DNA of 64,000 nucleotides from Flavobacterium lindanitolerans (GTDB lineage: Bacteria > Bacteroidota > Bacteroidia > Flavobacteriales > Flavobacteriaceae), in NCBI RefSeq assembly GCF_002846575.1, contig NZ_PJND01000007.1, positions 124,001-188,000 on the forward strand, given 5' to 3'. The notes under the pieces are model-generated. The model worked only from the letters and a program-made list of their open reading frames with translations, did no database searches and was not told the DNA's origin. Both the position numbers and the translations under genes were made by a program. Below, piece after piece: positions 1-64,000 of the stretch (within the stretch, counting starts at the first letter, position 1; the number at the start of each line of letters is the position of its first letter).

Positions 1-1514
1 GTAATCCTTGGAGGCGATAATTTAGATACCAAAGAAAGCCCCATTGGCGATAAACACAACTCACCTATCGTGATTACACCATAAGAAGCGATTAGCCACC
101 AGGAACTTGCTTTCATAGTCAGGTCGTTCGTTGCAAAAACAGCCCCTACCATTACCAAAGCTGATAAGGCAGTAATTACCAAACCGATAAAGATTTTTGT
201 AGGTGTGCTCGGTTCTTTCTTTCTTCTTCTCAACCAGCTGAATACTCCTACCACCAACGGTGTCAAAACCACTACCCAGAATGGGTTGATAGACTGATAA
301 AGTTCTGTTGAGTATAATTTTAAGTTTGTTCCTTTTGCCGGAATCTGGTCTCCAGGCAAAGTCGCGAAATATTTTCTTGATTTTTCTAACTGTCCTATTT
401 CGCTTGAGTATTTTCCTTTTGCAATAATCTCTTCTTTAGAAACCGCCGGCATAGCAGCTTCTTTAGCGCGCATTTCTTCAATTGTCTTGTCAAATGTAGC
501 CTGGTCTGCAGAAACGATATCATTGTTTACAACCACCTGTGCCATTCCTAATTTGTCAGCCACGTTAGAAACCGCTGTTGGCATATTTCTGTCTGTATGG
601 TCTTCAGCCCAAACTGTTAAAGCATCACCATTTTGGTGGAAGATGGCGAAGAATAAGATAACGCAGGTAAATACAGCCAAAAGAGCCTTAATTGCTCTGC
701 TTTCTTTAGCTTCTGCTTTAAACGCCAAATAAATAAAGAATCCTATTACCGGAATACATCCAATGATGAAGGCATCATTCGTATCAGAACCCAGGAAGTT
801 GCCTGGTATCATGTATCCGATTATACCAAAAATAAACATTGGAAGAACTGTTAATCCCAAGATTTTTCCTGTTGACATATCGCCTTCTTTTACCGGCTTG
901 ATTACGTCAACATGCTTTATGTGTTTTGTTCCGATTAAGAATACAACTACTCCAATCAACATTCCTACTCCGGCAGCAGCGAAAGCATGCCCCCATCCGT
1001 AGTTGATTCTCATGTAGGCTGCAACGAAATTACAGATAAATGCTCCTACGTTAATCCCCATGTAAAAGATGTTGTATCCGGCATCTTTTTTATCTTTCAT
1101 ATCATCACCGCTGTAAAGGTTTCCTACAAGCGTAGAGATATTCGGTTTAAAGAATCCGTTTCCTAAAATAATACAGAATAACGCAACATAGAAAGTTGTT
1201 ATACTATGGATTGACAGCAAAAAGTAACCTGTTGCCATCATCAATCCTCCCATGATGATTGACCTTCTGTATCCTAAAACTCTGTCAGCAAGCAATCCGC
1301 CAATAAAAGGAGTTAAGTACACCAGACCCAGATATGTTCCATAAATGTCGGATTTTTTAGCAGGGTCAAATCCCATACCTCCGTTGTTCCATCCGTCAAG
1401 CATGTAGAGGGAGAATATCCCGAGCATCAAATAATATCCAAATCTTTCCCACATTTCTGTGCCAAAGAGGTACCAAAGTCCTTTAGGGTGTGATCGCTTT
1501 ACTGTTGTTTCCAT
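1..1514 (-). CDS. POT-family proton/peptide symporter, C-terminus cut by window edge
   Basis: Inner-membrane di/tripeptide importer of the POT (PTR2) branch of the major facilitator superfamily, driven by protons. About 504 codons are present and the frame is still open at base 1. The N-terminus has the family signature in the form EMWERFGYYLM, then GFFKPNIST and repeated hydrophobic segments. A hydrophilic stretch of roughly 100 residues (rich in Asp, Glu, Lys, Ala) interrupts the membrane segments after an AIFHQNGDALTVWAEDHTDR segment; it probably forms an extracytoplasmic loop. It is the last visible gene of a minus-strand operon led by dipeptidyl peptidase IV, 25 nt after the previous transporter. 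Family assignment is firm; substrate range is inferred from the neighbours. Confidence 0.93.
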   Translation of the reverse strand, partial: METTVKRSHPKGLWYLFGTEMWERFGYYLMLGIFSLYMLDGWNNGGMGFDPAKKSDIYGTYLGLVYLTPFIGGLLADRVLGYRRSIIMGGLMMATGYFLLSIHSITTFYVALFCIILGNGFFKPNISTLVGNLYSGDDMKDKKDAGYNIFYMGINVGAFICNFVAAYMRINYGWGHAFAAAGVGMLIGVVVFLIGTKHIKHVDVIKPVKEGDMSTGKILGLTVLPMFIFGIIGYMIPGNFLGSDTNDAFIIGCIPVIGFFIYLAFKAEAKESRAIKALLAVFTCVILFFAIFHQNGDALTVWAEDHTDRNMPTAVSNVADKLGMAQVVVNNDIVSADQATFDKTIEEMRAKEAAMPAVSKEEIIAKGKYSSEIGQLEKSRKYFATLPGDQIPAKGTNLKLYSTELYQSINPFWVVVLTPLVVGVFSWLRRRKKEPSTPTKIFIGLVITALSALVMVGAVFATNDLTMKASSWWLIASYGVITIGELCLSPMGLSLVSKLSPPRI

Positions 1515-1539
1515 TTATTATAGTTTAAGGTTAGTGTTA

Positions 1540-3687
1540 TTATCTTACTCCGTGCATTAATTTTTTCAGCATAGGATTTAGTGCTACTACAATCAATCCT
1601 GCTACAATAGGAACTATTGTAAAAATCAGGAAGAACGTACTCATGTCATACTCTTTAGTAATGCCTTCAATCATTCCTCCCAGTGAGCCTGCCAGTTTAT
1701 TCCCGATTGCAATCGCAAGATACCACATCCCGAACATAAATGCAATCATTCTCGCAGGCACCAGTTTACTTACATAGGAAAGGCCAACCGGCGACAGGCA
1801 TAATTCTCCCCAGGTATGGAAAAGATAGGCCAATATAAGCCAAATCATGCTTACTCTTACGGCTCCTGCTTCAGCTCCGGAAGGAATAACTCTTGCTCCA
1901 TAAGCCAAAATCGCAAATCCTAAGCCCATGATGATTAGACCCAGTCCGTATTTTACGGCAGCACTTGGGTTGTATTTGCTGTCCCACCATTTAGAGAACA
2001 TTGACGCAAAAGCAATAATAAAGAACGAATTTAATATACTAAACCATGAAGCCGTAACTTCCACCTGGTTTTCTTTTAGCTGAACCACTTCTGCTTTTAT
2101 AATCTGCGAATCTTTTGTTGCTTTTTTATAATCATCCCTGATTTTAGTTTCAAGGCCTTTTGTCAGGTATACAAAATTTCCTATTTCGCTATGCAATGCC
2201 ACCTTATCATTTACTTTCAACACTTCCTGACTGGAAATAGTGACCGTTTGGTCAACTACAACATCTGTTGGTTTCAAAACCGTAGTCTCTGTAACTGCAT
2301 TGAAATCAAAAACAAGGTCTCCATTTTCATCAACCGCCTGTTTTTTCGTCTTTTTGTCTATCTGGGCCGTTTTGATAGCCTGGTATTTCAGTTCGTAGGC
2401 TTTTGAATTATAATCATTATTCAACATCCAGACCACAATTCCCCAAACTCCCAAAAAGCTCAATGCCAATATAATGTTTGAAGTCGCTATTTTTTTAGCA
2501 GTTTGCCTAAACAACAGAAACAATACCCATGAAATTAATGCAAGCGGTATAATAGTAAGAAGCGTATTGATAATATTAAAAACAATAGCCTGATTCCCCA
2601 TTAAAGTTCTATCTGTAAAATCTCTGGCAAAAAGGATAAGTGACGTTGCTCCCTGTTCAAAAGACAGCCAAAAGAAAACCGTAAAGAAAGCAAAAACAAT
2701 CACGGCAATCATTCTGTCTCGTACCACTTTTGTATAACGTGAAATTCTTGAAATAACCAAAAATAAAAACAGTACCAAACCGATAATCGTGATTACAAGC
2801 GCACCAGGCAAAACCTCTTTTGACACCAAAAATTCCTGAGGTAATAAATGGATATTTCCAATTTTTGAAGCCGGATCATCAATTAAATACAGTAATCCAA
2901 TTATAGAAGTTATAACAATCAGCACCTTGTCAAGCATTGTAAACGGATTGCGTTTGTCTTCCGGTTTTACTTCTGCTTTTGGTTCTGTGATATCAATTTG
3001 TCCATCAGGTGAAATTGCTTCAACGACCTTATCTCTTTTAGGCACATCACCAATGGAACCGAACAAAGGTTTTGCCAACCAGAACTGCAAAGAACCAAGA
3101 AGCATAAAGATTCCGGCCAATCCAAAGCCCCAACTCCATCCTATTTTTTCTCCCAAATAACCGCAAAGCATCATTCCGAAGAAAGCGCCCGCATTAACTC
3201 CCATATAGAAAATAGTATAAGCCCCATCTTTTTTCTCTGGCAGGTCTTTATACATTTCAGAAATAATCGACACTATATTCGGTTTAAAAAAACCGGTACC
3301 AATTACCAGTAATCCTAACCCAAAGTACATGGAAAATTCTGTTTCCAGCGCCATGGAAGCATGTCCTGAAGTCATAATCAGCGCACCAATAACAACTGCC
3401 CAACGGTAGCCTGTAAATTTATCGGCAATAATTCCTCCAACTATTGGGGTCAAATATAAAAGTCCGGCATAGGTTCCGAATAAGGCTCCGGCATTCTCTG
3501 AAGTCCATTCCCAGCCCGGATTAGTACCGATAGCCGCCATGGTCAGGAAGTTAATTAACAAAACTCTCATTCCGTAGAAAGAGAATCGTTCCCACATTTC
3601 GGTAAAAAACAATACAAATAACCCTGATGGATGGCCTAAAACTTTTGATTTGAAAAAATCGTTGTTAGTGGATGTGATTTCTGACAT
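1540..3687 (-). CDS. POT-family proton/peptide symporter with large loop insertion (715 aa)
   Basis: Second of three tandem POT transporters. The N-terminal signature EMWERFSFYGM (about residues 30-40) and GTGFFKPNI (130-138) identify the family. POT proteins are usually 450-600 residues; this one is 715 because a mostly hydrophilic segment at about residues 424-546 separates two membrane-spanning halves of the C-terminal bundle. The segment has alternating charged and beta-prone residues and no recognised domain. It starts 24 nt after the stop of the upstream POT gene and is followed 25 nt later by the third, so all three should be on one mRNA with the peptidase. Expected role: uptake of short peptides released outside the inner membrane. 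The function of the insertion is unknown. Confidence 0.93.
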   Translation of the reverse strand: MSEITSTNNDFFKSKVLGHPSGLFVLFFTEMWERFSFYGMRVLLINFLTMAAIGTNPGWEWTSENAGALFGTYAGLLYLTPIVGGIIADKFTGYRWAVVIGALIMTSGHASMALETEFSMYFGLGLLVIGTGFFKPNIVSIISEMYKDLPEKKDGAYTIFYMGVNAGAFFGMMLCGYLGEKIGWSWGFGLAGIFMLLGSLQFWLAKPLFGSIGDVPKRDKVVEAISPDGQIDITEPKAEVKPEDKRNPFTMLDKVLIVITSIIGLLYLIDDPASKIGNIHLLPQEFLVSKEVLPGALVITIIGLVLFLFLVISRISRYTKVVRDRMIAVIVFAFFTVFFWLSFEQGATSLILFARDFTDRTLMGNQAIVFNIINTLLTIIPLALISWVLFLLFRQTAKKIATSNIILALSFLGVWGIVVWMLNNDYNSKAYELKYQAIKTAQIDKKTKKQAVDENGDLVFDFNAVTETTVLKPTDVVVDQTVTISSQEVLKVNDKVALHSEIGNFVYLTKGLETKIRDDYKKATKDSQIIKAEVVQLKENQVEVTASWFSILNSFFIIAFASMFSKWWDSKYNPSAAVKYGLGLIIMGLGFAILAYGARVIPSGAEAGAVRVSMIWLILAYLFHTWGELCLSPVGLSYVSKLVPARMIAFMFGMWYLAIAIGNKLAGSLGGMIEGITKEYDMSTFFLIFTIVPIVAGLIVVALNPMLKKLMHGVR

Positions 3688-3711
3688 TTATTAATTTTTA
3701 TTCTATTATTC

Positions 3712-5412
3712 TTAAGCAACTTTAGCGTCTGCCATTAATTTTTTCAATAGTGGGGATATCAATAGCAGGACAATTCCAGCTCCTACAGCCACATAACCGA
3801 TACTTGCATAACCATTCGTATATTGAACCAATTTATCAACATTGGTTGGGTTCTCTATTGAAGTATCTACTTTAGCCAAAGCCGAACCGATTAATCCTGC
3901 ACCATATTGACCGTATGCACTTGCCAAAAACCATGTTCCCATCATAACACCGTGCAATCTGCCCGGAGTTAATTTTGTTATCATTGACAAACCAATTGGA
4001 GAAAGGCAAAGCTCTCCCAATGTTATTACAAGATAGGCTCCTACAAACATCCAAAGCGGAGTTAGTCCTGTTGGGGTAGCAAAAAACTTGCTCGCAAAAA
4101 ACACTAAAAATCCTAATCCTAAGAATACAAATCCTAATCCGAATTTGACAACTGTATTGGGTTCCGCTTTTTTCTTGCTAAGGAAAATCCAGAACATTCC
4201 TATAATTGGTGCAATCAAAACAACCCAAAGCGCATTTACCGAGTTGTTAACCTGTGTCATGTTGAAACCTTTGTTATCAACATTTCCATTGGCGAAGAAA
4301 TTTAATGAACCACCGCCCTGCTCAAAGAACGACCAGAACAAAACAGAGAATAAAATCAAAATGATGGCTACAGCCATTTTTCCAAATTCTTCTTTGGTTA
4401 CATCAAATAGAGTCTTGATTAAATAGAGCAGAATCAAAACGGCAATAGTAATCATAAACACATCACTGAACTGTACTAAGTTTGGAGCAGTTGTTCCGTC
4501 TGCTTTTACTATTTCTCCGAGCATAAAAGTCAAATCCACATCAAAAGGGAAATATACCAGCACAAAGAAGAAAGGTATAAATAACAGGGAACCTATATAA
4601 ACCAAAAGATTTTTACTGATACCAAACTTTTTTTCCTGCAATTTTTCCGGTTCAGGCGGTAAACCGATTGGACCTAATGATTTTTGCGTGAAAACAAACA
4701 AAATCAGTCCGCAAATCATACAAACTCCCGCCAATGCAAAACCTAGAGACCAGCTTACAGAAGTACCTATGTAAGCAATGGTCAAACCGCTTAATAATGC
4801 CCCAATATTGATTCCTGAATAGAACAATGAAAATCCTGCATCTCTTCGGGAGTCGTCTTTCCTGTATAGCGAACCGACCATTGTGGATATGTTGGGTTTG
4901 AAGAAACCATTCCCGACAATCAGAATACTAATTCCTAAATAAAAAGGAAATGCACCCGGAACAGCCATAATAAAAGTTCCGATTGCCATCAAAATACCAC
5001 CCCAGAAAACTGATTTTCTAAATCCAAAAATTTTGTCGGCAAACAATCCTCCAACAAATGCCATTGCATAGATAAAAGCCTGGATTAGTCCGTATTGCTT
5101 GTTCGATTTGCTTTCCGCATCATCTTTAACCTTTTGCTGGGAAGTTTCTATGTAGTATCTGGGATGACTTTTGTCTAAGACTTCTTTGTTTTTTTCCAGA
5201 AACTCGGTTTTCTTCGCTTCTAATTCTGCAGGAGCGAGAGGCTTATAATCAGCAGAAAGTACCAAGTGGGAAATATACAACGCCAAAAGCGCCCTCATTC
5301 CGTAAAACGTAAACCGCTCCCACATTTCTACTAAAAACAGATACCATAATTGTTTTGGATATTTTCCTTTGAAATTTTGAATTTCTTCTAATGTAGGGGT
5401 TGTTGTATTCAT
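3712..5412 (-). CDS. POT-family proton/peptide symporter (566 aa)
   Basis: First of the three POT transporters and immediately downstream of dipeptidyl peptidase IV (7-nt gap). It carries the EMWERFTFYGM signature at about residues 29-39 and GNGFFKPNIST further on, with 12 or more hydrophobic segments. This copy also has a lysine/glutamate-rich insert, but between the first two membrane segments (about residues 53-108), so the three paralogues carry extra loops at different places. That suggests old duplications that diverged in extracytoplasmic contacts rather than recent copies. Family known; preference for di- versus tripeptides cannot be read from sequence. Confidence 0.94.
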   Translation of the reverse strand: MNTTTPTLEEIQNFKGKYPKQLWYLFLVEMWERFTFYGMRALLALYISHLVLSADYKPLAPAELEAKKTEFLEKNKEVLDKSHPRYYIETSQQKVKDDAESKSNKQYGLIQAFIYAMAFVGGLFADKIFGFRKSVFWGGILMAIGTFIMAVPGAFPFYLGISILIVGNGFFKPNISTMVGSLYRKDDSRRDAGFSLFYSGINIGALLSGLTIAYIGTSVSWSLGFALAGVCMICGLILFVFTQKSLGPIGLPPEPEKLQEKKFGISKNLLVYIGSLLFIPFFFVLVYFPFDVDLTFMLGEIVKADGTTAPNLVQFSDVFMITIAVLILLYLIKTLFDVTKEEFGKMAVAIILILFSVLFWSFFEQGGGSLNFFANGNVDNKGFNMTQVNNSVNALWVVLIAPIIGMFWIFLSKKKAEPNTVVKFGLGFVFLGLGFLVFFASKFFATPTGLTPLWMFVGAYLVITLGELCLSPIGLSMITKLTPGRLHGVMMGTWFLASAYGQYGAGLIGSALAKVDTSIENPTNVDKLVQYTNGYASIGYVAVGAGIVLLLISPLLKKLMADAKVA

Positions 5413-5419
5413 CTGAGTA

Positions 5420-7591
5420 CTATAAGTTATCTTTAATAAAGTTTGTCATTTTTGTATAGAGTTGCAATCTGGTTTTTCCACCATAAATTCCATGGTTTTT
5501 ATCCGGGTAAATTGCCCAATCAAATTGTTTGTTGGCCTGAACCAAGGCTTCAATCATCAGCATCGTATTTTGTACGTGAACATTGTCATCTGCCGTTCCG
5601 TGTACTAATAGGTATTTTCCTTTTAATTTGCCAACATGATTGATTGGAGAGTTTTCGTCATATCCGGAAGCATTTTCCTGTGGAGTCTGCATGTATCGTT
5701 CCGTATAGACTGAATCATAGAAACGCCAGTTGGTTACCGGAGCAACAGCTATTGCCGCTTTGAAAACATCATTTCCTTTCAATATGCAGTTGGACGACAT
5801 AAAACCTCCATAGCTCCAACCCCAGATTCCTATTCTGCTGCTGTCAACATAATTGTATTTTCCAATCACTTTTGCCGCATCAATCTGGTCTTCTACTTCA
5901 AATTTCCCCAATTCTTTATAGGTTACTTTTTTGAAATCGGCTCCTTTGTAACCGGTTCCTCTTCCGTCAACACAAGCCACGATATAGCCTTGCTGCGTAA
6001 GCATCATATACCAAAAATCATTTGTGTTGAGCCAGCTGTTCTTAACTTCCTGTGAACCCGGGCCGGAATATTGAAACATTAAAACCGGATATTTTTTAGA
6101 AGCATCAAAATCTTTTGGTTTAATCATCCAGGCATTTAGCTTATGCCCTTTTTCTGTAGTCAGCTCAAAAAATTCTTTTGACGGCAGATTATACCCCTGC
6201 AATTTCGAAAGCAGCTTTTCATTCTTTTTGATTGATTGTACTTCTTTACCGGTTTTGGCATCATTTAACGAATATTGTGCCGGAGTCGATACGTTTGAAA
6301 AAGTGTTGATATAAAACTGGAAGTTCGGGCTGAAAGTAGCCGAATTGGTTCCGGTTGCAGAAGAAAGTCTTTTCTTGTCTTTTCCGTTAAGTTTGATAGA
6401 ATAGATATCCCTGTTAATGGAACCGTTTTCTACAGACTGGTAAAAAACAGTTCCTGTTTTTTCGTCAAGACCATAGTAGGCCGTAACTTCCCAGGCACCT
6501 TTGGTGATTTGGTTTTTCAGCTTTCCTGACTTGTCATAATGATAGATGTGATTGTAGCCGTCTTTTTCACTGGTCCATATAAAGCTGTTATCTTTTAGGA
6601 AAGTCAGGTTGTCTGTAATATCCACATAGGCTTTATCTTTTTCATTTAGAACCACTTTTGTTGCACCGGTAGTTCCGTCAACAAAAAGCAAATCGAGATT
6701 GTTCTGGTGTCTGTTGATAACCTGGGCGCTAAGGACATTCGCTTCGTTTGTCCATTTAATTCTCGGAATATAAAAATCGTTATAATTACCTAAGTTAATC
6801 TGTTTGGAAGCATTGGCTTTCAGGTCATATACATGCAGAGAAGCTAAAGCATTTTTTTCTCCGGCTTTTGGATATTTAAAAACCTGTTGTGTTGGATAAA
6901 GTCCGCTGCTGTATAAATCCATCGAAAATTCAGGCACTTCGGTCTCATCAAAACGGATAAAAGCAATCTTATCGCTTGCCGCATTCCAGTCATAGGCCCT
7001 TACAAAAGAAAATTCTTCTTCATAAACCCAGTCGGTTATACCATTGATGATGGCATTTTTCCTTCCGTCGGTTGTAATTTGTTTGGTCGTTTTTGATTGC
7101 AGGTTGTAAACATATAAATTATTGTCTTTGGCATAGGCAATCTGATTTCCATCAGGAGAAAAGGTAGGTTCCTGTATTTTAAAGTCAAACAATTTCGTCA
7201 ATTGTTTTGTCTGGATATCATATAAATAATAGTCTGCTACAAAAGAGTGGCGGAAAATCTGCTCCGATTTGCAGGCAATCAACATTTTATTTTCACTGGA
7301 ATTGAAAATATAGCTGTCAATCATCGGCAGGTCTTTGTGATTTTTAGTATCAATGAGCGTAGCAACCTTTTTCAGCGTTGCATAATCGTACAAATCAATC
7401 TGCATGCTCCTTGACGGCCTGTCAAAATTTAATACAGTATATTGGTTGGTATTTTTTAAGGATTGTAATTCGTCCATTCCTTCAGCCCTAAAAGCACCTC
7501 CCCATATTTCTTCGAGAGTGATTTTTTGCTGGCCAAAAACCGACATGCCGATAAAAAAAAGCAATGCGGCAATCTTTCGTGAATTCATCAT
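5420..7591 (-). CDS. dipeptidyl peptidase IV, serine peptidase S9B
   Basis: Secreted or periplasmic serine peptidase that removes N-terminal X-Pro (and X-Ala) dipeptides. Residues 1-21 are a Sec signal peptide ending in VFGQ. A beta-propeller N-terminal domain is followed by an alpha/beta-hydrolase domain. The nucleophile is Ser593 in GWSYGG, the acid lies in GTADDNVH (about 668-669) and the base is His700 in DKNHGI. The double-Glu motif that binds the substrate amino terminus in DPP4 is visible as EEE at 191-193. Length (723) matches the family. It leads an operon with three POT peptide transporters, so the dipeptides it releases can be imported directly. DPP4-type specificity is well supported by the Glu motif. 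Confidence 0.96.
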   Translation of the reverse strand: MMNSRKIAALLFFIGMSVFGQQKITLEEIWGGAFRAEGMDELQSLKNTNQYTVLNFDRPSRSMQIDLYDYATLKKVATLIDTKNHKDLPMIDSYIFNSSENKMLIACKSEQIFRHSFVADYYLYDIQTKQLTKLFDFKIQEPTFSPDGNQIAYAKDNNLYVYNLQSKTTKQITTDGRKNAIINGITDWVYEEEFSFVRAYDWNAASDKIAFIRFDETEVPEFSMDLYSSGLYPTQQVFKYPKAGEKNALASLHVYDLKANASKQINLGNYNDFYIPRIKWTNEANVLSAQVINRHQNNLDLLFVDGTTGATKVVLNEKDKAYVDITDNLTFLKDNSFIWTSEKDGYNHIYHYDKSGKLKNQITKGAWEVTAYYGLDEKTGTVFYQSVENGSINRDIYSIKLNGKDKKRLSSATGTNSATFSPNFQFYINTFSNVSTPAQYSLNDAKTGKEVQSIKKNEKLLSKLQGYNLPSKEFFELTTEKGHKLNAWMIKPKDFDASKKYPVLMFQYSGPGSQEVKNSWLNTNDFWYMMLTQQGYIVACVDGRGTGYKGADFKKVTYKELGKFEVEDQIDAAKVIGKYNYVDSSRIGIWGWSYGGFMSSNCILKGNDVFKAAIAVAPVTNWRFYDSVYTERYMQTPQENASGYDENSPINHVGKLKGKYLLVHGTADDNVHVQNTMLMIEALVQANKQFDWAIYPDKNHGIYGGKTRLQLYTKMTNFIKDNL

Positions 7592-7651
7592 ATTTTGCTA
7601 AGGTAAAAAAACTGTCAATTTTAGTGAAAAAATCGGAATAAACCTTGATTT

Positions 7652-7681
7652 TTTGTGTTAAATGCAATTTTTGTAATTTTG
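7652..7681 (+). promoter_or_regulatory. promoter of the YARHG-domain gene
   Basis: TTTG at 7652-7655, an 18-nt spacer and TAATTTTG at 7674-7681 match the Bacteroidota -33/-7 promoter pattern (TTTG, about 19 nt, TAnnTTTG). The predicted start of transcription is about 100 nt before the downstream start codon. Confidence 0.55.
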
Positions 7682-7789
7682 ATTAATCTCTAAATTTCAA
7701 ATGTTTCCGATATAAAACTTATAAAAAATTTTCTATCAGCCAGTTTCTATTGTTATTTTACCATTATGTTTGAACAAATCCCGCCTCGA

Positions 7790-8743
7790 ATGAAAAATTA
7801 TTTATTGTATTTTTTACTGATTTCCTTTACAATCAATGCACAAAACCTGAAGGATTGTTCAGAATGTTCGTCCGAAATAATCCGGGAAAGCAGTATACAA
7901 AATCTAAACGTACCTGCCTTGAAACTTTTGAAAAATGAAATGTACGCAAGAAAAGGTTATACTTTTTCCAATGAAGAATATTCCCGACATTTCAAACAAT
8001 TTTCATGGTATAAACCTTCTGCCAATAATAACACTATAGTATTTTCTGACATTGAACAAAAAAACATCGCTATTCTAGCCCAAAAAATCAACGAGATTTC
8101 ACAACCCGATTCCAAAAACGAACCGAATAGCAAATACAAAACACTGACCCAGGAGAAAATAAATGAAATCTTTACCCATGAAAAAAAGAAAGAATTAGGT
8201 ATTAATTTTTCAATTTGGAAGGTTTACGATTATCAGGACAAAACCGGAAAATATTATTTGGTTCTGACCGAAGACAAAATGAATACATCGAAAGAAGGCA
8301 ATTTTAATAATGCCGTTAAAGCGTTTAACTTTAAGATAGAAAATAATGTCTGGACCAAGACTTTTGAAACCAATGACTCCAAAAAAGACGGGGAAGACAG
8401 CATCTGGTTTTGGACAAAATATATTTATGTAGAAGATTTTGACCTGGACGGAATTATTGAACCTATACTTTTTTATGGAACAAATGGCCTCAATGGCTAC
8501 GACGACGGAAGAATCAAAATACTGACCTATTATAAAGGTAAAAAAATCGGAATCCGTATACAGAACGGAGTATTGGATGACGAACGGAATTTTAGCATCG
8601 ATGCTGATTTTTACAACCTGCCTAAAAGCATACAGGACACCGTTGTTGCCCAAATGAACAAAATGGTTGAAAACGGCCATTCTATACTGCCATACGGCTG
8701 GCAGAAAAAAATGGCAAAAAAGATGACCTTTATTAAGGAGTAA
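7790..8743 (+). CDS. secreted YARHG-domain protein
   Basis: Exported protein of unknown function. The chosen start gives a clean signal peptide (MKNYLLYFLLISFTINAQ); an upstream ATG at 7766 in the same frame would spoil it. A YARHG domain follows, with the signature NEMYARKGYTF and a downstream FSWYKP; this domain is typical of extracellular bacterial proteins. The C-terminal half contains DFDLDGIIEPILFYG and a DDGRIKI stretch, resembling a Flavobacteriia family tentatively linked with surface polysaccharide (M949_RS01915-type), from memory and unverified. It is a monocistronic gene with its own promoter, divergent from the peptidase operon and followed by a hairpin repeat. Confidence 0.8.
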   Translation: MKNYLLYFLLISFTINAQNLKDCSECSSEIIRESSIQNLNVPALKLLKNEMYARKGYTFSNEEYSRHFKQFSWYKPSANNNTIVFSDIEQKNIAILAQKINEISQPDSKNEPNSKYKTLTQEKINEIFTHEKKKELGINFSIWKVYDYQDKTGKYYLVLTEDKMNTSKEGNFNNAVKAFNFKIENNVWTKTFETNDSKKDGEDSIWFWTKYIYVEDFDLDGIIEPILFYGTNGLNGYDDGRIKILTYYKGKKIGIRIQNGVLDDERNFSIDADFYNLPKSIQDTVVAQMNKMVENGHSILPYGWQKKMAKKMTFIKE

Positions 8744-8764
8744 TTGACCTGTGGCAATTTCGTT

Positions 8765-8821
8765 TTTGTGGCTCTGCGTCATTGCGTGAAATAGTTGCTC
8801 GCAAAGACGCAGAGTCGCAAA
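8765..8821. repeat. palindromic hairpin repeat, copy A
   Basis: Arms 8765-8788 and 8798-8821 (24 nt each) pair with four mismatches around a 9-nt loop, AAATAGTTG. The right arm begins CTCGCAAAGACGC. Arms and loop match the hairpins at 22823-22877 and 45179-45238; this copy is in the opposite orientation, because its loop is the reverse complement of CAACTATTT. No T-run follows, so it is not a simple terminator. Confidence 0.85.
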
Positions 8822-8911
8822 CCAAACGTATTAGAAATATTTCGGTGCAAAGTTTCAAACACCTTTCATAAAATCATACTTTAAACAGTTAAAAAGAACT
8901 GTCTGAAACAG

Positions 8912-8919
8912 TATCTTTG
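8912..8919 (+). promoter_or_regulatory. -7 promoter element of the HMG-CoA reductase gene
   Basis: TATCTTTG followed by CA fits TAnnTTTG and lies 31 nt before the start codon. No clear -33 TTTG is seen; instead the region carries ACAGTT/AACTGT half-sites (8885-8890, 8897-8902). Confidence 0.5.
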
Positions 8920-8950
8920 CAGTACTATTTAAAGACATAACTGTTAGATA

Positions 8951-10273
8951 ATGAACAAAACCATTTCGGGATTTTCAAAACTATCCAAAGAGGAAAAAAT
9001 AAGCTGGATTGCCGAAAACTATTTTTCAAATCCGGAAGAAGCTACAGCGATTATAAAAAATTACTGGAATTCTGACACCAGGCTTCAAAAACTGCATGAT
9101 GATTTTATAGAAAATACGATTACCAACTTTTACCTGCCTTTGGGAATTGCTCCTAATTTTCTAATCAACGGAAAATTTTATACTGTTCCTATGGCAATTG
9201 AAGAAAGTTCTGTTGTGGCGGCAGCAGCCAAAGCAGCAAAATTCTGGTCGGAAAGAGGCGGATTTAAAGCTACTGTCATCAATACCGAAAAAATAGGCCA
9301 GGTTCATTTTCTTTACAAAGGTGATGCTTCAAAACTGGAAAAGTTTTTTACAGAAATCAAAAACCGTTTTTTCGAAGAAACAGAAAGCATTACCAAAAAT
9401 ATGCAGAAACGTGGTGGCGGTATCCTGGATATTTTGCTCAAAGATAAAACAGACCTGCTTCCTGATTATTTCCAACTCCACGCGACTTTTGAGACCAAAG
9501 ACTCGATGGGAGCGAATTTTATAAATTCCTGCCTGGAACAATTTGCCAAGACTTTAAAAAATGAAGCCCAATCGTCAGGGATTTTTTCTGAAGAGGAAAA
9601 AAACATACAGATTGTCATGAGCATACTGTCGAACTACGTTCCAAACTGTATTGTTCGTGCCGAAGTATCCTGCAAGGTAGAAGACTTAAAAGAAAAGAAT
9701 AGCAATCCGGGAGATTTTGCAGAAAAATTTGTTCGGGCCGTACAAATAGCAGAAGTCGAACCTTATCGTGCCGTTACCCACAACAAAGGAATCATGAACG
9801 GAATTGATGCCGTGGTATTGGCTACCGGAAACGATTTCCGTGCCATAGAAGCCGGAGTACATGCCTATGCTTCCAAATCAGGCCGCTATCAAAGTCTTTC
9901 GCATGCTAAAATTGAAAACGGCATTTTTCATTTCTGGCTGGAAGTGCCTCTTGCTTTAGGTACTGTGGGCGGATTGACCTCTTTGCATCCTCTGGTAAAA
10001 CTGGCTTTGGAAATGCTTGAAAAACCTTCTGCGCAAGAACTGATGCAGATTGTAGCTGTTGTTGGACTGGCCCAAAATTTTGCCGCATTGCGTTCACTGA
10101 CAACAACAGGAATTCAGGAAGGCCATATGAAAATGCACCTTGGCAACATCATCAATCAACTGGAAGCTACAGACGAAGAAAGAATTAAGATTGTGAAACA
10201 TTTTGAGCACCATCCTGTTTCTCATGTGGCTGTTGTGGAATATGTAAATGATTTAAGAAAAGTTAAATCCTAA
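8951..10273 (+). CDS. mvaA: hydroxymethylglutaryl-CoA reductase, class II
   Basis: Interconverts HMG-CoA and mevalonate; in Flavobacteriia this is the committed step of isoprenoid synthesis by the mevalonate route. Class II features are clear: about 440 residues with no membrane domain, the conserved block VPMAIEESSVVAAAAKAA carrying a catalytic Glu, MNGIDAVVLATGND with the active-site Asp, GTVGGLTSLHP, and a C-terminal EGHMKMHLGN segment with the catalytic His. Class II enzymes were first described as degradative, but here the gene is followed after 6 nt by a GHMP kinase, and other mevalonate genes occur at 47835-49880, which supports a biosynthetic role. Confidence 0.96.
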   Translation: MNKTISGFSKLSKEEKISWIAENYFSNPEEATAIIKNYWNSDTRLQKLHDDFIENTITNFYLPLGIAPNFLINGKFYTVPMAIEESSVVAAAAKAAKFWSERGGFKATVINTEKIGQVHFLYKGDASKLEKFFTEIKNRFFEETESITKNMQKRGGGILDILLKDKTDLLPDYFQLHATFETKDSMGANFINSCLEQFAKTLKNEAQSSGIFSEEEKNIQIVMSILSNYVPNCIVRAEVSCKVEDLKEKNSNPGDFAEKFVRAVQIAEVEPYRAVTHNKGIMNGIDAVVLATGNDFRAIEAGVHAYASKSGRYQSLSHAKIENGIFHFWLEVPLALGTVGGLTSLHPLVKLALEMLEKPSAQELMQIVAVVGLAQNFAALRSLTTTGIQEGHMKMHLGNIINQLEATDEERIKIVKHFEHHPVSHVAVVEYVNDLRKVKS

Positions 10274-10279
10274 ATACTC

Positions 10280-11194
10280 TTGAAAAAGACATTCTATAGC
10301 AACGGAAAACTTCTTATCACCGGAGAATATGTCGTATTGGACGGTGCAAGGGCTTTGGCCCTACCGACCAAATTTGGACAGAATCTGACCATTAAAAACG
10401 GCAAAAACAATCAAATGGATTGGAAAAGCTTCGATAAGGATGGAAGTATTTGGTTTGAAGACAACATTACTTTTGAAAGCATCATCAAAAAAGAATCTTT
10501 CAGTTCTGACAAAATCAAAACTACGCTGATTGAAATTTTGCACGAGGCTTATCTATTGAATCCAGAATTTATTGAAGCATCCGAAGGCTATACCATTACC
10601 ACCGAACTTACTTTCCCGAAACTTTGGGGACTTGGGACTTCTTCTACCTTGATTAATAATATTGCCCAGTGGCTCGATATTGATGCTTTTGAACTGCTTC
10701 GCAAAAGTTTTGGAGGAAGCGGCTATGATATTGCGTGTGCCCAAAAAGACACTCCTATTCTGTATTGGCTGCAGGACGACAGACCCCGAATTGAAGAAAT
10801 CGTTTTCAATCCGGATTTTACCCGCAACATGTATTTCGTTTACTTAAACCGAAAGCAAAGCAGCAAAGCAGCCATTGCTTCCTATTATAACAAGCAAAAT
10901 AATATTGCTGAAGTATCCCGAAAAATAGACCAGATTACCGAAGCTCTTCTTAAAGCCGAAGACTTAAAGACATTTGCCTATCTGATTGAAAAGCATGAAA
11001 TGATTCTAAGTGATGTTCTGGAAATGCAAACCATACAGGAAACCTATTTCAGTGATTTTAAAGGCGTAGTCAAAAGCCTTGGTGCCTGGGGAGGTGATTT
11101 TGTACTGGCGCTTTCTAAAAATGACCCTACCGATTATTTTAAAGAGAAAGGATTCCCTACTATTCTTACTTATGACGAAATGATTTTAAAATAA
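10280..11194 (+). CDS. GYDIA-family GHMP kinase
   Basis: Small-molecule kinase of the GHMP superfamily, 304 residues. The N-terminal part SNGKLLITGEYVVLDG is the usual substrate/ATP-site start of mevalonate and phosphomevalonate kinases. WGLGTSSTLINNIAQW is the glycine/serine-rich phosphate-binding loop and GGSGYDIACA is the diagnostic motif of the GYDIA group. Translation starts at a TTG, 6 nt after the stop of mvaA; no in-frame ATG gives the N-terminal motif. Coupling to HMG-CoA reductase, and the presence of a separate mevalonate kinase at 48942, make phosphomevalonate kinase the most attractive role. That role is inference. Confidence 0.88.
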   Translation: MKKTFYSNGKLLITGEYVVLDGARALALPTKFGQNLTIKNGKNNQMDWKSFDKDGSIWFEDNITFESIIKKESFSSDKIKTTLIEILHEAYLLNPEFIEASEGYTITTELTFPKLWGLGTSSTLINNIAQWLDIDAFELLRKSFGGSGYDIACAQKDTPILYWLQDDRPRIEEIVFNPDFTRNMYFVYLNRKQSSKAAIASYYNKQNNIAEVSRKIDQITEALLKAEDLKTFAYLIEKHEMILSDVLEMQTIQETYFSDFKGVVKSLGAWGGDFVLALSKNDPTDYFKEKGFPTILTYDEMILK

Positions 11195-11223
11195 AAAATC
11201 CCGACTAAAAGTCGGGATTTTTT
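11193..11223. terminator. bidirectional terminator
   Basis: A 13-bp stem (AAAAAATCCCGAC, loop TAAAA) with T-rich ends on both strands. It sits between the convergent GHMP kinase and PpiD genes and overlaps the kinase stop codon. Confidence 0.9.
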
Positions 11224-11236
11224 TATTCTCTATCTC

Positions 11237-13330
11237 TTAGAATCCGAAATCTAATCGGTTATCTTTGATTTTAGCCTTATCTTTTAAAGCCGGGATAATT
11301 CTTCCAAGTGAAGCTCCGCTCATAGCTTTAAGTCTGGCTGTGTAAGTATCGTAGTTTTTAATTGCAGGTGCTTTCACTACACTCTTTGTTTGCAATTTGA
11401 AAACTCCTGCTCTACCTTCAATCAGGTCAGAAACTTTGTTTGGTGCAGTTGCAAAAGCAGTACCTACAACTTTTGGTTCCGCTCCGAATCCTAAAAGGTT
11501 TGGATTTTGCAATGTAAGGTCTGTAGCATTTGCAACAGAAACTTTTGCCGCTTTTGCTGCTTCTTCCAAAGTAGCACCTTTCATGATTTGCTTTATCTTT
11601 TCTGTCTTCTTCTGATTCTTCAGGATTGGCTCAACGATTGGTTTTGCATCAGAGATAGCCATCAATCCTTCTTCGTTAATCTTTTTTAGTTTCACGATTA
11701 GGTTTCCGTTTGGAACGTTGAAACGTTTTACATCACCTTCAGAAGTTTCCTTATTGTAGGCCCATCTTACTACCTGTCTTTGGTTTGTAAAGCTTCCAAA
11801 GTTTTCATCAAGTGCTTTTACATTAGCCGAAGCTACTGTCAATCCAAGAGATTTAACTACTGTAGCAAAATCTTTGTCTTTAGCTTCCATTTCAATTTTG
11901 GTTGCTTTTTTGAAGATATCATCGCTGGTTGCTTCAGATGGCTCGATTCTTTGTGCAATTGTTGCCAAACGAACAGCATCACGCTTATCAATTACTTTAA
12001 CAATGTGGAAACCAAATTCTGTTTCAACAAGACCTACTTTTCCGATTGGGCTGTTGAATACGAAATCGTTGAAAGGTTTAACCATTTGCCCAGGAACGAT
12101 GTTGTCATATTCACCTCTGGTTTGAAGAGAACCCTGGTCATCAGAATTAGTTGCAACCAATGATTCCAAAATAGCCGGATTAGCCTGGATTTGTTTGAAT
12201 AGGTCATCCGCTTTCGCTTTTGCTTCTTCTTTTGTTCTTGTTATCGCAGGATTAGGAATTTTGCTTCCTGCATAGCTCACCAAAATATGGCTTGCTTTAG
12301 CGCTGGCTCCAGCTTTTTTGCCTAATGATTTGCTTATAGCATAGTATCCGTTATAGATGTATGGTCCAAAAACTTCACCTGTTGGCAGGTTGTATAACTG
12401 GTCTGCGAATTGTGCAGGCAGGTTGTTTTTAGTTACATAAGTTGAATCGTATTTCACATCTGAATTTGCATCAACAAATTCCTGGTTGTTTGTAATGTCT
12501 TTGAAACCTTTGATGGTATCATTCTTACCTGTAGTTTCATTGAAAACAACTCTAGGAGAAAGCAAAGCAGTAATGTTTTTCTTCACTTCTTCTTCGTCTT
12601 CCTTAGAAGGTTTGTCATCAATTACAACAAATTGCAATTCGCGTGTTTCATCAGCTTTGAACTTTTTCTCGTTCTTTCTCATGTAAGCAACGATTTCGTC
12701 ATTAGAAACCGGAACTTCGCTGTCTTTTATGTTTGAGAATGGGAAAGCAACATAATCAAAAGTTACTTTATCAGACTCCATCTCATATTGTAATTTTCCT
12801 TCAGCTTCTGTAGTTATCAAACCTGCTTTTAGCATAGTGCTGTAGATTTGATATTTTGCATTAATAGCCGCCTGAGTTTCTCTTTCTCTCAATTGAGTTG
12901 TCAATTCCGGATTAGACTGGAAAAACTCTTTGTATTTTTGATAATCAAACTGGCCTGCTGCGTTTTGGAATTGTGGGTTTTGCCCTATATCCTGACTTTG
13001 TTTAAGGACATCCAGGATTTGGCTTTCACCTACTCTGATTCCTAATTTCTCAAACTGCTCTGTCAGCAAAGCTAAAGAAACTTCCTGTTCCCATACCTGA
13101 TTTGCTGCTTGAGACGATGAGATTCCCTGACCGCCTTTTTCAACTGCATCGACTTTACTTCTAAAATCTTCAAATGAAATATCTTCTCCGTTGATACTTC
13201 CAACGTATTTTGAAGTCTGCTTGAAACCACCGCTGTTGATAAGGTCACCAACAACAAATGCTAATAAGCAAAAACCAATAACAAATATAAGAAGTAATGA
13301 TCGTTGTCTAATTTTTGATAAAACTGCCAT
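11237..13330 (-). CDS. PpiD-like periplasmic foldase / peptidyl-prolyl isomerase
   Basis: Inner-membrane-anchored periplasmic chaperone. A short cytoplasmic N-terminus is followed by one transmembrane helix at about residues 12-31, a SurA-type N-terminal chaperone region, and a parvulin domain at about 340-455 (starts AKASHILVSYAG, ends FGFHIVKVIDKRD). The 697-residue length and architecture match Bacteroidota PpiD/SurA_N_3 proteins. It is the last gene of the coaX-lptC cluster but is separated from the preceding small gene by about 150 nt, so it may have its own promoter. It probably helps fold outer-membrane proteins leaving the Sec machinery. Confidence 0.92.
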   Translation of the reverse strand: MAVLSKIRQRSLLLIFVIGFCLLAFVVGDLINSGGFKQTSKYVGSINGEDISFEDFRSKVDAVEKGGQGISSSQAANQVWEQEVSLALLTEQFEKLGIRVGESQILDVLKQSQDIGQNPQFQNAAGQFDYQKYKEFFQSNPELTTQLRERETQAAINAKYQIYSTMLKAGLITTEAEGKLQYEMESDKVTFDYVAFPFSNIKDSEVPVSNDEIVAYMRKNEKKFKADETRELQFVVIDDKPSKEDEEEVKKNITALLSPRVVFNETTGKNDTIKGFKDITNNQEFVDANSDVKYDSTYVTKNNLPAQFADQLYNLPTGEVFGPYIYNGYYAISKSLGKKAGASAKASHILVSYAGSKIPNPAITRTKEEAKAKADDLFKQIQANPAILESLVATNSDDQGSLQTRGEYDNIVPGQMVKPFNDFVFNSPIGKVGLVETEFGFHIVKVIDKRDAVRLATIAQRIEPSEATSDDIFKKATKIEMEAKDKDFATVVKSLGLTVASANVKALDENFGSFTNQRQVVRWAYNKETSEGDVKRFNVPNGNLIVKLKKINEEGLMAISDAKPIVEPILKNQKKTEKIKQIMKGATLEEAAKAAKVSVANATDLTLQNPNLLGFGAEPKVVGTAFATAPNKVSDLIEGRAGVFKLQTKSVVKAPAIKNYDTYTARLKAMSGASLGRIIPALKDKAKIKDNRLDFGF

Positions 13331-13483
13331 TTTTTATTGTTAATTTTTAAATTCAGAGGGCGAAAATACAATTATCTATTTAATAATAAAAGGAGTAAAC
13401 CCATATTTTCCGAGAAAGATGAAGTTTTTTTTGAATGACCTGTAAAAGATCCGCAAAAAGTAAGGAAAACAGGGAAATAAATG

Positions 13484-13678
13484 TTATTTATTTTTGTTTT
13501 GGTTTTCATATTTCTTTGCAAATCTCCTGCGAAAGAAAAACATAAAAAGCGCAATTGCTGCAAAGAAAAAACTCAGCCAGGGACTTCTTTCGGCTGAATT
13601 AAGTTGTACAAAACCATCAACTGCAAAAAGAATTGCCGCAATAAGATAGAAATACTGAATGTATTTTAGGTAAACCAT
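13484..13678 (-). CDS. small two-helix membrane protein (64 aa)
   Basis: Not recognised. The product has two hydrophobic stretches (about residues 8-25 and 33-49) and a strongly basic tail with RRRFAKK, so it is probably an inner-membrane hairpin with the tail in the cytoplasm. It lies 17 nt after the lptC stop in the same direction, which together with the sensible membrane topology supports a real gene. Confidence 0.65.
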   Translation of the reverse strand: MVYLKYIQYFYLIAAILFAVDGFVQLNSAERSPWLSFFFAAIALFMFFFRRRFAKKYENQNKNK

Positions 13679-13695
13679 TATAATTGTTTTGAAGT

Positions 13696-14253
13696 TTAAA
13701 ATTCGTCTGCCTGTCCTTCACCAAAAAACACCTGACCGTTGATATCTTTAAAATCACGGCTGGCATCAAATCCTTTCGTATAGAATTCATTGCCAGGTCC
13801 TAAAGTAAGCTTGCATTTCTTTTCCGTAAAGAACCATTCCCTTTTCTGGTCATAATACAATTGGGTAGTTTCCAGTATTTTACCGTCTTCGGAAGTGATT
13901 TTTACATTTCCCTGCAAGTCGATAATATCGGTTCCTTTGTAGGTTATGGCATAATCTGAAGAAACATAGCTTTTTTTACCGTTATTGTCATATAACGTCA
14001 CATCAACTCCTTTAGGAAATTCAGTATAAGGGAATGATGCATTTGAAAAATCCAGCATTTTCGGACTGACCAATATTGCCTTTACTTTGCCGGAATCTGT
14101 ATATTTCAAATTGATGGTATCTGCTTCACCAACAGGCGTGAAAGCTGAAACATTGATTTTCTGGACACCTTTGAAATTGCTTTCACAAGAAAACAAAAAA
14201 CCGGCCAGTAGTACAAATACAGCAGGGAATACTATCTTGCTCTTGGAAATCAT
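13696..14253 (-). CDS. lptC: LPS export protein LptC
   Basis: Component of the Lpt bridge that takes lipopolysaccharide from the LptBFG transporter to LptA and the outer membrane. The N-terminus is a hydrophobic export segment with a lipobox-like FLFSC at about 19-23, so this form may be a lipoprotein rather than a membrane-helix protein as in Escherichia. The C-terminal half shows the Lpt beta-jellyroll pattern (DIIDLQGNVKITSEDGKILET, here split by turns). 185 residues matches Bacteroidota LptC. It starts 1 nt after the stop of the TPR gene, so the two are translationally coupled. Confidence 0.9.
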   Translation of the reverse strand: MISKSKIVFPAVFVLLAGFLFSCESNFKGVQKINVSAFTPVGEADTINLKYTDSGKVKAILVSPKMLDFSNASFPYTEFPKGVDVTLYDNNGKKSYVSSDYAITYKGTDIIDLQGNVKITSEDGKILETTQLYYDQKREWFFTEKKCKLTLGPGNEFYTKGFDASRDFKDINGQVFFGEGQADEF

Positions 14254-14254
14254 A

Positions 14255-15646
14255 TTATAATTTTGGAATGCTTACTGATTCGCCAATCCAACATTTGAAT
14301 GAAATCTGCTCTCCTGCTTTTCTTTTAGCCTGAGAAATTTCCTGTTTGGATGGTGCTTTCTTGGTAAAATCGGCCGCAAGCTGATCGGCAGTCTTTTTCA
14401 TTGACGGGTCAACTGTTCCTGCTTTTTTTGCTGTTTCTGCCGCCAGCCAGAACAGTGCCTTACTTTCAAAAGCATTATTGCTTTCGCAGTCTCTGGTACT
14501 GTAGCTGTAAAGCTGGGAAATAAAAATATAGGATTTCCCAAAGTTCGGTTTTATTTCCAATGCCTTTTTTGCAAATGCTCTGGCTTTTTCCTTTTCAGGA
14601 TAGCCATAAGTAGTTGCTATCAGATAGTAAAGCTCTGCTTTTTTGTTGACATCTGTCTGTAATTCTGCCGACCTGGTAAAGTATTCAATTGTTTGCGGTG
14701 TGTTTTTGGCATTTCTGGCAATCATACCCATAGCATAGGCTGATTTTGCGGTAGGACTTAACGCATAAAGTTTTTCGGTAACCTTTACAAAGAAATCCGA
14801 TTTGCATTTTTTAGCATCCAACCTGTCAGAAGCTCTCTCCAACCACAATGCATTTTCAGAATTTTTATCAAAATTTTTCTGGTAGAATGAAAGCAATACT
14901 TCGCAATTGGCCTGCTTATCTATTCCAGCATTTACATTTTCAGCCACAATCGTCAATTCACTGATACTTAATTTTGACTGCTGCAGGCTGTTTTGCTCTT
15001 CTGCCGTTAATTTTGCCGTTTGCGACTTTAACGTCAGGTTGTCTTTAATCTGATTTGATTTTTTTAATTCAACCTGCACTTTTTCAGCTATCTGGTCCAG
15101 TTTTGTCAAAAGCTGGTCTGATGTAAGCTCAATTTCTTTTTTCCCGTATTGAGACACGAGCAATTCCGAATAAATATTCAGAACCTCCGGATTGGTAAAT
15201 TCGGTATTGTCTAACTGGAAAGCCTTGTCCAGAAAAGTAAAAATCTCACGCGAGTCACCGGATTTGTTCTCATAAAGCAGAAGTGCTTTATTAATTCTGT
15301 TTCCTCTTTTATTATTCGGGAAAACTTTGTCGTGTTCGTCATACAAATTTAAAAGTTCCGTAATCAACGGACTTTTTTCTTCAGCCGTATTGGCCTGGTC
15401 AACTTTCTGACTCAATATTTTTTCACCTAAGAGGTAGATGGTTTCACTTTCTGTAGGACACTGTTGCTTTAATTCCTTCCAGCGGTTGTAAATTGTCTGG
15501 TCATAGCTATTTTCCCGAATAAATTCTTCAAATGCAATAAGTTTGTTCTTACATTCCGGATTTTGTGCTTTTGCTGCAAAATTAAAACCCAGAACGGCAA
15601 AAATCAATACTGCCAATCTGCTACCAAACAAGTTTTTTTTATTCAT
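14255..15646 (-). CDS. exported TPR-repeat protein
   Basis: 463 residues: a signal peptide (residues 1-27, ending AAKAQ), a helical middle with long Gln/Lys/Glu-rich stretches (about 160-220) that could form a coiled coil, then TPR-like helices with the A-Y-A-M-G and A-E-L-Y-Y-L-I-A patterns (about 290-360). No enzyme motif is visible. It overlaps the upstream outer-membrane barrel gene by 8 nt and precedes lptC by 1 nt, an order that suggests a scaffold in outer-membrane or LPS assembly. That role is inference from context only. Confidence 0.8.
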   Translation of the reverse strand: MNKKNLFGSRLAVLIFAVLGFNFAAKAQNPECKNKLIAFEEFIRENSYDQTIYNRWKELKQQCPTESETIYLLGEKILSQKVDQANTAEEKSPLITELLNLYDEHDKVFPNNKRGNRINKALLLYENKSGDSREIFTFLDKAFQLDNTEFTNPEVLNIYSELLVSQYGKKEIELTSDQLLTKLDQIAEKVQVELKKSNQIKDNLTLKSQTAKLTAEEQNSLQQSKLSISELTIVAENVNAGIDKQANCEVLLSFYQKNFDKNSENALWLERASDRLDAKKCKSDFFVKVTEKLYALSPTAKSAYAMGMIARNAKNTPQTIEYFTRSAELQTDVNKKAELYYLIATTYGYPEKEKARAFAKKALEIKPNFGKSYIFISQLYSYSTRDCESNNAFESKALFWLAAETAKKAGTVDPSMKKTADQLAADFTKKAPSKQEISQAKRKAGEQISFKCWIGESVSIPKL

Positions 15647-16880
15647 ACTTTCTTTTTACAAACCATCTATCATTTAAAGATAAGCTTAAAAATATATTGG
15701 CGTAGGTTTCTTTGACAAGACCTGCATGGGTCGTTCCTTTTCTTCCGTATTCAAAGCCAATATTCAGGTTTGAGATTGTTCCGCCTACTGGCAATCCTAA
15801 TCCCATTGTCATTCCATAATCCTTGATTGAAGTATCACCTACAACCAATCCTGTATTTTCGTATTTAAAACCGGCTCTGTAGGTAACCCTATTCCAGTAG
15901 CTGGTGAAAGAATCATAATCCGGAACAAAATAACCTCCCAAGCTGTATCTTGTGGCATTTTCATAGCTAACATTGGTAATGTCATTGTACCTGTTCCCAA
16001 ATTTGCTGCTTTCCTGAAGTGTTACTTCAGCTCCAACAAACCATTCTCCTTTTTTTCCTAACCCGAGTCCAAAAGCAAATTTGCTTGGTAATTTCAAATC
16101 AGAATCGGCCACTTCAATTTCCTTTTCTTCTACCACAATTTCAGATTGGCTGCTTCCTACCAACGTAGCAATCTTTCTTTCATTTTCTGATTTCAGATTG
16201 GCCTGAGGACTATACGTCACACTGGAAACAAAATCCAATTTTTTAATTTTTGTTGTAAACACCAATCCGGTATTAAAAGAAACACCGCTCAGGTCAGACA
16301 CATTCATTTCTCTTGTACCATATTGCACATCCTGTGAAAGAAGGCTTTTGGTTTCAATACTTCCAAAGTTATAGCTAAAATCCGCACCCAGACTTAACTT
16401 GGATGTTATCTGATATCCTGCCCCAAGAAATACTTTATTCATTCCACCTTTTCCGCTGTATGACCTGTCAGGAACTCCTTCAACATCAGAAAATGAGTTT
16501 ATTTTATATCCAACAGAAGTGTAAGGCATCAAACCAAATCCTACCCCTAATTTCCCTGCCGGAAATGCAACAGCCAGATAATCAATTGTGGTTCTTTGGG
16601 CTTTTGCCGTAGCTTCTCTTGTTTTCAGGTTGCTAACGCTAAAGCTTCCTCCGGCAGTAAAGCTTGTCAATTTCAAAGACGCAAATGTTGCCGGGTTCTG
16701 CAAATTCATATGGATACTGTCTGGCAGGATACTCAAGCCTCCCATCGACCTGTTTTCGGTTGTACCCTTAAATCGTGCATCTCCAATTCCATAAAACGAA
16801 TAAGGTGACGCCGATCCTTCTTGTGCTACAGACGCTAATGAAAAAAGTAAACCCAGGCTTACTATAATTTTTTTAATCAT
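15639..16880 (-). CDS. outer-membrane beta-barrel protein, function unknown
   Basis: 413 residues with a cleavable signal peptide (ending ASVAQ) followed by repeated short amphipathic strands, many glycines and terminal aromatic residues, the pattern of a FadL/PorV-like barrel. SPYSFYGIGDARFKG and RSMGGLSI at the mature N-terminus are typical of Bacteroidota proteins annotated as putative outer-membrane transporters. It overlaps coaX upstream by 8 nt and the TPR gene downstream by 8 nt, so it is co-translated within the cluster. No substrate can be inferred. Confidence 0.82.
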   Translation of the reverse strand: MIKKIIVSLGLLFSLASVAQEGSASPYSFYGIGDARFKGTTENRSMGGLSILPDSIHMNLQNPATFASLKLTSFTAGGSFSVSNLKTREATAKAQRTTIDYLAVAFPAGKLGVGFGLMPYTSVGYKINSFSDVEGVPDRSYSGKGGMNKVFLGAGYQITSKLSLGADFSYNFGSIETKSLLSQDVQYGTREMNVSDLSGVSFNTGLVFTTKIKKLDFVSSVTYSPQANLKSENERKIATLVGSSQSEIVVEEKEIEVADSDLKLPSKFAFGLGLGKKGEWFVGAEVTLQESSKFGNRYNDITNVSYENATRYSLGGYFVPDYDSFTSYWNRVTYRAGFKYENTGLVVGDTSIKDYGMTMGLGLPVGGTISNLNIGFEYGRKGTTHAGLVKETYANIFLSLSLNDRWFVKRKYE

Positions 16881-17607
16881 TTTTGATTTTGTATTGAAAT
16901 AAATGGCTCAAGCTCTCCAAAAGGAAATTTGAATTGGCAAATATGGTATTTTTTAATCGTTTAGCCAAAAATTCTGCGTCACCGCCCGTTAAAATTATCG
17001 TAAATTTTGAATAATGCTGTTTATAGTCATTTATAAAACCGTCTATTTCATTAACGGCTCCATTTACAACCCCGGAATGTATGGATTGGCTGGTCGAATT
17101 TCCAATGATACTTTTAGGACTGTCCAACTCTAATAACGGAAGCCTGGCCGTAAAATTATGCAACGCTTCATAGCGCAAGCGCAAACCTGGAGAAATCGCT
17201 CCGCCAAGGTAGTTGTCATTTTCATCTACAAAATCATAAGTGATGCAGGTTCCGGCATCAATCACCAGCCTGTTTTGCTTTGGAAATTGCAGTACCGCTC
17301 CGGCAGCCAGGACCATTCTGTCCATGCCAAGCGTTTTTGGGGTTTCGTATAAATTAACAAACGGGAAACTATCTTCATGGGATATAAAATGAACTTTCAG
17401 CTTTTCTCCAAAGTCTAAAAAATCATTTTTGTCCAGACTTCCAACCGAAGCAACAACCAAAAAGGCTGTTTTTGGAAAATCTTTTAAAATTTTTTCAATA
17501 TTTTTTCTAAAATCTTTTTTGAGAAAAATAAAATACCCCAAAAGACTATCATTCTCAAAGACAGCACCTTTAATTCGAGTATTGCCAACATCAATTGCTA
17601 AAAGCAT
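16873..17607 (-). CDS. coaX: type III pantothenate kinase
   Basis: Phosphorylates pantothenate, the first step of coenzyme A synthesis, in the cytoplasm. The N-terminal DVGNTRIKGAVF is the ASKHA phosphate-1 motif; VIDAGTCITYDF and GGAISPGLRLRYEALHNFTARLP are the type III signatures. 244 residues is normal. It is the first gene of the cluster coaX / barrel protein / TPR / lptC / small membrane protein, joined by overlaps. A near-consensus -7 element (TAACTTCG, one mismatch) lies about 20 nt upstream at 17627-17634. Confidence 0.96.
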   Translation of the reverse strand: MLLAIDVGNTRIKGAVFENDSLLGYFIFLKKDFRKNIEKILKDFPKTAFLVVASVGSLDKNDFLDFGEKLKVHFISHEDSFPFVNLYETPKTLGMDRMVLAAGAVLQFPKQNRLVIDAGTCITYDFVDENDNYLGGAISPGLRLRYEALHNFTARLPLLELDSPKSIIGNSTSQSIHSGVVNGAVNEIDGFINDYKQHYSKFTIILTGGDAEFLAKRLKNTIFANSNFLLESLSHLFQYKIKND

Positions 17608-17659
17608 ATCCTTTTGTTTGTTTTTGCGAAGTTACGAATTGATTTTTTTTAAAAATTGT

Positions 17660-17690
17660 TTTGGATAAATTAAAAATCGTTCTATATTTG
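17660..17690 (+). promoter_or_regulatory. promoter of tRNA-Phe
   Basis: TTTG at 17660-17663, exactly 19 nt, then TATATTTG at 17683-17690: a perfect match to the Bacteroidota consensus, 16 nt before the tRNA. Confidence 0.88.
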
Positions 17691-17706
17691 CACCCGCATT
17701 AGCAAC

Positions 17707-17779
17707 GGTACCTTAGCTCAGTTGGTAGAGCAATGGACTGAAAATCCATGTGTCCCTGGTTCGATTCCTGGAGGTACCA
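17707..17779 (+). tRNA. tRNA-Phe (GAA)
   Basis: 73-nt cloverleaf. The acceptor arm GGTACCT pairs with AGGTACC at the 3' side, with discriminator A at 17779. The D-loop (AGCTCAGTTGGTAGAGC), the anticodon arm ATGGA-CTGAAAA-TCCAT with anticodon GAA, and the T-loop GGTTCGATTCC are all present. CCA is not encoded. Confidence 0.98.
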
Positions 17780-17782
17780 CAG

Positions 17783-17817
17783 AAAGCCTAAACATCAATT
17801 TGTTTAGGCTTTTTTTA
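17783..17817 (+). terminator. intrinsic terminator after tRNA-Phe
   Basis: A 12-bp stem AAAGCCTAAACA with loop TCAATT, followed by a run of T, 3 nt after the tRNA. The roughly 290 nt from here to the next start codon are AT-rich, with poly-T stretches near 18010-18060, and show no other feature. Confidence 0.92.
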
Positions 17818-18108
17818 TTGCTATAATTCTCTATATCTTTTATTTTTAATCTTTGATTATCTAGAAATATATACCACAACGATAAAGAGACTCAAAATTC
17901 ACTTTTAATAACTCTTTTCTATTATCTGCAAAATACGCAGACTTAACCTCTCAAAGCCTTTGCTCATTAGTAACCTTTGACTAGAAGCAATCGCATCGCA
18001 AGCAAAAATTTTATTTTTTTTATTTATTTTACTTTTTTACTGCAACCCTTTTACTTTTTTCACTCTTATCATAAAATTAAAGTATATTAACTCCAATTTA
18101 TTTTACTT

Positions 18109-19110
18109 ATGAAAAAGATTTTACTTTCTCTGATTCTATTTACCGGGTTGTTGCAAATTTCCTGTAGTGAGGATTCGGTTGTGGATTCGTCAAATGTGCC
18201 AACTAATAACTCTGTTGATGTTTATGTTGCCGGTCAGAAAAACAGCCAGGCTTGTTACTGGAAAAACAACCAGCTTGTGTTATTGAATTCCGGCGGAATC
18301 AATGCTCCTACTGCCAACAAGATTATGGTAGTAAATAATGATGTATATGTTCTTGGAATTGGTGTTGGAACTACAACTACGGAAACATTCCCTATGTTCT
18401 GGAAAAATGGCGTTTTGACTAATTTAAAAACAAGCCTTAGCTCTGCAGATGATGAAGTTGTGACTGTTACTGATTTTGAAGTGGTTGGCAATGATGTTTA
18501 TTTTGTGGGTTATACGAAAAGAAGGGTCATAACTTTTGAAGATTACAGTCTTGTTTATTGGAAAAACGGCATTAAGACCACAGTACACAATTATGGCGGT
18601 TATGTTCAGAACTATTCAAAAATAAAAGTCGTAAACAATACTGTTTATATAACCGGCACTAATAATCGCGATTCGAGTATTAATGGCTATTATGTAAACA
18701 CTGTTTTTAACGAGATTCCATTTTCCACACTTAATGGCCTGGCTGTAAACAATAACGAAGTATATACTTATGGAACGGCAAATAATGGTGGTTATTATAA
18801 AAACATAACTACCGGTTCAGAAACCTCTTTTCCAACCGTAGCTACAGTTACCTCTATGCTTTTTGACAATAACAATCTGTATCTTACAGATGTAGCCAGC
18901 ATCTATAAAAATGGGACTATGTTTGATGCGGGGCAACCTCAGTTGGGCGGAATTATGGATTTTAAGATTTTAAATAATAATACTTACAAAATTATTCAGG
19001 AAGGTGTTGCTCCCGGATACATTAGCCACCTGACGATAAACGGGGTTGAGGCAGCACAAATACCCGATTCTGAAGGCACATTTTTATCGCTTTTTGTAGT
19101 CCAAAACTAA
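18109..19110 (+). CDS. lipoprotein with repeated YWKNG motifs, probably beta-propeller
   Basis: Not recognised by name. A lipobox (LLQISC, Cys at residue 20) followed by SEDS predicts a surface or periplasmic lipoprotein. The body repeats a unit of roughly 50-60 residues: VVNNDVYVLG or a variant, then CYWKNNQ, MFWKNG or VYWKNG followed by a short strand. Such regular beta units suggest a propeller. It is followed after 3 nt by a sigma factor gene, then an outer-membrane barrel, so the three are probably co-expressed. It could be a sensor or ligand binder for that sigma factor; this is inference. Confidence 0.72.
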   Translation: MKKILLSLILFTGLLQISCSEDSVVDSSNVPTNNSVDVYVAGQKNSQACYWKNNQLVLLNSGGINAPTANKIMVVNNDVYVLGIGVGTTTTETFPMFWKNGVLTNLKTSLSSADDEVVTVTDFEVVGNDVYFVGYTKRRVITFEDYSLVYWKNGIKTTVHNYGGYVQNYSKIKVVNNTVYITGTNNRDSSINGYYVNTVFNEIPFSTLNGLAVNNNEVYTYGTANNGGYYKNITTGSETSFPTVATVTSMLFDNNNLYLTDVASIYKNGTMFDAGQPQLGGIMDFKILNNNTYKIIQEGVAPGYISHLTINGVEAAQIPDSEGTFLSLFVVQN

Positions 19111-19113
19111 ATT

Positions 19114-20208
19114 ATGAATAGCATTAACTGGCATGAAATTTACACGAAGACATCCCCAAAACTCTTGGGGATTTGTCGCAGATATATAAAAGATATCGCG
19201 ACTGCTGAGGATATTGTTCAGGATTCTTTTATTGTAGCCATGCAAAAAGAAGAAACTTTAAAAGATAAAAGTGCTTTGCAGGGCTGGTTAAGCCGGATTG
19301 TGATAAATATGGCTATCCATCATTTAAAAGAAGTAAAAAAAATAAACTTTTCAACGCAACAAGATTATGAAATTGTTGATTCAACTACTGTCATGAATAC
19401 CATTGCAATAGACGCCAAAAGCTTACTACTGTCTGCCGATTTGGAAAGGGATGATATATTAGAGGCGATAGACCGTTTGCCGGAACATCATAAATCTGTT
19501 TTTAATATGTATGTTATTGACCGGTTTTCTCATAGCGAAATTGGCAAAATACTCCATATTTCAACAGGTACTTCAAAATCGCATTTATCAAGGGCCCGAA
19601 AAGCAATCCAGCTTTTTCTATTGGAAAGAATAAAAGAAAAACCTGTTGATGAAAAGAAGAAACGCCGTATTGCTTTCCTGATTTTTTTAGGTTTTGGAAA
19701 TCAGATGTTCGCTAATTTCTGCAAAAAACAATTCAAGGATTTTGAAATAGAACCATTAGAAACTTTTGAATCGGTTACAAATAAAGGAACTTTTCCAAGC
19801 CAGTTTATTGGTTTGGCTAAAATAAATCCTGTACCAAAATTTATGACAATAGCCATTTGTTTCTTAGGTGTATTGGGAGTTGCTTTTTATGCCTATTTTT
19901 TTGATGTAAAAGATATTCCTCAAAAACATCCTAAGCCTGATTTGGAGTCTGTTGATATTATTCCTGAAAACCAATTACCCGTAGCTGTTGAAGATACTGC
20001 AAAAGGAGAAGAACCAGCCACAGAACCAAAAAGCATCAAAACTCTTTTTACTCATGAAAAAGCAACCGTCACCAATAAAAACTCTCAAAAAACAATAGAA
20101 GAAGTAAATAGTATTGTTACTAAAGATTCTGTAAAAAATGAGCCTCAGAAAGTGGTTATCATCAAAAGACAAATTGTAAAAAAAGATACCGTTTATGTTT
20201 CAGAATAA
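19114..20208 (+). CDS. membrane-tethered ECF-like sigma factor with periplasmic tail
   Basis: RNA polymerase sigma factor of the extracytoplasmic-function type fused to a membrane anchor. Region 2 is seen at about residues 8-75 (ICRRYIKDIATAEDIVQDSF, LQGWLSRIVIN) and region 4 at about 112-165 (AIDRLPEHHKSVFNMYV, then the helix-turn-helix around SEIGKILHISTGTSKSHLSR). Ordinary ECF factors end near residue 180-200; this one continues to 364. Residues 244-263 form a clear transmembrane helix, followed by a Lys/Glu/Pro-rich tail ending KKDTVYVSE. There is no stop or frameshift between the parts. Its 3' end overlaps the barrel gene by 14 nt. Activity may depend on release from the membrane, which is inference. 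Confidence 0.85.
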   Translation: MNSINWHEIYTKTSPKLLGICRRYIKDIATAEDIVQDSFIVAMQKEETLKDKSALQGWLSRIVINMAIHHLKEVKKINFSTQQDYEIVDSTTVMNTIAIDAKSLLLSADLERDDILEAIDRLPEHHKSVFNMYVIDRFSHSEIGKILHISTGTSKSHLSRARKAIQLFLLERIKEKPVDEKKKRRIAFLIFLGFGNQMFANFCKKQFKDFEIEPLETFESVTNKGTFPSQFIGLAKINPVPKFMTIAICFLGVLGVAFYAYFFDVKDIPQKHPKPDLESVDIIPENQLPVAVEDTAKGEEPATEPKSIKTLFTHEKATVTNKNSQKTIEEVNSIVTKDSVKNEPQKVVIIKRQIVKKDTVYVSE

Positions 20209-21082
20209 AATTCTACTCTTTTTTTTAGCCTTTACGACCTATACTTTTTCACAAGAGAAGAAAATAGATACTATTTATGTTTATGAGGAGATTATTATTC
20301 ATGATACTGTTTTTATCGAAAAACCTTTAAAAATAGACAAGGCCATTTTTACAGAAACCGATAAGAAAGACCTGTTGGAACTGACCCAAAACGGAAAGAA
20401 AATCACTGTTGATACGCTTATCATTAACAGCAAAAAAAGGATTGAAAAAAACGAAAAAAGTTGGTTTTTTGGAGGCCGATTACATCTCGGTTTAGCCAGC
20501 AACAGCCTGTTCAAGGAAGTTAATGCTCCCAGTCCTATTGGATTGGGTTTGGGCATTTGGACCCGAAAGGAACTATTCCAATCCAGGTTTTCTTTGGGTA
20601 TTGGAATTGATGCCTTTTATTGGCTGAGTCCGTTTTCGTTTAATGCTTCCAAAAAAGACAGCCACCTTAATGGCTACTATTTCACACAAAACAGTGAGCC
20701 CAAGTTGTTTCAATCTCTTGAGAGCAAACATTTTCAATTGCAAATCCCGGTTCAATTGTATTATAAAATAAACAGGTTTATGCCTTCCGTTGGCGGGTTT
20801 GTCAGCACCAGCAGTTATAAGTCACAATTTTTAGGTTCGTCCGGCAGATTGCCCCAAACTTTAGACGAAACACAAAGATTTAGAGCCGAGGCTTTACAAA
20901 TAGGCTACCTGGCCGAAGTGCAGTATGCTATTTCAGAACATCTTTCTATTGCCCTGCATTTTAGTTCCGGAAAAGCCAACAATTTGCTTTTTACCAATAA
21001 GCAGGATAAGAGTCAGTCTTTTAAGACCGGGAATGAGTTTTCGGAAAAGAGATTCGGTTTACAGTTAGTTTATAGGTGGTAG
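20195..21082 (+). CDS. outer-membrane beta-barrel protein
   Basis: 295 residues with a signal peptide (ending TYTFSQ). A short N-terminal periplasmic region repeats DTIYVYEE and HDTVFIEKP, echoing the DTVYV at the end of the upstream sigma-factor tail. From about residue 95 on (WFFGGRLHLGLASNS, LGLGIWTRKELFQSRFSLGIGIDAFYWL) alternating hydrophobic strands and a C-terminal LVYRW indicate an outer-membrane barrel. Translation overlaps the sigma gene by 14 nt. It resembles the barrel partners often encoded next to Bacteroidota sigma/anti-sigma pairs; function unknown. Confidence 0.78.
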   Translation: MFQNKILLFFLAFTTYTFSQEKKIDTIYVYEEIIIHDTVFIEKPLKIDKAIFTETDKKDLLELTQNGKKITVDTLIINSKKRIEKNEKSWFFGGRLHLGLASNSLFKEVNAPSPIGLGLGIWTRKELFQSRFSLGIGIDAFYWLSPFSFNASKKDSHLNGYYFTQNSEPKLFQSLESKHFQLQIPVQLYYKINRFMPSVGGFVSTSSYKSQFLGSSGRLPQTLDETQRFRAEALQIGYLAEVQYAISEHLSIALHFSSGKANNLLFTNKQDKSQSFKTGNEFSEKRFGLQLVYRW

Positions 21083-21136
21083 TTGGTAGTGGATCGTTGA
21101 TAATGGATAGTGGATAGTTGGGAGTTGGTAGTGGAT
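21081..21136. repeat. degenerate GTGGAT/GTTGG tandem repeat
   Basis: AGTTGGTAGTGGAT occurs at 21081-21094 and again at 21123-21136 (42 nt apart), with further GGATAGTGGATAGTTGG variants between. It overlaps the stop codon of the barrel gene. No hairpin or coding sense is apparent. Confidence 0.7.
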
Positions 21137-21238
21137 GGTCTTTTAGACAAATCATAATTTTCTTATAATAAATCCTTTGGGGTTTCTGAACCCGCTTTTT
21201 TATTTTTATATTTAAGTGCGGAACAAAAAGAAAACTTT

Positions 21239-22801
21239 ATGGTTTGGTGGAAAAAGACATTGATTGGAATCGGGATTCTCATAGTACTGGCCTTGATTTT
21301 GAATATTGGCCTGAACTATTGGATACGCAAACAGCTACCTGTCATTATCAACGAGAACAACAATTCGCCCTATCAGATTACTTACAAAACTCTTGAGGTT
21401 GCCCTGTTTGATGGAAATGCTATTGCCAAAGAAATTACCGTTGTTCCAAAATCATCCTTAAAGAAAACAGATGTTAAGGCAGGAATCTATACTACCATCC
21501 AAAGTATAAAAATAGAAGGAATCAGTGCCTGGTCTATTTTGTTCAGCAAAAGGATTGTTGCCAAAAAGATTGTCATCAACAAGCCTGAAATTATCCTTTT
21601 TAAAGATAATGACCGGGCTTTAAATGATCCGAACAGTATTCGGGATAAGGTGGTCGCTCCTTTTAAAAATACGATTTCCGTATCTGACATCTATCTTTTA
21701 AATTCCAGTCTACAGATTATTTCCACGACCGATAATAAGGCGTCACTGATTGTGCATAATTTATCGATGCAGCTTGACGGTATTCTCCTGGATGACACTA
21801 CATTAAAAGAGAAAATTCCTTTTACTTATAAAAACTTTGAAATTGACTGTGATAGTATTTATTATCGTGCCAACGAGTTTTACCATCTGACAGCTAAAAA
21901 AATACATACTGACAAATCTGACTTAAAAATAGCCGATTTCCGTATGATTCCGGAATATGACCGCGGTGAATTTGTGAGAAGGATTCCCAAAGAAAAAGAC
22001 ATTTATACTATCAATGCCCAGGAAATAAAAATAAATAACATGAACTGGGGATTTAAAGACAGTGTTTTTTATTTCAATTCTACGAATGTTTTTTTGGAAA
22101 AGGTTTTTGCCAATATCTATCGCCCGAAAATGCCGCCTGATGATCTTTCAAAAAAACATTTGTATAACAAGTTGCTACGCGATATTAAATTCCCGCTTCA
22201 TGTGGATACGCTTGCCATTCGCGAATCTACGCTGGAATATGAAGAGGAAAAAACTTTTGAAAAAGGAGCAGGATTGCTTTCTTTCAACAAGTTCAACATG
22301 TTTGTAACCGATATCAATAGCGGTTACGGAAATAAAAAACTGCCTGATGTAAAAATTACTGTCAATTGCAGATTTATGAATGTTTCACCTATGAAGGTAA
22401 ACTGGCGATTTAACGTAATGGATGTATCTGACGGCTTCAACATCAAAGGAAGCATATTCCAATTTCCTGCAAACCGGCTAAAACCTTTTACGAAGCCTTA
22501 CATGAACGCATCTGTTGAAGGAATGCTTAATGAGGTATATTTTAATTTTTCAGGGAACGACGTAAAATCCAAAGGAGATTTTGCCATTAAATATGACGAT
22601 ATAAAAGTGACTCTTTACCAGAAAAAGAATCCGAAGAAAAAGAACAAATTTCTTTCTGCCGTGGGTAATCTGTTCGTAAAAAACGATTCTGATGAAAAGG
22701 TTGTGGAAGCAGAAGTCGAAGTTGAGAGAATCCCGGAAAAATCATTCTATAATTTCTTTTGGAGGAATATAGGCGAAGGATTGAAAAAGACGCTTTTATA
22801 A
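21239..22801 (+). CDS. AsmA-like membrane-anchored protein
   Basis: 520 residues. One N-terminal transmembrane helix (about residues 5-27) anchors a long, beta-rich periplasmic domain. Early segments such as YKTLEVALFDGNAIAKEI and AKKIVINKPEIILFKDN resemble AsmA/DUF748-type proteins, which form long lipid-conducting or barrier-assembly structures between the membranes. The C-terminus is basic and polar (QKKNPKKKNKF). It stands alone on this strand, convergent with a larger AsmA protein, with a hairpin repeat between the two stops. The family call is from pattern only. Confidence 0.62.
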   Translation: MVWWKKTLIGIGILIVLALILNIGLNYWIRKQLPVIINENNNSPYQITYKTLEVALFDGNAIAKEITVVPKSSLKKTDVKAGIYTTIQSIKIEGISAWSILFSKRIVAKKIVINKPEIILFKDNDRALNDPNSIRDKVVAPFKNTISVSDIYLLNSSLQIISTTDNKASLIVHNLSMQLDGILLDDTTLKEKIPFTYKNFEIDCDSIYYRANEFYHLTAKKIHTDKSDLKIADFRMIPEYDRGEFVRRIPKEKDIYTINAQEIKINNMNWGFKDSVFYFNSTNVFLEKVFANIYRPKMPPDDLSKKHLYNKLLRDIKFPLHVDTLAIRESTLEYEEEKTFEKGAGLLSFNKFNMFVTDINSGYGNKKLPDVKITVNCRFMNVSPMKVNWRFNVMDVSDGFNIKGSIFQFPANRLKPFTKPYMNASVEGMLNEVYFNFSGNDVKSKGDFAIKYDDIKVTLYQKKNPKKKNKFLSAVGNLFVKNDSDEKVVEAEVEVERIPEKSFYNFFWRNIGEGLKKTLL

Positions 22802-22822
22802 GTTCTATTTTTGATATATTGA

Positions 22823-22877
22823 TTGCGCCTTAGCGCCTTTGCGAGCAACTATTTCTCGCAAAGGCGCTAAGGCGCAA
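22823..22877. repeat. palindromic hairpin repeat, copy B (perfect)
   Basis: A perfect 23-bp inverted repeat: arms 22823-22845 (starts TTGCGCCTTAGC) and 22855-22877, loop CAACTATTT (9 nt). It lies between two convergent genes. Same arm pattern and loop as copies at 8765 and 45179. The arm bases differ from those copies (GCGCCTTAGCGCC instead of GGCTCTGCGTC) but both arms changed together, which is compensatory change preserving the hairpin. Confidence 0.9.
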
Positions 22878-22918
22878 AGTTATTTGATGCAGACTCAATA
22901 ATTATTTTGAATCTTGTC

Positions 22919-25675
22919 TTATTGACCTTCCGGCTTGGTTTCTTCTATTGCTTCGCCTGTTTTGCTGAATACTTTGATTTTAGGATTGTCTTGTGTTCCG
23001 GCAACCACGACAGGAATACCGATTAATCCGAATGGTGGCAATCCTACACGTATTCTGAGATTCAGCTTTCCGTCAAAGCTTGTTTCTCCTTGCAGGCGCA
23101 GTCTGAAAAGTGCCACTTTCATTTTGGTCTGCTCTATTGTAATAATATTGTTTTTAATCCTTGATTTGATGTCTACCTGGCTCAAATCCGGATTGTCAAT
23201 GCTTTCAAAGTCAGTTTTACTGCTTAGCTGGTTAAACAGTTTCAGTCCGTTGACTTTTACTTTGCTCAATGACACGACTCCTTTTCCTTCCAATGAAGGA
23301 TAAACCGGTTTCATTTCTTCATTTAACTGGCCTTTTACGGTATAATCCAAAGAAATGATTCCTTCTGCTTTTTCTGCCGCTGTAGCCAAATTTCTAAACA
23401 TTTCAATTTCGTTATAGGCTTTTTTAACGTTGAAATTTTTAGCTACGAAGTGGATATCGAAATTTGCCTTTTTAGCAGTAATATCATCGTAAAAACCATT
23501 AATACCAACACGGCATCCAATAATTCCAAATCCGATTTTCTGGAAAAAGAGCTTGCCCCTGTCCAAAGATGTACTTCCGGTAACATTGTCCAGAATGAGT
23601 CCGTCGTATTCCAGTTTTTTCACATTCGCCAACAGCGATACTTTCAAGTTTTCAGGCAGGAGAATTACTCCCGAAGCTGCTGCTGTTTCAGTATCCTGAA
23701 CCGTTTTTTTCTCAACTCCTTTTCCTTTTTCAGCAACCGGTTCCTGAGCCATAAACTCATCGGCAACCACCAATCCGGAATTTACTTCAAAGTTTCCTTT
23801 GAGTGTGGCATTTTTCTCAAAAACGAAATTGATGACGTTTTCAAGTCGGCCTTTCATTGCAAAATCAGATTTTCCATAATTCGCGCTGAATTTGTCAAAA
23901 TTCATCTTGTCCTGATGGAAGGTAAAGAGCCCTTCTCTGATAAAAAATGGTTTCGGAAATAATTCTGAAGTTGTTTTTATATCACGCAGCAATAAACTGC
24001 CTTTATTGTTTAGTTTACTGTATTGTCCGGTTGTTGCATAACTCTGTTTTCCTTTTAGTGACAGGTCTGCTTTTGCATATCCGGTAATATCAAGACCTTT
24101 TTGCCTGAAAACCTTATATATTTTTGCAATATCAAGCGTTCCTTTTGCCACGACATCATAATTCACATCGTCAAAATTGGACAGTAGCGCTTTTACATAA
24201 ACCGGATTTTGTTCAAATACGAAAGAAGCCGGGGCCACTTCAATTTTAAGGTCTTTGTATTGGCCGGTTGTATTTTTGACTGCGGCAACAAACTTAATAT
24301 CGGTAATCGGGTTCGGGTAATATTCTGTTTTCAGGAAACCGTTCTGAAGGTTAATTTTTCCATCGGTAATCGGGAACAGCCTTTTCTCACTATTGTATTG
24401 TCCTTTTGAATTGATATCTGCCAAAAGCACGCCTTTCAGTTCCAGGTTGCTTATTCCCATAGCGCCAATGGCTTTGCCTACATCCAACTTTGATTTTACT
24501 TTGGCTGTCAGGTCAATATTTTTAAGGCCTTTAGAATTTATTTTAGCACTCAGATAATCGTTTCCAACATTAAAATGCAATGTGTCGAGTTTTACCTCCA
24601 GTTGTTCTGTTTCTAACGAAGGTAGTTTGGTGTAAAACTTCAGGGAAATATTTGAGGTTTCAAACGGAGCATCTTTATAGGAAATATTTCCTTCCCTGAT
24701 GTTCATTCCAAATGCCAAATCAGGTTTGCGGTTGAGCGATGCGTTGTAATTTCCTTTGAAAGTAAGCAAAAGGTCTGTTCTTCCTTTTACTTTTGTTTTT
24801 TCCAACCAGGTAACATATTTAGGAGGCAATGCCGTGAAAAGGTCATTTAGCCTACTGTCTTGGGATTCAATTTTTATATCAATATCATAGCCGTCTTTCA
24901 GGAAGTTCATTTTCCCGATAAAACTTATAGGAAGCTTATTAATTTTCAGGTCGTTTTGCTGAAAAACAAAAGACAGCGAGTTGGTATTGATTTTGGTAAT
25001 AAGGTCGGCATCAATCTTTTTGTTTTCGAGGTATTTTTCACCATCAAAAGTGAAATCCAGTGATTCGATTTTTGCTTCGGTGTACAGGTCAAAAATTGAT
25101 TTGTCGAGATTACCTTTACCCAGATAATTAAATCCCCGAGCCTGGAGATTTACTTTTGCCGAAATATCCTCATATTTCAGTGCTACATTCCTGATATCAA
25201 TTCTTTCAAGTCGAATCGAAGTTCCGGTTGTATCTTTTGGAGTTTCTTCTTTGTCTGAAATATATACGTTGTAATTGGCCTGTCCTTTTTCATTTACCTT
25301 GACATTGATAAGCCCTTTGGAAACGTAGATTTCATCAATATTTATATCGCCGTCAAAAATCAGATTTTTAAGATTGATTCCAAACGAAACGTCTTTTGCC
25401 GCTACCAGCGTATCGTTTTTATAAGGTGCCGAGCCTTTCAATGCGAAATCGTCCAGGGTTACCGTCAAAGATGGGAAGTGTTTAAAGAAAGACAGGTTGG
25501 ATTCTGAAAAGCTCAATTCGCCATCCAGCTTTTTATTGGCAAAAGCTTTTACCTGTTCTGCAATCCTTCCCGGAAAAAGCATTGGCAAAAGAAACATCAA
25601 CAACAAGATGCTTGCGATGGTTACTCCTGTAATTTTGAGGACTTTAATCCCTATTTTTTTTAGCGACGTTTTCAT
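22919..25675 (-). CDS. AsmA-family protein (918 aa)
   Basis: Large inner-membrane-anchored periplasmic protein of the AsmA/TamB-like group, thought to affect lipid transport and outer-membrane composition. The start at 25675 (MKTSLKKIGIKVLK) is preferred: it places the transmembrane helix at about residues 12-33, and further upstream the frame runs into the -7 element and a terminator. The N-terminal AsmA region (LNLKNLIFDGDINIDEIYVSKG-like, here FGINLKNLIF) and the C-terminal AsmA_2-like region (VDIKSRIKNNIITIEQTKM, LRLQGETSFDGKLNLRIRV) are present. It probably forms a monocistronic unit. Confidence 0.88.
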   Translation of the reverse strand: MKTSLKKIGIKVLKITGVTIASILLLMFLLPMLFPGRIAEQVKAFANKKLDGELSFSESNLSFFKHFPSLTVTLDDFALKGSAPYKNDTLVAAKDVSFGINLKNLIFDGDINIDEIYVSKGLINVKVNEKGQANYNVYISDKEETPKDTTGTSIRLERIDIRNVALKYEDISAKVNLQARGFNYLGKGNLDKSIFDLYTEAKIESLDFTFDGEKYLENKKIDADLITKINTNSLSFVFQQNDLKINKLPISFIGKMNFLKDGYDIDIKIESQDSRLNDLFTALPPKYVTWLEKTKVKGRTDLLLTFKGNYNASLNRKPDLAFGMNIREGNISYKDAPFETSNISLKFYTKLPSLETEQLEVKLDTLHFNVGNDYLSAKINSKGLKNIDLTAKVKSKLDVGKAIGAMGISNLELKGVLLADINSKGQYNSEKRLFPITDGKINLQNGFLKTEYYPNPITDIKFVAAVKNTTGQYKDLKIEVAPASFVFEQNPVYVKALLSNFDDVNYDVVAKGTLDIAKIYKVFRQKGLDITGYAKADLSLKGKQSYATTGQYSKLNNKGSLLLRDIKTTSELFPKPFFIREGLFTFHQDKMNFDKFSANYGKSDFAMKGRLENVINFVFEKNATLKGNFEVNSGLVVADEFMAQEPVAEKGKGVEKKTVQDTETAAASGVILLPENLKVSLLANVKKLEYDGLILDNVTGSTSLDRGKLFFQKIGFGIIGCRVGINGFYDDITAKKANFDIHFVAKNFNVKKAYNEIEMFRNLATAAEKAEGIISLDYTVKGQLNEEMKPVYPSLEGKGVVSLSKVKVNGLKLFNQLSSKTDFESIDNPDLSQVDIKSRIKNNIITIEQTKMKVALFRLRLQGETSFDGKLNLRIRVGLPPFGLIGIPVVVAGTQDNPKIKVFSKTGEAIEETKPEGQ

Positions 25676-25679
25676 AGTG

Positions 25680-25687
25680 CAAAAATA
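25680..25687 (-). promoter_or_regulatory. -7 element just upstream of the asmA-like start
   Basis: On the minus strand TATTTTTG at 25687-25680 fits TAnnTTTG but ends only 4 nt before the preferred ATG (25675). If used, the mRNA would begin at or next to the start codon. No matching -33 is seen at the usual spacing. Confidence 0.4.
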
Positions 25688-25734
25688 ATGGGATGAAACT
25701 TTATTTCCTAACAAGAATTTTCCTGTTTCAAACA

Positions 25735-25770
25735 AAAAATGCCTTTTCAATTTCTCGAAAAGGCATTTTT
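25735..25770 (-). terminator. terminator after the secreted amylase gene
   Basis: A 14-bp stem (AAAAATGCCTTTTC, loop of 8 nt) followed on the minus strand by T-rich sequence, about 30 nt after the amylase stop. It separates the sus operon from the AsmA gene. Confidence 0.9.
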
Positions 25771-25801
25771 AAAAATCTAATTTTAAAACTAACTCAAAAA
25801 A

Positions 25802-28705
25802 CTATTGTTTCATCAATTTCAGTGTAGCTTCTTTATCTTCTGAATCTATCACTTTAACGATGTACATTCCCTGATTCAGATTTTCTACTGAATATTGGTG
25901 TTCGTTGCTAAAATCTCCTTTGAATTCTTTTACCAGCTGTCCGGTAATTGAATAGATGGAGACTTTTTTGGTATCCTTGCTGATATTGAAAATTCCTTTA
26001 GACGGATTTGGATATAAGGCTATAGCCGTTGTATTGAAGTCGTTTCTTTCCAATAACGCCTGCTTGTTTCCAAAAACCCTGAAACCGTCAACTTCAATAG
26101 GAATAGTCATGTTTGCATCTGTAACGGTGATTGGCGTACCGTCCATCAAATTATACCAGGTTCCTGTATATGGAAAACCTGCTGTAGCGTTGTAAACCGT
26201 ATTCGTAGCATTGGTCAACACAAAAACATAGCTCAATTCTGCCGTTTGTGATGTGCTAGTCCAGATATCAAGTCTTGGTCTTCCGGTTTGTGAAAAATTC
26301 CAGGCGTGAGTTCCGTTTTCAAAAACATTTTCACGTTTTTTGAATTCAATCATCTTGGCCCAATCGTCATATATTTTTTTTCTGGCTACATCTCCAAGCC
26401 AATTGTTTGCCCATTGCGGTTGTGGTTTTATATCTAACTTACAGTCACCGGAAGTAGCGTCATTGGGTGTATTGACAGTTCCGTTGTTACAGGTAAAAAT
26501 AGAACTGTTGTAACCCAAATCTCCAAAATGATAAATCATCTTTGGACCGGGAACCAATAAATGCAGCGCTCCCATAGCCGACATCCTTGCCAAAGCTTTT
26601 GGAAGATTGCCATTAGTCTGGCCAGATTCAGTAAGCGCCTTATAGATTACCCTTTCTTCGTCATGGCTTTCTGCATAACCAATAAATCGGTCTGTCGCAT
26701 CAGCAACTCCTGCTAAATTGGCACTGTTCCCTTTTAAGAAGTTTGCATAGGCATCTGTCATTTTTCTCCACTGCATGATACCTTTAGAAATTCCGTCAGC
26801 ATCACCTGTTTTTCTATAATTTGCCCATTCTACTTCTTCGTTATACGAACCGCCTGCACCTAAATGTTCAAAAATCACATAGAAATTAGGGTCTATGGCC
26901 CATTGCATATCGGCATAATATTTTAGCTTAGCAACACGATCTGCCTGATAATTATTAGTACAACTCTCCTGGGCAGAACTACTTCCTGTGTAAGGGCAAT
27001 TTTGCGTAAATCCTTTGGTTAAATCCCAACGGAAACCATCGATTTTAAAATCGTTCATCCAACGCTGTATGGTTCTTTGTACATAATAACCCGTAAGGTT
27101 ATTCGGTTCGTTGAAATGATTAAGGTCTCTCCCTACACTGTAAGAGTGCATTGCATTTTGATTGCAATACGGGTTTTCTGTAGTAACGCCATTTGCCCAA
27201 CCGTCGTTATCAGTATCTGTCATCCACATTCTTTCCAATGGCGAACGACCGTAAACGTGGTTTAATGCAATGTCAAAAATAACAGCAATACCATTTTGGT
27301 GGCACAGGTCGATAAATTCTTTCAGCTTTGCCTCTGTACCATATCTTTTGTCCAAAGCCAAATGGTATACGGTATTGTAGCCCCAGCTTTCATTGCCTTC
27401 AAATTCCATAACCGGCATAAGCTGGATTGCATTTACCTTAAGATTTTTAAAATAATCTATACGGTCAATCAGATTCTGGTAGGTTCTGTTCGCATCGAAA
27501 TCTCTTACCAGGACTTCATAAATTACAAGGTCCTTTTTGCTTGGTTTTACAAAGTTAGTTGTCGCTGCACTCCAATTGTAATTGTAAAATGCGTTGGGTC
27601 CGGTTTGAAGTACTGTAACTTCCCTTTCCTGGCCAGCCGGATAAGTTGGCAAGTTAGGATAAACACCCAATGAAGCAATTTCCGGATCGTCATACGGACT
27701 TAAAACCAATGTGGAAAACGGATCTGCTGTTTTAACCAAGGCAGGCGAATTAGCCGGAAGATTGGTCTGGTCGCAAACCCAATATTGGTAGGTATAAGCT
27801 GTTCCGGAAGTCAATCCTGACAGTTCTAACCAAAATTTTCCTGTAGCCGGGTCTTTTTTCATTGCATAGGCTCCCGTAGGCTGCCAGTTGTTAAAGCTTC
27901 CTGCTACATATACAAAATCTTTATTAGGTACATTTAACACCAATGTTGCCTTAGTTGGATCTGACGGATAGTAATTGATTCCATCACCCATTCCGGCTGG
28001 CATGGCTTCGCTAATAACACCGGGATTTATAACAACTGCAAAGTTTTTTGTAATTGTAGTTGCTCCCTGAGTCACTTCAAGCGAATAATTCTGGTTTGAA
28101 GTAATTCCTGTGTGGGTATAAGAATAGCTTGCAGTGCTGGCATTCGTGTTGATGGTTGAACCATTTGATTTTAAAACATAACTGGCATTTCCACCTGTAT
28201 TGTTTGCTGTTATCGTAAAGTTAGAACCCGAAGCAAGCATGGTGCTGCTGTTTTGAGCAGGTGCTGTCAGGTTCACCTGAAAAGTGCCAACCCTAAGCAA
28301 TATGTCCTGAGATTTTTTATCTCCATTTCCATTCTTAGCCTTAATAAGAAAACCTATTCTTCCTATTCCTGTCCTATTATAAAAAACAGTTGGAACAAAA
28401 TTTATCGAATAGGTATCATTGGCAGAATTATAGGTCAGACGGTTGGCTTCGTTAGAGTTCCCCCAATCGCCATTAGTTGGGCAGTCGGCATTGTTTTGGT
28501 CATTCAAATCGAAAGACCAAGCCCAAATATAAAGGGCATTGCCTGTAACTCCCCAGGTCGCTTCATTAATACTGCTTCCGTTGAAAGTTAGCGTAATTGA
28601 CTGGTTCTCTTCAAAAGTCGCCGGCGTTACCGAATAGGTTACGGTTTGTTGTTGCGACCAGGCATAAGAAGCAATCAATAAAAATAATAGGGTAATTTTT
28701 TTCAT
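25802..28705 (-). CDS. T9SS-secreted GH13 alpha-amylase (SusG-like role)
   Basis: 967-residue surface or secreted starch-degrading enzyme. Signal peptide 1-17; an N-terminal beta-sandwich region (about 20-230); a CBM48-like E-set domain at about 250-330 (FVYVAGSFNNWQPTGAY); and the GH13 barrel from about 390. Catalytic sites are visible: DIALNHVYG (478-486), nucleophile Asp561 in GFRWDLTKG, acid Glu613 in IFEHLG, and Asp682 in ESHDEERV. The last roughly 75 residues (YPNPSKGIFNIS through YIVKVIDSEDKEATLKLM) are a type A T9SS sorting domain. It is the last gene of the susC-D-E operon, after a terminator-like hairpin. It likely cleaves starch for SusCD uptake. Confidence 0.95.
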   Translation of the reverse strand: MKKITLLFLLIASYAWSQQQTVTYSVTPATFEENQSITLTFNGSSINEATWGVTGNALYIWAWSFDLNDQNNADCPTNGDWGNSNEANRLTYNSANDTYSINFVPTVFYNRTGIGRIGFLIKAKNGNGDKKSQDILLRVGTFQVNLTAPAQNSSTMLASGSNFTITANNTGGNASYVLKSNGSTINTNASTASYSYTHTGITSNQNYSLEVTQGATTITKNFAVVINPGVISEAMPAGMGDGINYYPSDPTKATLVLNVPNKDFVYVAGSFNNWQPTGAYAMKKDPATGKFWLELSGLTSGTAYTYQYWVCDQTNLPANSPALVKTADPFSTLVLSPYDDPEIASLGVYPNLPTYPAGQEREVTVLQTGPNAFYNYNWSAATTNFVKPSKKDLVIYEVLVRDFDANRTYQNLIDRIDYFKNLKVNAIQLMPVMEFEGNESWGYNTVYHLALDKRYGTEAKLKEFIDLCHQNGIAVIFDIALNHVYGRSPLERMWMTDTDNDGWANGVTTENPYCNQNAMHSYSVGRDLNHFNEPNNLTGYYVQRTIQRWMNDFKIDGFRWDLTKGFTQNCPYTGSSSAQESCTNNYQADRVAKLKYYADMQWAIDPNFYVIFEHLGAGGSYNEEVEWANYRKTGDADGISKGIMQWRKMTDAYANFLKGNSANLAGVADATDRFIGYAESHDEERVIYKALTESGQTNGNLPKALARMSAMGALHLLVPGPKMIYHFGDLGYNSSIFTCNNGTVNTPNDATSGDCKLDIKPQPQWANNWLGDVARKKIYDDWAKMIEFKKRENVFENGTHAWNFSQTGRPRLDIWTSTSQTAELSYVFVLTNATNTVYNATAGFPYTGTWYNLMDGTPITVTDANMTIPIEVDGFRVFGNKQALLERNDFNTTAIALYPNPSKGIFNISKDTKKVSIYSITGQLVKEFKGDFSNEHQYSVENLNQGMYIVKVIDSEDKEATLKLMKQ

Positions 28706-28721
28706 ATTGTATTATTTAAAA

Positions 28722-28747
28722 AAGGCCGCCTGAAACCAGGCAGCCCT
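28722..28747 (-). terminator. terminator-like hairpin between susE and amylase
   Basis: An imperfect 11-bp stem (around GCCGCCTG/CAGGCAGC, loop of 4 nt) followed on the minus strand by TTTTTTAAAT, between the susE stop and the amylase start. It could attenuate transcription into the amylase gene. Confidence 0.6.
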
Positions 28748-28757
28748 TTTGTCTTTT

Positions 28758-29858
28758 TTATAAGCCTCCTACTACTGCTGTTCCGTCAAAATTAACAGTC
28801 AGTTCCAGGTTTGCTGTACCGCCACCAATAGCAAAGTTTGGAGCATCCGGATTGTAAACCACTTTTGGATCACTGTTTCCTACATTGAATTTCCAGGCAT
28901 TACTAGCGATAAAATTCCCAGCGTTTGCCGCTCTGAATTTCATTTCTCCAGCAGCCAACGATGCAGAAATTGTAAATTTATTTGCTGCAAAATTATAAGT
29001 CATGGCTGTCTCATTGTCCCAACCACCTGCAGTAGCAGAACCTATAATACCCCAGTTCATCTTAACTGATTTGTATTTTAAGTTGTCAATATCAACCCAG
29101 ATGTAGTAAAGTCCGTTTCCATCATTTTCTGCCACTTTGATATCACCACTATCTCCTGCATTTTTAAGATTCCCGTCCTGAACTCCACCAATTACACCGT
29201 AGTTCCCGTTATCCCAGGTTCCTTGCTCTCCAATAAACTTAAATCCTTCGCCTGCGGCTACTTTTACATAACCTTCGAAAATTTTAGTTGTCCCATTACC
29301 AATATAACGCAGTGGCATTGCAGTTGTATTATCCCATTGGTTTAATCCGTAATAAGCCTGAGGTGCTCCTACAAGATATAGAACCGGATCAAGCGCCACA
29401 TAAGGTGTTACTGATATTGTAGCCACATTACTGTAAAGCGGTTCGAAAGTACCATTAACACTTGCCTTTACTCTTACTTCATAGTTTCCGGTAACAAAAG
29501 CCTCACCACCTGCACCCAGAACAGCTCCATTCAAAGTTTCAACAGAAACAGACAATTGGTTGGCTCCAATTACAGAACCTAAAGAACGCGGAGTTGCAAA
29601 TTCATTGCCCACAGCATCTAATTGAAGTTCATAATTGATTGCGACATTTTGGTCAAAATTAGCAGAAGTCCATACAAAGCGTTCTGCTTGATTTGCTGCG
29701 TTTTCTAAAAGAAGCGTATAGGTATTTCCTCCTTCAGGGGCTACTAAAACCGGTGCATCTTTAGCCGTTATTACCGGTCTGTCTTCAACATCGTCCGAGC
29801 TACATGAAACAGCCAGGACTGCGAATAATGCAATTAATGATTTTGCTATATTTTTCAT
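28758..29858 (-). CDS. SusE/SusF-family starch-binding lipoprotein
   Basis: 366 residues. A lipobox (AVLAVSC, Cys at 19) followed by SSDD predicts an outer-membrane lipoprotein exposed at the surface. The N-terminal SusE domain (about 30-150: PVLVAPEGGNTYTLLLENAA, FVWTSANFDQNVAINYELQL in pieces) is followed by two beta-sandwich carbohydrate-binding repeats, each with aromatic residues around a W-G-I-I-G or NAWKFNVG strand. SusE/F proteins bind starch but do not cut it. It sits 22 nt after susD. Confidence 0.9.
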   Translation of the reverse strand: MKNIAKSLIALFAVLAVSCSSDDVEDRPVITAKDAPVLVAPEGGNTYTLLLENAANQAERFVWTSANFDQNVAINYELQLDAVGNEFATPRSLGSVIGANQLSVSVETLNGAVLGAGGEAFVTGNYEVRVKASVNGTFEPLYSNVATISVTPYVALDPVLYLVGAPQAYYGLNQWDNTTAMPLRYIGNGTTKIFEGYVKVAAGEGFKFIGEQGTWDNGNYGVIGGVQDGNLKNAGDSGDIKVAENDGNGLYYIWVDIDNLKYKSVKMNWGIIGSATAGGWDNETAMTYNFAANKFTISASLAAGEMKFRAANAGNFIASNAWKFNVGNSDPKVVYNPDAPNFAIGGGTANLELTVNFDGTAVVGGL

Positions 29859-29880
29859 ATCTATATGATTTTTACTTTTA

Positions 29881-31488
29881 TTAATATCCTGTATTTTGTT
29901 GTAAAGTTGGGTTGGCAGCTTTTGCTCTGTCCGGAATCGGGAACAATTTCAAATGATCTGAAATTGGTGCTCCGTTAGCAGAGTTGCCTTTCCATTGCCA
30001 TAGGTAAGAACCGCCTGTAAATTTTCCAAAACGAATCAAATCCTGGCGTCTGTGGCATTCCCAATATAATTCTCTGGATCTTTCTGCCAGGATAAAATCC
30101 AAATTAAGATCTCCCTGAGATATAGTACCTGCATTCGCTCTGGTTCTTAAAGCGTTTACATAAGTTACTGCTTGTGAAAGTGAACCTTGACCTCTGACTG
30201 CCAATTCAGCATACATCAGATAAGCATCAGCCAAACGGAATAACGGGAAGTCTGTATCGACAAATGCTCCTGTTGGATTTGAACCGTTAGAACCATCGGA
30301 TCTTTTGTTAGTCCATTTAGTCACTGCATATCCTTGCGTTTCGTCAGCAATACTGGCAATATCCAAAGTCTGTCCTGTTGTATGGAACATCGCTCTGTTA
30401 TCTGAAGCTCCTGTTACATCGGCAAATTTGTTTACAAATTCTCTTCTTGCTCTTAGTCCTTTCCAACCACCATCAACTCCAAAGTCGCTCGCGTTCATTG
30501 AACTCAAAATAGAAGCGTGAACTAAATAATTGGTTCCTCCACTGGTTGTGTATTGACCATCAAAACGTACCGGGAAAATAAATTCATTTTGCGCACCATT
30601 CACATCGTTATCTGCCATAAACAAATATTTGTAAGGAACGTTGGCAATCTGGTAAGTTGAGTTTAAAACTGCCTGTAATGCATCAGCAGCTTCCGCATAT
30701 TTAGGCTGCCCTATGTATACCTCAGCATTCAAATACAGTTTTGACAAAAGCATTTTTGCGGCAATTTTGTCAACTCTTCCGTATTCATTCGTTCTTGACT
30801 CTTTCAAATCAGCATCAATAGCAATCAATTCATCTTTTATGTAATTGAAAACATCGATTTTCTCTCTCTGTTGTGGATAAAAGAATCCAACAGGATCATT
30901 TTCTGTAACAATAGGCACACGTCCAAACAAATCCATTGCATGGTAGAGTGACAATGCTCTCAAAAATCTGGCTTCTGCTCTGTACGATTTCATATCGTTC
31001 AGGATAGCCGGATCAACATTTCTGCTACCTACTTTATCCGGAGTCGATTGTCTCAAGAACTCATTCGCCAAACTGATTTGGTAAAAGGTTCTAGAATACA
31101 TTACATAAATGAACTCGTTATTGCTTGTCCATGTATGAGAGTTCATTGATGGCAAGTTACCATCCTGCCACGCTATTACCGACTCATCCGTTGGTAACTG
31201 TTGCAACGTATAGAATGCTCTCAAATAAGGACTGAAGTCATTTCTGATTCCTTGCAAATCTTCACCTCCATCACCTTCCCCATTTCCGGCTTTTGCCAAT
31301 CCAAGGTAAAGTTTTGCCAAAAACATTCTGTAAGCTTGAGGGTTTTCGTAGAATTTTTCAGCTGTAAAGTCATCATCATCCTGTGGCATTACATCTAAAT
31401 CGTCCGTACAGGAAACGCCTATTGCCATAATGACAAGCAATAGCAGCGCTTTCTTCCCTAGTATGTCTAACATTTTTTTCATTTTCAT
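29881..31488 (-). CDS. susD: SusD-like starch-binding lipoprotein
   Basis: Outer-membrane lipoprotein that forms the lid of the SusC transporter. Lipobox AIGVSC followed by TDDLD. The RagB/SusD signatures are present: TAEKFYENPQAYRMFLAKLYLGLA near the N-terminus split by turns, SYRAEARFLRALSLYHAMDLFGRVP in the TPR region, and C-terminal FILAERSRELYWECHRRQDLIRFGKF, which are shown here as landmarks. 535 residues is normal. It starts 6 nt after the susC stop. Other members of the locus point to maltodextrin as ligand. A second ATG two codons downstream is an equally possible start. Confidence 0.95.
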   Translation of the reverse strand: MKMKKMLDILGKKALLLLVIMAIGVSCTDDLDVMPQDDDDFTAEKFYENPQAYRMFLAKLYLGLAKAGNGEGDGGEDLQGIRNDFSPYLRAFYTLQQLPTDESVIAWQDGNLPSMNSHTWTSNNEFIYVMYSRTFYQISLANEFLRQSTPDKVGSRNVDPAILNDMKSYRAEARFLRALSLYHAMDLFGRVPIVTENDPVGFFYPQQREKIDVFNYIKDELIAIDADLKESRTNEYGRVDKIAAKMLLSKLYLNAEVYIGQPKYAEAADALQAVLNSTYQIANVPYKYLFMADNDVNGAQNEFIFPVRFDGQYTTSGGTNYLVHASILSSMNASDFGVDGGWKGLRARREFVNKFADVTGASDNRAMFHTTGQTLDIASIADETQGYAVTKWTNKRSDGSNGSNPTGAFVDTDFPLFRLADAYLMYAELAVRGQGSLSQAVTYVNALRTRANAGTISQGDLNLDFILAERSRELYWECHRRQDLIRFGKFTGGSYLWQWKGNSANGAPISDHLKLFPIPDRAKAANPTLQQNTGY

Positions 31489-31494
31489 ATTTTT

Positions 31495-34443
31495 TTAAAA
31501 ATCTATATTAAATCCTAGCATGAACATTCTTGGTCTTGGATAGATAGTCTTATCAATACCTCCATAAATTTCAGGATCTACTCCGTCATAGTCCGTAATT
31601 GTAAATACGTTCTGAACGGCTCCATAGACTCTGAATTTGGATTTCTTTGTAGCAAAAGGATTTTGGATGGTATATCCTAACGTGATGTTATCTAATTTGA
31701 ACCATGATGCATCCTGAATATAATAATCAGAGAAAAGTCTGTTGTTTCCTTCCAATTGAAAACCTGAGTTCAAATAATCGGAATTAATGTTGCTGATTAC
31801 GTCATTATAACGAACACCTGCCTGCAACACACCTTTGTTTGAAGCAACGTTATTATACATATAGTTACCTAAGCTGGCTCTCCATGCAAATGAAAGGTCA
31901 AATTGCTTATAGCTCATATTGTTCATCATACCAAAAGTGTAATCTGCATTTGGTTTCTTGTATCTGTATTGGTCGGCTGTTGAAATAACACCATCCTGGT
32001 TTCTGTCAACATATACACCTTCAACCGGTTTTCCGTTTGCATCATATACTTGTTCGTATACGTAAAAGGCATTAGGGCTGTATCCAACAGAGTTGATTTG
32101 GATTTTGTTTCCACCACCACCGTCAATATCACCTACAGGGTTATCAGACGGGATGTCTGTAATTTCCTGATTGTTGTATGTTGCATTGAATGTTGTAGTC
32201 CAGTTAAATCCTTCTCCACGGAAAATGTCATAGCTTACGCTGAATTCGACACCTTTAGAAGTAAAGTTCCCGTAGTTTCTGAATCCCTGGTTGGCCAGGT
32301 TGGCTCCGTCAGGAAAAGGAACAATCGCTAACAGATCAGATGATTTTTTCTCATATAAATCCAAAGATCCTCTTAATCTGTTGTCGAAAAAGCCATAATC
32401 AATACCAATGTTTCTGGTTTCGGTTTCTTCCCATTTCAGTCCTTTGTTATAACCTTCAGGTCTTCCTACCGGAACAAAAACGTTTCCAAATTGGTATTGT
32501 GCCTGAGTTGTTCCTGTAGTATATCTTTCGATATAAGCGAAACCGTCATTAATATCCTGTTGTCCTGTGATACCCCATCCTAATCTTAATTTAAGATCAG
32601 AAACAAATCTCACATTTTTCATGAAACCTTCTTGTGATATTTTCCATGCGAAAGCAGCTCCTGGAAAGTTACCCCATCTGTTTTCTTTAGAGAATCGGGA
32701 AGTACCGTCTCTTCTGTAGTTTAAGGTCAATAAATACTTGTCGTCAAATCCTAAATTCATTCTTCCAAAATAGGACTGCAAGTTTACTGTAGGTCTTGTA
32801 AATACGTCTGGTTGCGCATTTGGATCATAAACGTTTCCTGTTGAGAAACCTACCCATTTGAAGTTTTGGTACGAATAACCTCCTGTTACATCCAAATTGA
32901 ATTTTCCAATTTCTTTTGAATATACAAGGTAAGCATCTAACAATTTGTTTTCTTTATTTTCATTAAAATAGCTATAGGCACCATAATTCTGGTACGTTCC
33001 GCCACTGTAGCTTCCTGTTTGGAAACCGGCAGGGCTAAACGGCGCCAATGTGTTAGTCCCGTTACCGTCCTGTTTATCAAAACCAACATTCACAACCGCT
33101 CTGATGTCTTCAAAGAAATGCAGTTTATAGTCAACCTGGAAATTACCATACATTTTACGGTTGTCTGTAATGTTTCTTCTTTGATTTAGCAGCGATACCG
33201 GGTTCTGTTGTGCTCCGGTAACTACTCTGTCTCCGTCTGGCTCAAGCCATTCGAAATAACCTCCAAAATAAGAAGATGGATCATAAACCGATTGTGTAGG
33301 GTCAAAGCTTAAAGCATTACCAATAGCTCCTTCATCTGCAAAACGGTTGTCTTGCCATGAAATATTAGCATTCAGGTTAATTTTCAAATGGTCATCAAAG
33401 AATGATGGGTTTAACGCCAATGAAGTTGTAGTCCTTTTAAATTCTCCTGTTTTTAATAAACCTGGAATTTGAGTATAACCAACAGACAATCTGGCCGGCA
33501 TAACCCCAAATAAGTTTCCTCTGATAGATAGGTTATTATCTACAGACATACTGGTCTGGAAAATTTCATCCTGCCAATCTGTTTTTGCATTTCCAAGCAA
33601 TCCTATTTGTGTTGGCGAACCTACCTGGTTTACTAATGCTCTGAATTGGTCGGCAGACAATACGTCTACTTTTTTAGCCAATGTATTTACGGTAGTGACA
33701 GAATTGAAACTAACCTGCATATCGCCCTGGCTTCCTTTTTTCGTTGTAATGATGATGACACCATTCGAAGCTCTGGAACCGTAGATTGCCGTAGCAGAAG
33801 CATCTTTCAAAATAGAGAAAGACTCGATGTCATTCGGGTTTATAGAAGCCAATACGCTTGTAGAACCTCCACTTGCTTCATTATCTAAAGGAAGACCGTC
33901 AATTACAATTAACGGATCATTTTTGGCGTTCAAAGAAGAGCCTCCACGAATTCTGATTGTAGACCCTGAACCCGGCGCTCCGCTGGTTGTAATGTTCAAA
34001 CCTGCTACTCTACCATTTAACAGGTTTTCTGCAGTTGCATTTAAGCCACGGTTAAAATCTTTTTGAGAAATTACCTCTACGGCTCCGGTAGCATCCTTCT
34101 TTTTAACAGAACCATATCCTACTACAACAACCTCATCCAATTGCGAAGCATCTTCCTGTAAAATAACACTAATAGTATTTTGTGAAGAATAAGTGATAGT
34201 GGTAGGTTTATAGCCCAAAAAAGAGAACGTAATTACGTCCCCCGATTTTACTCCGGAAAGCGAAAAGTTTCCATCAAAATCGGTTGTGGCTCCATTGGTA
34301 CTGCCCTGGACAGTCACACTGACTCCCGGCAAGGGCAATCCTGAAACCTCATCTCTGACATTTCCATTTAACGTGTTCTGTGCCAGCACACTAAACGGAA
34401 GCATCAGTAATAAAAGCAACAACTTTTTGTAAATTGTTTTCAT
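31495..34443 (-). CDS. susC: SusC/RagA TonB-dependent outer-membrane transporter
   Basis: 982-residue TonB-dependent importer for starch oligosaccharides. Signal peptide (residues 1-21, ending VLAQ), a carboxypeptidase-regulatory-like domain (about 23-98: LNGNVRDEVSGLPLPGVSV), the plug start DEVVVVGYGSVKKKDATGAV, plug motif SGAPGSGSTIRIRGGSS, and a 22-strand barrel ending RPRMFMLGFNIDF. It leads the operon susC-susD-susE-amylase. Its leader contains a 19-bp element shared with the maltose-uptake operon, and a LacI-type dyad lies further upstream. Confidence 0.97.
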   Translation of the reverse strand: MKTIYKKLLLLLLMLPFSVLAQNTLNGNVRDEVSGLPLPGVSVTVQGSTNGATTDFDGNFSLSGVKSGDVITFSFLGYKPTTITYSSQNTISVILQEDASQLDEVVVVGYGSVKKKDATGAVEVISQKDFNRGLNATAENLLNGRVAGLNITTSGAPGSGSTIRIRGGSSLNAKNDPLIVIDGLPLDNEASGGSTSVLASINPNDIESFSILKDASATAIYGSRASNGVIIITTKKGSQGDMQVSFNSVTTVNTLAKKVDVLSADQFRALVNQVGSPTQIGLLGNAKTDWQDEIFQTSMSVDNNLSIRGNLFGVMPARLSVGYTQIPGLLKTGEFKRTTTSLALNPSFFDDHLKINLNANISWQDNRFADEGAIGNALSFDPTQSVYDPSSYFGGYFEWLEPDGDRVVTGAQQNPVSLLNQRRNITDNRKMYGNFQVDYKLHFFEDIRAVVNVGFDKQDGNGTNTLAPFSPAGFQTGSYSGGTYQNYGAYSYFNENKENKLLDAYLVYSKEIGKFNLDVTGGYSYQNFKWVGFSTGNVYDPNAQPDVFTRPTVNLQSYFGRMNLGFDDKYLLTLNYRRDGTSRFSKENRWGNFPGAAFAWKISQEGFMKNVRFVSDLKLRLGWGITGQQDINDGFAYIERYTTGTTQAQYQFGNVFVPVGRPEGYNKGLKWEETETRNIGIDYGFFDNRLRGSLDLYEKKSSDLLAIVPFPDGANLANQGFRNYGNFTSKGVEFSVSYDIFRGEGFNWTTTFNATYNNQEITDIPSDNPVGDIDGGGGNKIQINSVGYSPNAFYVYEQVYDANGKPVEGVYVDRNQDGVISTADQYRYKKPNADYTFGMMNNMSYKQFDLSFAWRASLGNYMYNNVASNKGVLQAGVRYNDVISNINSDYLNSGFQLEGNNRLFSDYYIQDASWFKLDNITLGYTIQNPFATKKSKFRVYGAVQNVFTITDYDGVDPEIYGGIDKTIYPRPRMFMLGFNIDF

Positions 34444-34477
34444 ACATTTTGTTTAGGTTAAAAATGAGTTTGTTTAC

Positions 34478-34496
34478 CTTATATTTTTACTTCGAA
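34478..34496. promoter_or_regulatory. 19-bp element shared by susC and maltose-operon leaders, copy 1
   Basis: CTTATATTTTTACTTCGAA (read on the plus strand) lies 35-53 nt upstream of the susC start codon. The identical 19 bases occur at 35819-35837 upstream of the maltose MFS gene. Likely a common operator or leader element. Confidence 0.7.
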
Positions 34497-34552
34497 TGTT
34501 AAATCTATGTAAATATTTTAGACAAAAAAATCGTTTTCGTAAAAGCACCAAC

Positions 34553-34566
34553 CGAAAACGTTTGCG
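34553..34566. promoter_or_regulatory. LacI-type operator candidate
   Basis: CGAAAACGTTTGCG is a near-perfect 14-bp dyad with a central CG (form CGnAAACGTTTnCG), as LacI-family proteins prefer. A related half-site, ACGAAAACGA on the minus strand, lies at 34531-34540. Both are between susC and the divergent LacI gene. Confidence 0.55.
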
Positions 34567-34669
34567 TGTTGAAAACTTTAGCAAATACTCAGATTTTTTA
34601 CCCGAAAATCGCTATTAATAAAAATTAAATTTATCTTTATTCAGAAATATTTACCTGACATTAAATACT

Positions 34670-35695
34670 ATGCGAAAAAAAGTCACGCTAAAGCAAATTG
34701 CCAAAGAATTAGACGTATCGATTTCAACTGTTTCAAAATCGTTAAGAGACAGTCCTGAAATTAGTGAAGACACCCGTCAAAAAGTTCAGGCTTTTGCCAA
34801 ATTATACAACTACAAACCCAACCTGATTGCCCTAAGTTTAAAAAATAAAAAAACCAAGACAATCGGCGTCATTATTCCTGAAATTGTACACCACTTTTTT
34901 GCCACCGTCATTAGCGGTATTGAACATGTGGCTAATGAACACGGCTATAATGTTATCGTAACGTTATCTGACGAATCTTTTGACAAGGAAGTAATCAACA
35001 TGGAAATGCTTGCCAACGGAAGTATTGACGGTTTTATCATGTCGCTTTCCAAAGAAACCCAGCACAAAAAAGATTTCCACCATATTACCGAGGTTATCAA
35101 TCAGGGAATGCCTGTGGTTATGTTTGACCGTGTGACAAACGATATTTTATGTGACAAGGTTATTATTGACGATAATCTGGCTGCCTATGAAGCGGTTCAG
35201 GATTTAATCGACAAAGGATTCAAAAAAATTGCACTCATTACTACCGTTGATTATGTAAGTGTTGGAAAGCTTCGTACAGACGGATACATCAAAGCACTTA
35301 AAACAAATAATATCCCTGTTGACCCAAAACTCATATTGAAAATAGAAGATATTGACATCTGCGAACATCAAATTGAAGAACTCATTAATAATAATGAAAT
35401 CGATGCTGTTTTTGCCGTAAACGAATTATTTGCCGTAACGGCCATTAAAGCCGCAAAGAAAATAAACCTTAAAGTTCCGGAAGATATTTCGGTTATCGGA
35501 TTCACAGATGGCATTATTTCCAAATATTCTTCACCAAGCATTACTACAGTAAGCCAGAATGGAATAAAAATGGGTGGCAAAGCGGCCAAGATGCTTATTG
35601 AAAGATTAGAATCAGAACAGGAAGAAGACGAACATTACAGAACGGAAGTTATAGAAACTCACCTCGTATTACGAGAATCTACGCCATCGTTGTAG
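34670..35695 (+). CDS. LacI-family transcriptional regulator of the starch/maltose locus
   Basis: 341 residues. The N-terminal helix-turn-helix (VTLKQIAKELDVSISTVSKSL, residues 4-24) is followed by the hinge helix and a periplasmic-binding-protein-like sensor domain (IGVIIPEIVHHFFATVISGIE onward, written in pieces; C-terminal VIGFTDGIISKYSSPSITTVSQN). It is encoded divergently from susC and just before the maltose operon, so it probably controls both. Effector is likely maltose or a maltodextrin, inferred from context. Bacteroides uses the unrelated SusR here; a LacI regulator is common in Flavobacteriia loci. Confidence 0.93.
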   Translation: MRKKVTLKQIAKELDVSISTVSKSLRDSPEISEDTRQKVQAFAKLYNYKPNLIALSLKNKKTKTIGVIIPEIVHHFFATVISGIEHVANEHGYNVIVTLSDESFDKEVINMEMLANGSIDGFIMSLSKETQHKKDFHHITEVINQGMPVVMFDRVTNDILCDKVIIDDNLAAYEAVQDLIDKGFKKIALITTVDYVSVGKLRTDGYIKALKTNNIPVDPKLILKIEDIDICEHQIEELINNNEIDAVFAVNELFAVTAIKAAKKINLKVPEDISVIGFTDGIISKYSSPSITTVSQNGIKMGGKAAKMLIERLESEQEEDEHYRTEVIETHLVLRESTPSL

Positions 35696-35795
35696 TTGCA
35701 CTCAAAACACTGAATATCACATAAATAAAAATATATTTTTCCTCTTTTGCCGATTGTTAAATATTCCATTTTTAATTTCGGGTATAAAAAAATTA

Positions 35796-35803
35796 TATAT
35801 TTG
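35796..35803 (+). promoter_or_regulatory. -7 element of the maltose-uptake operon
   Basis: TATATTTG fits TAnnTTTG. Transcription would begin about 35809-35812, which places the shared 19-bp element (35819-35837) directly downstream of the start, a usual operator position. The -33 is weak. Confidence 0.55.
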
Positions 35804-35818
35804 TAACGATTATCAATG

Positions 35819-35837
35819 CTTATATTTTTACTTCGAA
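35819..35837. promoter_or_regulatory. 19-bp element shared by susC and maltose-operon leaders, copy 2
   Basis: Identical to 34478-34496 (CTTATATTTTTACTTCGAA). Lies just after the predicted transcription start and 62 nt before the MFS start codon. Relative to transcription it is inverted compared with the susC copy. Confidence 0.7.
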
Positions 35838-35899
35838 CGAAAGATTAAGTCTTGATAAGCCATTAACGCTTATCGTATATCAATCAACAAATTACGATA

Positions 35900-37246
35900 A
35901 TGAAAAAGCGTAAATTAAGTTTTCTGGATATCTGGAACATGAGTTTTGGCTATCTGGGAATACAAATGGGATTTGCCCTGCAAAATGCAAATGCCAGTAG
36001 AATTCTACAAATCTTCGGCGCCGACGTACACAGCCTGTCATGGTTTTGGATTGTTGCCCCACTAATGGGATTGATTGTCCAGCCAATTATAGGCCACTAC
36101 AGCGACAGAACCTGGACACGTTTTGGCAGAAGAAAACCTTATTTTTTAATTGGTTCGGTTTTGGCAGCACTGGGATTAATACTCATGCCACAATCTGCAA
36201 TGCTAACCGCTTTTATGCCTGCTCTTTGGGTGGGTGCCGGAATGCTCATGATTATGGATGCTTCATTCAATATTGCAATGGAGCCTTTCCGTGCCTTAGT
36301 AGCCGACCTGCTTCCTGCCGACCAGAGAACATTGGGTTTTAGCGTGCAAACCGCCCTGATAGGGTTTGGTGCCGTAATAGGTTCGTGGCTTCCATATGCC
36401 TTAAACAAATGGTTTGGAGTTTCCAGTGAAGCTCAACCGGGTGAAGTTCCTTATCATTTAATCCTATCCTTTATTATTGGTGCCGCCGTTTTGGTTGGAG
36501 CCGTATTATGGACCATCTCTACTACCAAAGAGTACTCGCCGGAAGAACTGGAAGCTTTTGATAAGGCAGAAGGAATCGTCCATGAGGAAGAAGAAAAAGG
36601 AAGCCTGTTGAATATTTTCAGTGACTTTGGAAACATGCCTCAAACCATGAGACAACTCGGATGGGTACAATTCTTTTCCTGGTTTGCGTTATTTGGAATG
36701 TGGGTTTTTACGACTCCGGCCATAGCACACCACATCTATGGACTTCCATTAGAAGACACGAACAGCAAGACCTATCAGGAAGCTGGCGACTGGGTGGGAA
36801 TCATCTTTGGAGTTTACAATGCCGTTTCGGCTGTCTTTGCCTTCTTTTTACCGGCAATCGCCAAAAAAATAGGACGAAAATCTACACATGCTTTTTCATT
36901 AATCGTGGGAGGAATCGGGCTGATTTCAGTCTATTTTGCACCAAGCCCAAACTGGCTAATCGTCTCAATGATTGGAGTTGGTATTGCATGGGCAAGCATT
37001 CTTGCTATGCCTTATGCCATCCTTTCAGGCTCTATTCCGGCCAAAAAGATGGGTGTCTACATGGGAATTTTTAATTTCTTCATTGTAGTTCCCCAAATCA
37101 TCAACGCCATCATTGGCGGACCTATCGTTAAATACATTTATGGCGGTAACCCAATCTATGCCATTGTAACCAGCGGAGTCGCTTTCATTATCGCTTCCTT
37201 TTTTGTGTTGCGGGTAAAAGATACTGACGACACCGTAAAACAATAA
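35900..37246 (+). CDS. maltose-type MFS transporter (SLC45-like)
   Basis: Inner-membrane sugar symporter of 448 residues with 12 predicted membrane segments. The cytoplasmic signature SDRTWTRFGRRKPYFLIG after the second helix is typical of the SLC45/GPH-like MFS group that carries sucrose or maltose. The N-terminal LSFLDIWNMSFGYLGIQMGF also fits. It starts the operon MFS-pgmB-GH65-GH13, with 4 nt to the next gene. Because beta-phosphoglucomutase and maltose phosphorylase follow, the substrate is most likely maltose. Substrate is inferred. Confidence 0.92.
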   Translation: MKKRKLSFLDIWNMSFGYLGIQMGFALQNANASRILQIFGADVHSLSWFWIVAPLMGLIVQPIIGHYSDRTWTRFGRRKPYFLIGSVLAALGLILMPQSAMLTAFMPALWVGAGMLMIMDASFNIAMEPFRALVADLLPADQRTLGFSVQTALIGFGAVIGSWLPYALNKWFGVSSEAQPGEVPYHLILSFIIGAAVLVGAVLWTISTTKEYSPEELEAFDKAEGIVHEEEEKGSLLNIFSDFGNMPQTMRQLGWVQFFSWFALFGMWVFTTPAIAHHIYGLPLEDTNSKTYQEAGDWVGIIFGVYNAVSAVFAFFLPAIAKKIGRKSTHAFSLIVGGIGLISVYFAPSPNWLIVSMIGVGIAWASILAMPYAILSGSIPAKKMGVYMGIFNFFIVVPQIINAIIGGPIVKYIYGGNPIYAIVTSGVAFIIASFFVLRVKDTDDTVKQ

Positions 37247-37250
37247 ACCA

Positions 37251-37907
37251 TTGAAAACAAAAGCATTTATATTCGATTTAGACGGAGTAATCGTCGATAC
37301 CGCCAAATATCATTATCTGGCCTGGCAAAAAATAGCCAACCAGCTGGGTATTGAATTTACTCCGGAACACAATGAAGAACTAAAAGGGGTAAGTCGTGTA
37401 CGTTCGTTAGAACTTATACTTCAATTAGGAAAAATAGAAGCGAGTCAGGAAGACAAAAACAAATGGCTTACGCAAAAAAATGAGGATTACCTGTCTTATC
37501 TGGTAGATATGGATGATAGCGAATTGTTGGCGGGAGTACTGCCAGTTCTGCGTTATCTGAAAGAAAGAAAACAGCTGATTGCTTTGGGCTCTGCCAGCAA
37601 AAATGCCAGACCAATCCTGGAAAAAACGGGCATTATTCACTATTTTGATGCTATAGTCGATGGCAATGATGTTTCCAACGCCAAACCCGACCCGGAAGTT
37701 TTCCTAAGGGCAGCAGAATTATTAAATACCGCTCCTGAAAATGCTATCGTTTTTGAAGATTCTGTAGCCGGCATACAGGCCGCTAACATTGCAAATATGA
37801 CAAGCGTAGGAATCGGAGAAGCAAAAATTCTGCACGAAGCCGATTATATTTTCCCTGACTTTACCCATATAGAAACAAATTTCATAGAAACTTTAGTGAA
37901 TAAATAA
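37251..37907 (+). CDS. pgmB: beta-phosphoglucomutase
   Basis: HAD-superfamily enzyme converting beta-glucose-1-phosphate to glucose-6-phosphate. The N-terminal FDLDGVIVDT carries the nucleophile Asp9 and acid/base Asp11; the cap region has HYLAWQKIANQLGIEF and LKGVSRVRSLELIL; the C-terminal motifs are SASKNA and VFEDSVAGIQAA. 218 residues is typical. The start is a TTG, 4 nt after the MFS stop; no ATG is placed to give the DxD motif. It handles the product of the GH65 phosphorylase encoded 1 nt downstream. Confidence 0.95.
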   Translation: MKTKAFIFDLDGVIVDTAKYHYLAWQKIANQLGIEFTPEHNEELKGVSRVRSLELILQLGKIEASQEDKNKWLTQKNEDYLSYLVDMDDSELLAGVLPVLRYLKERKQLIALGSASKNARPILEKTGIIHYFDAIVDGNDVSNAKPDPEVFLRAAELLNTAPENAIVFEDSVAGIQAANIANMTSVGIGEAKILHEADYIFPDFTHIETNFIETLVNK

Positions 37908-37908
37908 A

Positions 37909-40218
37909 ATGAATCAAGATTATATAGTACCAAATAATTGGTCAATCATAGAAGAAGGATTTGATGCAGAAAGAATAAAATCTTCCGAAAGTTTATTTAG
38001 TATTGGAAACGGTGCCATGGGACAGCGTGCCAATTTCGAAGAAAGCTATTCCGGAGAAACTTTTCAGGGAAGCTATATTGCCGGAATCTACTATCCGGAC
38101 AAAACAAAAGTGGGTTGGTGGAAAAATGGCTATCCGGAATATTTTGCCAAAGTACTCAACGCACCCAACTGGATAGGAATAGACATTGAAATTAATGGTG
38201 AAAACCTCGATTTAAATACCTGCACCGAAGTCAGGAATTTCGAGCGCGAATTAAATATGAAAGAAGGATGGTACCACCGTTCTTTTGAAGCCACATTAAA
38301 AAACGGAACCCAAATAAAAGTAGATGTTCGTCGTTTCCTTTCGCTCAATTCTGATGAATTAGGTGTTATTAATTATGAAATTACACCATTAAATAAAGAC
38401 GCAAAAATCGTTTACAAACCTTACATTGACGCAGGAGTAAAAAATGAGGATGCCAACTGGGAAGAAAAATTCTGGGAACCTTTGGAAACAAAGCATTCCG
38501 GTAACGAAGCCTTTGTTGTTGCCAGAACATTCAAGACCCATTTTAATGTAGCCACCTACATGTCAAACAGCATCTTTTTAAATGGCCAGAACCTCAACAC
38601 TACTCCTGTGAATGTTGAAGCTTCTGCAGAAAAGATTCTTTTCGCCTATGAAACAGAAGCTGCAAAAGGAGAAAAATCATCCATCCAAAAATTTGGTGGC
38701 TATACGGTTTCTCTAAACCATGAGAACTCTCAGTTAATTACGGCTGCACAAAACGTCATTGCCAAGGCAAACGCAAAAGGTTATGAAACCTTATTGCAGG
38801 AACAGATTGAAGCCTGGGCAAAAATCTGGGAAATGTCAGACATCACTATCGATGGCGACGTAAAGGCACAACAAGGTATTCGTTTTAATATTTTCCAACT
38901 GAACCAAACCTATTCCGGAAAAGATTCCCGATTGAATATAGGACCAAAAGGCTTTACAGGAGAAAAATACGGCGGTTCAACCTATTGGGATACTGAAGCC
39001 TATTGCATTCCGTTTTATATGGCGACTAAAGACCAGCAGGTTGCCCGAAATTTGCTGACCTACCGATACAACCAACTGGATAAGGCAATCGAAAATGCCG
39101 AAAAATTAGGCTTTACAAACGGTGCTGCCCTTTTCCCGATGGTCACCATGAACGGAGAAGAATGCCATAACGAATGGGAAATTACCTTTGAGGAAATCCA
39201 CAGAAACGGAGCTATTGCCTTTGCCATCTACAACTATTACAGATTCACCGGAGATTACAGCTATATTCCTGAAAAAGGACTGGAAGTATTAATTGCTATT
39301 GCCCGTTTTTGGCACCAGAGAGCAACGCTTTCAACCGTCAAAGACCAGTTCGTAATTCTGGGAGTTACCGGCCCGAACGAATATGAAAACAACGTAAACA
39401 ATAATTTCTATACCAACTATCTGGCAAAATGGTGCATTGATTATGCTGTAGAGCAAATTGAAAAAGTACAGAAAGAATATGCCGCTGATTATTCCCGAAT
39501 TGTTTCAAAAACAAAGCTGGAAGCCGGAGAAATAATCAATTGGAAAAAAGTTGCCGATAAAATGTACCTTCCATATTCTGAAGAACATGACGTTTATCTG
39601 CAACAGGACGGATTCCTGGACAAGGAACTGGTTAAAGTTCATGATTTGGATAAAAGCCAAAGACCTATCAACCAAAAATGGTCATGGGACAGAATCCTGC
39701 GTTCTCCATATATCAAACAGGCCGACGTTTTACAAGGATTTTATTTCTTTGAAGACCATTTCTCAAAAGAGCAGCTGGAAAGGCATTTCGATTTTTATGA
39801 GCCTTTTACAGTACATGAATCTTCGCTTTCTCCTTGTGTGCACTCCATTCAGGCAGCCACTTTAGGACGCATGGAACAGGCCTATACGTTCTACTTAAGA
39901 ACTTCACGTCTGGATCTTGACGATTATAACAAAGAAGTGGAGGAAGGTTGCCATATTACAAGTATGGCCGGAACCTGGATGAGCATTGTTGAAGGTTTTG
40001 GAGGTTTGCGTGTCAAAAATGACACCTTGCATTTTGAACCAAAAATCCCGGAGCAATGGCAAGGCTATTCCTTCAAAATCAATTTCAGAAATCAGATATT
40101 GCAAGTTTTCGTAAATGCCAGCGAAACTAAATTTACCTTAGAAGGAACTCAGGAACTCACCGTTTATGTCAACGGAAAAGCAGTACTTGTAGAACCCAAT
40201 ACTTTGGTAACCGTATAA
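37909..40218 (+). CDS. GH65 maltose phosphorylase
   Basis: Cytoplasmic phosphorylase that splits maltose with phosphate into glucose and beta-glucose-1-phosphate. 769 residues, with the N-terminal beta-sandwich (SLFSIGNGAMGQRANFEE), an (alpha/alpha)6 barrel (GEKYGGSTYWDTEAYCIPFY, NGEECHNEWEITFEEIHRNG, given in pieces) and the catalytic acid most likely Glu491 in VTGPNEYENNVNNN. No signal peptide. It is preceded by beta-phosphoglucomutase and a maltose transporter, which favours maltose over kojibiose or trehalose as substrate. A 13-bp perfect inverted repeat follows its stop. Confidence 0.94.
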   Translation: MNQDYIVPNNWSIIEEGFDAERIKSSESLFSIGNGAMGQRANFEESYSGETFQGSYIAGIYYPDKTKVGWWKNGYPEYFAKVLNAPNWIGIDIEINGENLDLNTCTEVRNFERELNMKEGWYHRSFEATLKNGTQIKVDVRRFLSLNSDELGVINYEITPLNKDAKIVYKPYIDAGVKNEDANWEEKFWEPLETKHSGNEAFVVARTFKTHFNVATYMSNSIFLNGQNLNTTPVNVEASAEKILFAYETEAAKGEKSSIQKFGGYTVSLNHENSQLITAAQNVIAKANAKGYETLLQEQIEAWAKIWEMSDITIDGDVKAQQGIRFNIFQLNQTYSGKDSRLNIGPKGFTGEKYGGSTYWDTEAYCIPFYMATKDQQVARNLLTYRYNQLDKAIENAEKLGFTNGAALFPMVTMNGEECHNEWEITFEEIHRNGAIAFAIYNYYRFTGDYSYIPEKGLEVLIAIARFWHQRATLSTVKDQFVILGVTGPNEYENNVNNNFYTNYLAKWCIDYAVEQIEKVQKEYAADYSRIVSKTKLEAGEIINWKKVADKMYLPYSEEHDVYLQQDGFLDKELVKVHDLDKSQRPINQKWSWDRILRSPYIKQADVLQGFYFFEDHFSKEQLERHFDFYEPFTVHESSLSPCVHSIQAATLGRMEQAYTFYLRTSRLDLDDYNKEVEEGCHITSMAGTWMSIVEGFGGLRVKNDTLHFEPKIPEQWQGYSFKINFRNQILQVFVNASETKFTLEGTQELTVYVNGKAVLVEPNTLVTV

Positions 40219-40230
40219 ATACCACCACCC

Positions 40231-40263
40231 AACCCTTTCAGAGTTAAATGCTCTGAAAGGGTT
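40231..40263. repeat. 13-bp perfect inverted repeat between GH65 and GH13 genes
   Basis: AACCCTTTCAGAG, loop TTAAATG, then its exact complement. It lacks a T-run, so it is a weak terminator at most; it may be an mRNA-processing or stabilising hairpin, or a dispersed repeat. Confidence 0.75.
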
Positions 40264-40278
40264 CTTAAAAACTAAACA

Positions 40279-42123
40279 ATGAATTTTACAAAAAAAATAA
40301 ACCTGTTAGTGTTCCTTTTATCGGTTTCGGCTTTCGCCCAAATTGATAAGATAGAGCCTCCTTTCTGGTACGCCGGAATGCATAACCCTGAACTTCAGAT
40401 TATGTTTTACGGAAAAAACATAGCACAGTACGAAGCCTCCGTTTCTAACAATGTGGTTATCAAAAACGTGGTAAAAACTGAAAATCCTAACTACATTTTC
40501 ATTACAATCGACACAAAAAATATTCCTGCTTCTGATTTTGTCTTTTCATTCAAAAACAAAAACAAGGTAGCCTTTACAAAAAAATATACGCTGAAAGCTA
40601 GACGTAAAAATTCGGCTCAGCGAAAAAGTTTTGATTCATCAGACCTAATCTATCTTATCATGCCGGACCGTTTCGCCAATGGTAATCCAAACAACGATAC
40701 CGATAAATCGTTGAATGAAAAAGCAGACCGCAGCCTTCCGGGAGGTCGTCATGGCGGAGATATCGAAGGAATCATAAAACACTTAGATTATTTGGAAGAA
40801 TTAGGCGTAACAGCAATTTGGAGCACACCACTTTGCGAGGACAACGATAAAGTTCATTCGTACCATACCTACGGACAGTCTGATGTGTACAAAATTGACC
40901 CGCGTTATGGAACCAATGAAGAATATGTTCGCCTTTCGGCAGAATTGAAAAAACGTAACATGAAACTCATCAAGGATTATGTGACCAACCATTGGGGTGC
41001 AGAACACTGGATGTATAAAGACCTGCCTACCTATGATTGGATTCACCAATTCCCAGGGTTTTCGCAATCTAATTATAGAATGACAACACAATTTGACACC
41101 AATGCTGCTGCTATTGATGCCAAAAACTGTATGGACGGATGGTTTGTTCCTTCCATGCCCGATTTGAATCAATCCAATCCGTTAGTCTTGAATTACCTGA
41201 TACAAAATGCTATCTGGTGGATTGAATATGCTGATTTGGATGGATTTAGAGTCGACACCTATTCTTATAATGACAAAATCGGGATTGCAAAATGGACGAA
41301 AGCCATCACCGACGAATATCCGTATTTCAACATTGTAGGCGAAGTCTGGATGCATGACCAGGCTCAGATGTCGTATTGGCAAAAAGACAGTCCAATCAGT
41401 GCCATACAGAGTTATAACTCCTACCTGCCAAGCGTTATGGATTTTACATTGCACGATGCTTTTGGAAATGTTTTCAACGAAGACAAAGCCACGTGGAATG
41501 ATGGGATGATTAAGGTATACGATAATTTCGCCAATGATTTTTTATATCCTAACGTAAACAACCTTCTGACTTTTGTAGAAAACCACGATACCGGAAGATT
41601 TAACCACATCTACAAAAACGATTTCAGGAAATACCAGATGGCTATGGCGTTAATCGCTACCGTGCGCGGAATTCCGCAAATCTATTATGGTTCCGAAATC
41701 GGAATGGCGGGAGACAAAGGAAAAGGAGATGCCGATATCCGTCAGGATTTTCCGGGTGGATGGACAGGTGATAAAAACAACGCTTTCACCAAAGCCGGAA
41801 GAACGGAAGAGCAAGCTAAGTTTTTTGACTTCTCTTCAAAATTATTCCAATGGAGAAAAGGGAAATCCGTTATCCATTCCGGTAAAATGACACATTACAT
41901 CCCGGAGGATAATGTGTATGTTTATTTCAGATATAATGACAATGAAACCGTGATGGTAATCATCAACAATGCTGCTCAGCCAAAAACATTTAAGACCGCA
42001 CGTTTTCAGGAAAACATCAAAGACTTTACGTCAGGAAAAGATGTGCTGACAGGAAAATCTATTAATGTAAAAGAAGATATAAGTATAGAAGAAAAATCAG
42101 TCCTGATATTGGAGTTAAAATAA
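40279..42123 (+). CDS. periplasmic GH13 neopullulanase/cyclomaltodextrinase-like (SusA-like)
   Basis: 614 residues with a Sec signal peptide ending SAFAQ, so periplasmic. An N-terminal cyclomaltodextrinase-type beta-sandwich (about 22-110: IEPPFWYAGMHNPELQIMFYG in pieces) precedes the GH13 barrel. Catalytic residues are Asp326 in DGFRVDTYSYND, Glu355 in IVGEVWMHD and Asp437 in VENHDTGRF; PDRFANGNPNND supplies the N-terminal calcium-site pattern. This matches SusA-type enzymes that cut imported maltodextrins to maltose and glucose. It is the last gene of the maltose operon before the GxxExxY cassette. Confidence 0.94.
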   Translation: MNFTKKINLLVFLLSVSAFAQIDKIEPPFWYAGMHNPELQIMFYGKNIAQYEASVSNNVVIKNVVKTENPNYIFITIDTKNIPASDFVFSFKNKNKVAFTKKYTLKARRKNSAQRKSFDSSDLIYLIMPDRFANGNPNNDTDKSLNEKADRSLPGGRHGGDIEGIIKHLDYLEELGVTAIWSTPLCEDNDKVHSYHTYGQSDVYKIDPRYGTNEEYVRLSAELKKRNMKLIKDYVTNHWGAEHWMYKDLPTYDWIHQFPGFSQSNYRMTTQFDTNAAAIDAKNCMDGWFVPSMPDLNQSNPLVLNYLIQNAIWWIEYADLDGFRVDTYSYNDKIGIAKWTKAITDEYPYFNIVGEVWMHDQAQMSYWQKDSPISAIQSYNSYLPSVMDFTLHDAFGNVFNEDKATWNDGMIKVYDNFANDFLYPNVNNLLTFVENHDTGRFNHIYKNDFRKYQMAMALIATVRGIPQIYYGSEIGMAGDKGKGDADIRQDFPGGWTGDKNNAFTKAGRTEEQAKFFDFSSKLFQWRKGKSVIHSGKMTHYIPEDNVYVYFRYNDNETVMVIINNAAQPKTFKTARFQENIKDFTSGKDVLTGKSINVKEDISIEEKSVLILELK

Positions 42124-42129
42124 ATTAAT

Positions 42130-42689
42130 CTCGCAAAGGCGCAGAGACGCAAAGTTTTTCCCTTTGTTGCTTTTGGGTATTGCAGAAGGAAAGAAAGACT
42201 CTTTCAAATGCGGAAGAACAAAATTTCATAAATTGCATATCTCTGCATAAAGAATAAACGCCATAAATAATTAATATCTGCCAAAATGAAAGAAAACGAA
42301 TTATCTCGAATCATAGTTAATTTATGCTTCGAAATACACACAAAATTAGGGCCTGGTCTTTTAGAAAGTGTCTATGAAGCAATTCTAGTTTATGAACTTA
42401 CAGAAATGGGGTTGAAAGTTGAAAGACAAAAATCACTACCCGTAATCTGGAATGACATAACGATGAGTATTGGTTTCAGAGCAGATATAATTGTAGAAAA
42501 TTTAGTACTCATAGAAATAAAATCTGTTGCAGAGATTGCGCAGGTACATTTAAAACAAGTATTGACCTATCTAAAAATAACAGGATTAAAATTGGGGTTG
42601 CTGGTCAACTTTAACGAACCCTTAATCAAAAACGGAATCAAAAGAATAGTGAACAACTTATAATCTTTGCGTCTCTGCGACTTTGCGAG
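42130..42689. mobile_element. candidate GxxExxY cassette bounded by 25-bp inverted repeats
   Basis: Ends are 42130-42154 (begins CTCGCAAAGGCGC) and 42665-42689 (ends GACTTTGCGAG), inverted relative to each other with one mismatch in 25. The only gene inside is the GxxExxY gene. The arms are the same sequence family as the hairpins at 8765, 22823 and 45179, but here they face the other way (the loop-side end is outward). No target-site duplication is visible. Mobility is inference. Confidence 0.5.
42286..42663 (+). CDS. GxxExxY protein (PD-(D/E)XK-like)
   Basis: 125-residue protein named for the motif seen here in GPGLLESVYE (about residues 22-31). After it come IGFRADIIVENLVLIEIKS, with an Asp and a Glu-x-Lys spaced like a PD-(D/E)XK nuclease core (D-x13-ExK type), and KQVLTYLKITG. 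No role is established for the family; it is placed in the PDDEXK_3 group. It interrupts a starch-utilisation gene order, is AT-richer by eye than its neighbours, and is bracketed by 25-bp inverted repeats, the right one starting 1 nt after the stop codon. All this suggests a mobile or repeat-linked gene rather than part of sugar metabolism. Confidence 0.9.
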   Translation: MKENELSRIIVNLCFEIHTKLGPGLLESVYEAILVYELTEMGLKVERQKSLPVIWNDITMSIGFRADIIVENLVLIEIKSVAEIAQVHLKQVLTYLKITGLKLGLLVNFNEPLIKNGIKRIVNNL

Positions 42690-42705
42690 AACAAAAACGA
42701 AATCT

Positions 42706-44142
42706 ATGAAAAAAACAATCTTATTAGCTGTAGCATTAGCGGCTTTTATCAGCTGCAAAGACGACAAAAAAACAGAAGGAACAACCGCTGCAAAAACAGA
42801 AACTATTGCCCCGATAACGGATGCAACAGCAGAAAATGCGGTTATTTATGAAGCCAACATTCGTCAATATTCACCAGAAGGAACTTTTAATGCTTTTACG
42901 AAAGACATTCCGGAATTGAAAAAATTGGGTGTAAAAATTATTTGGCTGATGCCTATCTATCCTATTTCGATGAAAAACAGGAAAGCTACCGGAGAACTTT
43001 CTGTAGAAGACATTAAAGACCCGAAAGAAAAGGCCAAATACTTAGGAAGTGCTTATGCCATATCAGACTATACGGCTATCAATCCGGATTACGGAACCAA
43101 AGAAGATTTCAGGAATCTGGTAAAAACAGCCCATGAAAATGGTATGTATGTCATTCTTGACTGGGTAGCAAACCACACCGGATGGGACCATAAATGGATT
43201 ACGGAACATCCGGAATACTACCATAAAAATGCAAAAGGTGAAGTAACCGACCCTCTTAATCCGGAAACAGGGAAATCATGGGGTTGGACAGATGTTGCTC
43301 ATTTGAATTATGCCAACAAGGAACTTCACAAAGCCATGGAAAACGAAATGTTATATTGGGTAAAAGAAGAAAATATCGACGGTTTCCGTTGTGATGTTGC
43401 AGACAATGTTCCTGCCGAATTCTGGCAAAAGGCAATTCCTGAACTGCGAAAAGTGAAACCTGTATTCATGCTGATGGAATCCAACAAAAATTATCTTTTA
43501 AAAGATGGACTTTTTGATATGGGATATGGCTGGGAAGCGCACCACGTGATGAACGACATTAACAAAGGCACAAAAACAGTCAAAGACCTGGATAACGTAT
43601 TTGATAAAATTGCTAAAGAATATGAGAAGAATGATTTTTTCATGAACTTCACTTCAAATCATGACGAAAATTCATGGAACGGAACCGAATATGAAAGAAT
43701 GGGTGACGGCGTAGAAGCTTTTACGGCACTAACCTACCTGATGCCGGGAATGCCGCTTATCTATACAGGTCAGGAATATGACCTGAAACACCGATTGAAA
43801 TTCTTCGAAAAAGACTCAATCCCTAAAACAAAGGCAAAAATGTTCCCTATCTATGAAAAATTGGGTGAATTAAAAAACAACAATATTGCCTTGAATGGCG
43901 GTAAAAATGCGGCTTCTTTCAAACGTTTGGCAACTTCAAACGATACGAATGTTCTTGCTTTTGAAAGAGAAAAAGAAAATCAGAAAGTTTTCTTTATTGG
44001 AAACCTATCTAAAAAAGACCAGCAATTCACGGCTCCGGTTGAAGGCACATTTACCAATTATATGACCGGCGAGAAAATAACATTGGCAAAAGACCAGAAA
44101 TTCAGTTTCAAGCCTTGGCAATATTATATTTTGGTTAAATAA
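42706..44142 (+). CDS. GH13 alpha-amylase-family lipoprotein
   Basis: 478 residues. The start at 42706 is chosen because it gives a lipoprotein signal (MKKTILLAVALAAFISC, then KDDKK); a TTG further up lies in the hairpin repeat. The compact GH13 barrel carries Asp230 (IDGFRCDVADN), Glu258 (VFMLMESNK) and Asp320 (TSNHDENSWNG). The calcium-binding and NH motif is DWVANHTGWDHKW. No accessory binding module. The lipid anchor may place it on the periplasmic or outer face. It is separated from the preceding maltose genes by the GxxExxY cassette, whose right arm ends 17 nt before this start. Confidence 0.92.
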   Translation: MKKTILLAVALAAFISCKDDKKTEGTTAAKTETIAPITDATAENAVIYEANIRQYSPEGTFNAFTKDIPELKKLGVKIIWLMPIYPISMKNRKATGELSVEDIKDPKEKAKYLGSAYAISDYTAINPDYGTKEDFRNLVKTAHENGMYVILDWVANHTGWDHKWITEHPEYYHKNAKGEVTDPLNPETGKSWGWTDVAHLNYANKELHKAMENEMLYWVKEENIDGFRCDVADNVPAEFWQKAIPELRKVKPVFMLMESNKNYLLKDGLFDMGYGWEAHHVMNDINKGTKTVKDLDNVFDKIAKEYEKNDFFMNFTSNHDENSWNGTEYERMGDGVEAFTALTYLMPGMPLIYTGQEYDLKHRLKFFEKDSIPKTKAKMFPIYEKLGELKNNNIALNGGKNAASFKRLATSNDTNVLAFEREKENQKVFFIGNLSKKDQQFTAPVEGTFTNYMTGEKITLAKDQKFSFKPWQYYILVK

Positions 44143-44167
44143 AAAAGTAATAATTATTATTTAGAAT

Positions 44168-44220
44168 GTTTAAAAATGCTAATTTAGTGGTTCCGTAGAA
44201 ACAACTTAGCATTTTTAAAC
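44168..44220. promoter_or_regulatory. 15-bp perfect inverted repeat ending at the cupin start codon
   Basis: GTTTAAAAATGCTAA (44168-44182) and its exact complement (44206-44220) around a 23-nt loop. The right arm ends in ATTTTTAAAC directly before the ATG at 44221. It can act as terminator for the upstream amylase gene and would hide the ribosome entry region of the next gene if both were on one mRNA. Confidence 0.75.
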
Positions 44221-45087
44221 ATGGCCTTTGAATATATAGAAATAGAAAGGGTTGAAAGACTTACAAAGAAAGAGTTTATCGAAAACTATTATAAGCCTCA
44301 AAAACCTGTAGTAATTACAAATCAGATTGAAGACTGGCCCGCTTTTTCCAAATGGAATTTCAAATTTCTCAGAGAAGTAGCCGGCGATAAGACAGTTCCT
44401 CTTTATGACAGCAGGAAAACGGATTATACTAAAAAAGTAAACGAGCCGGATTTCAAAATGACCATGTCGGAATATATCGACATTCTGGAAAAAGGCCCAA
44501 CCGATTTGCGTATTTTTCTATACAATCTGATGAAAGATGTGCCTTCTTTGAAAGCGGATATGAGATGGCCCCAGTTAGGACTTCGATTGATAAAAAGCCT
44601 TCCCTTAGTTTTCTTTGGAGGCGAAGACGCCAAAGTCTTTATGCATTATGATATTGATTTCCCTAATATTTTCCATATCCATTTTGAAGGAAAAAAACAA
44701 TGCGTTCTCGTTGACCCAAAAGAAACGAAATACATGTACAGACTTCCTTATTCCTGGATTTGCAATGAAGACATTGATTTTGACAATCCCGATTTTGAAA
44801 AATTCCCGGCACTTAAAATGGTGAAGCCATACATAACCAATCTACAGCATGGTGAAATGCTTTATATGCCTGAAGGTTGGTGGCATTATATGAAATACCT
44901 AACGCCTGGCTTTTCGTTAAGTTTGCGTTCATTGGCAGGAAGACCAACTAACCTGCTCAAAGGTTTGGCGAACGTTGCAGTCATACGTCATTATGACAAC
45001 TGGATGCGAAAACGCAAAGGGCAAGCCTGGCTGGATTATAAAGATGCCGAAGCCATACGCAGAACCAACGAACTGCTGAAAAAATAA
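44221..45087 (+). CDS. cupin_8 / JmjC-like Fe(II)/2-oxoglutarate-type protein
   Basis: 288 residues, probably cytoplasmic. The fold is recognised from KPVVITNQIEDWPAFSKW at the N-terminus, a metal triad His142-x-Asp144 (FMHYDIDFPN) and His222 (EGWWHYM), and ILFE-like strand spacing. Proteins of this type hydroxylate proteins, tRNA or small molecules with Fe(II) and 2-oxoglutarate. The target is not predictable here. No clear ribosome-binding site precedes the ATG, which abuts a large inverted repeat. The gene is followed by a strong terminator and appears monocistronic. Confidence 0.85.
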   Translation: MAFEYIEIERVERLTKKEFIENYYKPQKPVVITNQIEDWPAFSKWNFKFLREVAGDKTVPLYDSRKTDYTKKVNEPDFKMTMSEYIDILEKGPTDLRIFLYNLMKDVPSLKADMRWPQLGLRLIKSLPLVFFGGEDAKVFMHYDIDFPNIFHIHFEGKKQCVLVDPKETKYMYRLPYSWICNEDIDFDNPDFEKFPALKMVKPYITNLQHGEMLYMPEGWWHYMKYLTPGFSLSLRSLAGRPTNLLKGLANVAVIRHYDNWMRKRKGQAWLDYKDAEAIRRTNELLKK

Positions 45088-45089
45088 TA

Positions 45090-45124
45090 AAATGCCCTGT
45101 ATCACGCAGGGCATTTCTTTTTTT
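45090..45124 (+). terminator. terminator after the cupin gene
   Basis: A 10-bp stem AAATGCCCTG with 7-nt loop and a T-rich tail, 3 nt after the stop. Confidence 0.9.
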
Positions 45125-45178
45125 AGATACAGGCAAGCTATTACCAATCAGCACAAGACACGAGATTTCCTTTATGAA

Positions 45179-45238
45179 CTTTGCGGCTCTGCGTCTTTGC
45201 GAGCAATTATTTTCACGCAAAGACGCAGAGCCGCAAAG
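45179..45238. repeat. palindromic hairpin repeat, copy D
   Basis: Arms 45179-45203 (starts CTTTGCGGCTCTGCGTC) and 45214-45238, one mismatch in 25, loop CAATTATTTT (10 nt). The loop agrees with CAACTATTT of the copy at 22823 except for one change and one extra T. Confidence 0.88.
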
Positions 45239-45282
45239 CATGGGATATAGATAACTTAAAATTTCCTATAATGACTTAAACT

Positions 45283-45314
45283 TTTGTCAGGCATATCCAA
45301 AAACTTTACTTTTA
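45283..45314 (+). promoter_or_regulatory. candidate promoter of the glycerophosphodiesterase gene
   Basis: TTTG at 45283-45286, 20-nt spacer, TACTTTTA at 45307-45314 (one mismatch to TAnnTTTG). Start codon 17 nt downstream. Confidence 0.4.
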
Positions 45315-45331
45315 CCGATTAAAAGTCAGTC

Positions 45332-46018
45332 TTGAAAAAAATACTCAATATCGGACATCGCGGCGCCAAAGGCCATGAACCTGAAAACACGCTTCCTTCA
45401 TTCCAAAAAGCTTTCGACCTGCATGCTGACGGAATCGAATTGGATGTCCATATCTGCAAGACTGGCGAACTGGTCGTTATCCATGATTTTACGGCAGACC
45501 GTACCACTAATGGTTCCGGTGCCATTTCTGAGTTGACACTTTCCGAAATAAAAGCATTGCGTATTAACGGACATATTGAAGTCCCCACTTTAGAAGAAGT
45601 GATTGAATTAGCCGGTAAAAACTGCCTTATCAATATTGAACTAAAAGGCCGTCATACGGCAAAACCCGTTTCGCATCTTATTGAAAAGTATATTCTTGAA
45701 AATGACTACAGCTGCGAAAACTTTATTGTTTCCAGCTTTCAAAGGGAAGAACTCGAAATGATGCACATCATCAATCCGAAAATACATTTGGGTGTATTGT
45801 CACAGGCAAGCGTAGCACAAGCCTTGGAATGGGCCACTGCTTTTTCTGCCAAAGCAATACATCCCCATTTCAGCCTCCTGACAGAAGAAAACGTACAACA
45901 GGCACAAAAACAGGGTTTCAAAGTCTACACCTGGACAGTTAATGAAATTGAGGATATTGAGAGAGTAAAAACGTATAATGTTGATGGAATCATTACCGAT
46001 TTCCCGGAAAAAATATGA
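45332..46018 (+). CDS. glycerophosphodiester phosphodiesterase
   Basis: Hydrolyses glycerophosphodiesters to glycerol-3-phosphate and an alcohol. The GDPD motifs are complete: NIGHRGAKGHEPENTLPSF (catalytic His, Arg, Glu), DGIELDVHICKTGELVVIHD (metal-binding Glu and Asp, second catalytic His) and the C-terminal VYTWTVNEIEDI. No signal peptide, so cytoplasmic. The start is a TTG; no ATG precedes the HRG motif. The stop overlaps the flavoprotein start by 4 nt (ATGA), so the two are coupled. Confidence 0.92.
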   Translation: MKKILNIGHRGAKGHEPENTLPSFQKAFDLHADGIELDVHICKTGELVVIHDFTADRTTNGSGAISELTLSEIKALRINGHIEVPTLEEVIELAGKNCLINIELKGRHTAKPVSHLIEKYILENDYSCENFIVSSFQREELEMMHIINPKIHLGVLSQASVAQALEWATAFSAKAIHPHFSLLTEENVQQAQKQGFKVYTWTVNEIEDIERVKTYNVDGIITDFPEKI

Positions 46019-47241
46019 GCACTAATTTCGACATAATCATCGTTGGCGGAGGAGCCGGAGGTTTTTTTACAGCCATAAACTGTGCGGAGAAAAATCCGAA
46101 ATTGAAAATCGCTATATTGGAACGCGGCAAGGAAGTCCTGACAAAAGTCCGTATTTCCGGTGGCGGACGATGCAATGTAACACACGCCTGTTTTGTTCCG
46201 AATGAATTGGTAAAGTTTTATCCGCGTGGTGAAAAGGAACTTCGTGGTCCGTTTCACCAATTTTGTTCGGGTGATACCATTGAGTGGTTTGAAAAGCATG
46301 GTGTTGAATTAAAAATTGAAGATGACGGCCGCATGTTTCCCGTTTCCAATTCCTCACAAACCATTATCGACTGCTTTACGGCTGCCACAAAAAAATTAGG
46401 AATTCAGGTCTTGACAGGGCAAAGCGTACAATCTATCTACAAATCAAATGCAGATGAAGGGAGTTTTTGGAAAATCGAGACCCAAAACCAACAGTATTTC
46501 TGCGAAAAATTAGTACTGGCCACCGGAAGCAATCCAAAAATGTGGGACATGCTTCAGGAATTTGGACATACTATTGTAAGTCCGGTACCATCCCTCTTTA
46601 CATTTAATATAAAAGACCCACGCATCAAAGAACTGCCTGGCGTTTCAGCACAAGTTTCCGTAAAAGTTAAAGATACAAAACTGACTTCTACAGGCCCCTT
46701 ACTCGTAACACATTGGGGAATGAGCGGCCCGGCAATCTTAAAACTATCAGCCTGGGGAGCACGAATCTTATTTGAGAAAAACTATCAGTTCACCATTTTT
46801 GTCAATTGGCTTAACGATGTCGATACTGAAGAAGCCGAATCTATTTTAAAAGAATTAAAACTGGAACATTCCAAAAAAGCAGTCTCAAAAAAATCGCCTT
46901 TTGATTTTCCAAACCGCTTATGGGAAAGTCTGGTTTTGGCTTCAGGAATTTATGAAGAGACAAAATGGGCCGATTTATCCAAAAACCAATTACAGAATCT
47001 GGCCAATCAATTGACAAAAGCACAATTCCAGGTCAATGGAAAAAGTACTTTTAAAGAAGAATTTGTTACAGCCGGAGGAATTGACCTTAAAGAAATCAAT
47101 TTCAAAACAATGGAAAGCAAAATCCATCCCAATTTATTCTTTGCGGGAGAAATTACCAATATTGATGCAATCACCGGCGGATTTAATTTTCAAAATGCCT
47201 GGACCAGCGGATTTATTGTGGCAAACTCTATTAGCCAATAG
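46015..47241 (+). CDS. FAD-dependent oxidoreductase, BaiN/HI0933 (RdsA-like) family
   Basis: 408 residues. The dinucleotide-binding motif IIVGGGAGGFFTAI at the N-terminus is followed by the family signature KVRISGGGRCNVTH. The C-terminus has VTAGGIDLKEINFKTMESK and AGEITNIDAITGGFNFQNAW, landmarks of this flavoprotein family. Substrate is unknown for most members. Translation is coupled to the phosphodiesterase by a 4-nt overlap. Confidence 0.92.
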   Translation: MSTNFDIIIVGGGAGGFFTAINCAEKNPKLKIAILERGKEVLTKVRISGGGRCNVTHACFVPNELVKFYPRGEKELRGPFHQFCSGDTIEWFEKHGVELKIEDDGRMFPVSNSSQTIIDCFTAATKKLGIQVLTGQSVQSIYKSNADEGSFWKIETQNQQYFCEKLVLATGSNPKMWDMLQEFGHTIVSPVPSLFTFNIKDPRIKELPGVSAQVSVKVKDTKLTSTGPLLVTHWGMSGPAILKLSAWGARILFEKNYQFTIFVNWLNDVDTEEAESILKELKLEHSKKAVSKKSPFDFPNRLWESLVLASGIYEETKWADLSKNQLQNLANQLTKAQFQVNGKSTFKEEFVTAGGIDLKEINFKTMESKIHPNLFFAGEITNIDAITGGFNFQNAWTSGFIVANSISQ

Positions 47242-47257
47242 CAGTGTAAAACAACCT

Positions 47258-47737
47258 TTATTGGTTCAGCCACCAGATACTGGCATTCAACACCATGGCA
47301 AAACCTACCCAAGACAAATACGGGATAAACAGATAGCCTGCAAACCGGTTAATTTTGGCGAACTTGGCATAGGTTTCATAAATCATCAGCCAAAGCAGCA
47401 CAATTTCAAACAACGCAAGCAATGGATTTTTGAGCCCAAAGAACAAATACGACCACAAGGCATTTAATGCTAATTGGATAGCAAAAAACAGCATCCCCTT
47501 TTTGACTTCTTCTTTCCGGGGAGAATCAATTTCATGCCAAACCAGTCCGCCTGCAATTCCCATCATAACGTAAAGAATAGTCCAGACAGGAGCAAAAATC
47601 CAATTGGGCGGATTAAAAACTGGTTTTTCAATCAAAGGATACCAGCTTTCTACTGCCGGTCTTGTTACCAGACTTGAAAAATAACCTACTGTGAGACAGG
47701 TTGCTGTCAAAACTAAAATTCGCGTGTATCTGTTCAT
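47258..47737 (-). CDS. tspO: TspO/MBR-family membrane protein
   Basis: 159 residues with five hydrophobic helices. TspO signatures: PVFNPPNWIFAPVWTILY (residues about 39-56) and LNALWSYLFFGLKNP. TspO binds porphyrins, heme precursors or cholesterol and modulates stress responses; the ligand here is unknown. The start at 47737 (MNRYTR) is chosen over an in-frame ATG at 47770, because a good -7 element (47752-47759) lies between them and the shorter form has normal TspO length. Confidence 0.92.
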   Translation of the reverse strand: MNRYTRILVLTATCLTVGYFSSLVTRPAVESWYPLIEKPVFNPPNWIFAPVWTILYVMMGIAGGLVWHEIDSPRKEEVKKGMLFFAIQLALNALWSYLFFGLKNPLLALFEIVLLWLMIYETYAKFAKINRFAGYLFIPYLSWVGFAMVLNASIWWLNQ

Positions 47738-47751
47738 TTTTGCTTTTTTAA

Positions 47752-47759
47752 CAAATTTA
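47752..47759 (-). promoter_or_regulatory. -7 element of tspO
   Basis: Minus strand TAAATTTG, a match to TAnnTTTG, 14 nt before the ATG at 47737. Confidence 0.5.
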
Positions 47760-47810
47760 GTTATTTTCACAGATTAGCCCTAATGCAGACTTCGATTTGG
47801 GCAAAAAAAG

Positions 47811-47818
47811 TATCTTTG
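47811..47818 (+). promoter_or_regulatory. -7 element of the mevalonate cluster 2
   Basis: TATCTTTG, followed by CACAAATT; start codon 16 nt downstream. The 16-nt string TATCTTTGCACAAATT recurs at 50967 before the pseudouridine synthase gene. Confidence 0.55.
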
Positions 47819-47834
47819 CACAAATTCATAAATT

Positions 47835-48917
47835 ATGATTTCGGAAAAGGATTTTATTCCGTCAGAATATACCCGTTCAATAGAAAAAGGAAATTTCAAA
47901 TGGAGCGCGCCAAGCAATATTGCTCTGGTAAAATATTGGGGGAAAAAGGACAACCAGATTCCTGCCAATCCATCCATAAGTTTTACGCTCAACAATTGCA
48001 AAACCATTACTTCACTGGCTTTTGAAAAAAGAGAGCCGGATGGAAATTTTTCATTTGACCTGCTGTTCGAAGGAAAACCAAAAGAAGATTTCAAACCTAA
48101 AATCCGGAAGTTCTTCGAAAGAATTGAATCCTACCTGCCGTTTCTTAAAGAATATCATTTCACTATCAATACAGAAAATACGTTTCCCCATAGTTCAGGA
48201 ATTGCTTCTTCTGCATCGGGAATGGCAGCTCTTGCTGTAAACCTGATGAGTATTGAAAAGGAATTGAATCCTGAAATGACAGAAGATTACTTCAATCAAA
48301 AAGCTTCTTTCCTGGCAAGATTAGGTTCAGGTAGCGCTTGTCGAAGCGTAAAAGGAAGTATTGTTATTTGGGGAAATCATGAAGAAACCGAAGGAAGTTC
48401 AGATTTATTTGGGGTAGAGTTCTCTCGCAATATCCATCCTATTTTTAAAAACTATCAGGATACTATATTATTAGTTGACAAAGGTGAAAAACAGGTGTCA
48501 AGCACGGTTGGGCATGACCTGATGCACAATCATCCTTATGCCGAAAAACGATTTGAGCAGGCACATATAAACCTGTCTAAAATAAAAACACTATTGGAAT
48601 CCGGCGATTTGCAGGAATTCATCCGGATAGTAGAAAGTGAGGCCTTAACCTTGCATGCGATGATGCTGACTTCTATGCCGTATTATATACTAATGAAACC
48701 TAATACGCTGGAAATCATAAACCGTATCTGGAAATTTAGAAATGAAACCAATATTCCGGTTTGTTTTACGTTAGATGCAGGAGCCAATGTCCATATTCTG
48801 TATCCCGAAAACGTTAGAGAAGAAGTTTTAGAATTAATTAAGAATGAATTAGTTGGCTTTTGCCAAAACTCGCAATATATTTGCGATGAAATTGGATTTG
48901 GCGCAAAAAAATTGTAA
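47835..48917 (+). CDS. mvaD: diphosphomevalonate decarboxylase
   Basis: ATP-dependent conversion of mevalonate diphosphate to isopentenyl diphosphate. The signature WSAPSNIALVKYWGKKD is near the N-terminus, followed by NPSISFTL, the GHMP loop HSSGIASSASGMAALAV, and GSGSACRSVKGSIVIWG with the catalytic region. 360 residues is normal. It begins the second mevalonate cluster and is followed after 24 nt by mevalonate kinase. Confidence 0.95.
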   Translation: MISEKDFIPSEYTRSIEKGNFKWSAPSNIALVKYWGKKDNQIPANPSISFTLNNCKTITSLAFEKREPDGNFSFDLLFEGKPKEDFKPKIRKFFERIESYLPFLKEYHFTINTENTFPHSSGIASSASGMAALAVNLMSIEKELNPEMTEDYFNQKASFLARLGSGSACRSVKGSIVIWGNHEETEGSSDLFGVEFSRNIHPIFKNYQDTILLVDKGEKQVSSTVGHDLMHNHPYAEKRFEQAHINLSKIKTLLESGDLQEFIRIVESEALTLHAMMLTSMPYYILMKPNTLEIINRIWKFRNETNIPVCFTLDAGANVHILYPENVREEVLELIKNELVGFCQNSQYICDEIGFGAKKL

Positions 48918-48941
48918 TTTTAACAAAATTCAAGAGCAGAC

Positions 48942-49880
48942 ATGAAAGGACCATTATTTTACTCCAAAATATTACTCTTCGGTGAACACGCGATTAACAA
49001 AGGTTCCCGGGGTTTGTCCATTCCCTATAATTTTTTCAATGGCGGACTGAAAGTAGATAACAATCTTTCGGATGAAGCCCAAAAATCCAATGCCAGCCTG
49101 AAACGCTTCGTGGCTTATCTTGAGACCATGCAGCAGGAAAATCCGGAATTGGTGACATTTAATATTGAACTGCTAAAGCGCAATGTTGAAGCCGGAATGT
49201 ATTTTGATTCCAGTATTCCACAAGGTTACGGAATTGGAAGCAGCGGTGCTTTAGTTGCTGCCGTTTATGACCAGTATGCCGAAAACAAAATCACGGTTCT
49301 GGAAAACCTGACACGTGAAAAGCTGCTGAAACTGAAGCAGATTTTCTCAAAAATGGAATCTTTTTTCCATGGTACGAGCTCCGGACTGGACCCGTTAAAC
49401 AGCTATTTGAGCATTCCTATATTAATCAATTCACACGACAATATTGAAGCTACCGGAATTCCTACCCAAAGTCTGGAAGGAAAAGGAGCCGTATTTTTAT
49501 TGGATTCCGGAATGGTAAAAGAAACTGCTCCAATGGTAAGCATTTTCATGGAAAGCCTGAAAGACAAAGGCTTTAGGGCTATGGTGAAAAACCAGTTCGT
49601 AAAATACACTGATGCCAGCATTGATGATTTCCTTCATGGTGATATCAAATCATTGCTTTCCAATACAAAAAAGCTTTCCAAAGTTGTCCTGAACAATTTC
49701 AAGCCAATGATTCCGGAGCAATTCCACGGAATCTGGCAAAAAGGATTGGATTCAAATGACTACTACCTGAAATTATGCGGTTCAGGCGGAGGCGGCTATA
49801 TCCTTGGATTTACGCACGATTATGAAAAAGCAAAAGAAGCACTGAAAGATTATAAATTAGAAGTAGTCTATCAGTTTTAA
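48942..49880 (+). CDS. mvk: mevalonate kinase
   Basis: GHMP-superfamily kinase making 5-phosphomevalonate. SKILLFGEHAINKG is the N-terminal substrate motif, PQGYGIGSSGALVAAVYDQY the phosphate loop, HGTSSGLDPLNSYLS carries the catalytic Asp region and CGSGGGGYILGF the C-terminal glycine motif. 312 residues. It differs from the GYDIA kinase at 10280 in all three motifs, so the two are not duplicates. Neighbours are diphosphomevalonate decarboxylase and a prenyltransferase. Confidence 0.92.
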   Translation: MKGPLFYSKILLFGEHAINKGSRGLSIPYNFFNGGLKVDNNLSDEAQKSNASLKRFVAYLETMQQENPELVTFNIELLKRNVEAGMYFDSSIPQGYGIGSSGALVAAVYDQYAENKITVLENLTREKLLKLKQIFSKMESFFHGTSSGLDPLNSYLSIPILINSHDNIEATGIPTQSLEGKGAVFLLDSGMVKETAPMVSIFMESLKDKGFRAMVKNQFVKYTDASIDDFLHGDIKSLLSNTKKLSKVVLNNFKPMIPEQFHGIWQKGLDSNDYYLKLCGSGGGGYILGFTHDYEKAKEALKDYKLEVVYQF

Positions 49881-49969
49881 CCAAAACTCCCAATCAAGCA
49901 GCAAAAACAAACAAGCCGTCAGGATATGGCATAGTATTTTTTACCTTAAACTTAAATAGCGCACCTGAA

Positions 49970-50929
49970 ATGTTAAGCAGAAAAAACAAACTTCTAGTAA
50001 TGAAAATTATCAGTTTGTTTTCTGTAGTACGCGGCTATAATATTCCTGTCATTGTTCTTGCCCAGTATCTTTCAGCTATATTTATATTGGCTCCGGAAAA
50101 CACAAGAGCCTTAGATGTTATTCTGGATTTTAACCTCTTTATCCTTGTTCTGGTTTCCAGTTTCTGTATTGCTTCAGGCTATATCATCAATAACTTTTAT
50201 GATGCACAGAAAGATTTAATTAACAGGCCTAACAAATCCATGCTGGACAGATTGGTAAGTCAGAAAACCAAGCTATATGTCTATTTCGGATTAAACTTCC
50301 TGGCGGTATTCCTTGCCTATTTCGTTTCATGGAGAGTCAGCATTTTCTATTCGTCTTATATTTTCCTGATCTGGTTCTATTCCCATAAGCTGAAAAAATA
50401 TCCTATAATTGGAAATCTTACCGCCTCACTATTGGCTATCTTTCCGTTCTTCGGAATTCTTTTGTATTTCTTCAAAGGACAATATCAGGAATATGACTGG
50501 CAGAAAATAGGAATCATATTCAGCCACGCAAGTTTCCTGTTCTTACTAATCCTGATTCGGGAAATGGTTAAGGACCTCGAAAACATGAAAGGCGATTTTG
50601 TAAGCGATTACAAAACTATTCCCGTAGTGTATGGTGAATCCGTATCAAAAAAAGCCATTACCGTACTCACCCTGCTAACCATTATTCCCGTCTATATTTT
50701 AGTAGATGTTTACGAAGTAGGCTATATGGTTATTTATTTCTATCTCTGCCTCATGGCGCTGATTTTTTTTCTGTTGAAACTTTGGAAATCAAATACCCGC
50801 AATGAGTTCTTAAAGCTCCACAATCTATTAAAATTCATTATTGTAGCAGGCGTTTTTTGCATCGTATTAATCGAGCCGGCCGTACTATGGCACGGAAAGA
50901 AAATACTTTTGGCTATCAATTTTCGCTAA
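49970..50929 (+). CDS. UbiA prenyltransferase, geranylgeranylglycerol-phosphate geranylgeranyltransferase type
   Basis: Integral membrane prenyltransferase of 319 residues with about 8-9 helices. The first Asp-rich motif is NNFYDAQKDLINRPNK and a second Asp-containing region is IREMVKDLENMKGDFVSDYKT in pieces. In Flavobacteriia, proteins of this type are annotated as making archaeal-like digeranylgeranylglyceryl phosphate; menaquinone or heme prenylation are alternatives. Location right after mvaD and mvk fits use of their isoprenoid product. An ATG ten codons downstream (50000) could also be the start. Confidence 0.86.
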   Translation: MLSRKNKLLVMKIISLFSVVRGYNIPVIVLAQYLSAIFILAPENTRALDVILDFNLFILVLVSSFCIASGYIINNFYDAQKDLINRPNKSMLDRLVSQKTKLYVYFGLNFLAVFLAYFVSWRVSIFYSSYIFLIWFYSHKLKKYPIIGNLTASLLAIFPFFGILLYFFKGQYQEYDWQKIGIIFSHASFLFLLILIREMVKDLENMKGDFVSDYKTIPVVYGESVSKKAITVLTLLTIIPVYILVDVYEVGYMVIYFYLCLMALIFFLLKLWKSNTRNEFLKLHNLLKFIIVAGVFCIVLIEPAVLWHGKKILLAINFR

Positions 50930-50966
50930 CTTTCACTTCTATGGGCTTTTAAAGCCTCCAATTCGC

Positions 50967-50974
50967 TATCTTTG
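50967..50974 (+). promoter_or_regulatory. -7 element of the pseudouridine synthase gene
   Basis: TATCTTTG, with the following CACAAATT identical to the mvaD promoter region. Start codon 17 nt downstream. A short palindrome GGCTTTTAAAGCC lies at 50944-50956. Confidence 0.5.
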
Positions 50975-50991
50975 CACAAATTTAGACGCGA

Positions 50992-51903
50992 ATGAACAAG
51001 AATGAAGGAGGCAACAGACGCAATGCCTCAAACCGAACAGGAGGAAAAAGCAGTTTTGGAAAATCAAAACCGCCATTGCCAAAAAGAGCCCAGGGACCTA
51101 AAAAAAATAAGCCTGCTTCTTTTAAAGCTGCTGATTCAGCGAGTGAAAAAACGGATAAGAAACCAAATCAGGCTCCAAAAAGACAGAAAGCATCAGATGA
51201 AATGCGCTTAAACAAATACATCTCCAATTCCGGAGTATGTTCGCGTCGCGATGCTGATATCTACATAAAATCCGGAAACGTAAAGGTAAACGGAGTTACC
51301 GTTACCGAAATGGGATATCTTGTCAAAGCTACTGATGTAGTAAATTTTGACGGTGCCTTACTAACTCCGGAAAAGAAAGAATACATCCTCCTAAACAAGC
51401 CGAAAAACTTCACAACCTCTTTAGACGAAGGTTTTGAACACAGAAATGTTTCGGAACTGGTTAGAGGTGCTACAAAATCTGTCTTGTCGCCTGTAGGCCG
51501 CATGGATAAAAACACAACAGGCCTGCTATTGTTTACCAACGATACAGACATGATTCGTAAATTCACAATTCCGAATCAAAAATCGTCAAAAATCTATCAG
51601 GTATCCTTAGATAAAAACCTGAAGTTTGAGGATTTGGAAAAAATCGGAAAAGGCATGATGATAGAAAACCATCGTGTCAATGTTGAGGAAATCAGCTATA
51701 TTGACGACGAACCAAAAAGCGAAATCGGACTAAAACTACGCACAGCCAATGTAAAAGTAGTACGCCATATTTTCGAACACCTGGGTTATGATGTTCTTAG
51801 AATTGACCGTGTCGTATTTGCCGGACTTACCAAGAAAAACCTACCCAGAGGAAATTGGAGATTCCTGACAGAACAGGAAATTATCAATTTGAAAAATATA
51901 TAA
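50992..51903 (+). CDS. RsuA/RluB-family rRNA pseudouridine synthase
   Basis: Isomerises a uridine in ribosomal RNA. An unusual basic, low-complexity N-terminus (residues 1-70, rich in Lys, Pro, Ser, Asn, Gly) precedes an S4 RNA-binding domain (about 71-118: MRLNKYISNSGVCSRRDAD) and the catalytic domain with Asp172 in GRMDKNTTGLLLFTND. Similar disordered basic tails occur in other Bacteroidota members and probably bind RNA. 23S position (2605-type, RluB) versus others cannot be decided. Confidence 0.92.
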   Translation: MNKNEGGNRRNASNRTGGKSSFGKSKPPLPKRAQGPKKNKPASFKAADSASEKTDKKPNQAPKRQKASDEMRLNKYISNSGVCSRRDADIYIKSGNVKVNGVTVTEMGYLVKATDVVNFDGALLTPEKKEYILLNKPKNFTTSLDEGFEHRNVSELVRGATKSVLSPVGRMDKNTTGLLLFTNDTDMIRKFTIPNQKSSKIYQVSLDKNLKFEDLEKIGKGMMIENHRVNVEEISYIDDEPKSEIGLKLRTANVKVVRHIFEHLGYDVLRIDRVVFAGLTKKNLPRGNWRFLTEQEIINLKNI

Positions 51904-51909
51904 TGCATC

Positions 51910-51939
51910 AAAGTCCCAAAATCAAGTTTGGGACTTTTT
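51910..51939 (+). terminator. terminator after the pseudouridine synthase gene
   Basis: An 11-bp stem AAAGTCCCAAA, loop ATCAAG, followed by T-rich sequence. Confidence 0.9.
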
Positions 51940-51946
51940 GTTTTTG

Positions 51947-51954
51947 TAGCTTTG
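51947..51954 (+). promoter_or_regulatory. -7 element of the NTF2-like gene
   Basis: TAGCTTTG matches TAnnTTTG, 19 nt before the ATG; it directly follows the upstream terminator. Confidence 0.45.
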
Positions 51955-51973
51955 TTCCTCTATTAAAAACACT

Positions 51974-52336
51974 ATGACACCTGAAATATTGCAATCTATC
52001 GCATTTAAATGGTTTGATGCGTTCAACTCACACCAACTTGAAAAACTTTTAGACCTGTATGACGACGAAGCAAAACATTTCAGTCCGAAGTTAAAAATCA
52101 GGAAGCCTGAAACCAACGGATACGTGACCGGAAAACAGGCTCTTCGCGAATGGTGGAAAGATGCTTTTGAGCGTCTGCCTTCTTTGCATTATAAGGTTAC
52201 TTCTCTAACAGCCAACAACGACCGTGTTTTTATGGAATACATAAGAACAGTCGATGGAGAAGACGATATGCTGGTAGCAGAAGTCCTGGAAGTAAAAAAC
52301 GAAAAGATTATCGCTTCACGAGTCTATCACGGATAA
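51974..52336 (+). CDS. NTF2-like (SnoaL-type) protein
   Basis: 120-residue cone-fold protein. FKWFDAFNSHQLEKLLDLYDDEA followed by SPKLKIR and GKQALREWWKDAFERLP is the usual SnoaL/NTF2 layout, split here by turns. Such proteins are ligand-binding or small enzymes; no catalytic residue set is recognisable. It has its own -7 element and is convergent with the M3 peptidase gene, separated by a shared terminator. Confidence 0.82.
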   Translation: MTPEILQSIAFKWFDAFNSHQLEKLLDLYDDEAKHFSPKLKIRKPETNGYVTGKQALREWWKDAFERLPSLHYKVTSLTANNDRVFMEYIRTVDGEDDMLVAEVLEVKNEKIIASRVYHG

Positions 52337-52337
52337 A

Positions 52338-52368
52338 GAAAAAGCCCTTGTTGTTCAAGGGCTTTTTC
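52338..52368. terminator. bidirectional terminator
   Basis: A perfect 13-bp stem GAAAAAGCCCTTG with loop TTGTT, between two convergent genes; T-rich on both strands. Confidence 0.93.
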
Positions 52369-52374
52369 TTTGTA

Positions 52375-54516
52375 TTAACCTCTAATCTTTTTAGCAGGTT
52401 CTTCTTTTTTATCAAGTCCGCGTTTTCTTAACAGCGGCTCCACACTTGGTTCGGCTCCACGGAATCGCTTATACAAAACCATCGGGTCTTCGGTTCCTCC
52501 TTTTTCAAGTACATTTTTTCGGAATAATTTTGCCTTTTCCGGATTGAAAAGATTGGTCGTCTTAAAGGCTTCAAAAGCATCCGTATCCAAAACTCCCGAC
52601 CAGATATAGCTGTAATAACCCGAAGAATAACCTCCTGAAAAAATATGGCTGAAATACGTACTTCTGTATCTTGGAATAATCGCATCGATTAGTCCGATTT
52701 TCTTCATGGAATTTTTCTCAAACGAATTGGCATCCAACTGGATTGCGGCTGTTTGTGTATGGTAATCCATATCCAGGAAAGAAGCCGCAAGATATTCTAC
52801 TGTGGCAAATCCCTGGTCAAAAGTTCCTGACTTCTGTAATTTCTGAATCAGCGCATCCGGAATAACTTCTCCTGTCTTATAATGCTTTGCATACATTTTT
52901 AAAACTTCAGGCTCGGCAGCCCAGTTTTCCATAATTTGTGATGGCAACTCAACAAAATCTCTTGGCACGCTTGTACCGGCAAGGCTTTTATAGGTAACAT
53001 TCGAAAGTAACCCGTGTAACGCATGCCCAAATTCGTGGAAAAAAGTAGTAACCTCATCAAAAGTCAACAAGGCCGGCGTATCGCCTGTTGGTTTTGTAAA
53101 ATTACATACAATAGAAATCACCGGAGCTTTCCTTTGTCCGTTAACCGTTTTCTGGCTTCTGTAGGATGTCATCCAGGCACCGCCTCTTTTCGAAGCTCTT
53201 GGAAAGAAATCCATATACAGAATTCCCACATGCGTTCCGTCTGCTTCTGTAACTTCCCAAACCGTAACCTCATCATGGTATTTTGGCACATCGTTCAGTT
53301 GCTTGAATTTTAAACCGTATAATTTTTCGGTCACCTGAAAAATACCATTTCTGGTGTTATCAAGACTAAAATAAGGTTTCAGTTCCTGCTCATCCAAATC
53401 AAAACGCTGCTTTCTGATTTTTTCGGTGTAATATCTCCAGTCGTAAGGCTTTACTTTATCTTTAACTCCATCCTTATCCATCATCTTTTGAATATCTGAC
53501 GCTTCTGTCTTAGCAATCGCCAAAGCAGGTTTCCATAAATCATTCAAAAGTTTTGCTACATTTTCAGGGTTTTTGGCCATCGATTCTTCCAGTACATAGG
53601 CTGCATGAGATTTATAGCCTAACAATCTTGCCTTTTCTCCCCGAAGATTGGCCAACTTGATTGCGTTTTCTTTATTATCCAGTGCATCATCATGGTTACC
53701 ACGTGTTTGGTAGGCATTCCAGATTTCCTCACGTAACTTTCTGTTCGAACTGTATTGAAGGAATGGCATCACACTGGAATTAGAAAGCGTAAAAACCCAG
53801 TTCCCTTCCTTGCCCTTTGCCTTTGCGTCGTCTGCCGCCGTATTTATCAATTCCTGAGGCAGTCCGGCCAAATCTTTTTTATCTGTGATTACCAGCTCAT
53901 ATTTGTTAGTTTCGGCCAATATATTTTGTCCGTATTTTAAAGAGGTCATCGAAAGTTCTGCGTTTATCTTACGAAGCTTTTCTTTATCGGCAGTGGCTAA
54001 ATTCGCTCCACTTCTAACAAATGCCTTATGCAGGTTTTCAAGAATTTTTGCCTGTTCGGGATTCAATCCTAAAGATTCTTTTTTATCCCAGATTGCCTTT
54101 ACTCTGGCAAACAATTTTTCATTCAGGTAAATATTATCGCTATGAGCCGCGAGATTTGGAGAAACCTCTTTGGCTATTTTTTGCATTTCCTCGTTTGTAT
54201 TGGCTCCGTTCAGGTTAGAGAATACGATGTTCACATTCGCTAATAGTTCTCCTGCATTTTCCATAGCCAATATGGTATTTTCAAAAGTGGGAGCAGCCGT
54301 ATTGTTTGCAATAGCATTAATTTCGGCTTCGTGCCTTTTTATTCCTTCTAAAATAGCCGGTTTGAAATGTTCATTTTTAATCTTATCAAAAGGAGGTACT
54401 TCGTATGGCGTACTATACGGCTGAAAAAACGGATTCATATTTTGCTTGTTTTCTTGTGCTTCAATTGTCAGCATATTTCCAATAGCCAACAAAATGAAAA
54501 AGGATTTTTTTCTCAT
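52375..54516 (-). CDS. dcp: M3-family peptidyl-dipeptidase (Dcp-like), exported
   Basis: 713-residue zinc metallopeptidase that removes C-terminal dipeptides from short peptides. The zinc motif is His494-Glu495-Phe-Gly-His498 in TFFHEFGHALHG; the helical N-terminal half and the TSYRSQKTVNGQRKAPV and YSYIWSGVLDTDAFEAF segments (in pieces) are typical of Dcp/oligopeptidase A. Unlike enteric Dcp it has a signal peptide (ending TIEAQ), so it should work in the periplasm or outside. With DPP IV and the POT carriers elsewhere in the window it fits a peptide-scavenging lifestyle. Confidence 0.94.
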   Translation of the reverse strand: MRKKSFFILLAIGNMLTIEAQENKQNMNPFFQPYSTPYEVPPFDKIKNEHFKPAILEGIKRHEAEINAIANNTAAPTFENTILAMENAGELLANVNIVFSNLNGANTNEEMQKIAKEVSPNLAAHSDNIYLNEKLFARVKAIWDKKESLGLNPEQAKILENLHKAFVRSGANLATADKEKLRKINAELSMTSLKYGQNILAETNKYELVITDKKDLAGLPQELINTAADDAKAKGKEGNWVFTLSNSSVMPFLQYSSNRKLREEIWNAYQTRGNHDDALDNKENAIKLANLRGEKARLLGYKSHAAYVLEESMAKNPENVAKLLNDLWKPALAIAKTEASDIQKMMDKDGVKDKVKPYDWRYYTEKIRKQRFDLDEQELKPYFSLDNTRNGIFQVTEKLYGLKFKQLNDVPKYHDEVTVWEVTEADGTHVGILYMDFFPRASKRGGAWMTSYRSQKTVNGQRKAPVISIVCNFTKPTGDTPALLTFDEVTTFFHEFGHALHGLLSNVTYKSLAGTSVPRDFVELPSQIMENWAAEPEVLKMYAKHYKTGEVIPDALIQKLQKSGTFDQGFATVEYLAASFLDMDYHTQTAAIQLDANSFEKNSMKKIGLIDAIIPRYRSTYFSHIFSGGYSSGYYSYIWSGVLDTDAFEAFKTTNLFNPEKAKLFRKNVLEKGGTEDPMVLYKRFRGAEPSVEPLLRKRGLDKKEEPAKKIRG

Positions 54517-54666
54517 CTAAAAAATTTATTGAAGCGTAAATTTAGCACAAAATGGCTTTTTAAGCAGGCTTGAGAATGTTAATTAAACCCAAAAAATACC
54601 TTTTTATCTTATAGAGAGACAACCTTCAAAAAAGAGTTTGAGGCTTCGGTTTAAAACAAACAAAAA

Positions 54667-54693
54667 AGCCTGTCTACTTGACGTAAACAGGCT
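54667..54693 (-). terminator. terminator after tRNA-Leu
   Basis: An 11-bp stem (AGCCTGTCTAC with GTAAACAGGCT, one wobble), 5-nt loop, and a T-run on the minus strand. Confidence 0.85.
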
Positions 54694-54702
54694 AACCTTT
54701 TG

Positions 54703-54784
54703 TGCGGGTAATAGGACTCGAACCTACACACCTTGCGGCACCAGATCCTAAGTCTGGCGTGTCTACCAATTTCACCATACCCGC
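54703..54784 (-). tRNA. tRNA-Leu (TAG)
   Basis: 82-nt class II tRNA on the minus strand. Acceptor GCGGGTA pairs with TACCCGC, discriminator A at 54703. The anticodon arm CCAGA-CTTAGGA-TCTGG gives anticodon TAG. A long variable arm (GTGCCGCAAGGTGT) and T-loop GGTTCGAGTCC are present. Confidence 0.97.
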
Positions 54785-54823
54785 AGTAGACATTTGATCT
54801 TGACTATTGTCTCAATCGAGGTG

Positions 54824-54853
54824 CAAATATAGTCATAGTTTTGAACTTTCAAA
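54824..54853 (-). promoter_or_regulatory. promoter of tRNA-Leu
   Basis: On the minus strand TTTG (54853-54850), 18-nt spacer, TATATTTG (54831-54824). Same form as the tRNA-Phe promoter; the leader is about 35 nt. Confidence 0.82.
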
Positions 54854-54888
54854 TAAAAAATTAAAAAAAATTAAAAATTCTTTTTTTG

Positions 54889-54896
54889 TATTTTTG
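54889..54896 (+). promoter_or_regulatory. -7 element of the M20 dipeptidase gene
   Basis: TATTTTTG matches TAnnTTTG, 27 nt before the ATG at 54924. It supports that start over in-frame codons further up. Confidence 0.5.
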
Positions 54897-54923
54897 GCAG
54901 ACAACATATCAATTTTACCTTTC

Positions 54924-56312
54924 ATGGATACTTTAAAAGATTACGTTCAGAAAAACAAAGAACGTTTCCTCAACGAACTTATTGATTTACTGAAGATTCC
55001 ATCTGTCAGTGCAGATTCTGCCTACTCCCAAGATGTTATCGATACCGCTAACGCTGTCAAAGCAAGCCTCGAAAAAGCAGGCTGTGATTTTGTTGAAATT
55101 TGCGACACCCCAGGATACCCTATCGTTTACGGAGAAAAAATAATTGACAAAAACCTGCCAACAGTATTGGTTTACGGGCATTATGATGTGCAGCCACCAG
55201 ATCCGTTGGATTTATGGACTTCGCCTCCTTTTGAACCGGTTATCAAAAAAACAGAGTTACATCCGGAAGGCGCTATTTTCGCCAGAGGTGCCTGTGACGA
55301 CAAAGGACAGATGTATATGCACGTTAAGGCTTTGGAATATATGGTGCAAACCAATAACCTGCCATGTAACGTGAAATTCATGATTGAAGGTGAAGAAGAA
55401 GTTGGTTCGGCTAGCTTAAGCTGGTTTGTGGAAAGAAACCAGGAAAAACTCAAAAATGACGTAATCCTGATTTCTGACACGGGAATGATTTCCAATACAC
55501 AACCATCAATTACAACTGGATTGCGCGGATTAAGTTATGTGGAAGTGGAAGTTACAGGACCAAATCGCGATTTACATTCCGGATTATATGGTGGTGCAGT
55601 AGCCAACCCTATCAATGTTTTAGCCAAAATGATTGCCTCGCTTCATGATGAAAACAATCACATCACGATTCCGGGCTTCTATGATAAGGTTGAAGAACTT
55701 TCTGATGCCGAAAGAGCAGAAATGGCAAAAGCGCCTTTCTCTTTAGAAGACTATAAAAAAGCGCTTGACCTTAACGACATTTATGGCGAAAAAGGCTATA
55801 CAACCAATGAAAGAAACTCTATCCGTCCTACTTTAGATGTTAATGGAATCTGGGGAGGCTATACCGGAGAAGGCGCAAAAACAGTTATTGCCAGCAAGGC
55901 CTATGCTAAAATTTCGATGCGTCTGGTTCCAAATCAGGACTGGCATGAAATTACTGAACTATTCACAAAACACTTTGAGAGCATTGCTCCAAGCGGCGTA
56001 AAAGTAAAAGTGAAACCGCATCACGGTGGTCAGGGTTATGTGACTCCAATTGACAGCATTGGTTATCAGGCAGCGGCAAAAGCCTATAACGAAAGCTTTG
56101 GCGTACAGCCAATTCCTGTTCGTTCCGGAGGCAGTATTCCAATTGTAGCTTTGTTTGAAAAAGAATTAAAAAGCAAGACTATTTTAATGGGATTCGGTTT
56201 GGATAGCGATGCCATTCACTCACCTAACGAACATTTTGGTGTATTCAATTATTTAAAAGGAATTGAAACTATCCCGTTGTTTTATAAGTATTTTGTAGAA
56301 TTGTCGAAATAA
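54924..56312 (+). CDS. M20-family dipeptidase
   Basis: 462-residue cytoplasmic di-zinc peptidase. The metal ligands appear in VLVYGHYDVQPP (His86, Asp88), RGACDDKGQ (bridging Asp), IEGEEEVGS (catalytic and metal Glu) and, near the C-terminus, HSPNEHFG (His). A lid/dimerisation domain (TGLRGLSYVEVEVTGP, LHSGLYGG) interrupts the catalytic domain. The form resembles CNDP/carnosinase-like dipeptidases. Start 54924 is preferred because an upstream TTG start would begin before the -7 element. It probably cleaves imported dipeptides. It is followed after 4 nt by a TonB-C protein gene. Confidence 0.93.
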   Translation: MDTLKDYVQKNKERFLNELIDLLKIPSVSADSAYSQDVIDTANAVKASLEKAGCDFVEICDTPGYPIVYGEKIIDKNLPTVLVYGHYDVQPPDPLDLWTSPPFEPVIKKTELHPEGAIFARGACDDKGQMYMHVKALEYMVQTNNLPCNVKFMIEGEEEVGSASLSWFVERNQEKLKNDVILISDTGMISNTQPSITTGLRGLSYVEVEVTGPNRDLHSGLYGGAVANPINVLAKMIASLHDENNHITIPGFYDKVEELSDAERAEMAKAPFSLEDYKKALDLNDIYGEKGYTTNERNSIRPTLDVNGIWGGYTGEGAKTVIASKAYAKISMRLVPNQDWHEITELFTKHFESIAPSGVKVKVKPHHGGQGYVTPIDSIGYQAAAKAYNESFGVQPIPVRSGGSIPIVALFEKELKSKTILMGFGLDSDAIHSPNEHFGVFNYLKGIETIPLFYKYFVELSK

Positions 56313-56316
56313 ATAC

Positions 56317-56745
56317 ATGCTTAAAAAATTTCTATTTAGTGTAGTTTTCTCAATGGCTTTTACAATGGCTTGTATTGCCCAGCAAACTGAAACAGTGCAA
56401 AATCCTACATCTGTTGCTGAAAATGCAGTAGCGGTTTTTCCTAAATTCCAAGGTGGTGATCATAAATTATCGCTTAGTAAATATGCGATGAAACACTATG
56501 TAATACCTAACGGTTTCCAGGGAAAAGGAGTATTGATTGTAGATTTTACAATTGACACCAAGGGCAAAGTAAAAAACATTAGAGTCATAAATGACCTTGG
56601 TTATGGATCTGCTGAATCAGCAATCAAACTTTTAAAAAAGATGCCTCGATGGACTCCTGCCTATAACGCCAAGGGAGAGCCAATAGAGTTTATAAATCAG
56701 CTAAAAATTACAATGAGTAACCTCTCACAGCCAATTCAGCACTAA
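56317..56745 (+). CDS. exported TonB C-terminal domain protein
   Basis: 142 residues: a signal peptide (ending MACIAQ, so probably cleaved) and then a single TonB C-terminal-like domain (about 45-138: YVIPNGFQGKGVLIVDFTID, PRWTPAYNAKGEPIEF). It has no transmembrane anchor or Pro-rich spacer, so it is unlikely to act as an energy transducer. The domain is close in pattern to the C-terminal end of the M56 protein at 57683 (YQIPSGFKGKGNLIASFVVE). It is 4 nt after the dipeptidase gene and ends in a terminator. Confidence 0.82.
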   Translation: MLKKFLFSVVFSMAFTMACIAQQTETVQNPTSVAENAVAVFPKFQGGDHKLSLSKYAMKHYVIPNGFQGKGVLIVDFTIDTKGKVKNIRVINDLGYGSAESAIKLLKKMPRWTPAYNAKGEPIEFINQLKITMSNLSQPIQH

Positions 56746-56764
56746 CTCATTAATAAATCAAATA

Positions 56765-56796
56765 AAAATCCGCCCAGAAATGAGCGGATTTTTTTA
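56765..56796 (+). terminator. terminator before the BlaI-type operon
   Basis: A 9-bp stem AAAATCCGC/GCGGATTTT with a 10-nt loop and a T-run. It isolates the next operon from read-through. Confidence 0.88.
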
Positions 56797-56814
56797 TTTC
56801 AAAAAAAAAAATTC

Positions 56815-56857
56815 ATTCTACACTTGTAGAATTAAATTTTATTTCTACATTTGTAGA
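56815..56857 (+). promoter_or_regulatory. two BlaI/MecI-type operators over the core promoter
   Basis: Dyad 1, ATTCTACACTTGTAGAAT (56815-56832), and dyad 2, TCTACATTTGTAGA (56844-56857), share the TACAnnTGTA core bound by BlaI/MecI repressors; centres are 27 bp apart. Dyad 1 contains the -33 TTG (56824-56826) and dyad 2 contains the -7 TACATTTG (56846-56853), 19 nt apart. Binding would cover both promoter elements. Confidence 0.82.
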
Positions 56858-56876
56858 GTAATTACAAAACTATAGA

Positions 56877-57308
56877 ATGAGGATTATAAAAATAACACCC
56901 TCAATTTCAGCGTTATTATTCATTTTAATATTATCTGGTTGCAAAACCAATCGGATTCGAAACAATGAACGTGTTGGAAGATGGGTTGAATATGACACCA
57001 TAGATGGTAAAATATATAAAAGCGTTGGAAGATTCCGCGACGGAATAGGGAAAGGCATCCACCGACAGTTTTCCGACAAAAAGTTAGTCCGGGAAGAAAA
57101 ATATAAAAATGACATTTGCCATACTATATACTATTATGATAATGGCAAGATAATGACAGAAGGAAATACAAAAATGGTCGTAACAGATGAAGAAATCCAT
57201 TGGTTTTACAACGGCGACTGGAAATTTTATGATGAAAACGGGCAGCTGTTAGGAATCAGGACCTATGAAAACGGCAATGTAATTAATGAAATAGAAATAC
57301 AACAATAA
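56877..57308 (+). CDS. lipoprotein with YwqK/MORN-like repeats
   Basis: 143 residues. Lipobox LILSGC (Cys at 22). The mature part has short repeats of the MORN/YwqK type: RVGRWVEYDTIDGKIYKSVG, HRQFSDKKLVREEKYKND, YYYDNGKIMTEG, WKFYDENGQLLGIRTYENG. Such repeats form extended beta meanders, often at surfaces. It is the first gene after the BlaI-type operators and is followed after 6 nt by the repressor gene, so it is a predicted target and possible effector of the sensor system. No known function. Confidence 0.8.
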   Translation: MRIIKITPSISALLFILILSGCKTNRIRNNERVGRWVEYDTIDGKIYKSVGRFRDGIGKGIHRQFSDKKLVREEKYKNDICHTIYYYDNGKIMTEGNTKMVVTDEEIHWFYNGDWKFYDENGQLLGIRTYENGNVINEIEIQQ

Positions 57309-57314
57309 AATACC

Positions 57315-57686
57315 ATGCAACTATCCAACTCAGAAGAACAATTGATGCAGCACCTTTGGAAACTGGAAAAAGGTTTTATGAAAGACCTGCTTGAATGTTA
57401 TCCGGATCCAAAACCAGCCACAACAACCATTGCTACCTTATTAAAAAGGATGGCCGATAAAAAATTTATAGCTTATAATGAAATTGGTAACTCAAGGGAG
57501 TATTATCCTTTGGTTGAAAAATCGGATTATTTTTCGAAACATGTAAACGGGCTGATTAAAAACTTTTTTAATAATTCAGCCTCGCAATTTGCTTCTTTCT
57601 TTACTAAAGAAACGAATCTGACACAAAAAGAACTGGAAGAACTCCAAAAGATTATCGACAAAGAAATTCAAAAAAAGAAAAAATGA
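57315..57686 (+). CDS. BlaI/MecI/CopY-family repressor
   Basis: 123-residue winged-helix repressor. LSNSEEQLMQHLWKLEKGFMKDLLE and TTIATLLKRMADKKFIAYNE are the recognition region, broken here by a turn; the C-terminal helices mediate dimerisation. In beta-lactam systems the partner BlaR1/MecR1 triggers cleavage of this repressor. The 3' end overlaps the M56 gene by 4 nt. Two matching operators lie at 56815-56857, so autorepression is expected. Nothing here encodes a beta-lactamase, so the regulated stress is unknown. Confidence 0.93.
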   Translation: MQLSNSEEQLMQHLWKLEKGFMKDLLECYPDPKPATTTIATLLKRMADKKFIAYNEIGNSREYYPLVEKSDYFSKHVNGLIKNFFNNSASQFASFFTKETNLTQKELEELQKIIDKEIQKKKK

Positions 57687-58945
57687 TCGGCTTTCTAATC
57701 AAATCGTCACTTTGCCTGGCTATCCTTTTGGGCGTTTATATTCTCTTTCTGGAAAAAGAGAAAATGAACGTTTTCAACAGAGTTTATCTTTTGGCCAGTT
57801 TGGCGGTTTCGTTTGCAATCCCGTTTATCCAATTTGAACCTATACATGAAGAATTACAGCAAAATCTGATTCCGTATGCCGTTCAAACAATACAGGCACA
57901 AGCTATTTCGATAGAACAGCAATCCGATTATTCTGTATGGGTTTTATGGATTTTGTATGGGATCATAACCTCACTTTTCCTTTTTCGATTTATCAAAAAC
58001 CTATTGTCAATTACCAAAAAGATACAGTCCAATCCAAAGAAAAAATTTGAAATTTCAACTTTGGTTCTGGTCAAAGAAAAAATAGTGCCTCACACCTTTC
58101 TGAATTATATATTCATTAATAAAGAAGATTATGAAAACCGAAATGTAGAGGAAGAATTATATACTCATGAATTAACACATGTACGACAAAAACATACAAT
58201 TGATGTCTTAGTAATTGAAATTTTAAAAACCCTGTTTTGGTTCAATCCAATCCTGATTTTTTACAAAAAAGCAATACAACTCAACCACGAATTTCTTGCA
58301 GATGCAAAAGTCGTGAAATCCTATAATAATGTTCCTTTTTACCAAAACCTGCTTTTGGAAAAGGCATCTTGGAACAGCAACTCTTACTTGGCCAGTAACT
58401 TGAATTTTTTAGTAACCAAAAAAAGATTAATTATGATGACTAAAACCACATCAAAATCGAGAGCTCTGCTCACAAAATTATCGGTACTGCCAATTTTAGC
58501 TGGTCTGATTTCCTTCTCATGTTTTGAAACAGATAATCAAAAAGAGGTAACTGAAGTAGTAGCCAAAAAGCAAATCATAAAAGTAGAAGAGCCAACAATG
58601 GGAGAGCAAGAAACACAGAAAGTTTATGAAGCTTCGCCAGGAAAATCAGATGATGGGCTCTCAGTACCAAAATTTCCAGGCGGTTTACAAGCTTTTTTCA
58701 AATTTGTTAAAAAAGAATACCAGATACCTTCCGGTTTTAAAGGAAAAGGGAATCTCATTGCTTCTTTTGTAGTTGAAACTGACGGAAGCTTATCCGATAT
58801 CAAAATCGTAAAAGATTTAGGAAAGGGAACAGCGGAAGAATTATTGAGATTGTTAAAAACCTCTCCAAAATGGCAGCCAGGAACTTTAAAAGGAAAGGCA
58901 GTAAGAGTTAAATACAATGTGCCAATACATTTAAATACAGTCTAA
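57683..58945 (+). CDS. BlaR1/MecR1-like M56 metallopeptidase with TonB-C sensor domain
   Basis: 420-residue membrane sensor-peptidase. Four helices surround the M56 peptidase domain; the zinc site is HELTH (162-166) with Glu203 in NHEFLAD. A last helix at about 262-280 leads to a periplasmic segment that ends in a TonB C-terminal-like domain (about 330-420: YQIPSGFKGKGNLIASFVVE) in place of the penicillin-binding domain of true BlaR1. It overlaps the repressor by 4 nt. It presumably senses an envelope signal and acts on the BlaI protein. Part of it is nearly identical in DNA to the next gene. Confidence 0.9.
   Translation: MIGFLIKSSLCLAILLGVYILFLEKEKMNVFNRVYLLASLAVSFAIPFIQFEPIHEELQQNLIPYAVQTIQAQAISIEQQSDYSVWVLWILYGIITSLFLFRFIKNLLSITKKIQSNPKKKFEISTLVLVKEKIVPHTFLNYIFINKEDYENRNVEEELYTHELTHVRQKHTIDVLVIEILKTLFWFNPILIFYKKAIQLNHEFLADAKVVKSYNNVPFYQNLLLEKASWNSNSYLASNLNFLVTKKRLIMMTKTTSKSRALLTKLSVLPILAGLISFSCFETDNQKEVTEVVAKKQIIKVEEPTMGEQETQKVYEASPGKSDDGLSVPKFPGGLQAFFKFVKKEYQIPSGFKGKGNLIASFVVETDGSLSDIKIVKDLGKGTAEELLRLLKTSPKWQPGTLKGKAVRVKYNVPIHLNTV
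58265..58458 (+). repeat. DNA segment duplicated in the two M56 genes
   Basis: A 32-bp identical run (58265-58296 versus 59581-59612) and a 48-bp identical run (58411-58458 versus 59727-59774) flank less similar sequence in the tandem M56 genes. The conserved protein segments are the zinc-site helix and the stretch before the last membrane helix. Confidence 0.85.
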
Positions 58946-58968
58946 AAAACTAATCTATTTTCATTAAA

Positions 58969-60432
58969 ATGGAAGCCTTTTTATTAAAATCAACCGCTAG
59001 CCTGATTGTACTATTAGGTATTTATCATCTTTTTTTGGAAAAAGAAAAAATGCACACGTTTAATAGGTTTTACCTTCTATTCAGCTTGTTGCTTTCTTTT
59101 ACAATTCCCTTTATTACAATTGAAATAGCGGTTGAATCCTTACCAAAACCTTTGTTATTATCACAGTCAGATTCAATTCCGGTTTTGACGCAGGACAAGT
59201 CCATAGATGTAGGTGCTGCCACAGTCCAGAAAAGCGGCAAAAATTATATTCCAATCATACTTTGGAGTCTATATGCGCTAACAACATTATTTCTGGTTAT
59301 CCGGTTTGGAAAAAATATTTATGACTTAATTCTAAAGGCTAAGAAAAGCCAAAAGGTAGCCTTTAATTGTTCCACATTGGTCCTATCCAAAGAAGAGCAG
59401 CTGCCGCATACGTTCCTACAATACATTTTCATAAACGAAGATGATTTTAACAGCCAAAACATACAGCAAGAACTGTATACACACGAATTGACACATGTAA
59501 GACAGAAACATACTTACGATGTCCTATTCATCGAAATATTGAAGACCCTGTTCTGGTTCAACCCCATACTGGTCTTCTATAAAAAAGCAATACAACTCAA
59601 CCACGAATTTCTGGCAGACGAAAACGTGGTAGAATCGCATAAAAATGTTTCATTTTACCAAAATCTGCTTGTCGAAAAGGCATCATGGAACAGTAACTTT
59701 TACCTGGCCAGTAATTTGAATTTTTCAGTAACCAAAAAAAGATTAATTATGATGACTAAAACCACATCAAAATCAAGAGCTTTTCTTAAAAAAATAGCCT
59801 TAGTACCTGTTTTAGCAGGACTGGTATTTGCTTCCTGCATAGAAAAAACAGCCGCGAAAGACAAAGAGCAGGAAGTTTGGATAAACGGGGAGCGTGTCAA
59901 AGAAAGTGAAATGAATCAGCCAATTTCCAATTGGAAAAAAAAGCAACCCAATGAAAAAAATCAAACCAATGAGGCTGCTTATTTCGCTGGCGTAAGATTT
60001 ATTATTTATAAAACCGGAACCTGGACAAAGGACAGATTGCAAGGCAAAGACATTATTTTAGACAAAACTTACGAAGAATTAACAGCAAAAGAAAAAGACC
60101 GCTTTAAACCATACCTGAGAATTCCTAAAAGTCATGTCAAGAAATCACCAACTGCGGCAGAATTAGAAGACTATAAGGATTCAAAAAAATATGCTATTTG
60201 GATTGATGATGTAAACGTAAAGAATACAGAACTGAATAAGTACAGTCCGTCTGACATTGCCTACGTCCTTGGAAGTTCTGTCATGAAAAACGCCAGAACC
60301 CAAAAACATCCGCAGCCGTTTCAATTCCATTTTTATACACACAATTATTTTGACAAAAAACAGATGGGTAAGGCTCCTGAGAAATATCCGCTGGATAAGG
60401 TTGAAATTTTTGATAAGATAATCAAGAATTGA
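58969..60432 (+). CDS. second BlaR1-like M56 metallopeptidase
   Basis: 487 residues, tandem paralogue of the preceding gene (23-nt gap). The zinc motif HELTH is at 172-176 with NHEFLADEN after it. The membrane part is very similar to the first copy (FLEKEKMHTFNRFYLLFSLL versus FLEKEKMNVFNRVYLLASLA). The periplasmic part differs: no TonB-C domain, but two similar segments (EVWINGERVKESEMNQ and AIWIDDVNVKNTELNKY). This points to two sensors with one repressor. The peptidase core is intact; neither copy is a pseudogene. Confidence 0.88.
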   Translation: MEAFLLKSTASLIVLLGIYHLFLEKEKMHTFNRFYLLFSLLLSFTIPFITIEIAVESLPKPLLLSQSDSIPVLTQDKSIDVGAATVQKSGKNYIPIILWSLYALTTLFLVIRFGKNIYDLILKAKKSQKVAFNCSTLVLSKEEQLPHTFLQYIFINEDDFNSQNIQQELYTHELTHVRQKHTYDVLFIEILKTLFWFNPILVFYKKAIQLNHEFLADENVVESHKNVSFYQNLLVEKASWNSNFYLASNLNFSVTKKRLIMMTKTTSKSRAFLKKIALVPVLAGLVFASCIEKTAAKDKEQEVWINGERVKESEMNQPISNWKKKQPNEKNQTNEAAYFAGVRFIIYKTGTWTKDRLQGKDIILDKTYEELTAKEKDRFKPYLRIPKSHVKKSPTAAELEDYKDSKKYAIWIDDVNVKNTELNKYSPSDIAYVLGSSVMKNARTQKHPQPFQFHFYTHNYFDKKQMGKAPEKYPLDKVEIFDKIIKN

Positions 60433-60498
60433 ATACTACAAATGGGAGTCTCATAAATACAAAAGGGAAAATTTGTAGTTAGTTATAATCTCCATTAT

Positions 60499-60526
60499 AA
60501 ATCCGCCAGAAGGCGGATTTTTTTTA
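60499..60526 (+). terminator. terminator after the BlaI/M56 operon
   Basis: A 9-bp stem AAATCCGCC with loop AGAA, followed by TTTTTTTT. Confidence 0.92.
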
Positions 60527-60578
60527 TCCCTAAGCCAAAACATATCAACATTTTATAACATTTATTGAAATTTGGCGT

Positions 60579-60586
60579 TACTTTTG
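60579..60586 (+). promoter_or_regulatory. -7 element of the DUF4407 gene
   Basis: TACTTTTG matches TAnnTTTG; about 60 nt of leader with CATCATCA/AATCATT repeats precedes the start codon. The -33 is not clear. Confidence 0.45.
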
Positions 60587-60646
60587 CAGACATCATCATC
60601 AATCATATTATTGGACACGTTTCCAATATTCTAATCATCAATCATT

Positions 60647-61747
60647 ATGTTAAAACACTTCTTTATTGTCTGCTCCGGAGTTGACAAAAAAATCATCGAA
60701 AGCTGCTCCAATGGCGAGCAAAACAAATATGCCGGAATTGGAGCCACCGTATTTTTCACAGCAGTTATGGCATTTTTCGCCAGCAGTTATGCACTCTATA
60801 CCGTTTTTGACAATGTTTATACCGCCGTATTTTTTGGATTTGTATGGGGATTGTTAATTTTTAATCTGGACCGTTTTATCGTTTCTACAATTCGAAAAAG
60901 AGACAGCTTTTCTAACGAATTTATTCAGGCAACACCCAGGATTGCATTGGCTATTATTATTGCCATTGTTATCTCAAAACCTTTGGAAATCAAAATCTTT
61001 GAAAAAGAAATCGACACCGTGCTTTTGAAAGAAAAGAACGCAATGGCGTTGAATAACAAAAAAGAGGTTGCCAATTATTTCAAATCGGATCTTGAAAAAA
61101 ACAAAGCCAAAATTGACAGTCTTAAATCTGAAATAACGAAAAAGGAAAAAGAAGTCAATACTTTGTATGAGACTTATATTGCGGAAGCTGAAGGAACAGC
61201 CGGAACCAAGAAACTTGGCAAAGGTCCGGTTTTTAAAGAAAAGATTGCAAAGCATGATTTGGCTAAATCAGAACTGGACACTTTAAGAAAAAACAATCTG
61301 GCCAAAATTACCGAAACAGAAAAACTATCGAAAAAACTGGAAGCCGACCAGGATAAGAAAGTAACCGAAACCCAGCCGATTATAGATGGATTTGACGGAC
61401 TTATGGCAAGAATCAATGCATTGAACAAACTGCCTTGGCTGCCTTCTTTCTTTATCATGTTATTGTTTCTGGCGATTGAGACTTCACCAATTATTGCAAA
61501 ACTATTGTCGCCAAAAGGAGAATACGACTTTAAGTTAGAGGATATAGAAACTGCCTTAAAAGCCACTATCAGCCAGGACAAATATCAGAGAGAGCTATTG
61601 GTGAAAACCAGCGCTCAAATGCACGATAAAGTTTATGAAGACATCGCTACTGATAAAGGATTATTTGACCTCCAACGCAAAAAGGCAAAAGAACTTTTGG
61701 AGCTACAGGCCCATAATTTTGTAGAAAAGCAAAAACGTACTTTATAA
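60647..61747 (+). CDS. DUF4407 membrane protein
   Basis: 366 residues. Three hydrophobic helices near the N-terminus (about 28-48, 56-77, 90-112) with the conserved NLDRFIVSTIRKRDS after the second, then a long charged coiled-coil (about 130-245), then a fourth helix (about 262-282) and a C-terminal helical segment. This is the DUF4407 architecture; function is unknown. It is a monocistronic gene with promoter and terminator visible. Confidence 0.9.
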   Translation: MLKHFFIVCSGVDKKIIESCSNGEQNKYAGIGATVFFTAVMAFFASSYALYTVFDNVYTAVFFGFVWGLLIFNLDRFIVSTIRKRDSFSNEFIQATPRIALAIIIAIVISKPLEIKIFEKEIDTVLLKEKNAMALNNKKEVANYFKSDLEKNKAKIDSLKSEITKKEKEVNTLYETYIAEAEGTAGTKKLGKGPVFKEKIAKHDLAKSELDTLRKNNLAKITETEKLSKKLEADQDKKVTETQPIIDGFDGLMARINALNKLPWLPSFFIMLLFLAIETSPIIAKLLSPKGEYDFKLEDIETALKATISQDKYQRELLVKTSAQMHDKVYEDIATDKGLFDLQRKKAKELLELQAHNFVEKQKRTL

Positions 61748-61765
61748 TATCGATAATAAAAAATA

Positions 61766-61800
61766 AAAAGGCGAAGAGCATCAGATACTCTTCGCCTTTT
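61766..61800. terminator. bidirectional terminator
   Basis: A 13-bp stem AAAAGGCGAAGAG/CTCTTCGCCTTTT with 9-nt loop, between convergent genes. Confidence 0.92.
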
Positions 61801-61821
61801 CTATATTAAAGTGTTTTATTC

Positions 61822-62244
61822 CTAAATCGCTTCTTCAATTCGCATACTCATCCAGGAGCCTTCCATAACAATGTCGTCACCCACATAAGCCTTTCCGGAT
61901 TGCTTGATTATTTTTTCGCTTAGTCGCAAATTCCGGATAACAAACTTTACCTGTTCGCCAAACAAAACGCCTTTTAAAAATTCTGCCGTTTCAATATAAG
62001 CCAAAGCAAAGATTCCGTTGGTAACTCCTAATAACCGAACACCGGCTCCACCACATTGCGCCATTGATTCTAACAGAATAGTCCCGGGAACATAATTAAA
62101 TTCCGGGAAATTACCTTTTAAGATAAAATTCGTGTCGTCAAACTTCTTAACGCCTATGATTTGTTCTTTATCTACAGAAATAATTTCGTCAACAAATAAA
62201 AAAGGTGCCCTGTGCGGTATCAGGTTTTCAATATCCTTGCTCAT
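61822..62244 (-). CDS. FabZ-like hotdog-fold protein, catalytic His absent
   Basis: 140 residues of the FabZ/FabA-like thioesterase-dehydratase group. IPHRAPFLFVDEI is the FabZ N-terminal signature and PGTILLESMAQCGG carries the catalytic Glu. In FabZ the motif before it is GHFP; here it is GNFP, so the catalytic His is replaced by Asn. It may use another residue, be a non-catalytic partner, or act on an unusual acyl chain. It starts 6 nt after the PH-domain gene on the same strand. Not the housekeeping FabZ, by that change. Confidence 0.78.
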   Translation of the reverse strand: MSKDIENLIPHRAPFLFVDEIISVDKEQIIGVKKFDDTNFILKGNFPEFNYVPGTILLESMAQCGGAGVRLLGVTNGIFALAYIETAEFLKGVLFGEQVKFVIRNLRLSEKIIKQSGKAYVGDDIVMEGSWMSMRIEEAI

Positions 62245-62250
62245 GGCAGT

Positions 62251-62997
62251 TTACATATGGCTTAAAATTTCTTTTTTCAAGGCATCATATTCTCCCTGCA
62301 TAATGAGTCCGTTGTCCAATAGCTTTTTATAATTCTGTAATTTTTCAAACAGTTCGTCCTGCGACAATTCTCCTAAAGTTTTTTCCTTTGCAACTTCAGG
62401 CTTTTCATCCGGATATTGTTTTTCATCTCGGTATCCGGATTGGGAAACAGGAATGATTTCAGCAAAATCAGTCACTTCTTCAGTTTCCATTTCTTCAATA
62501 ACTTCCGGTTCTTCTACTTCAGCAAATGTTTCTGCAACGATTTCTTTTTCTTCGAATTCTTCTACTTTTGGTTCTTCAGCAAAAGCAGGCGCAACCGGAC
62601 CATTTTTTAATACATCCAGTTGTTCTTTAGCAAAAGTATAGATTTTTCTTGCCTGTGTTTTTGGTATATAATCGATAGAAATGGTCAGGTCTGTTTTAGT
62701 TGTAAATGAAAATTCGGAACCTAAAATATTTTCTTTTACAAAAGTCCCAGCAATATCATCCCATGTATAATCTGTGAAATCCATTGACAATCCTAAATTT
62801 TTAGGCTTGCAGATAATAATCCTTTTGTTTGTAAGCACAATGCTGTCCGGAAAAACCGTAATGGCAGGTTTTTTTTGCACTCCTATATAGCCTATTTCCT
62901 CATTTTTCATGAGCAGATCGGTCAGTTTTGAAGTAATCTTTTCGATTGCTTTTGGGTCTTGTTCTTCGTTTAAAAACTTTTTAATTTGTTCTTTCAT
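62251..62997 (-). CDS. bacterial PH-domain protein with acidic linker and SHOCT motif
   Basis: 248 residues, soluble. The N-terminal part (about 1-130: GYIGVQKKPAITVFPDSIVL, TNKRIIICKP, YTWDDIAG) has the YokE-like bacterial PH fold. A highly acidic segment at about 140-190 (many Glu, Val, Ala) links to a C-terminal SHOCT-type short helix pair (LFEKLQNYKKLLDNGLIMQG then EYDALKKEIL). SHOCT segments often accompany membrane or shock proteins. No function is assigned; co-transcribed with the FabZ-like gene. Confidence 0.75.
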   Translation of the reverse strand: MKEQIKKFLNEEQDPKAIEKITSKLTDLLMKNEEIGYIGVQKKPAITVFPDSIVLTNKRIIICKPKNLGLSMDFTDYTWDDIAGTFVKENILGSEFSFTTKTDLTISIDYIPKTQARKIYTFAKEQLDVLKNGPVAPAFAEEPKVEEFEEKEIVAETFAEVEEPEVIEEMETEEVTDFAEIIPVSQSGYRDEKQYPDEKPEVAKEKTLGELSQDELFEKLQNYKKLLDNGLIMQGEYDALKKEILSHM

Positions 62998-63042
62998 CTT
63001 TCAGTTGCTGAATTTGTAGACATATATCCACAAAAGTAATAC

Positions 63043-63414
63043 CTAATTTTTTAATTCAATAATTTCAGTTTGGATTTTCTTTGTTAAGCTTTTGAAAACC
63101 AAATCATAGGAATGATCAATAAGTTCCCTTACCATCTTGTCAGTAACATCACCATGCAGAGAAACCGTATTCCAGTGGACTTTGCTCATATGATAGCCCG
63201 GCTTAATGTCGTCAAACTCGGCACGAAACTCTTCTGCCCGTTCCGGATCACATTTTAAATTGATAGATGGTGTTCCTTTTTCCCAACCACTAAGTGAGGA
63301 AAGCGCGAACATTTTTCCACCGACTTTAAAAACCAATGTGTCTTCATCAAAAGGAAAATGTTCTGTTACTCCTTTTTTAGAAAGGCAATACTCAAAATAG
63401 GCTTGTATATGCAT
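63043..63414 (-). CDS. MmcQ/YjbR-family protein
   Basis: 123 residues of the YjbR/CyaY-like fold. Landmarks: YCLSKKGVTEHFPFDEDTLVFKVGGK, MFALSSL, SINLKCDPERAEEFR, PGYHMSKVHWNTV and the C-terminal LIDHSYDLVFKSL, shown in pieces. Often annotated as DNA-binding, but the function is not established. The start codon overlaps the stop of the acetyltransferase gene by 1 nt (TAATG), so the two are coupled. Confidence 0.88.
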   Translation of the reverse strand: MHIQAYFEYCLSKKGVTEHFPFDEDTLVFKVGGKMFALSSLSGWEKGTPSINLKCDPERAEEFRAEFDDIKPGYHMSKVHWNTVSLHGDVTDKMVRELIDHSYDLVFKSLTKKIQTEIIELKN

Positions 63415-63815
63415 TATCTTATTATTTTTTCCATTTGTTTTTCCGGATTGGCCAATGCTCCAAATCCAAATTTCTCATATAAAAAGTGGGCGTCTGCTGT
63501 TGCCAGTCGCCATGTCCTTACCTTGCTAAAAGCCGGCTCGCTTAATAATCTGTCCATCAACAGTGACGAATATCCTTTGCCTTGCTGTTCTTCCGCTATA
63601 AAAACATCCATAATATACGCAAAAACAACATAATCTGTCACTACTCTTGCAAATCCTATCTGCTTTCCATTGCTGTAAATCCCAAAACAATAAGAATTCT
63701 CAATAGTCGTCTTCACTTCTTCCATAGTTCTTCCTTTTGCCCAATAGGTGTTGGTGAGGAATTTATGGATAAACGAAATATCCAATTTGTCTTTGTCTGA
63801 AGAAATCCTAATCAT
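63414..63815 (-). CDS. GNAT-family N-acetyltransferase
   Basis: 133 residues. The acetyl-CoA-binding loop is FIAEEQQGKGYSSLLMDRLL (Q-x-x-G-x-G-type) and the C-terminal FLYEKFGF is the usual last element. Substrate unknown. It overlaps the partial gene upstream by 4 nt (ATGA) and the YjbR gene downstream by 1 nt. Confidence 0.9.
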   Translation of the reverse strand: MIRISSDKDKLDISFIHKFLTNTYWAKGRTMEEVKTTIENSYCFGIYSNGKQIGFARVVTDYVVFAYIMDVFIAEEQQGKGYSSLLMDRLLSEPAFSKVRTWRLATADAHFLYEKFGFGALANPEKQMEKIIR

Positions 63816-64000
63816 ATCTTATATAGAACAGGTTTGCTTGGACTGGCGTCATTTTCAAAAGAAGCTATTTGCAGATTAAGCAGATAACTCCCGTCTTCTA
63901 CATGGTCAGGCACAAAGATTAGTTCCGTAATTGTGGCATCAAATCGGGCATCATCGTTCAAATCATAGGTGTTTTTAACATTCCAGAATGCCTTATGAGC
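63812..64000 (-). CDS. C-terminal end of an unidentified protein (cut by window edge)
   Basis: The last 62 codons of an open frame that continues past base 64000, ending in a TGA that overlaps the acetyltransferase start. Beta-rich end with segments such as DARFDATITELIFVPDHVED and SFENDASPSKPVLYKI. No family recognised. Confidence 0.75.
   Translation of the reverse strand, partial: AHKAFWNVKNTYDLNDDARFDATITELIFVPDHVEDGSYLLNLQIASFENDASPSKPVLYKI

Follow-up and report, generated by a model that had tools for sequence, protein, structure and literature searches.

The 562-nt unit at positions 42129–42690 of the window, which is the 64,000-nt stretch of Flavobacterium lindanitolerans DNA analyzed here (G000:C7:124001-188000), parts two amylase-like genes of one operon and is, with a probability of about 0.9, a copy of an intercistronic element that has hairpin arms and is widespread. 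It consists of a left arm (42129–42157, + strand; TCTCGCAAAGGCGCAGAGACGCAAAGTTT), a GxxExxY gene for a 125-aa protein of predicted PD-(D/E)XK fold (42286–42663, + strand) and a right arm (42662–42690, − strand). In an inverted-repeat search, these arms are the sole inverted pair in 42000–42800 (29 nt each, 93% [27/29] complementary, 504 nt between). The left arm contains three 7-nt units, CGCAAAG, CGCAGAG and CGCAAAG, at a spacing of 8 nt, and the same arm type is present at GxxExxY genes of other genomes. No fixed GTAG or CGTC tag was seen at the foot of the arms of this unit, and CGTC is present inside the right arm. Both amylase-like genes are co-directed with the GxxExxY gene: the upstream gene (40279–42123, + strand, 614 aa) stops 5 nt ahead of the left arm and the downstream gene (42706–44142, + strand) has its ATG at 42706. 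The preliminary description of the unit, made from sequence alone, gave its 25-nt ends as inverted copies with one mismatch, which agrees with the arm core (1 mismatch) inside the full 29-nt pair. Likewise, GxxExxY is the only gene between the arms, as described, the ORF at 42286–42663 matching PF13366 and TIGR04256, and the right-arm core does begin 1 nt past its stop. The end of the unit lies close ahead of the next start codon, as was also described, at a distance of 16 nt rather than 17 nt.

The arm core, CGCAGAGACGCAAAG, has eight matches at ≤2 mismatches in the window versus 0.06 expected, and none of 100 shuffles reaches eight. The matches are the two arms of the GxxExxY unit and two gene-less hairpins (8764–8822 and 45179–45238, the latter inside-out relative to the unit), in keeping with the description of the arms as one family with the stand-alone hairpins. 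A third gene-less hairpin of the arm family (22821–22879) bears matched changes in both arms (CTTAGCG/CGCTAAG). Rfam at gathering scores finds two tRNAs in the 64-kb window and nothing else.

The window protein exceeds the curated cut-offs of TIGR04256 (E 1.7e-41; 141.3 bits versus 35) and PF13366 (E 2.5e-39; 134.7 versus 22), and these are its only domain matches; an HUH/Y1 transposase domain is absent. In an alignment of 77 GxxExxY sequences, with rows containing a stop excluded, the GxxExxY motif corresponds to GLLESVY and the PD-(D/E)XK residues are intact, as E27, D67, E77 and K79 (E77-x-K79) are invariant and Q91 is nearly invariant. A structure model (pLDDT 95.3) predicts a fold resembling PD-(D/E)XK nucleases of the Cas4, archaeal Hjc and lambda-exonuclease-like types, and a search of solved structures gave no sequence relative. 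A link to defense systems was set aside because the PADLOC matches of the window protein are weak (best E 0.0058); a PHROG labeled CRISPR/Cas associated matches residues 60–108 (E 3.5e-5). No match was found among 50,697 phage records, and the gene is present in eight plasmid records. The accessible parts of the papers that bear the name GxxExxY offer a neighbor label and a viral gene list, with no function given. No paper on the arm sequences was found, and the literature covered on REPIN-like systems in Bacteroidetes, intervening sequences and Flavobacterium repeats, which excludes most subscription papers, gave no description of a GxxExxY arm system. In a family search, GxxExxY genes occur in 60/100 genomes, with up to nine per genome, and at least 589 relatives match one peptide pattern in a search of genome contigs. 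One locus (L107, G005:C24) has two GxxExxY genes about 1.5 kb apart with 77% identical DNA.

Inverted arms accompany GxxExxY genes in many genomes and across phyla. The loci scored were the best-scoring among those listed rather than a random sample, with L074 excluded as a duplicate of L181. At oriented GxxExxY loci of Flavobacteriales, inverted arms score above 95% of controls, which were 171 other ORFs from the fetched loci, in 76/92 cases, above 99% in 47 and above the control maximum in 18. At loci not named Flavobacterium, the corresponding numbers against ORF controls are 49/60, 26 and 10; several of these further loci are metagenome assemblies by their labels. Among the best 80 of the at least 589 relatives, two loci were too short, and 66 of the 78 scored exceed 95% of shifted controls, 27 of them exceeding the control maximum. 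Thus, collecting GxxExxY genes with their flanks, the check proposed in the preliminary description, revealed an excess of arms. Arms above the 95% level are lacking at 16/92 and 11/60 loci. The second GxxExxY gene of the own genome (L091, G000:C9:211793-212131) has no arms above background (score 11.0).

Arm sequences vary between loci, and yet the two arms of one locus match each other: the within-locus median is 19, versus 10 for an upstream arm against downstream arms of other loci, some minus-strand loci being unturned. This between-locus control has its 95% level at 15.5, its 99% level at 27.6 and a maximum of 156.5, the long tail arising because syntenic and overlapping loci are among the pairs; 12/72 GxxExxY loci lie above its 99% level. 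Units of the left arm run toward the gene in 58 cases and the opposite way in none, with 16 ties (n = 74), and each arm has on average about two direct units by a strict motif. Unit types include CGCAAAG, CACAGAG, CACAGATT, CGCAGATT, CGAATTAA, CATTAAG and CATATAAG. CGCAAAG-like arms are also present in cyanobacteria, planctomycetes, verrucomicrobia and proteobacteria, and arms like CTCACGCAAAGNCGCAAAGNCGCAAAG surround GxxExxY genes in Nostoc (L297), Planctomycetales ZRK34 (L276), Cerasicoccus (L310) and others. At L279, L280, L291 and L329, a simple test gave opposite-pointing arms, and these loci have hairpins on either side of the gene or hairpin arrays; at L287 and in G059 and G154, a hairpin is located at the left of the gene and a single arm at the right.

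Arms were found in three of the four plasmid loci read out of the eight records, namely in Bacteroides finegoldii (between radA and a gene for an FAD protein), Sphingomonas (between fabD and fabG) and Bernardetia, and no arms above background were found at the Fusobacteria plasmid locus. At radA, the gap measures 13 nt in Parabacteroides, and in Phocaeicola it contains a different open frame; at fabD, Rhizobium has a 30-nt gap and S. paeninsulae a short one. The hairpins adjoin the gene ends, as would be the case if ordinary host terminators or attenuators flanked the gene by chance, but arms bracket the gene in its place between co-directed neighbors, match better within a locus than between loci (medians 19 and 10) and follow the protein in type across groups. 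Chance flanking by terminators is already contradicted by these features and is scarcely credible.

Arms and proteins diverge in parallel. At 48 loci, protein identity correlates with arm similarity (Spearman 0.383, reached in 0/1000 permutations; null maximum 0.198), loci labeled Flavobacterium, weak arms and arms of >60 nt having been dropped and L267 kept though it is a contig of G001, which belongs to the genus of the window. In a wider set of 7201 pairs from 122 loci with scores ≥15, some of which are present twice via two sources and for which the synteny filter is crude, the correlation is 0.36 (null maximum 0.161 of 500). Movement of a gene and its arms as one segment would alone suffice to yield such a correlation. 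Both arms change and yet remain matched to each other, which is a sign of some constraint. Concerted arm evolution was also considered and is weakened: within-locus left–right similarity exceeds between-species left–left similarity in 8/11 syntenic groups, but the arms were chosen as the best left–right match, which biases the test toward that outcome.

Gene-bearing, gene-less and empty states of the amylase site are all found. A search of 299 genomes gave G150 as the closest, with 86 and 89% identity to either side of the site; there, the same two genes enclose a gene-less hairpin whose left arm is followed by a 9-nt loop and then a degenerate right arm. G059 has a GxxExxY gene with CGCAAAG arms at this site, G030 and G036 have one with CATTAAG arms, and hairpins without a gene and of different unit types are found in G007, G240, G284 and others, some of them sharing their unit with arms of other GxxExxY clades. 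The two amylase-like genes are separated by 19 nt in G055, 5 nt in G024, 6 nt in G126 and 24 nt in G267, and the short gaps in G055 and G024 bear out the earlier view that the unit splits a starch operon. Accordingly, the gene is not fixed at the locus, and the proposed comparison of syntenic loci with and without the unit uncovered empty sites; it did not uncover a target duplication, none being definable because G150, G055 and G024 are too diverged around the junction. GxxExxY genes 34–41% identical to that of the window adjoin the same amylase gene in four species (G030:C8, G036:C1, G028:C52 and G048:C160), indicating that the operon was hit more than once. After alaS, a GxxExxY gene is present in ten genomes, with CGCAAAG-type arms in most of them, but not in G000, G059 or G150, so that this protein clade has changed place in the past. 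An all-against-all comparison of 141 loci shows, in its listed part, many units common to several species by synteny, most copies being old; near-identical copies at new sites, which would indicate fresh transposition, were not among the matches listed.

Genomes that carry the gene also contain scattered gene-less hairpins with the same arms, as is seen in the own genome and in other Flavobacteriales. The own genome (G000, 3.72 Mb) contains 41 matches of the 15-nt core at ≤1 mismatch, versus none for a control pattern, and 90 matches of the full arm pattern at ≤2 mismatches. All 23 hairpins read there (L003-L030) are inside-out relative to the GxxExxY unit, with CTTTGCG in the left half and CGCAAAG in the right half, and most have in common an asymmetric loop like TGAAATAGTTGCT; base changes are matched across the arms, chiefly at two spacer positions. 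The inside-out relation stressed in the preliminary description thus holds for the solo hairpins of the own genome and not for the copies examined in five other Flavobacteriales genomes (G006, G015, G042, G052 and G059), where the gene-less sequence runs AATCT-CGCAAAG, loop, CTTTGCG-AGATT, which is the orientation of the element itself. Outside Flavobacteriales, one of 20 loci read (L414) has the inside-out order, and this relation is mainly a trait of the own genome.

Hairpins also lie within one another. In other Flavobacteriales genomes, among twelve hairpins picked by eye for wide spacing, 9/11 spacers of ≥59 nt contain a second inverted repeat, which is above all 50 shuffles. Eight short loops read in those genomes all differ from one another, which argues against recent copying of the hairpins. 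In L353 (G057), past the amylase gene, CACGAATT hairpins stand in tandem about six times with a spacer in common. In 22 GxxExxY-bearing genomes of other groups, the arm pattern is present in 17, with 1 to 46 matches (control, 0); of the 20 dispersed-arm loci read, an inward pair was seen at seven and an outward pair at one, the other 12 having no inverted partner within 400 nt; at least two of the pairs (L417 and L418) are the GxxExxY loci themselves. Dispersed hairpins are therefore well shown in Flavobacteriales and only partly in other groups.

At least 10 arm matches, counts that include the arms of the GxxExxY unit itself, occur in 9/11 genomes with a window-like clade (≥65% identity) versus 5/89 without it. 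The matching clade is absent in five genomes with ≥19 matches (G042, 45; G015, 35; G006, 30; G049, 29; G057, 19), and 10 of the 14 match-rich genomes are ≥4.6 Mb, which suggests that these genomes are one lineage. A second clade test, with CACAGATT arms, is weak (5/14 versus 6/86). The idea that hairpin number simply tracks the matching protein clade is weakened by this result and by the lineage confounding.

The gene-less hairpins could instead be footprints, immobile themselves and left where a gene was lost by deletion between its arms; the hairpin of G150, located exactly where G000 and G059 have the gene, is what this reading expects. Tens of arm matches per genome against one matching gene, unrelated hairpins inside loops and the conserved loop in most of the 23 own-genome copies all make it improbable. 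The arms might also be binding sites (iterons) through which the protein regulates its own operon, the other hairpins being further operators with no mobility. The several direct units per arm (mean about two by the strict motif), the closeness of arms to stop and start codons (medians 7 and 12 nt) and the long retention at syntenic loci agree with such a role, but regulation does not explain the nesting of hairpins in each other's loops (9/11 spacers of ≥59 nt) or the differing hairpin types at one site between species, and the proposed regulator retains nuclease residues. A purely regulatory role is thus distinctly improbable.

Armed GxxExxY units lie between co-directed genes. Of the armed units in Flavobacteriales, 67/71 have a co-directed upstream gene (gene within 400 nt; five more had none), with a median of 7 nt from its stop to the left arm, and 59/66 a co-directed downstream gene (10 had none), with a median of 12 nt. 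In the genome-contig set, Flavobacterium included, the numbers are 45/55 upstream and 41/52 downstream. When loci with or without arms are taken together, both neighbors are co-directed with the GxxExxY gene in 73/84 cases (eight more undetermined). Elsewhere in these loci, 165/218 adjacent gene pairs are on one strand, so that random orientation would give about 38% with both neighbors co-directed. The sense position may result merely from the gene having no promoter of its own.

A second, unrelated gene family has the same layout. S23 four-helix-bundle genes are known from 23S rRNA intervening sequences. In the genomes searched here, S23 genes (TIGR02436) are present in 77/100, with up to 16 per genome, and inverted periodic arms were found at 42/49 S23 loci read (e.g., L061-L090 and L181-L200). 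Their units, CTAAGTTT, TTAGACTT and CAAAGGTT, differ from those of GxxExxY. S23 units are co-directed with the upstream gene in 38/38 cases and with the downstream gene in 35/35 (medians 3.5 and 8 nt), and both neighbors are co-directed in 47/47 (two more undetermined). Between the alaS stop and its terminator, CTAAGGTT-like unit arrays of the S23 type are present in several copies in eight genomes (L454, L456, L457, L459, L438, L443, L444 and L445); no gene accompanies them, and on visual inspection most lack an inverted partner.

This layout raises an explanation at the RNA level, in which the arms pair in the operon transcript, RNase III excises the unit as an intervening sequence and the nuclease is either cargo or an enzyme with RNA as its target. 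In Coxiella, according to the accessible part of one report (PMC4990558), 28-bp inverted repeats containing tandem heptamers flank an S23 ORF, RNase III cleaves this intervening sequence in vitro, and S23 intervening sequences are suggested to have been mobile. Together with the armed S23 genes (42/49) and the sense-only position of both families (GxxExxY 73/84 and S23 47/47, versus 165/218 same-strand pairs elsewhere), this argues for an RNA-level role. Selection on an RNA stem should however favor G-U over A-C mismatches on the sense strand, and the arms do not show this preference: G-U versus A-C is 61 versus 73 in GxxExxY arms, 24 versus 37 at loci with labels starting with letters other than F and 18 versus 46 in S23 arms, the opposite way (p 6e-4), a skew toward A-C. 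RNA-stem selection on the arms is thus rejected or at least weakened. In addition, a hairpin on each side of the gene leaves no single enclosing stem, and an operon position is expected of any promoterless gene needing expression. Overall, excision at the RNA level is rather unlikely, though the least so of the alternatives weighed here.

A nuclease that recognizes the unit and acts on the hairpins would best explain the arms, their co-divergence with the protein, the gene-less copies, the nesting and the alternating states of one site. In this mechanism, a Cas4/Hjc-like PD-(D/E)XK nuclease gene would be flanked by inverted arms, with roughly two to three short units arrayed in each arm, and insertion in sense between co-transcribed genes would let the host operon express the nuclease. 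The nuclease would recognize the unit array of its own arms, in the form of a DNA hairpin, a cruciform or duplex iterons, and cut at the arms, and cutting would maintain the match between left and right arm and between arms and protein. Whether it contains the gene or not, the segment bounded by the arms would then move, or be copied, into gaps between cistrons and also into loops of other hairpins; hairpins without a gene would be non-autonomous copies. The loci lacking arms above the 95% level (16/92 and 11/60), the old syntenic copies, the match-rich genomes without the clade, the weak second clade test, the small share of inward pairs in other groups and the differing short loops speak against it. 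From these data we infer recognition, cutting and mobilization by the GxxExxY nuclease, and give action on its own arms about an even chance of being the mechanism.

More tentatively, GxxExxY and S23 units might belong to one class of elements that spans phyla, hairpin-armed, promoterless and intercistronic, in which at least two unrelated proteins take the lead (GxxExxY nuclease and S23 bundle), each reading its own unit; arms and protein would co-diverge, gene-less hairpins would be non-autonomous passengers and 23S rRNA intervening sequences would be members that landed in rRNA. If so, a large share of dispersed bacterial intergenic hairpins would gain a named enzyme. The unstudied GxxExxY family in any case gains a testable partner, namely arms with the gene, plus scattered gene-less copies, in many bacterial groups. 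If the enzyme works on its own arms, this would account for an orphan nuclease family, for a dispersed repeat class that recurs across many phyla and perhaps for the origin of rRNA intervening sequences; it would also provide a compact sequence-specific nuclease whose specificity varies with a readable unit.

The S23 intervening sequences resemble the GxxExxY unit in having a single small ORF between inverted repeats of about 28 bp with short tandem units and in being suspected of mobility, as far as the accessible part of the Coxiella report goes (PMC4990558), and in terminal inverted repeats able to form a stem, the window arms being 27/29 complementary. The S23 genes of the genomes searched here also have the intercistronic layout in common with GxxExxY. 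Unlike the GxxExxY unit, S23 intervening sequences sit in rRNA genes and encode a four-helix-bundle protein; because its ORF is PF13366 and its locus lies between two amylase-like genes, the window unit is not of that type. RNase III cleavage of the S23 element is shown in the accessible part of the same report (PMC4990558). In the predicted protein fold, GxxExxY resembles Cas4, archaeal Hjc and lambda-exonuclease-like nucleases, but differs in having no sequence relative among solved structures (best E 0.63). Like MITEs and their parent insertion sequences, gene-bearing and gene-less copies have inverted ends in common; unlike them, the GxxExxY element has no recognized transposase and no target duplication was found at the sites compared, and its ends vary between copies while left and right stay matched. 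In REPtron/RAYT systems, a lone nuclease-like gene lies between inverted repeats, and gene-less hairpins of the same repeats are dispersed in the genome. The GxxExxY gene is similarly flanked by inverted copies of a dispersed repeat, but the REPtron enzyme is an HUH transposase whereas GxxExxY is a predicted PD-(D/E)XK nuclease, the REPtron repeats are single palindromes whereas GxxExxY arms are arrays of periodic units, and GxxExxY units are similar over many phyla and located between co-directed genes. The element is thus probably REPtron-like in plan with an unrelated enzyme, a putative nuclease that probably recognizes the arms.
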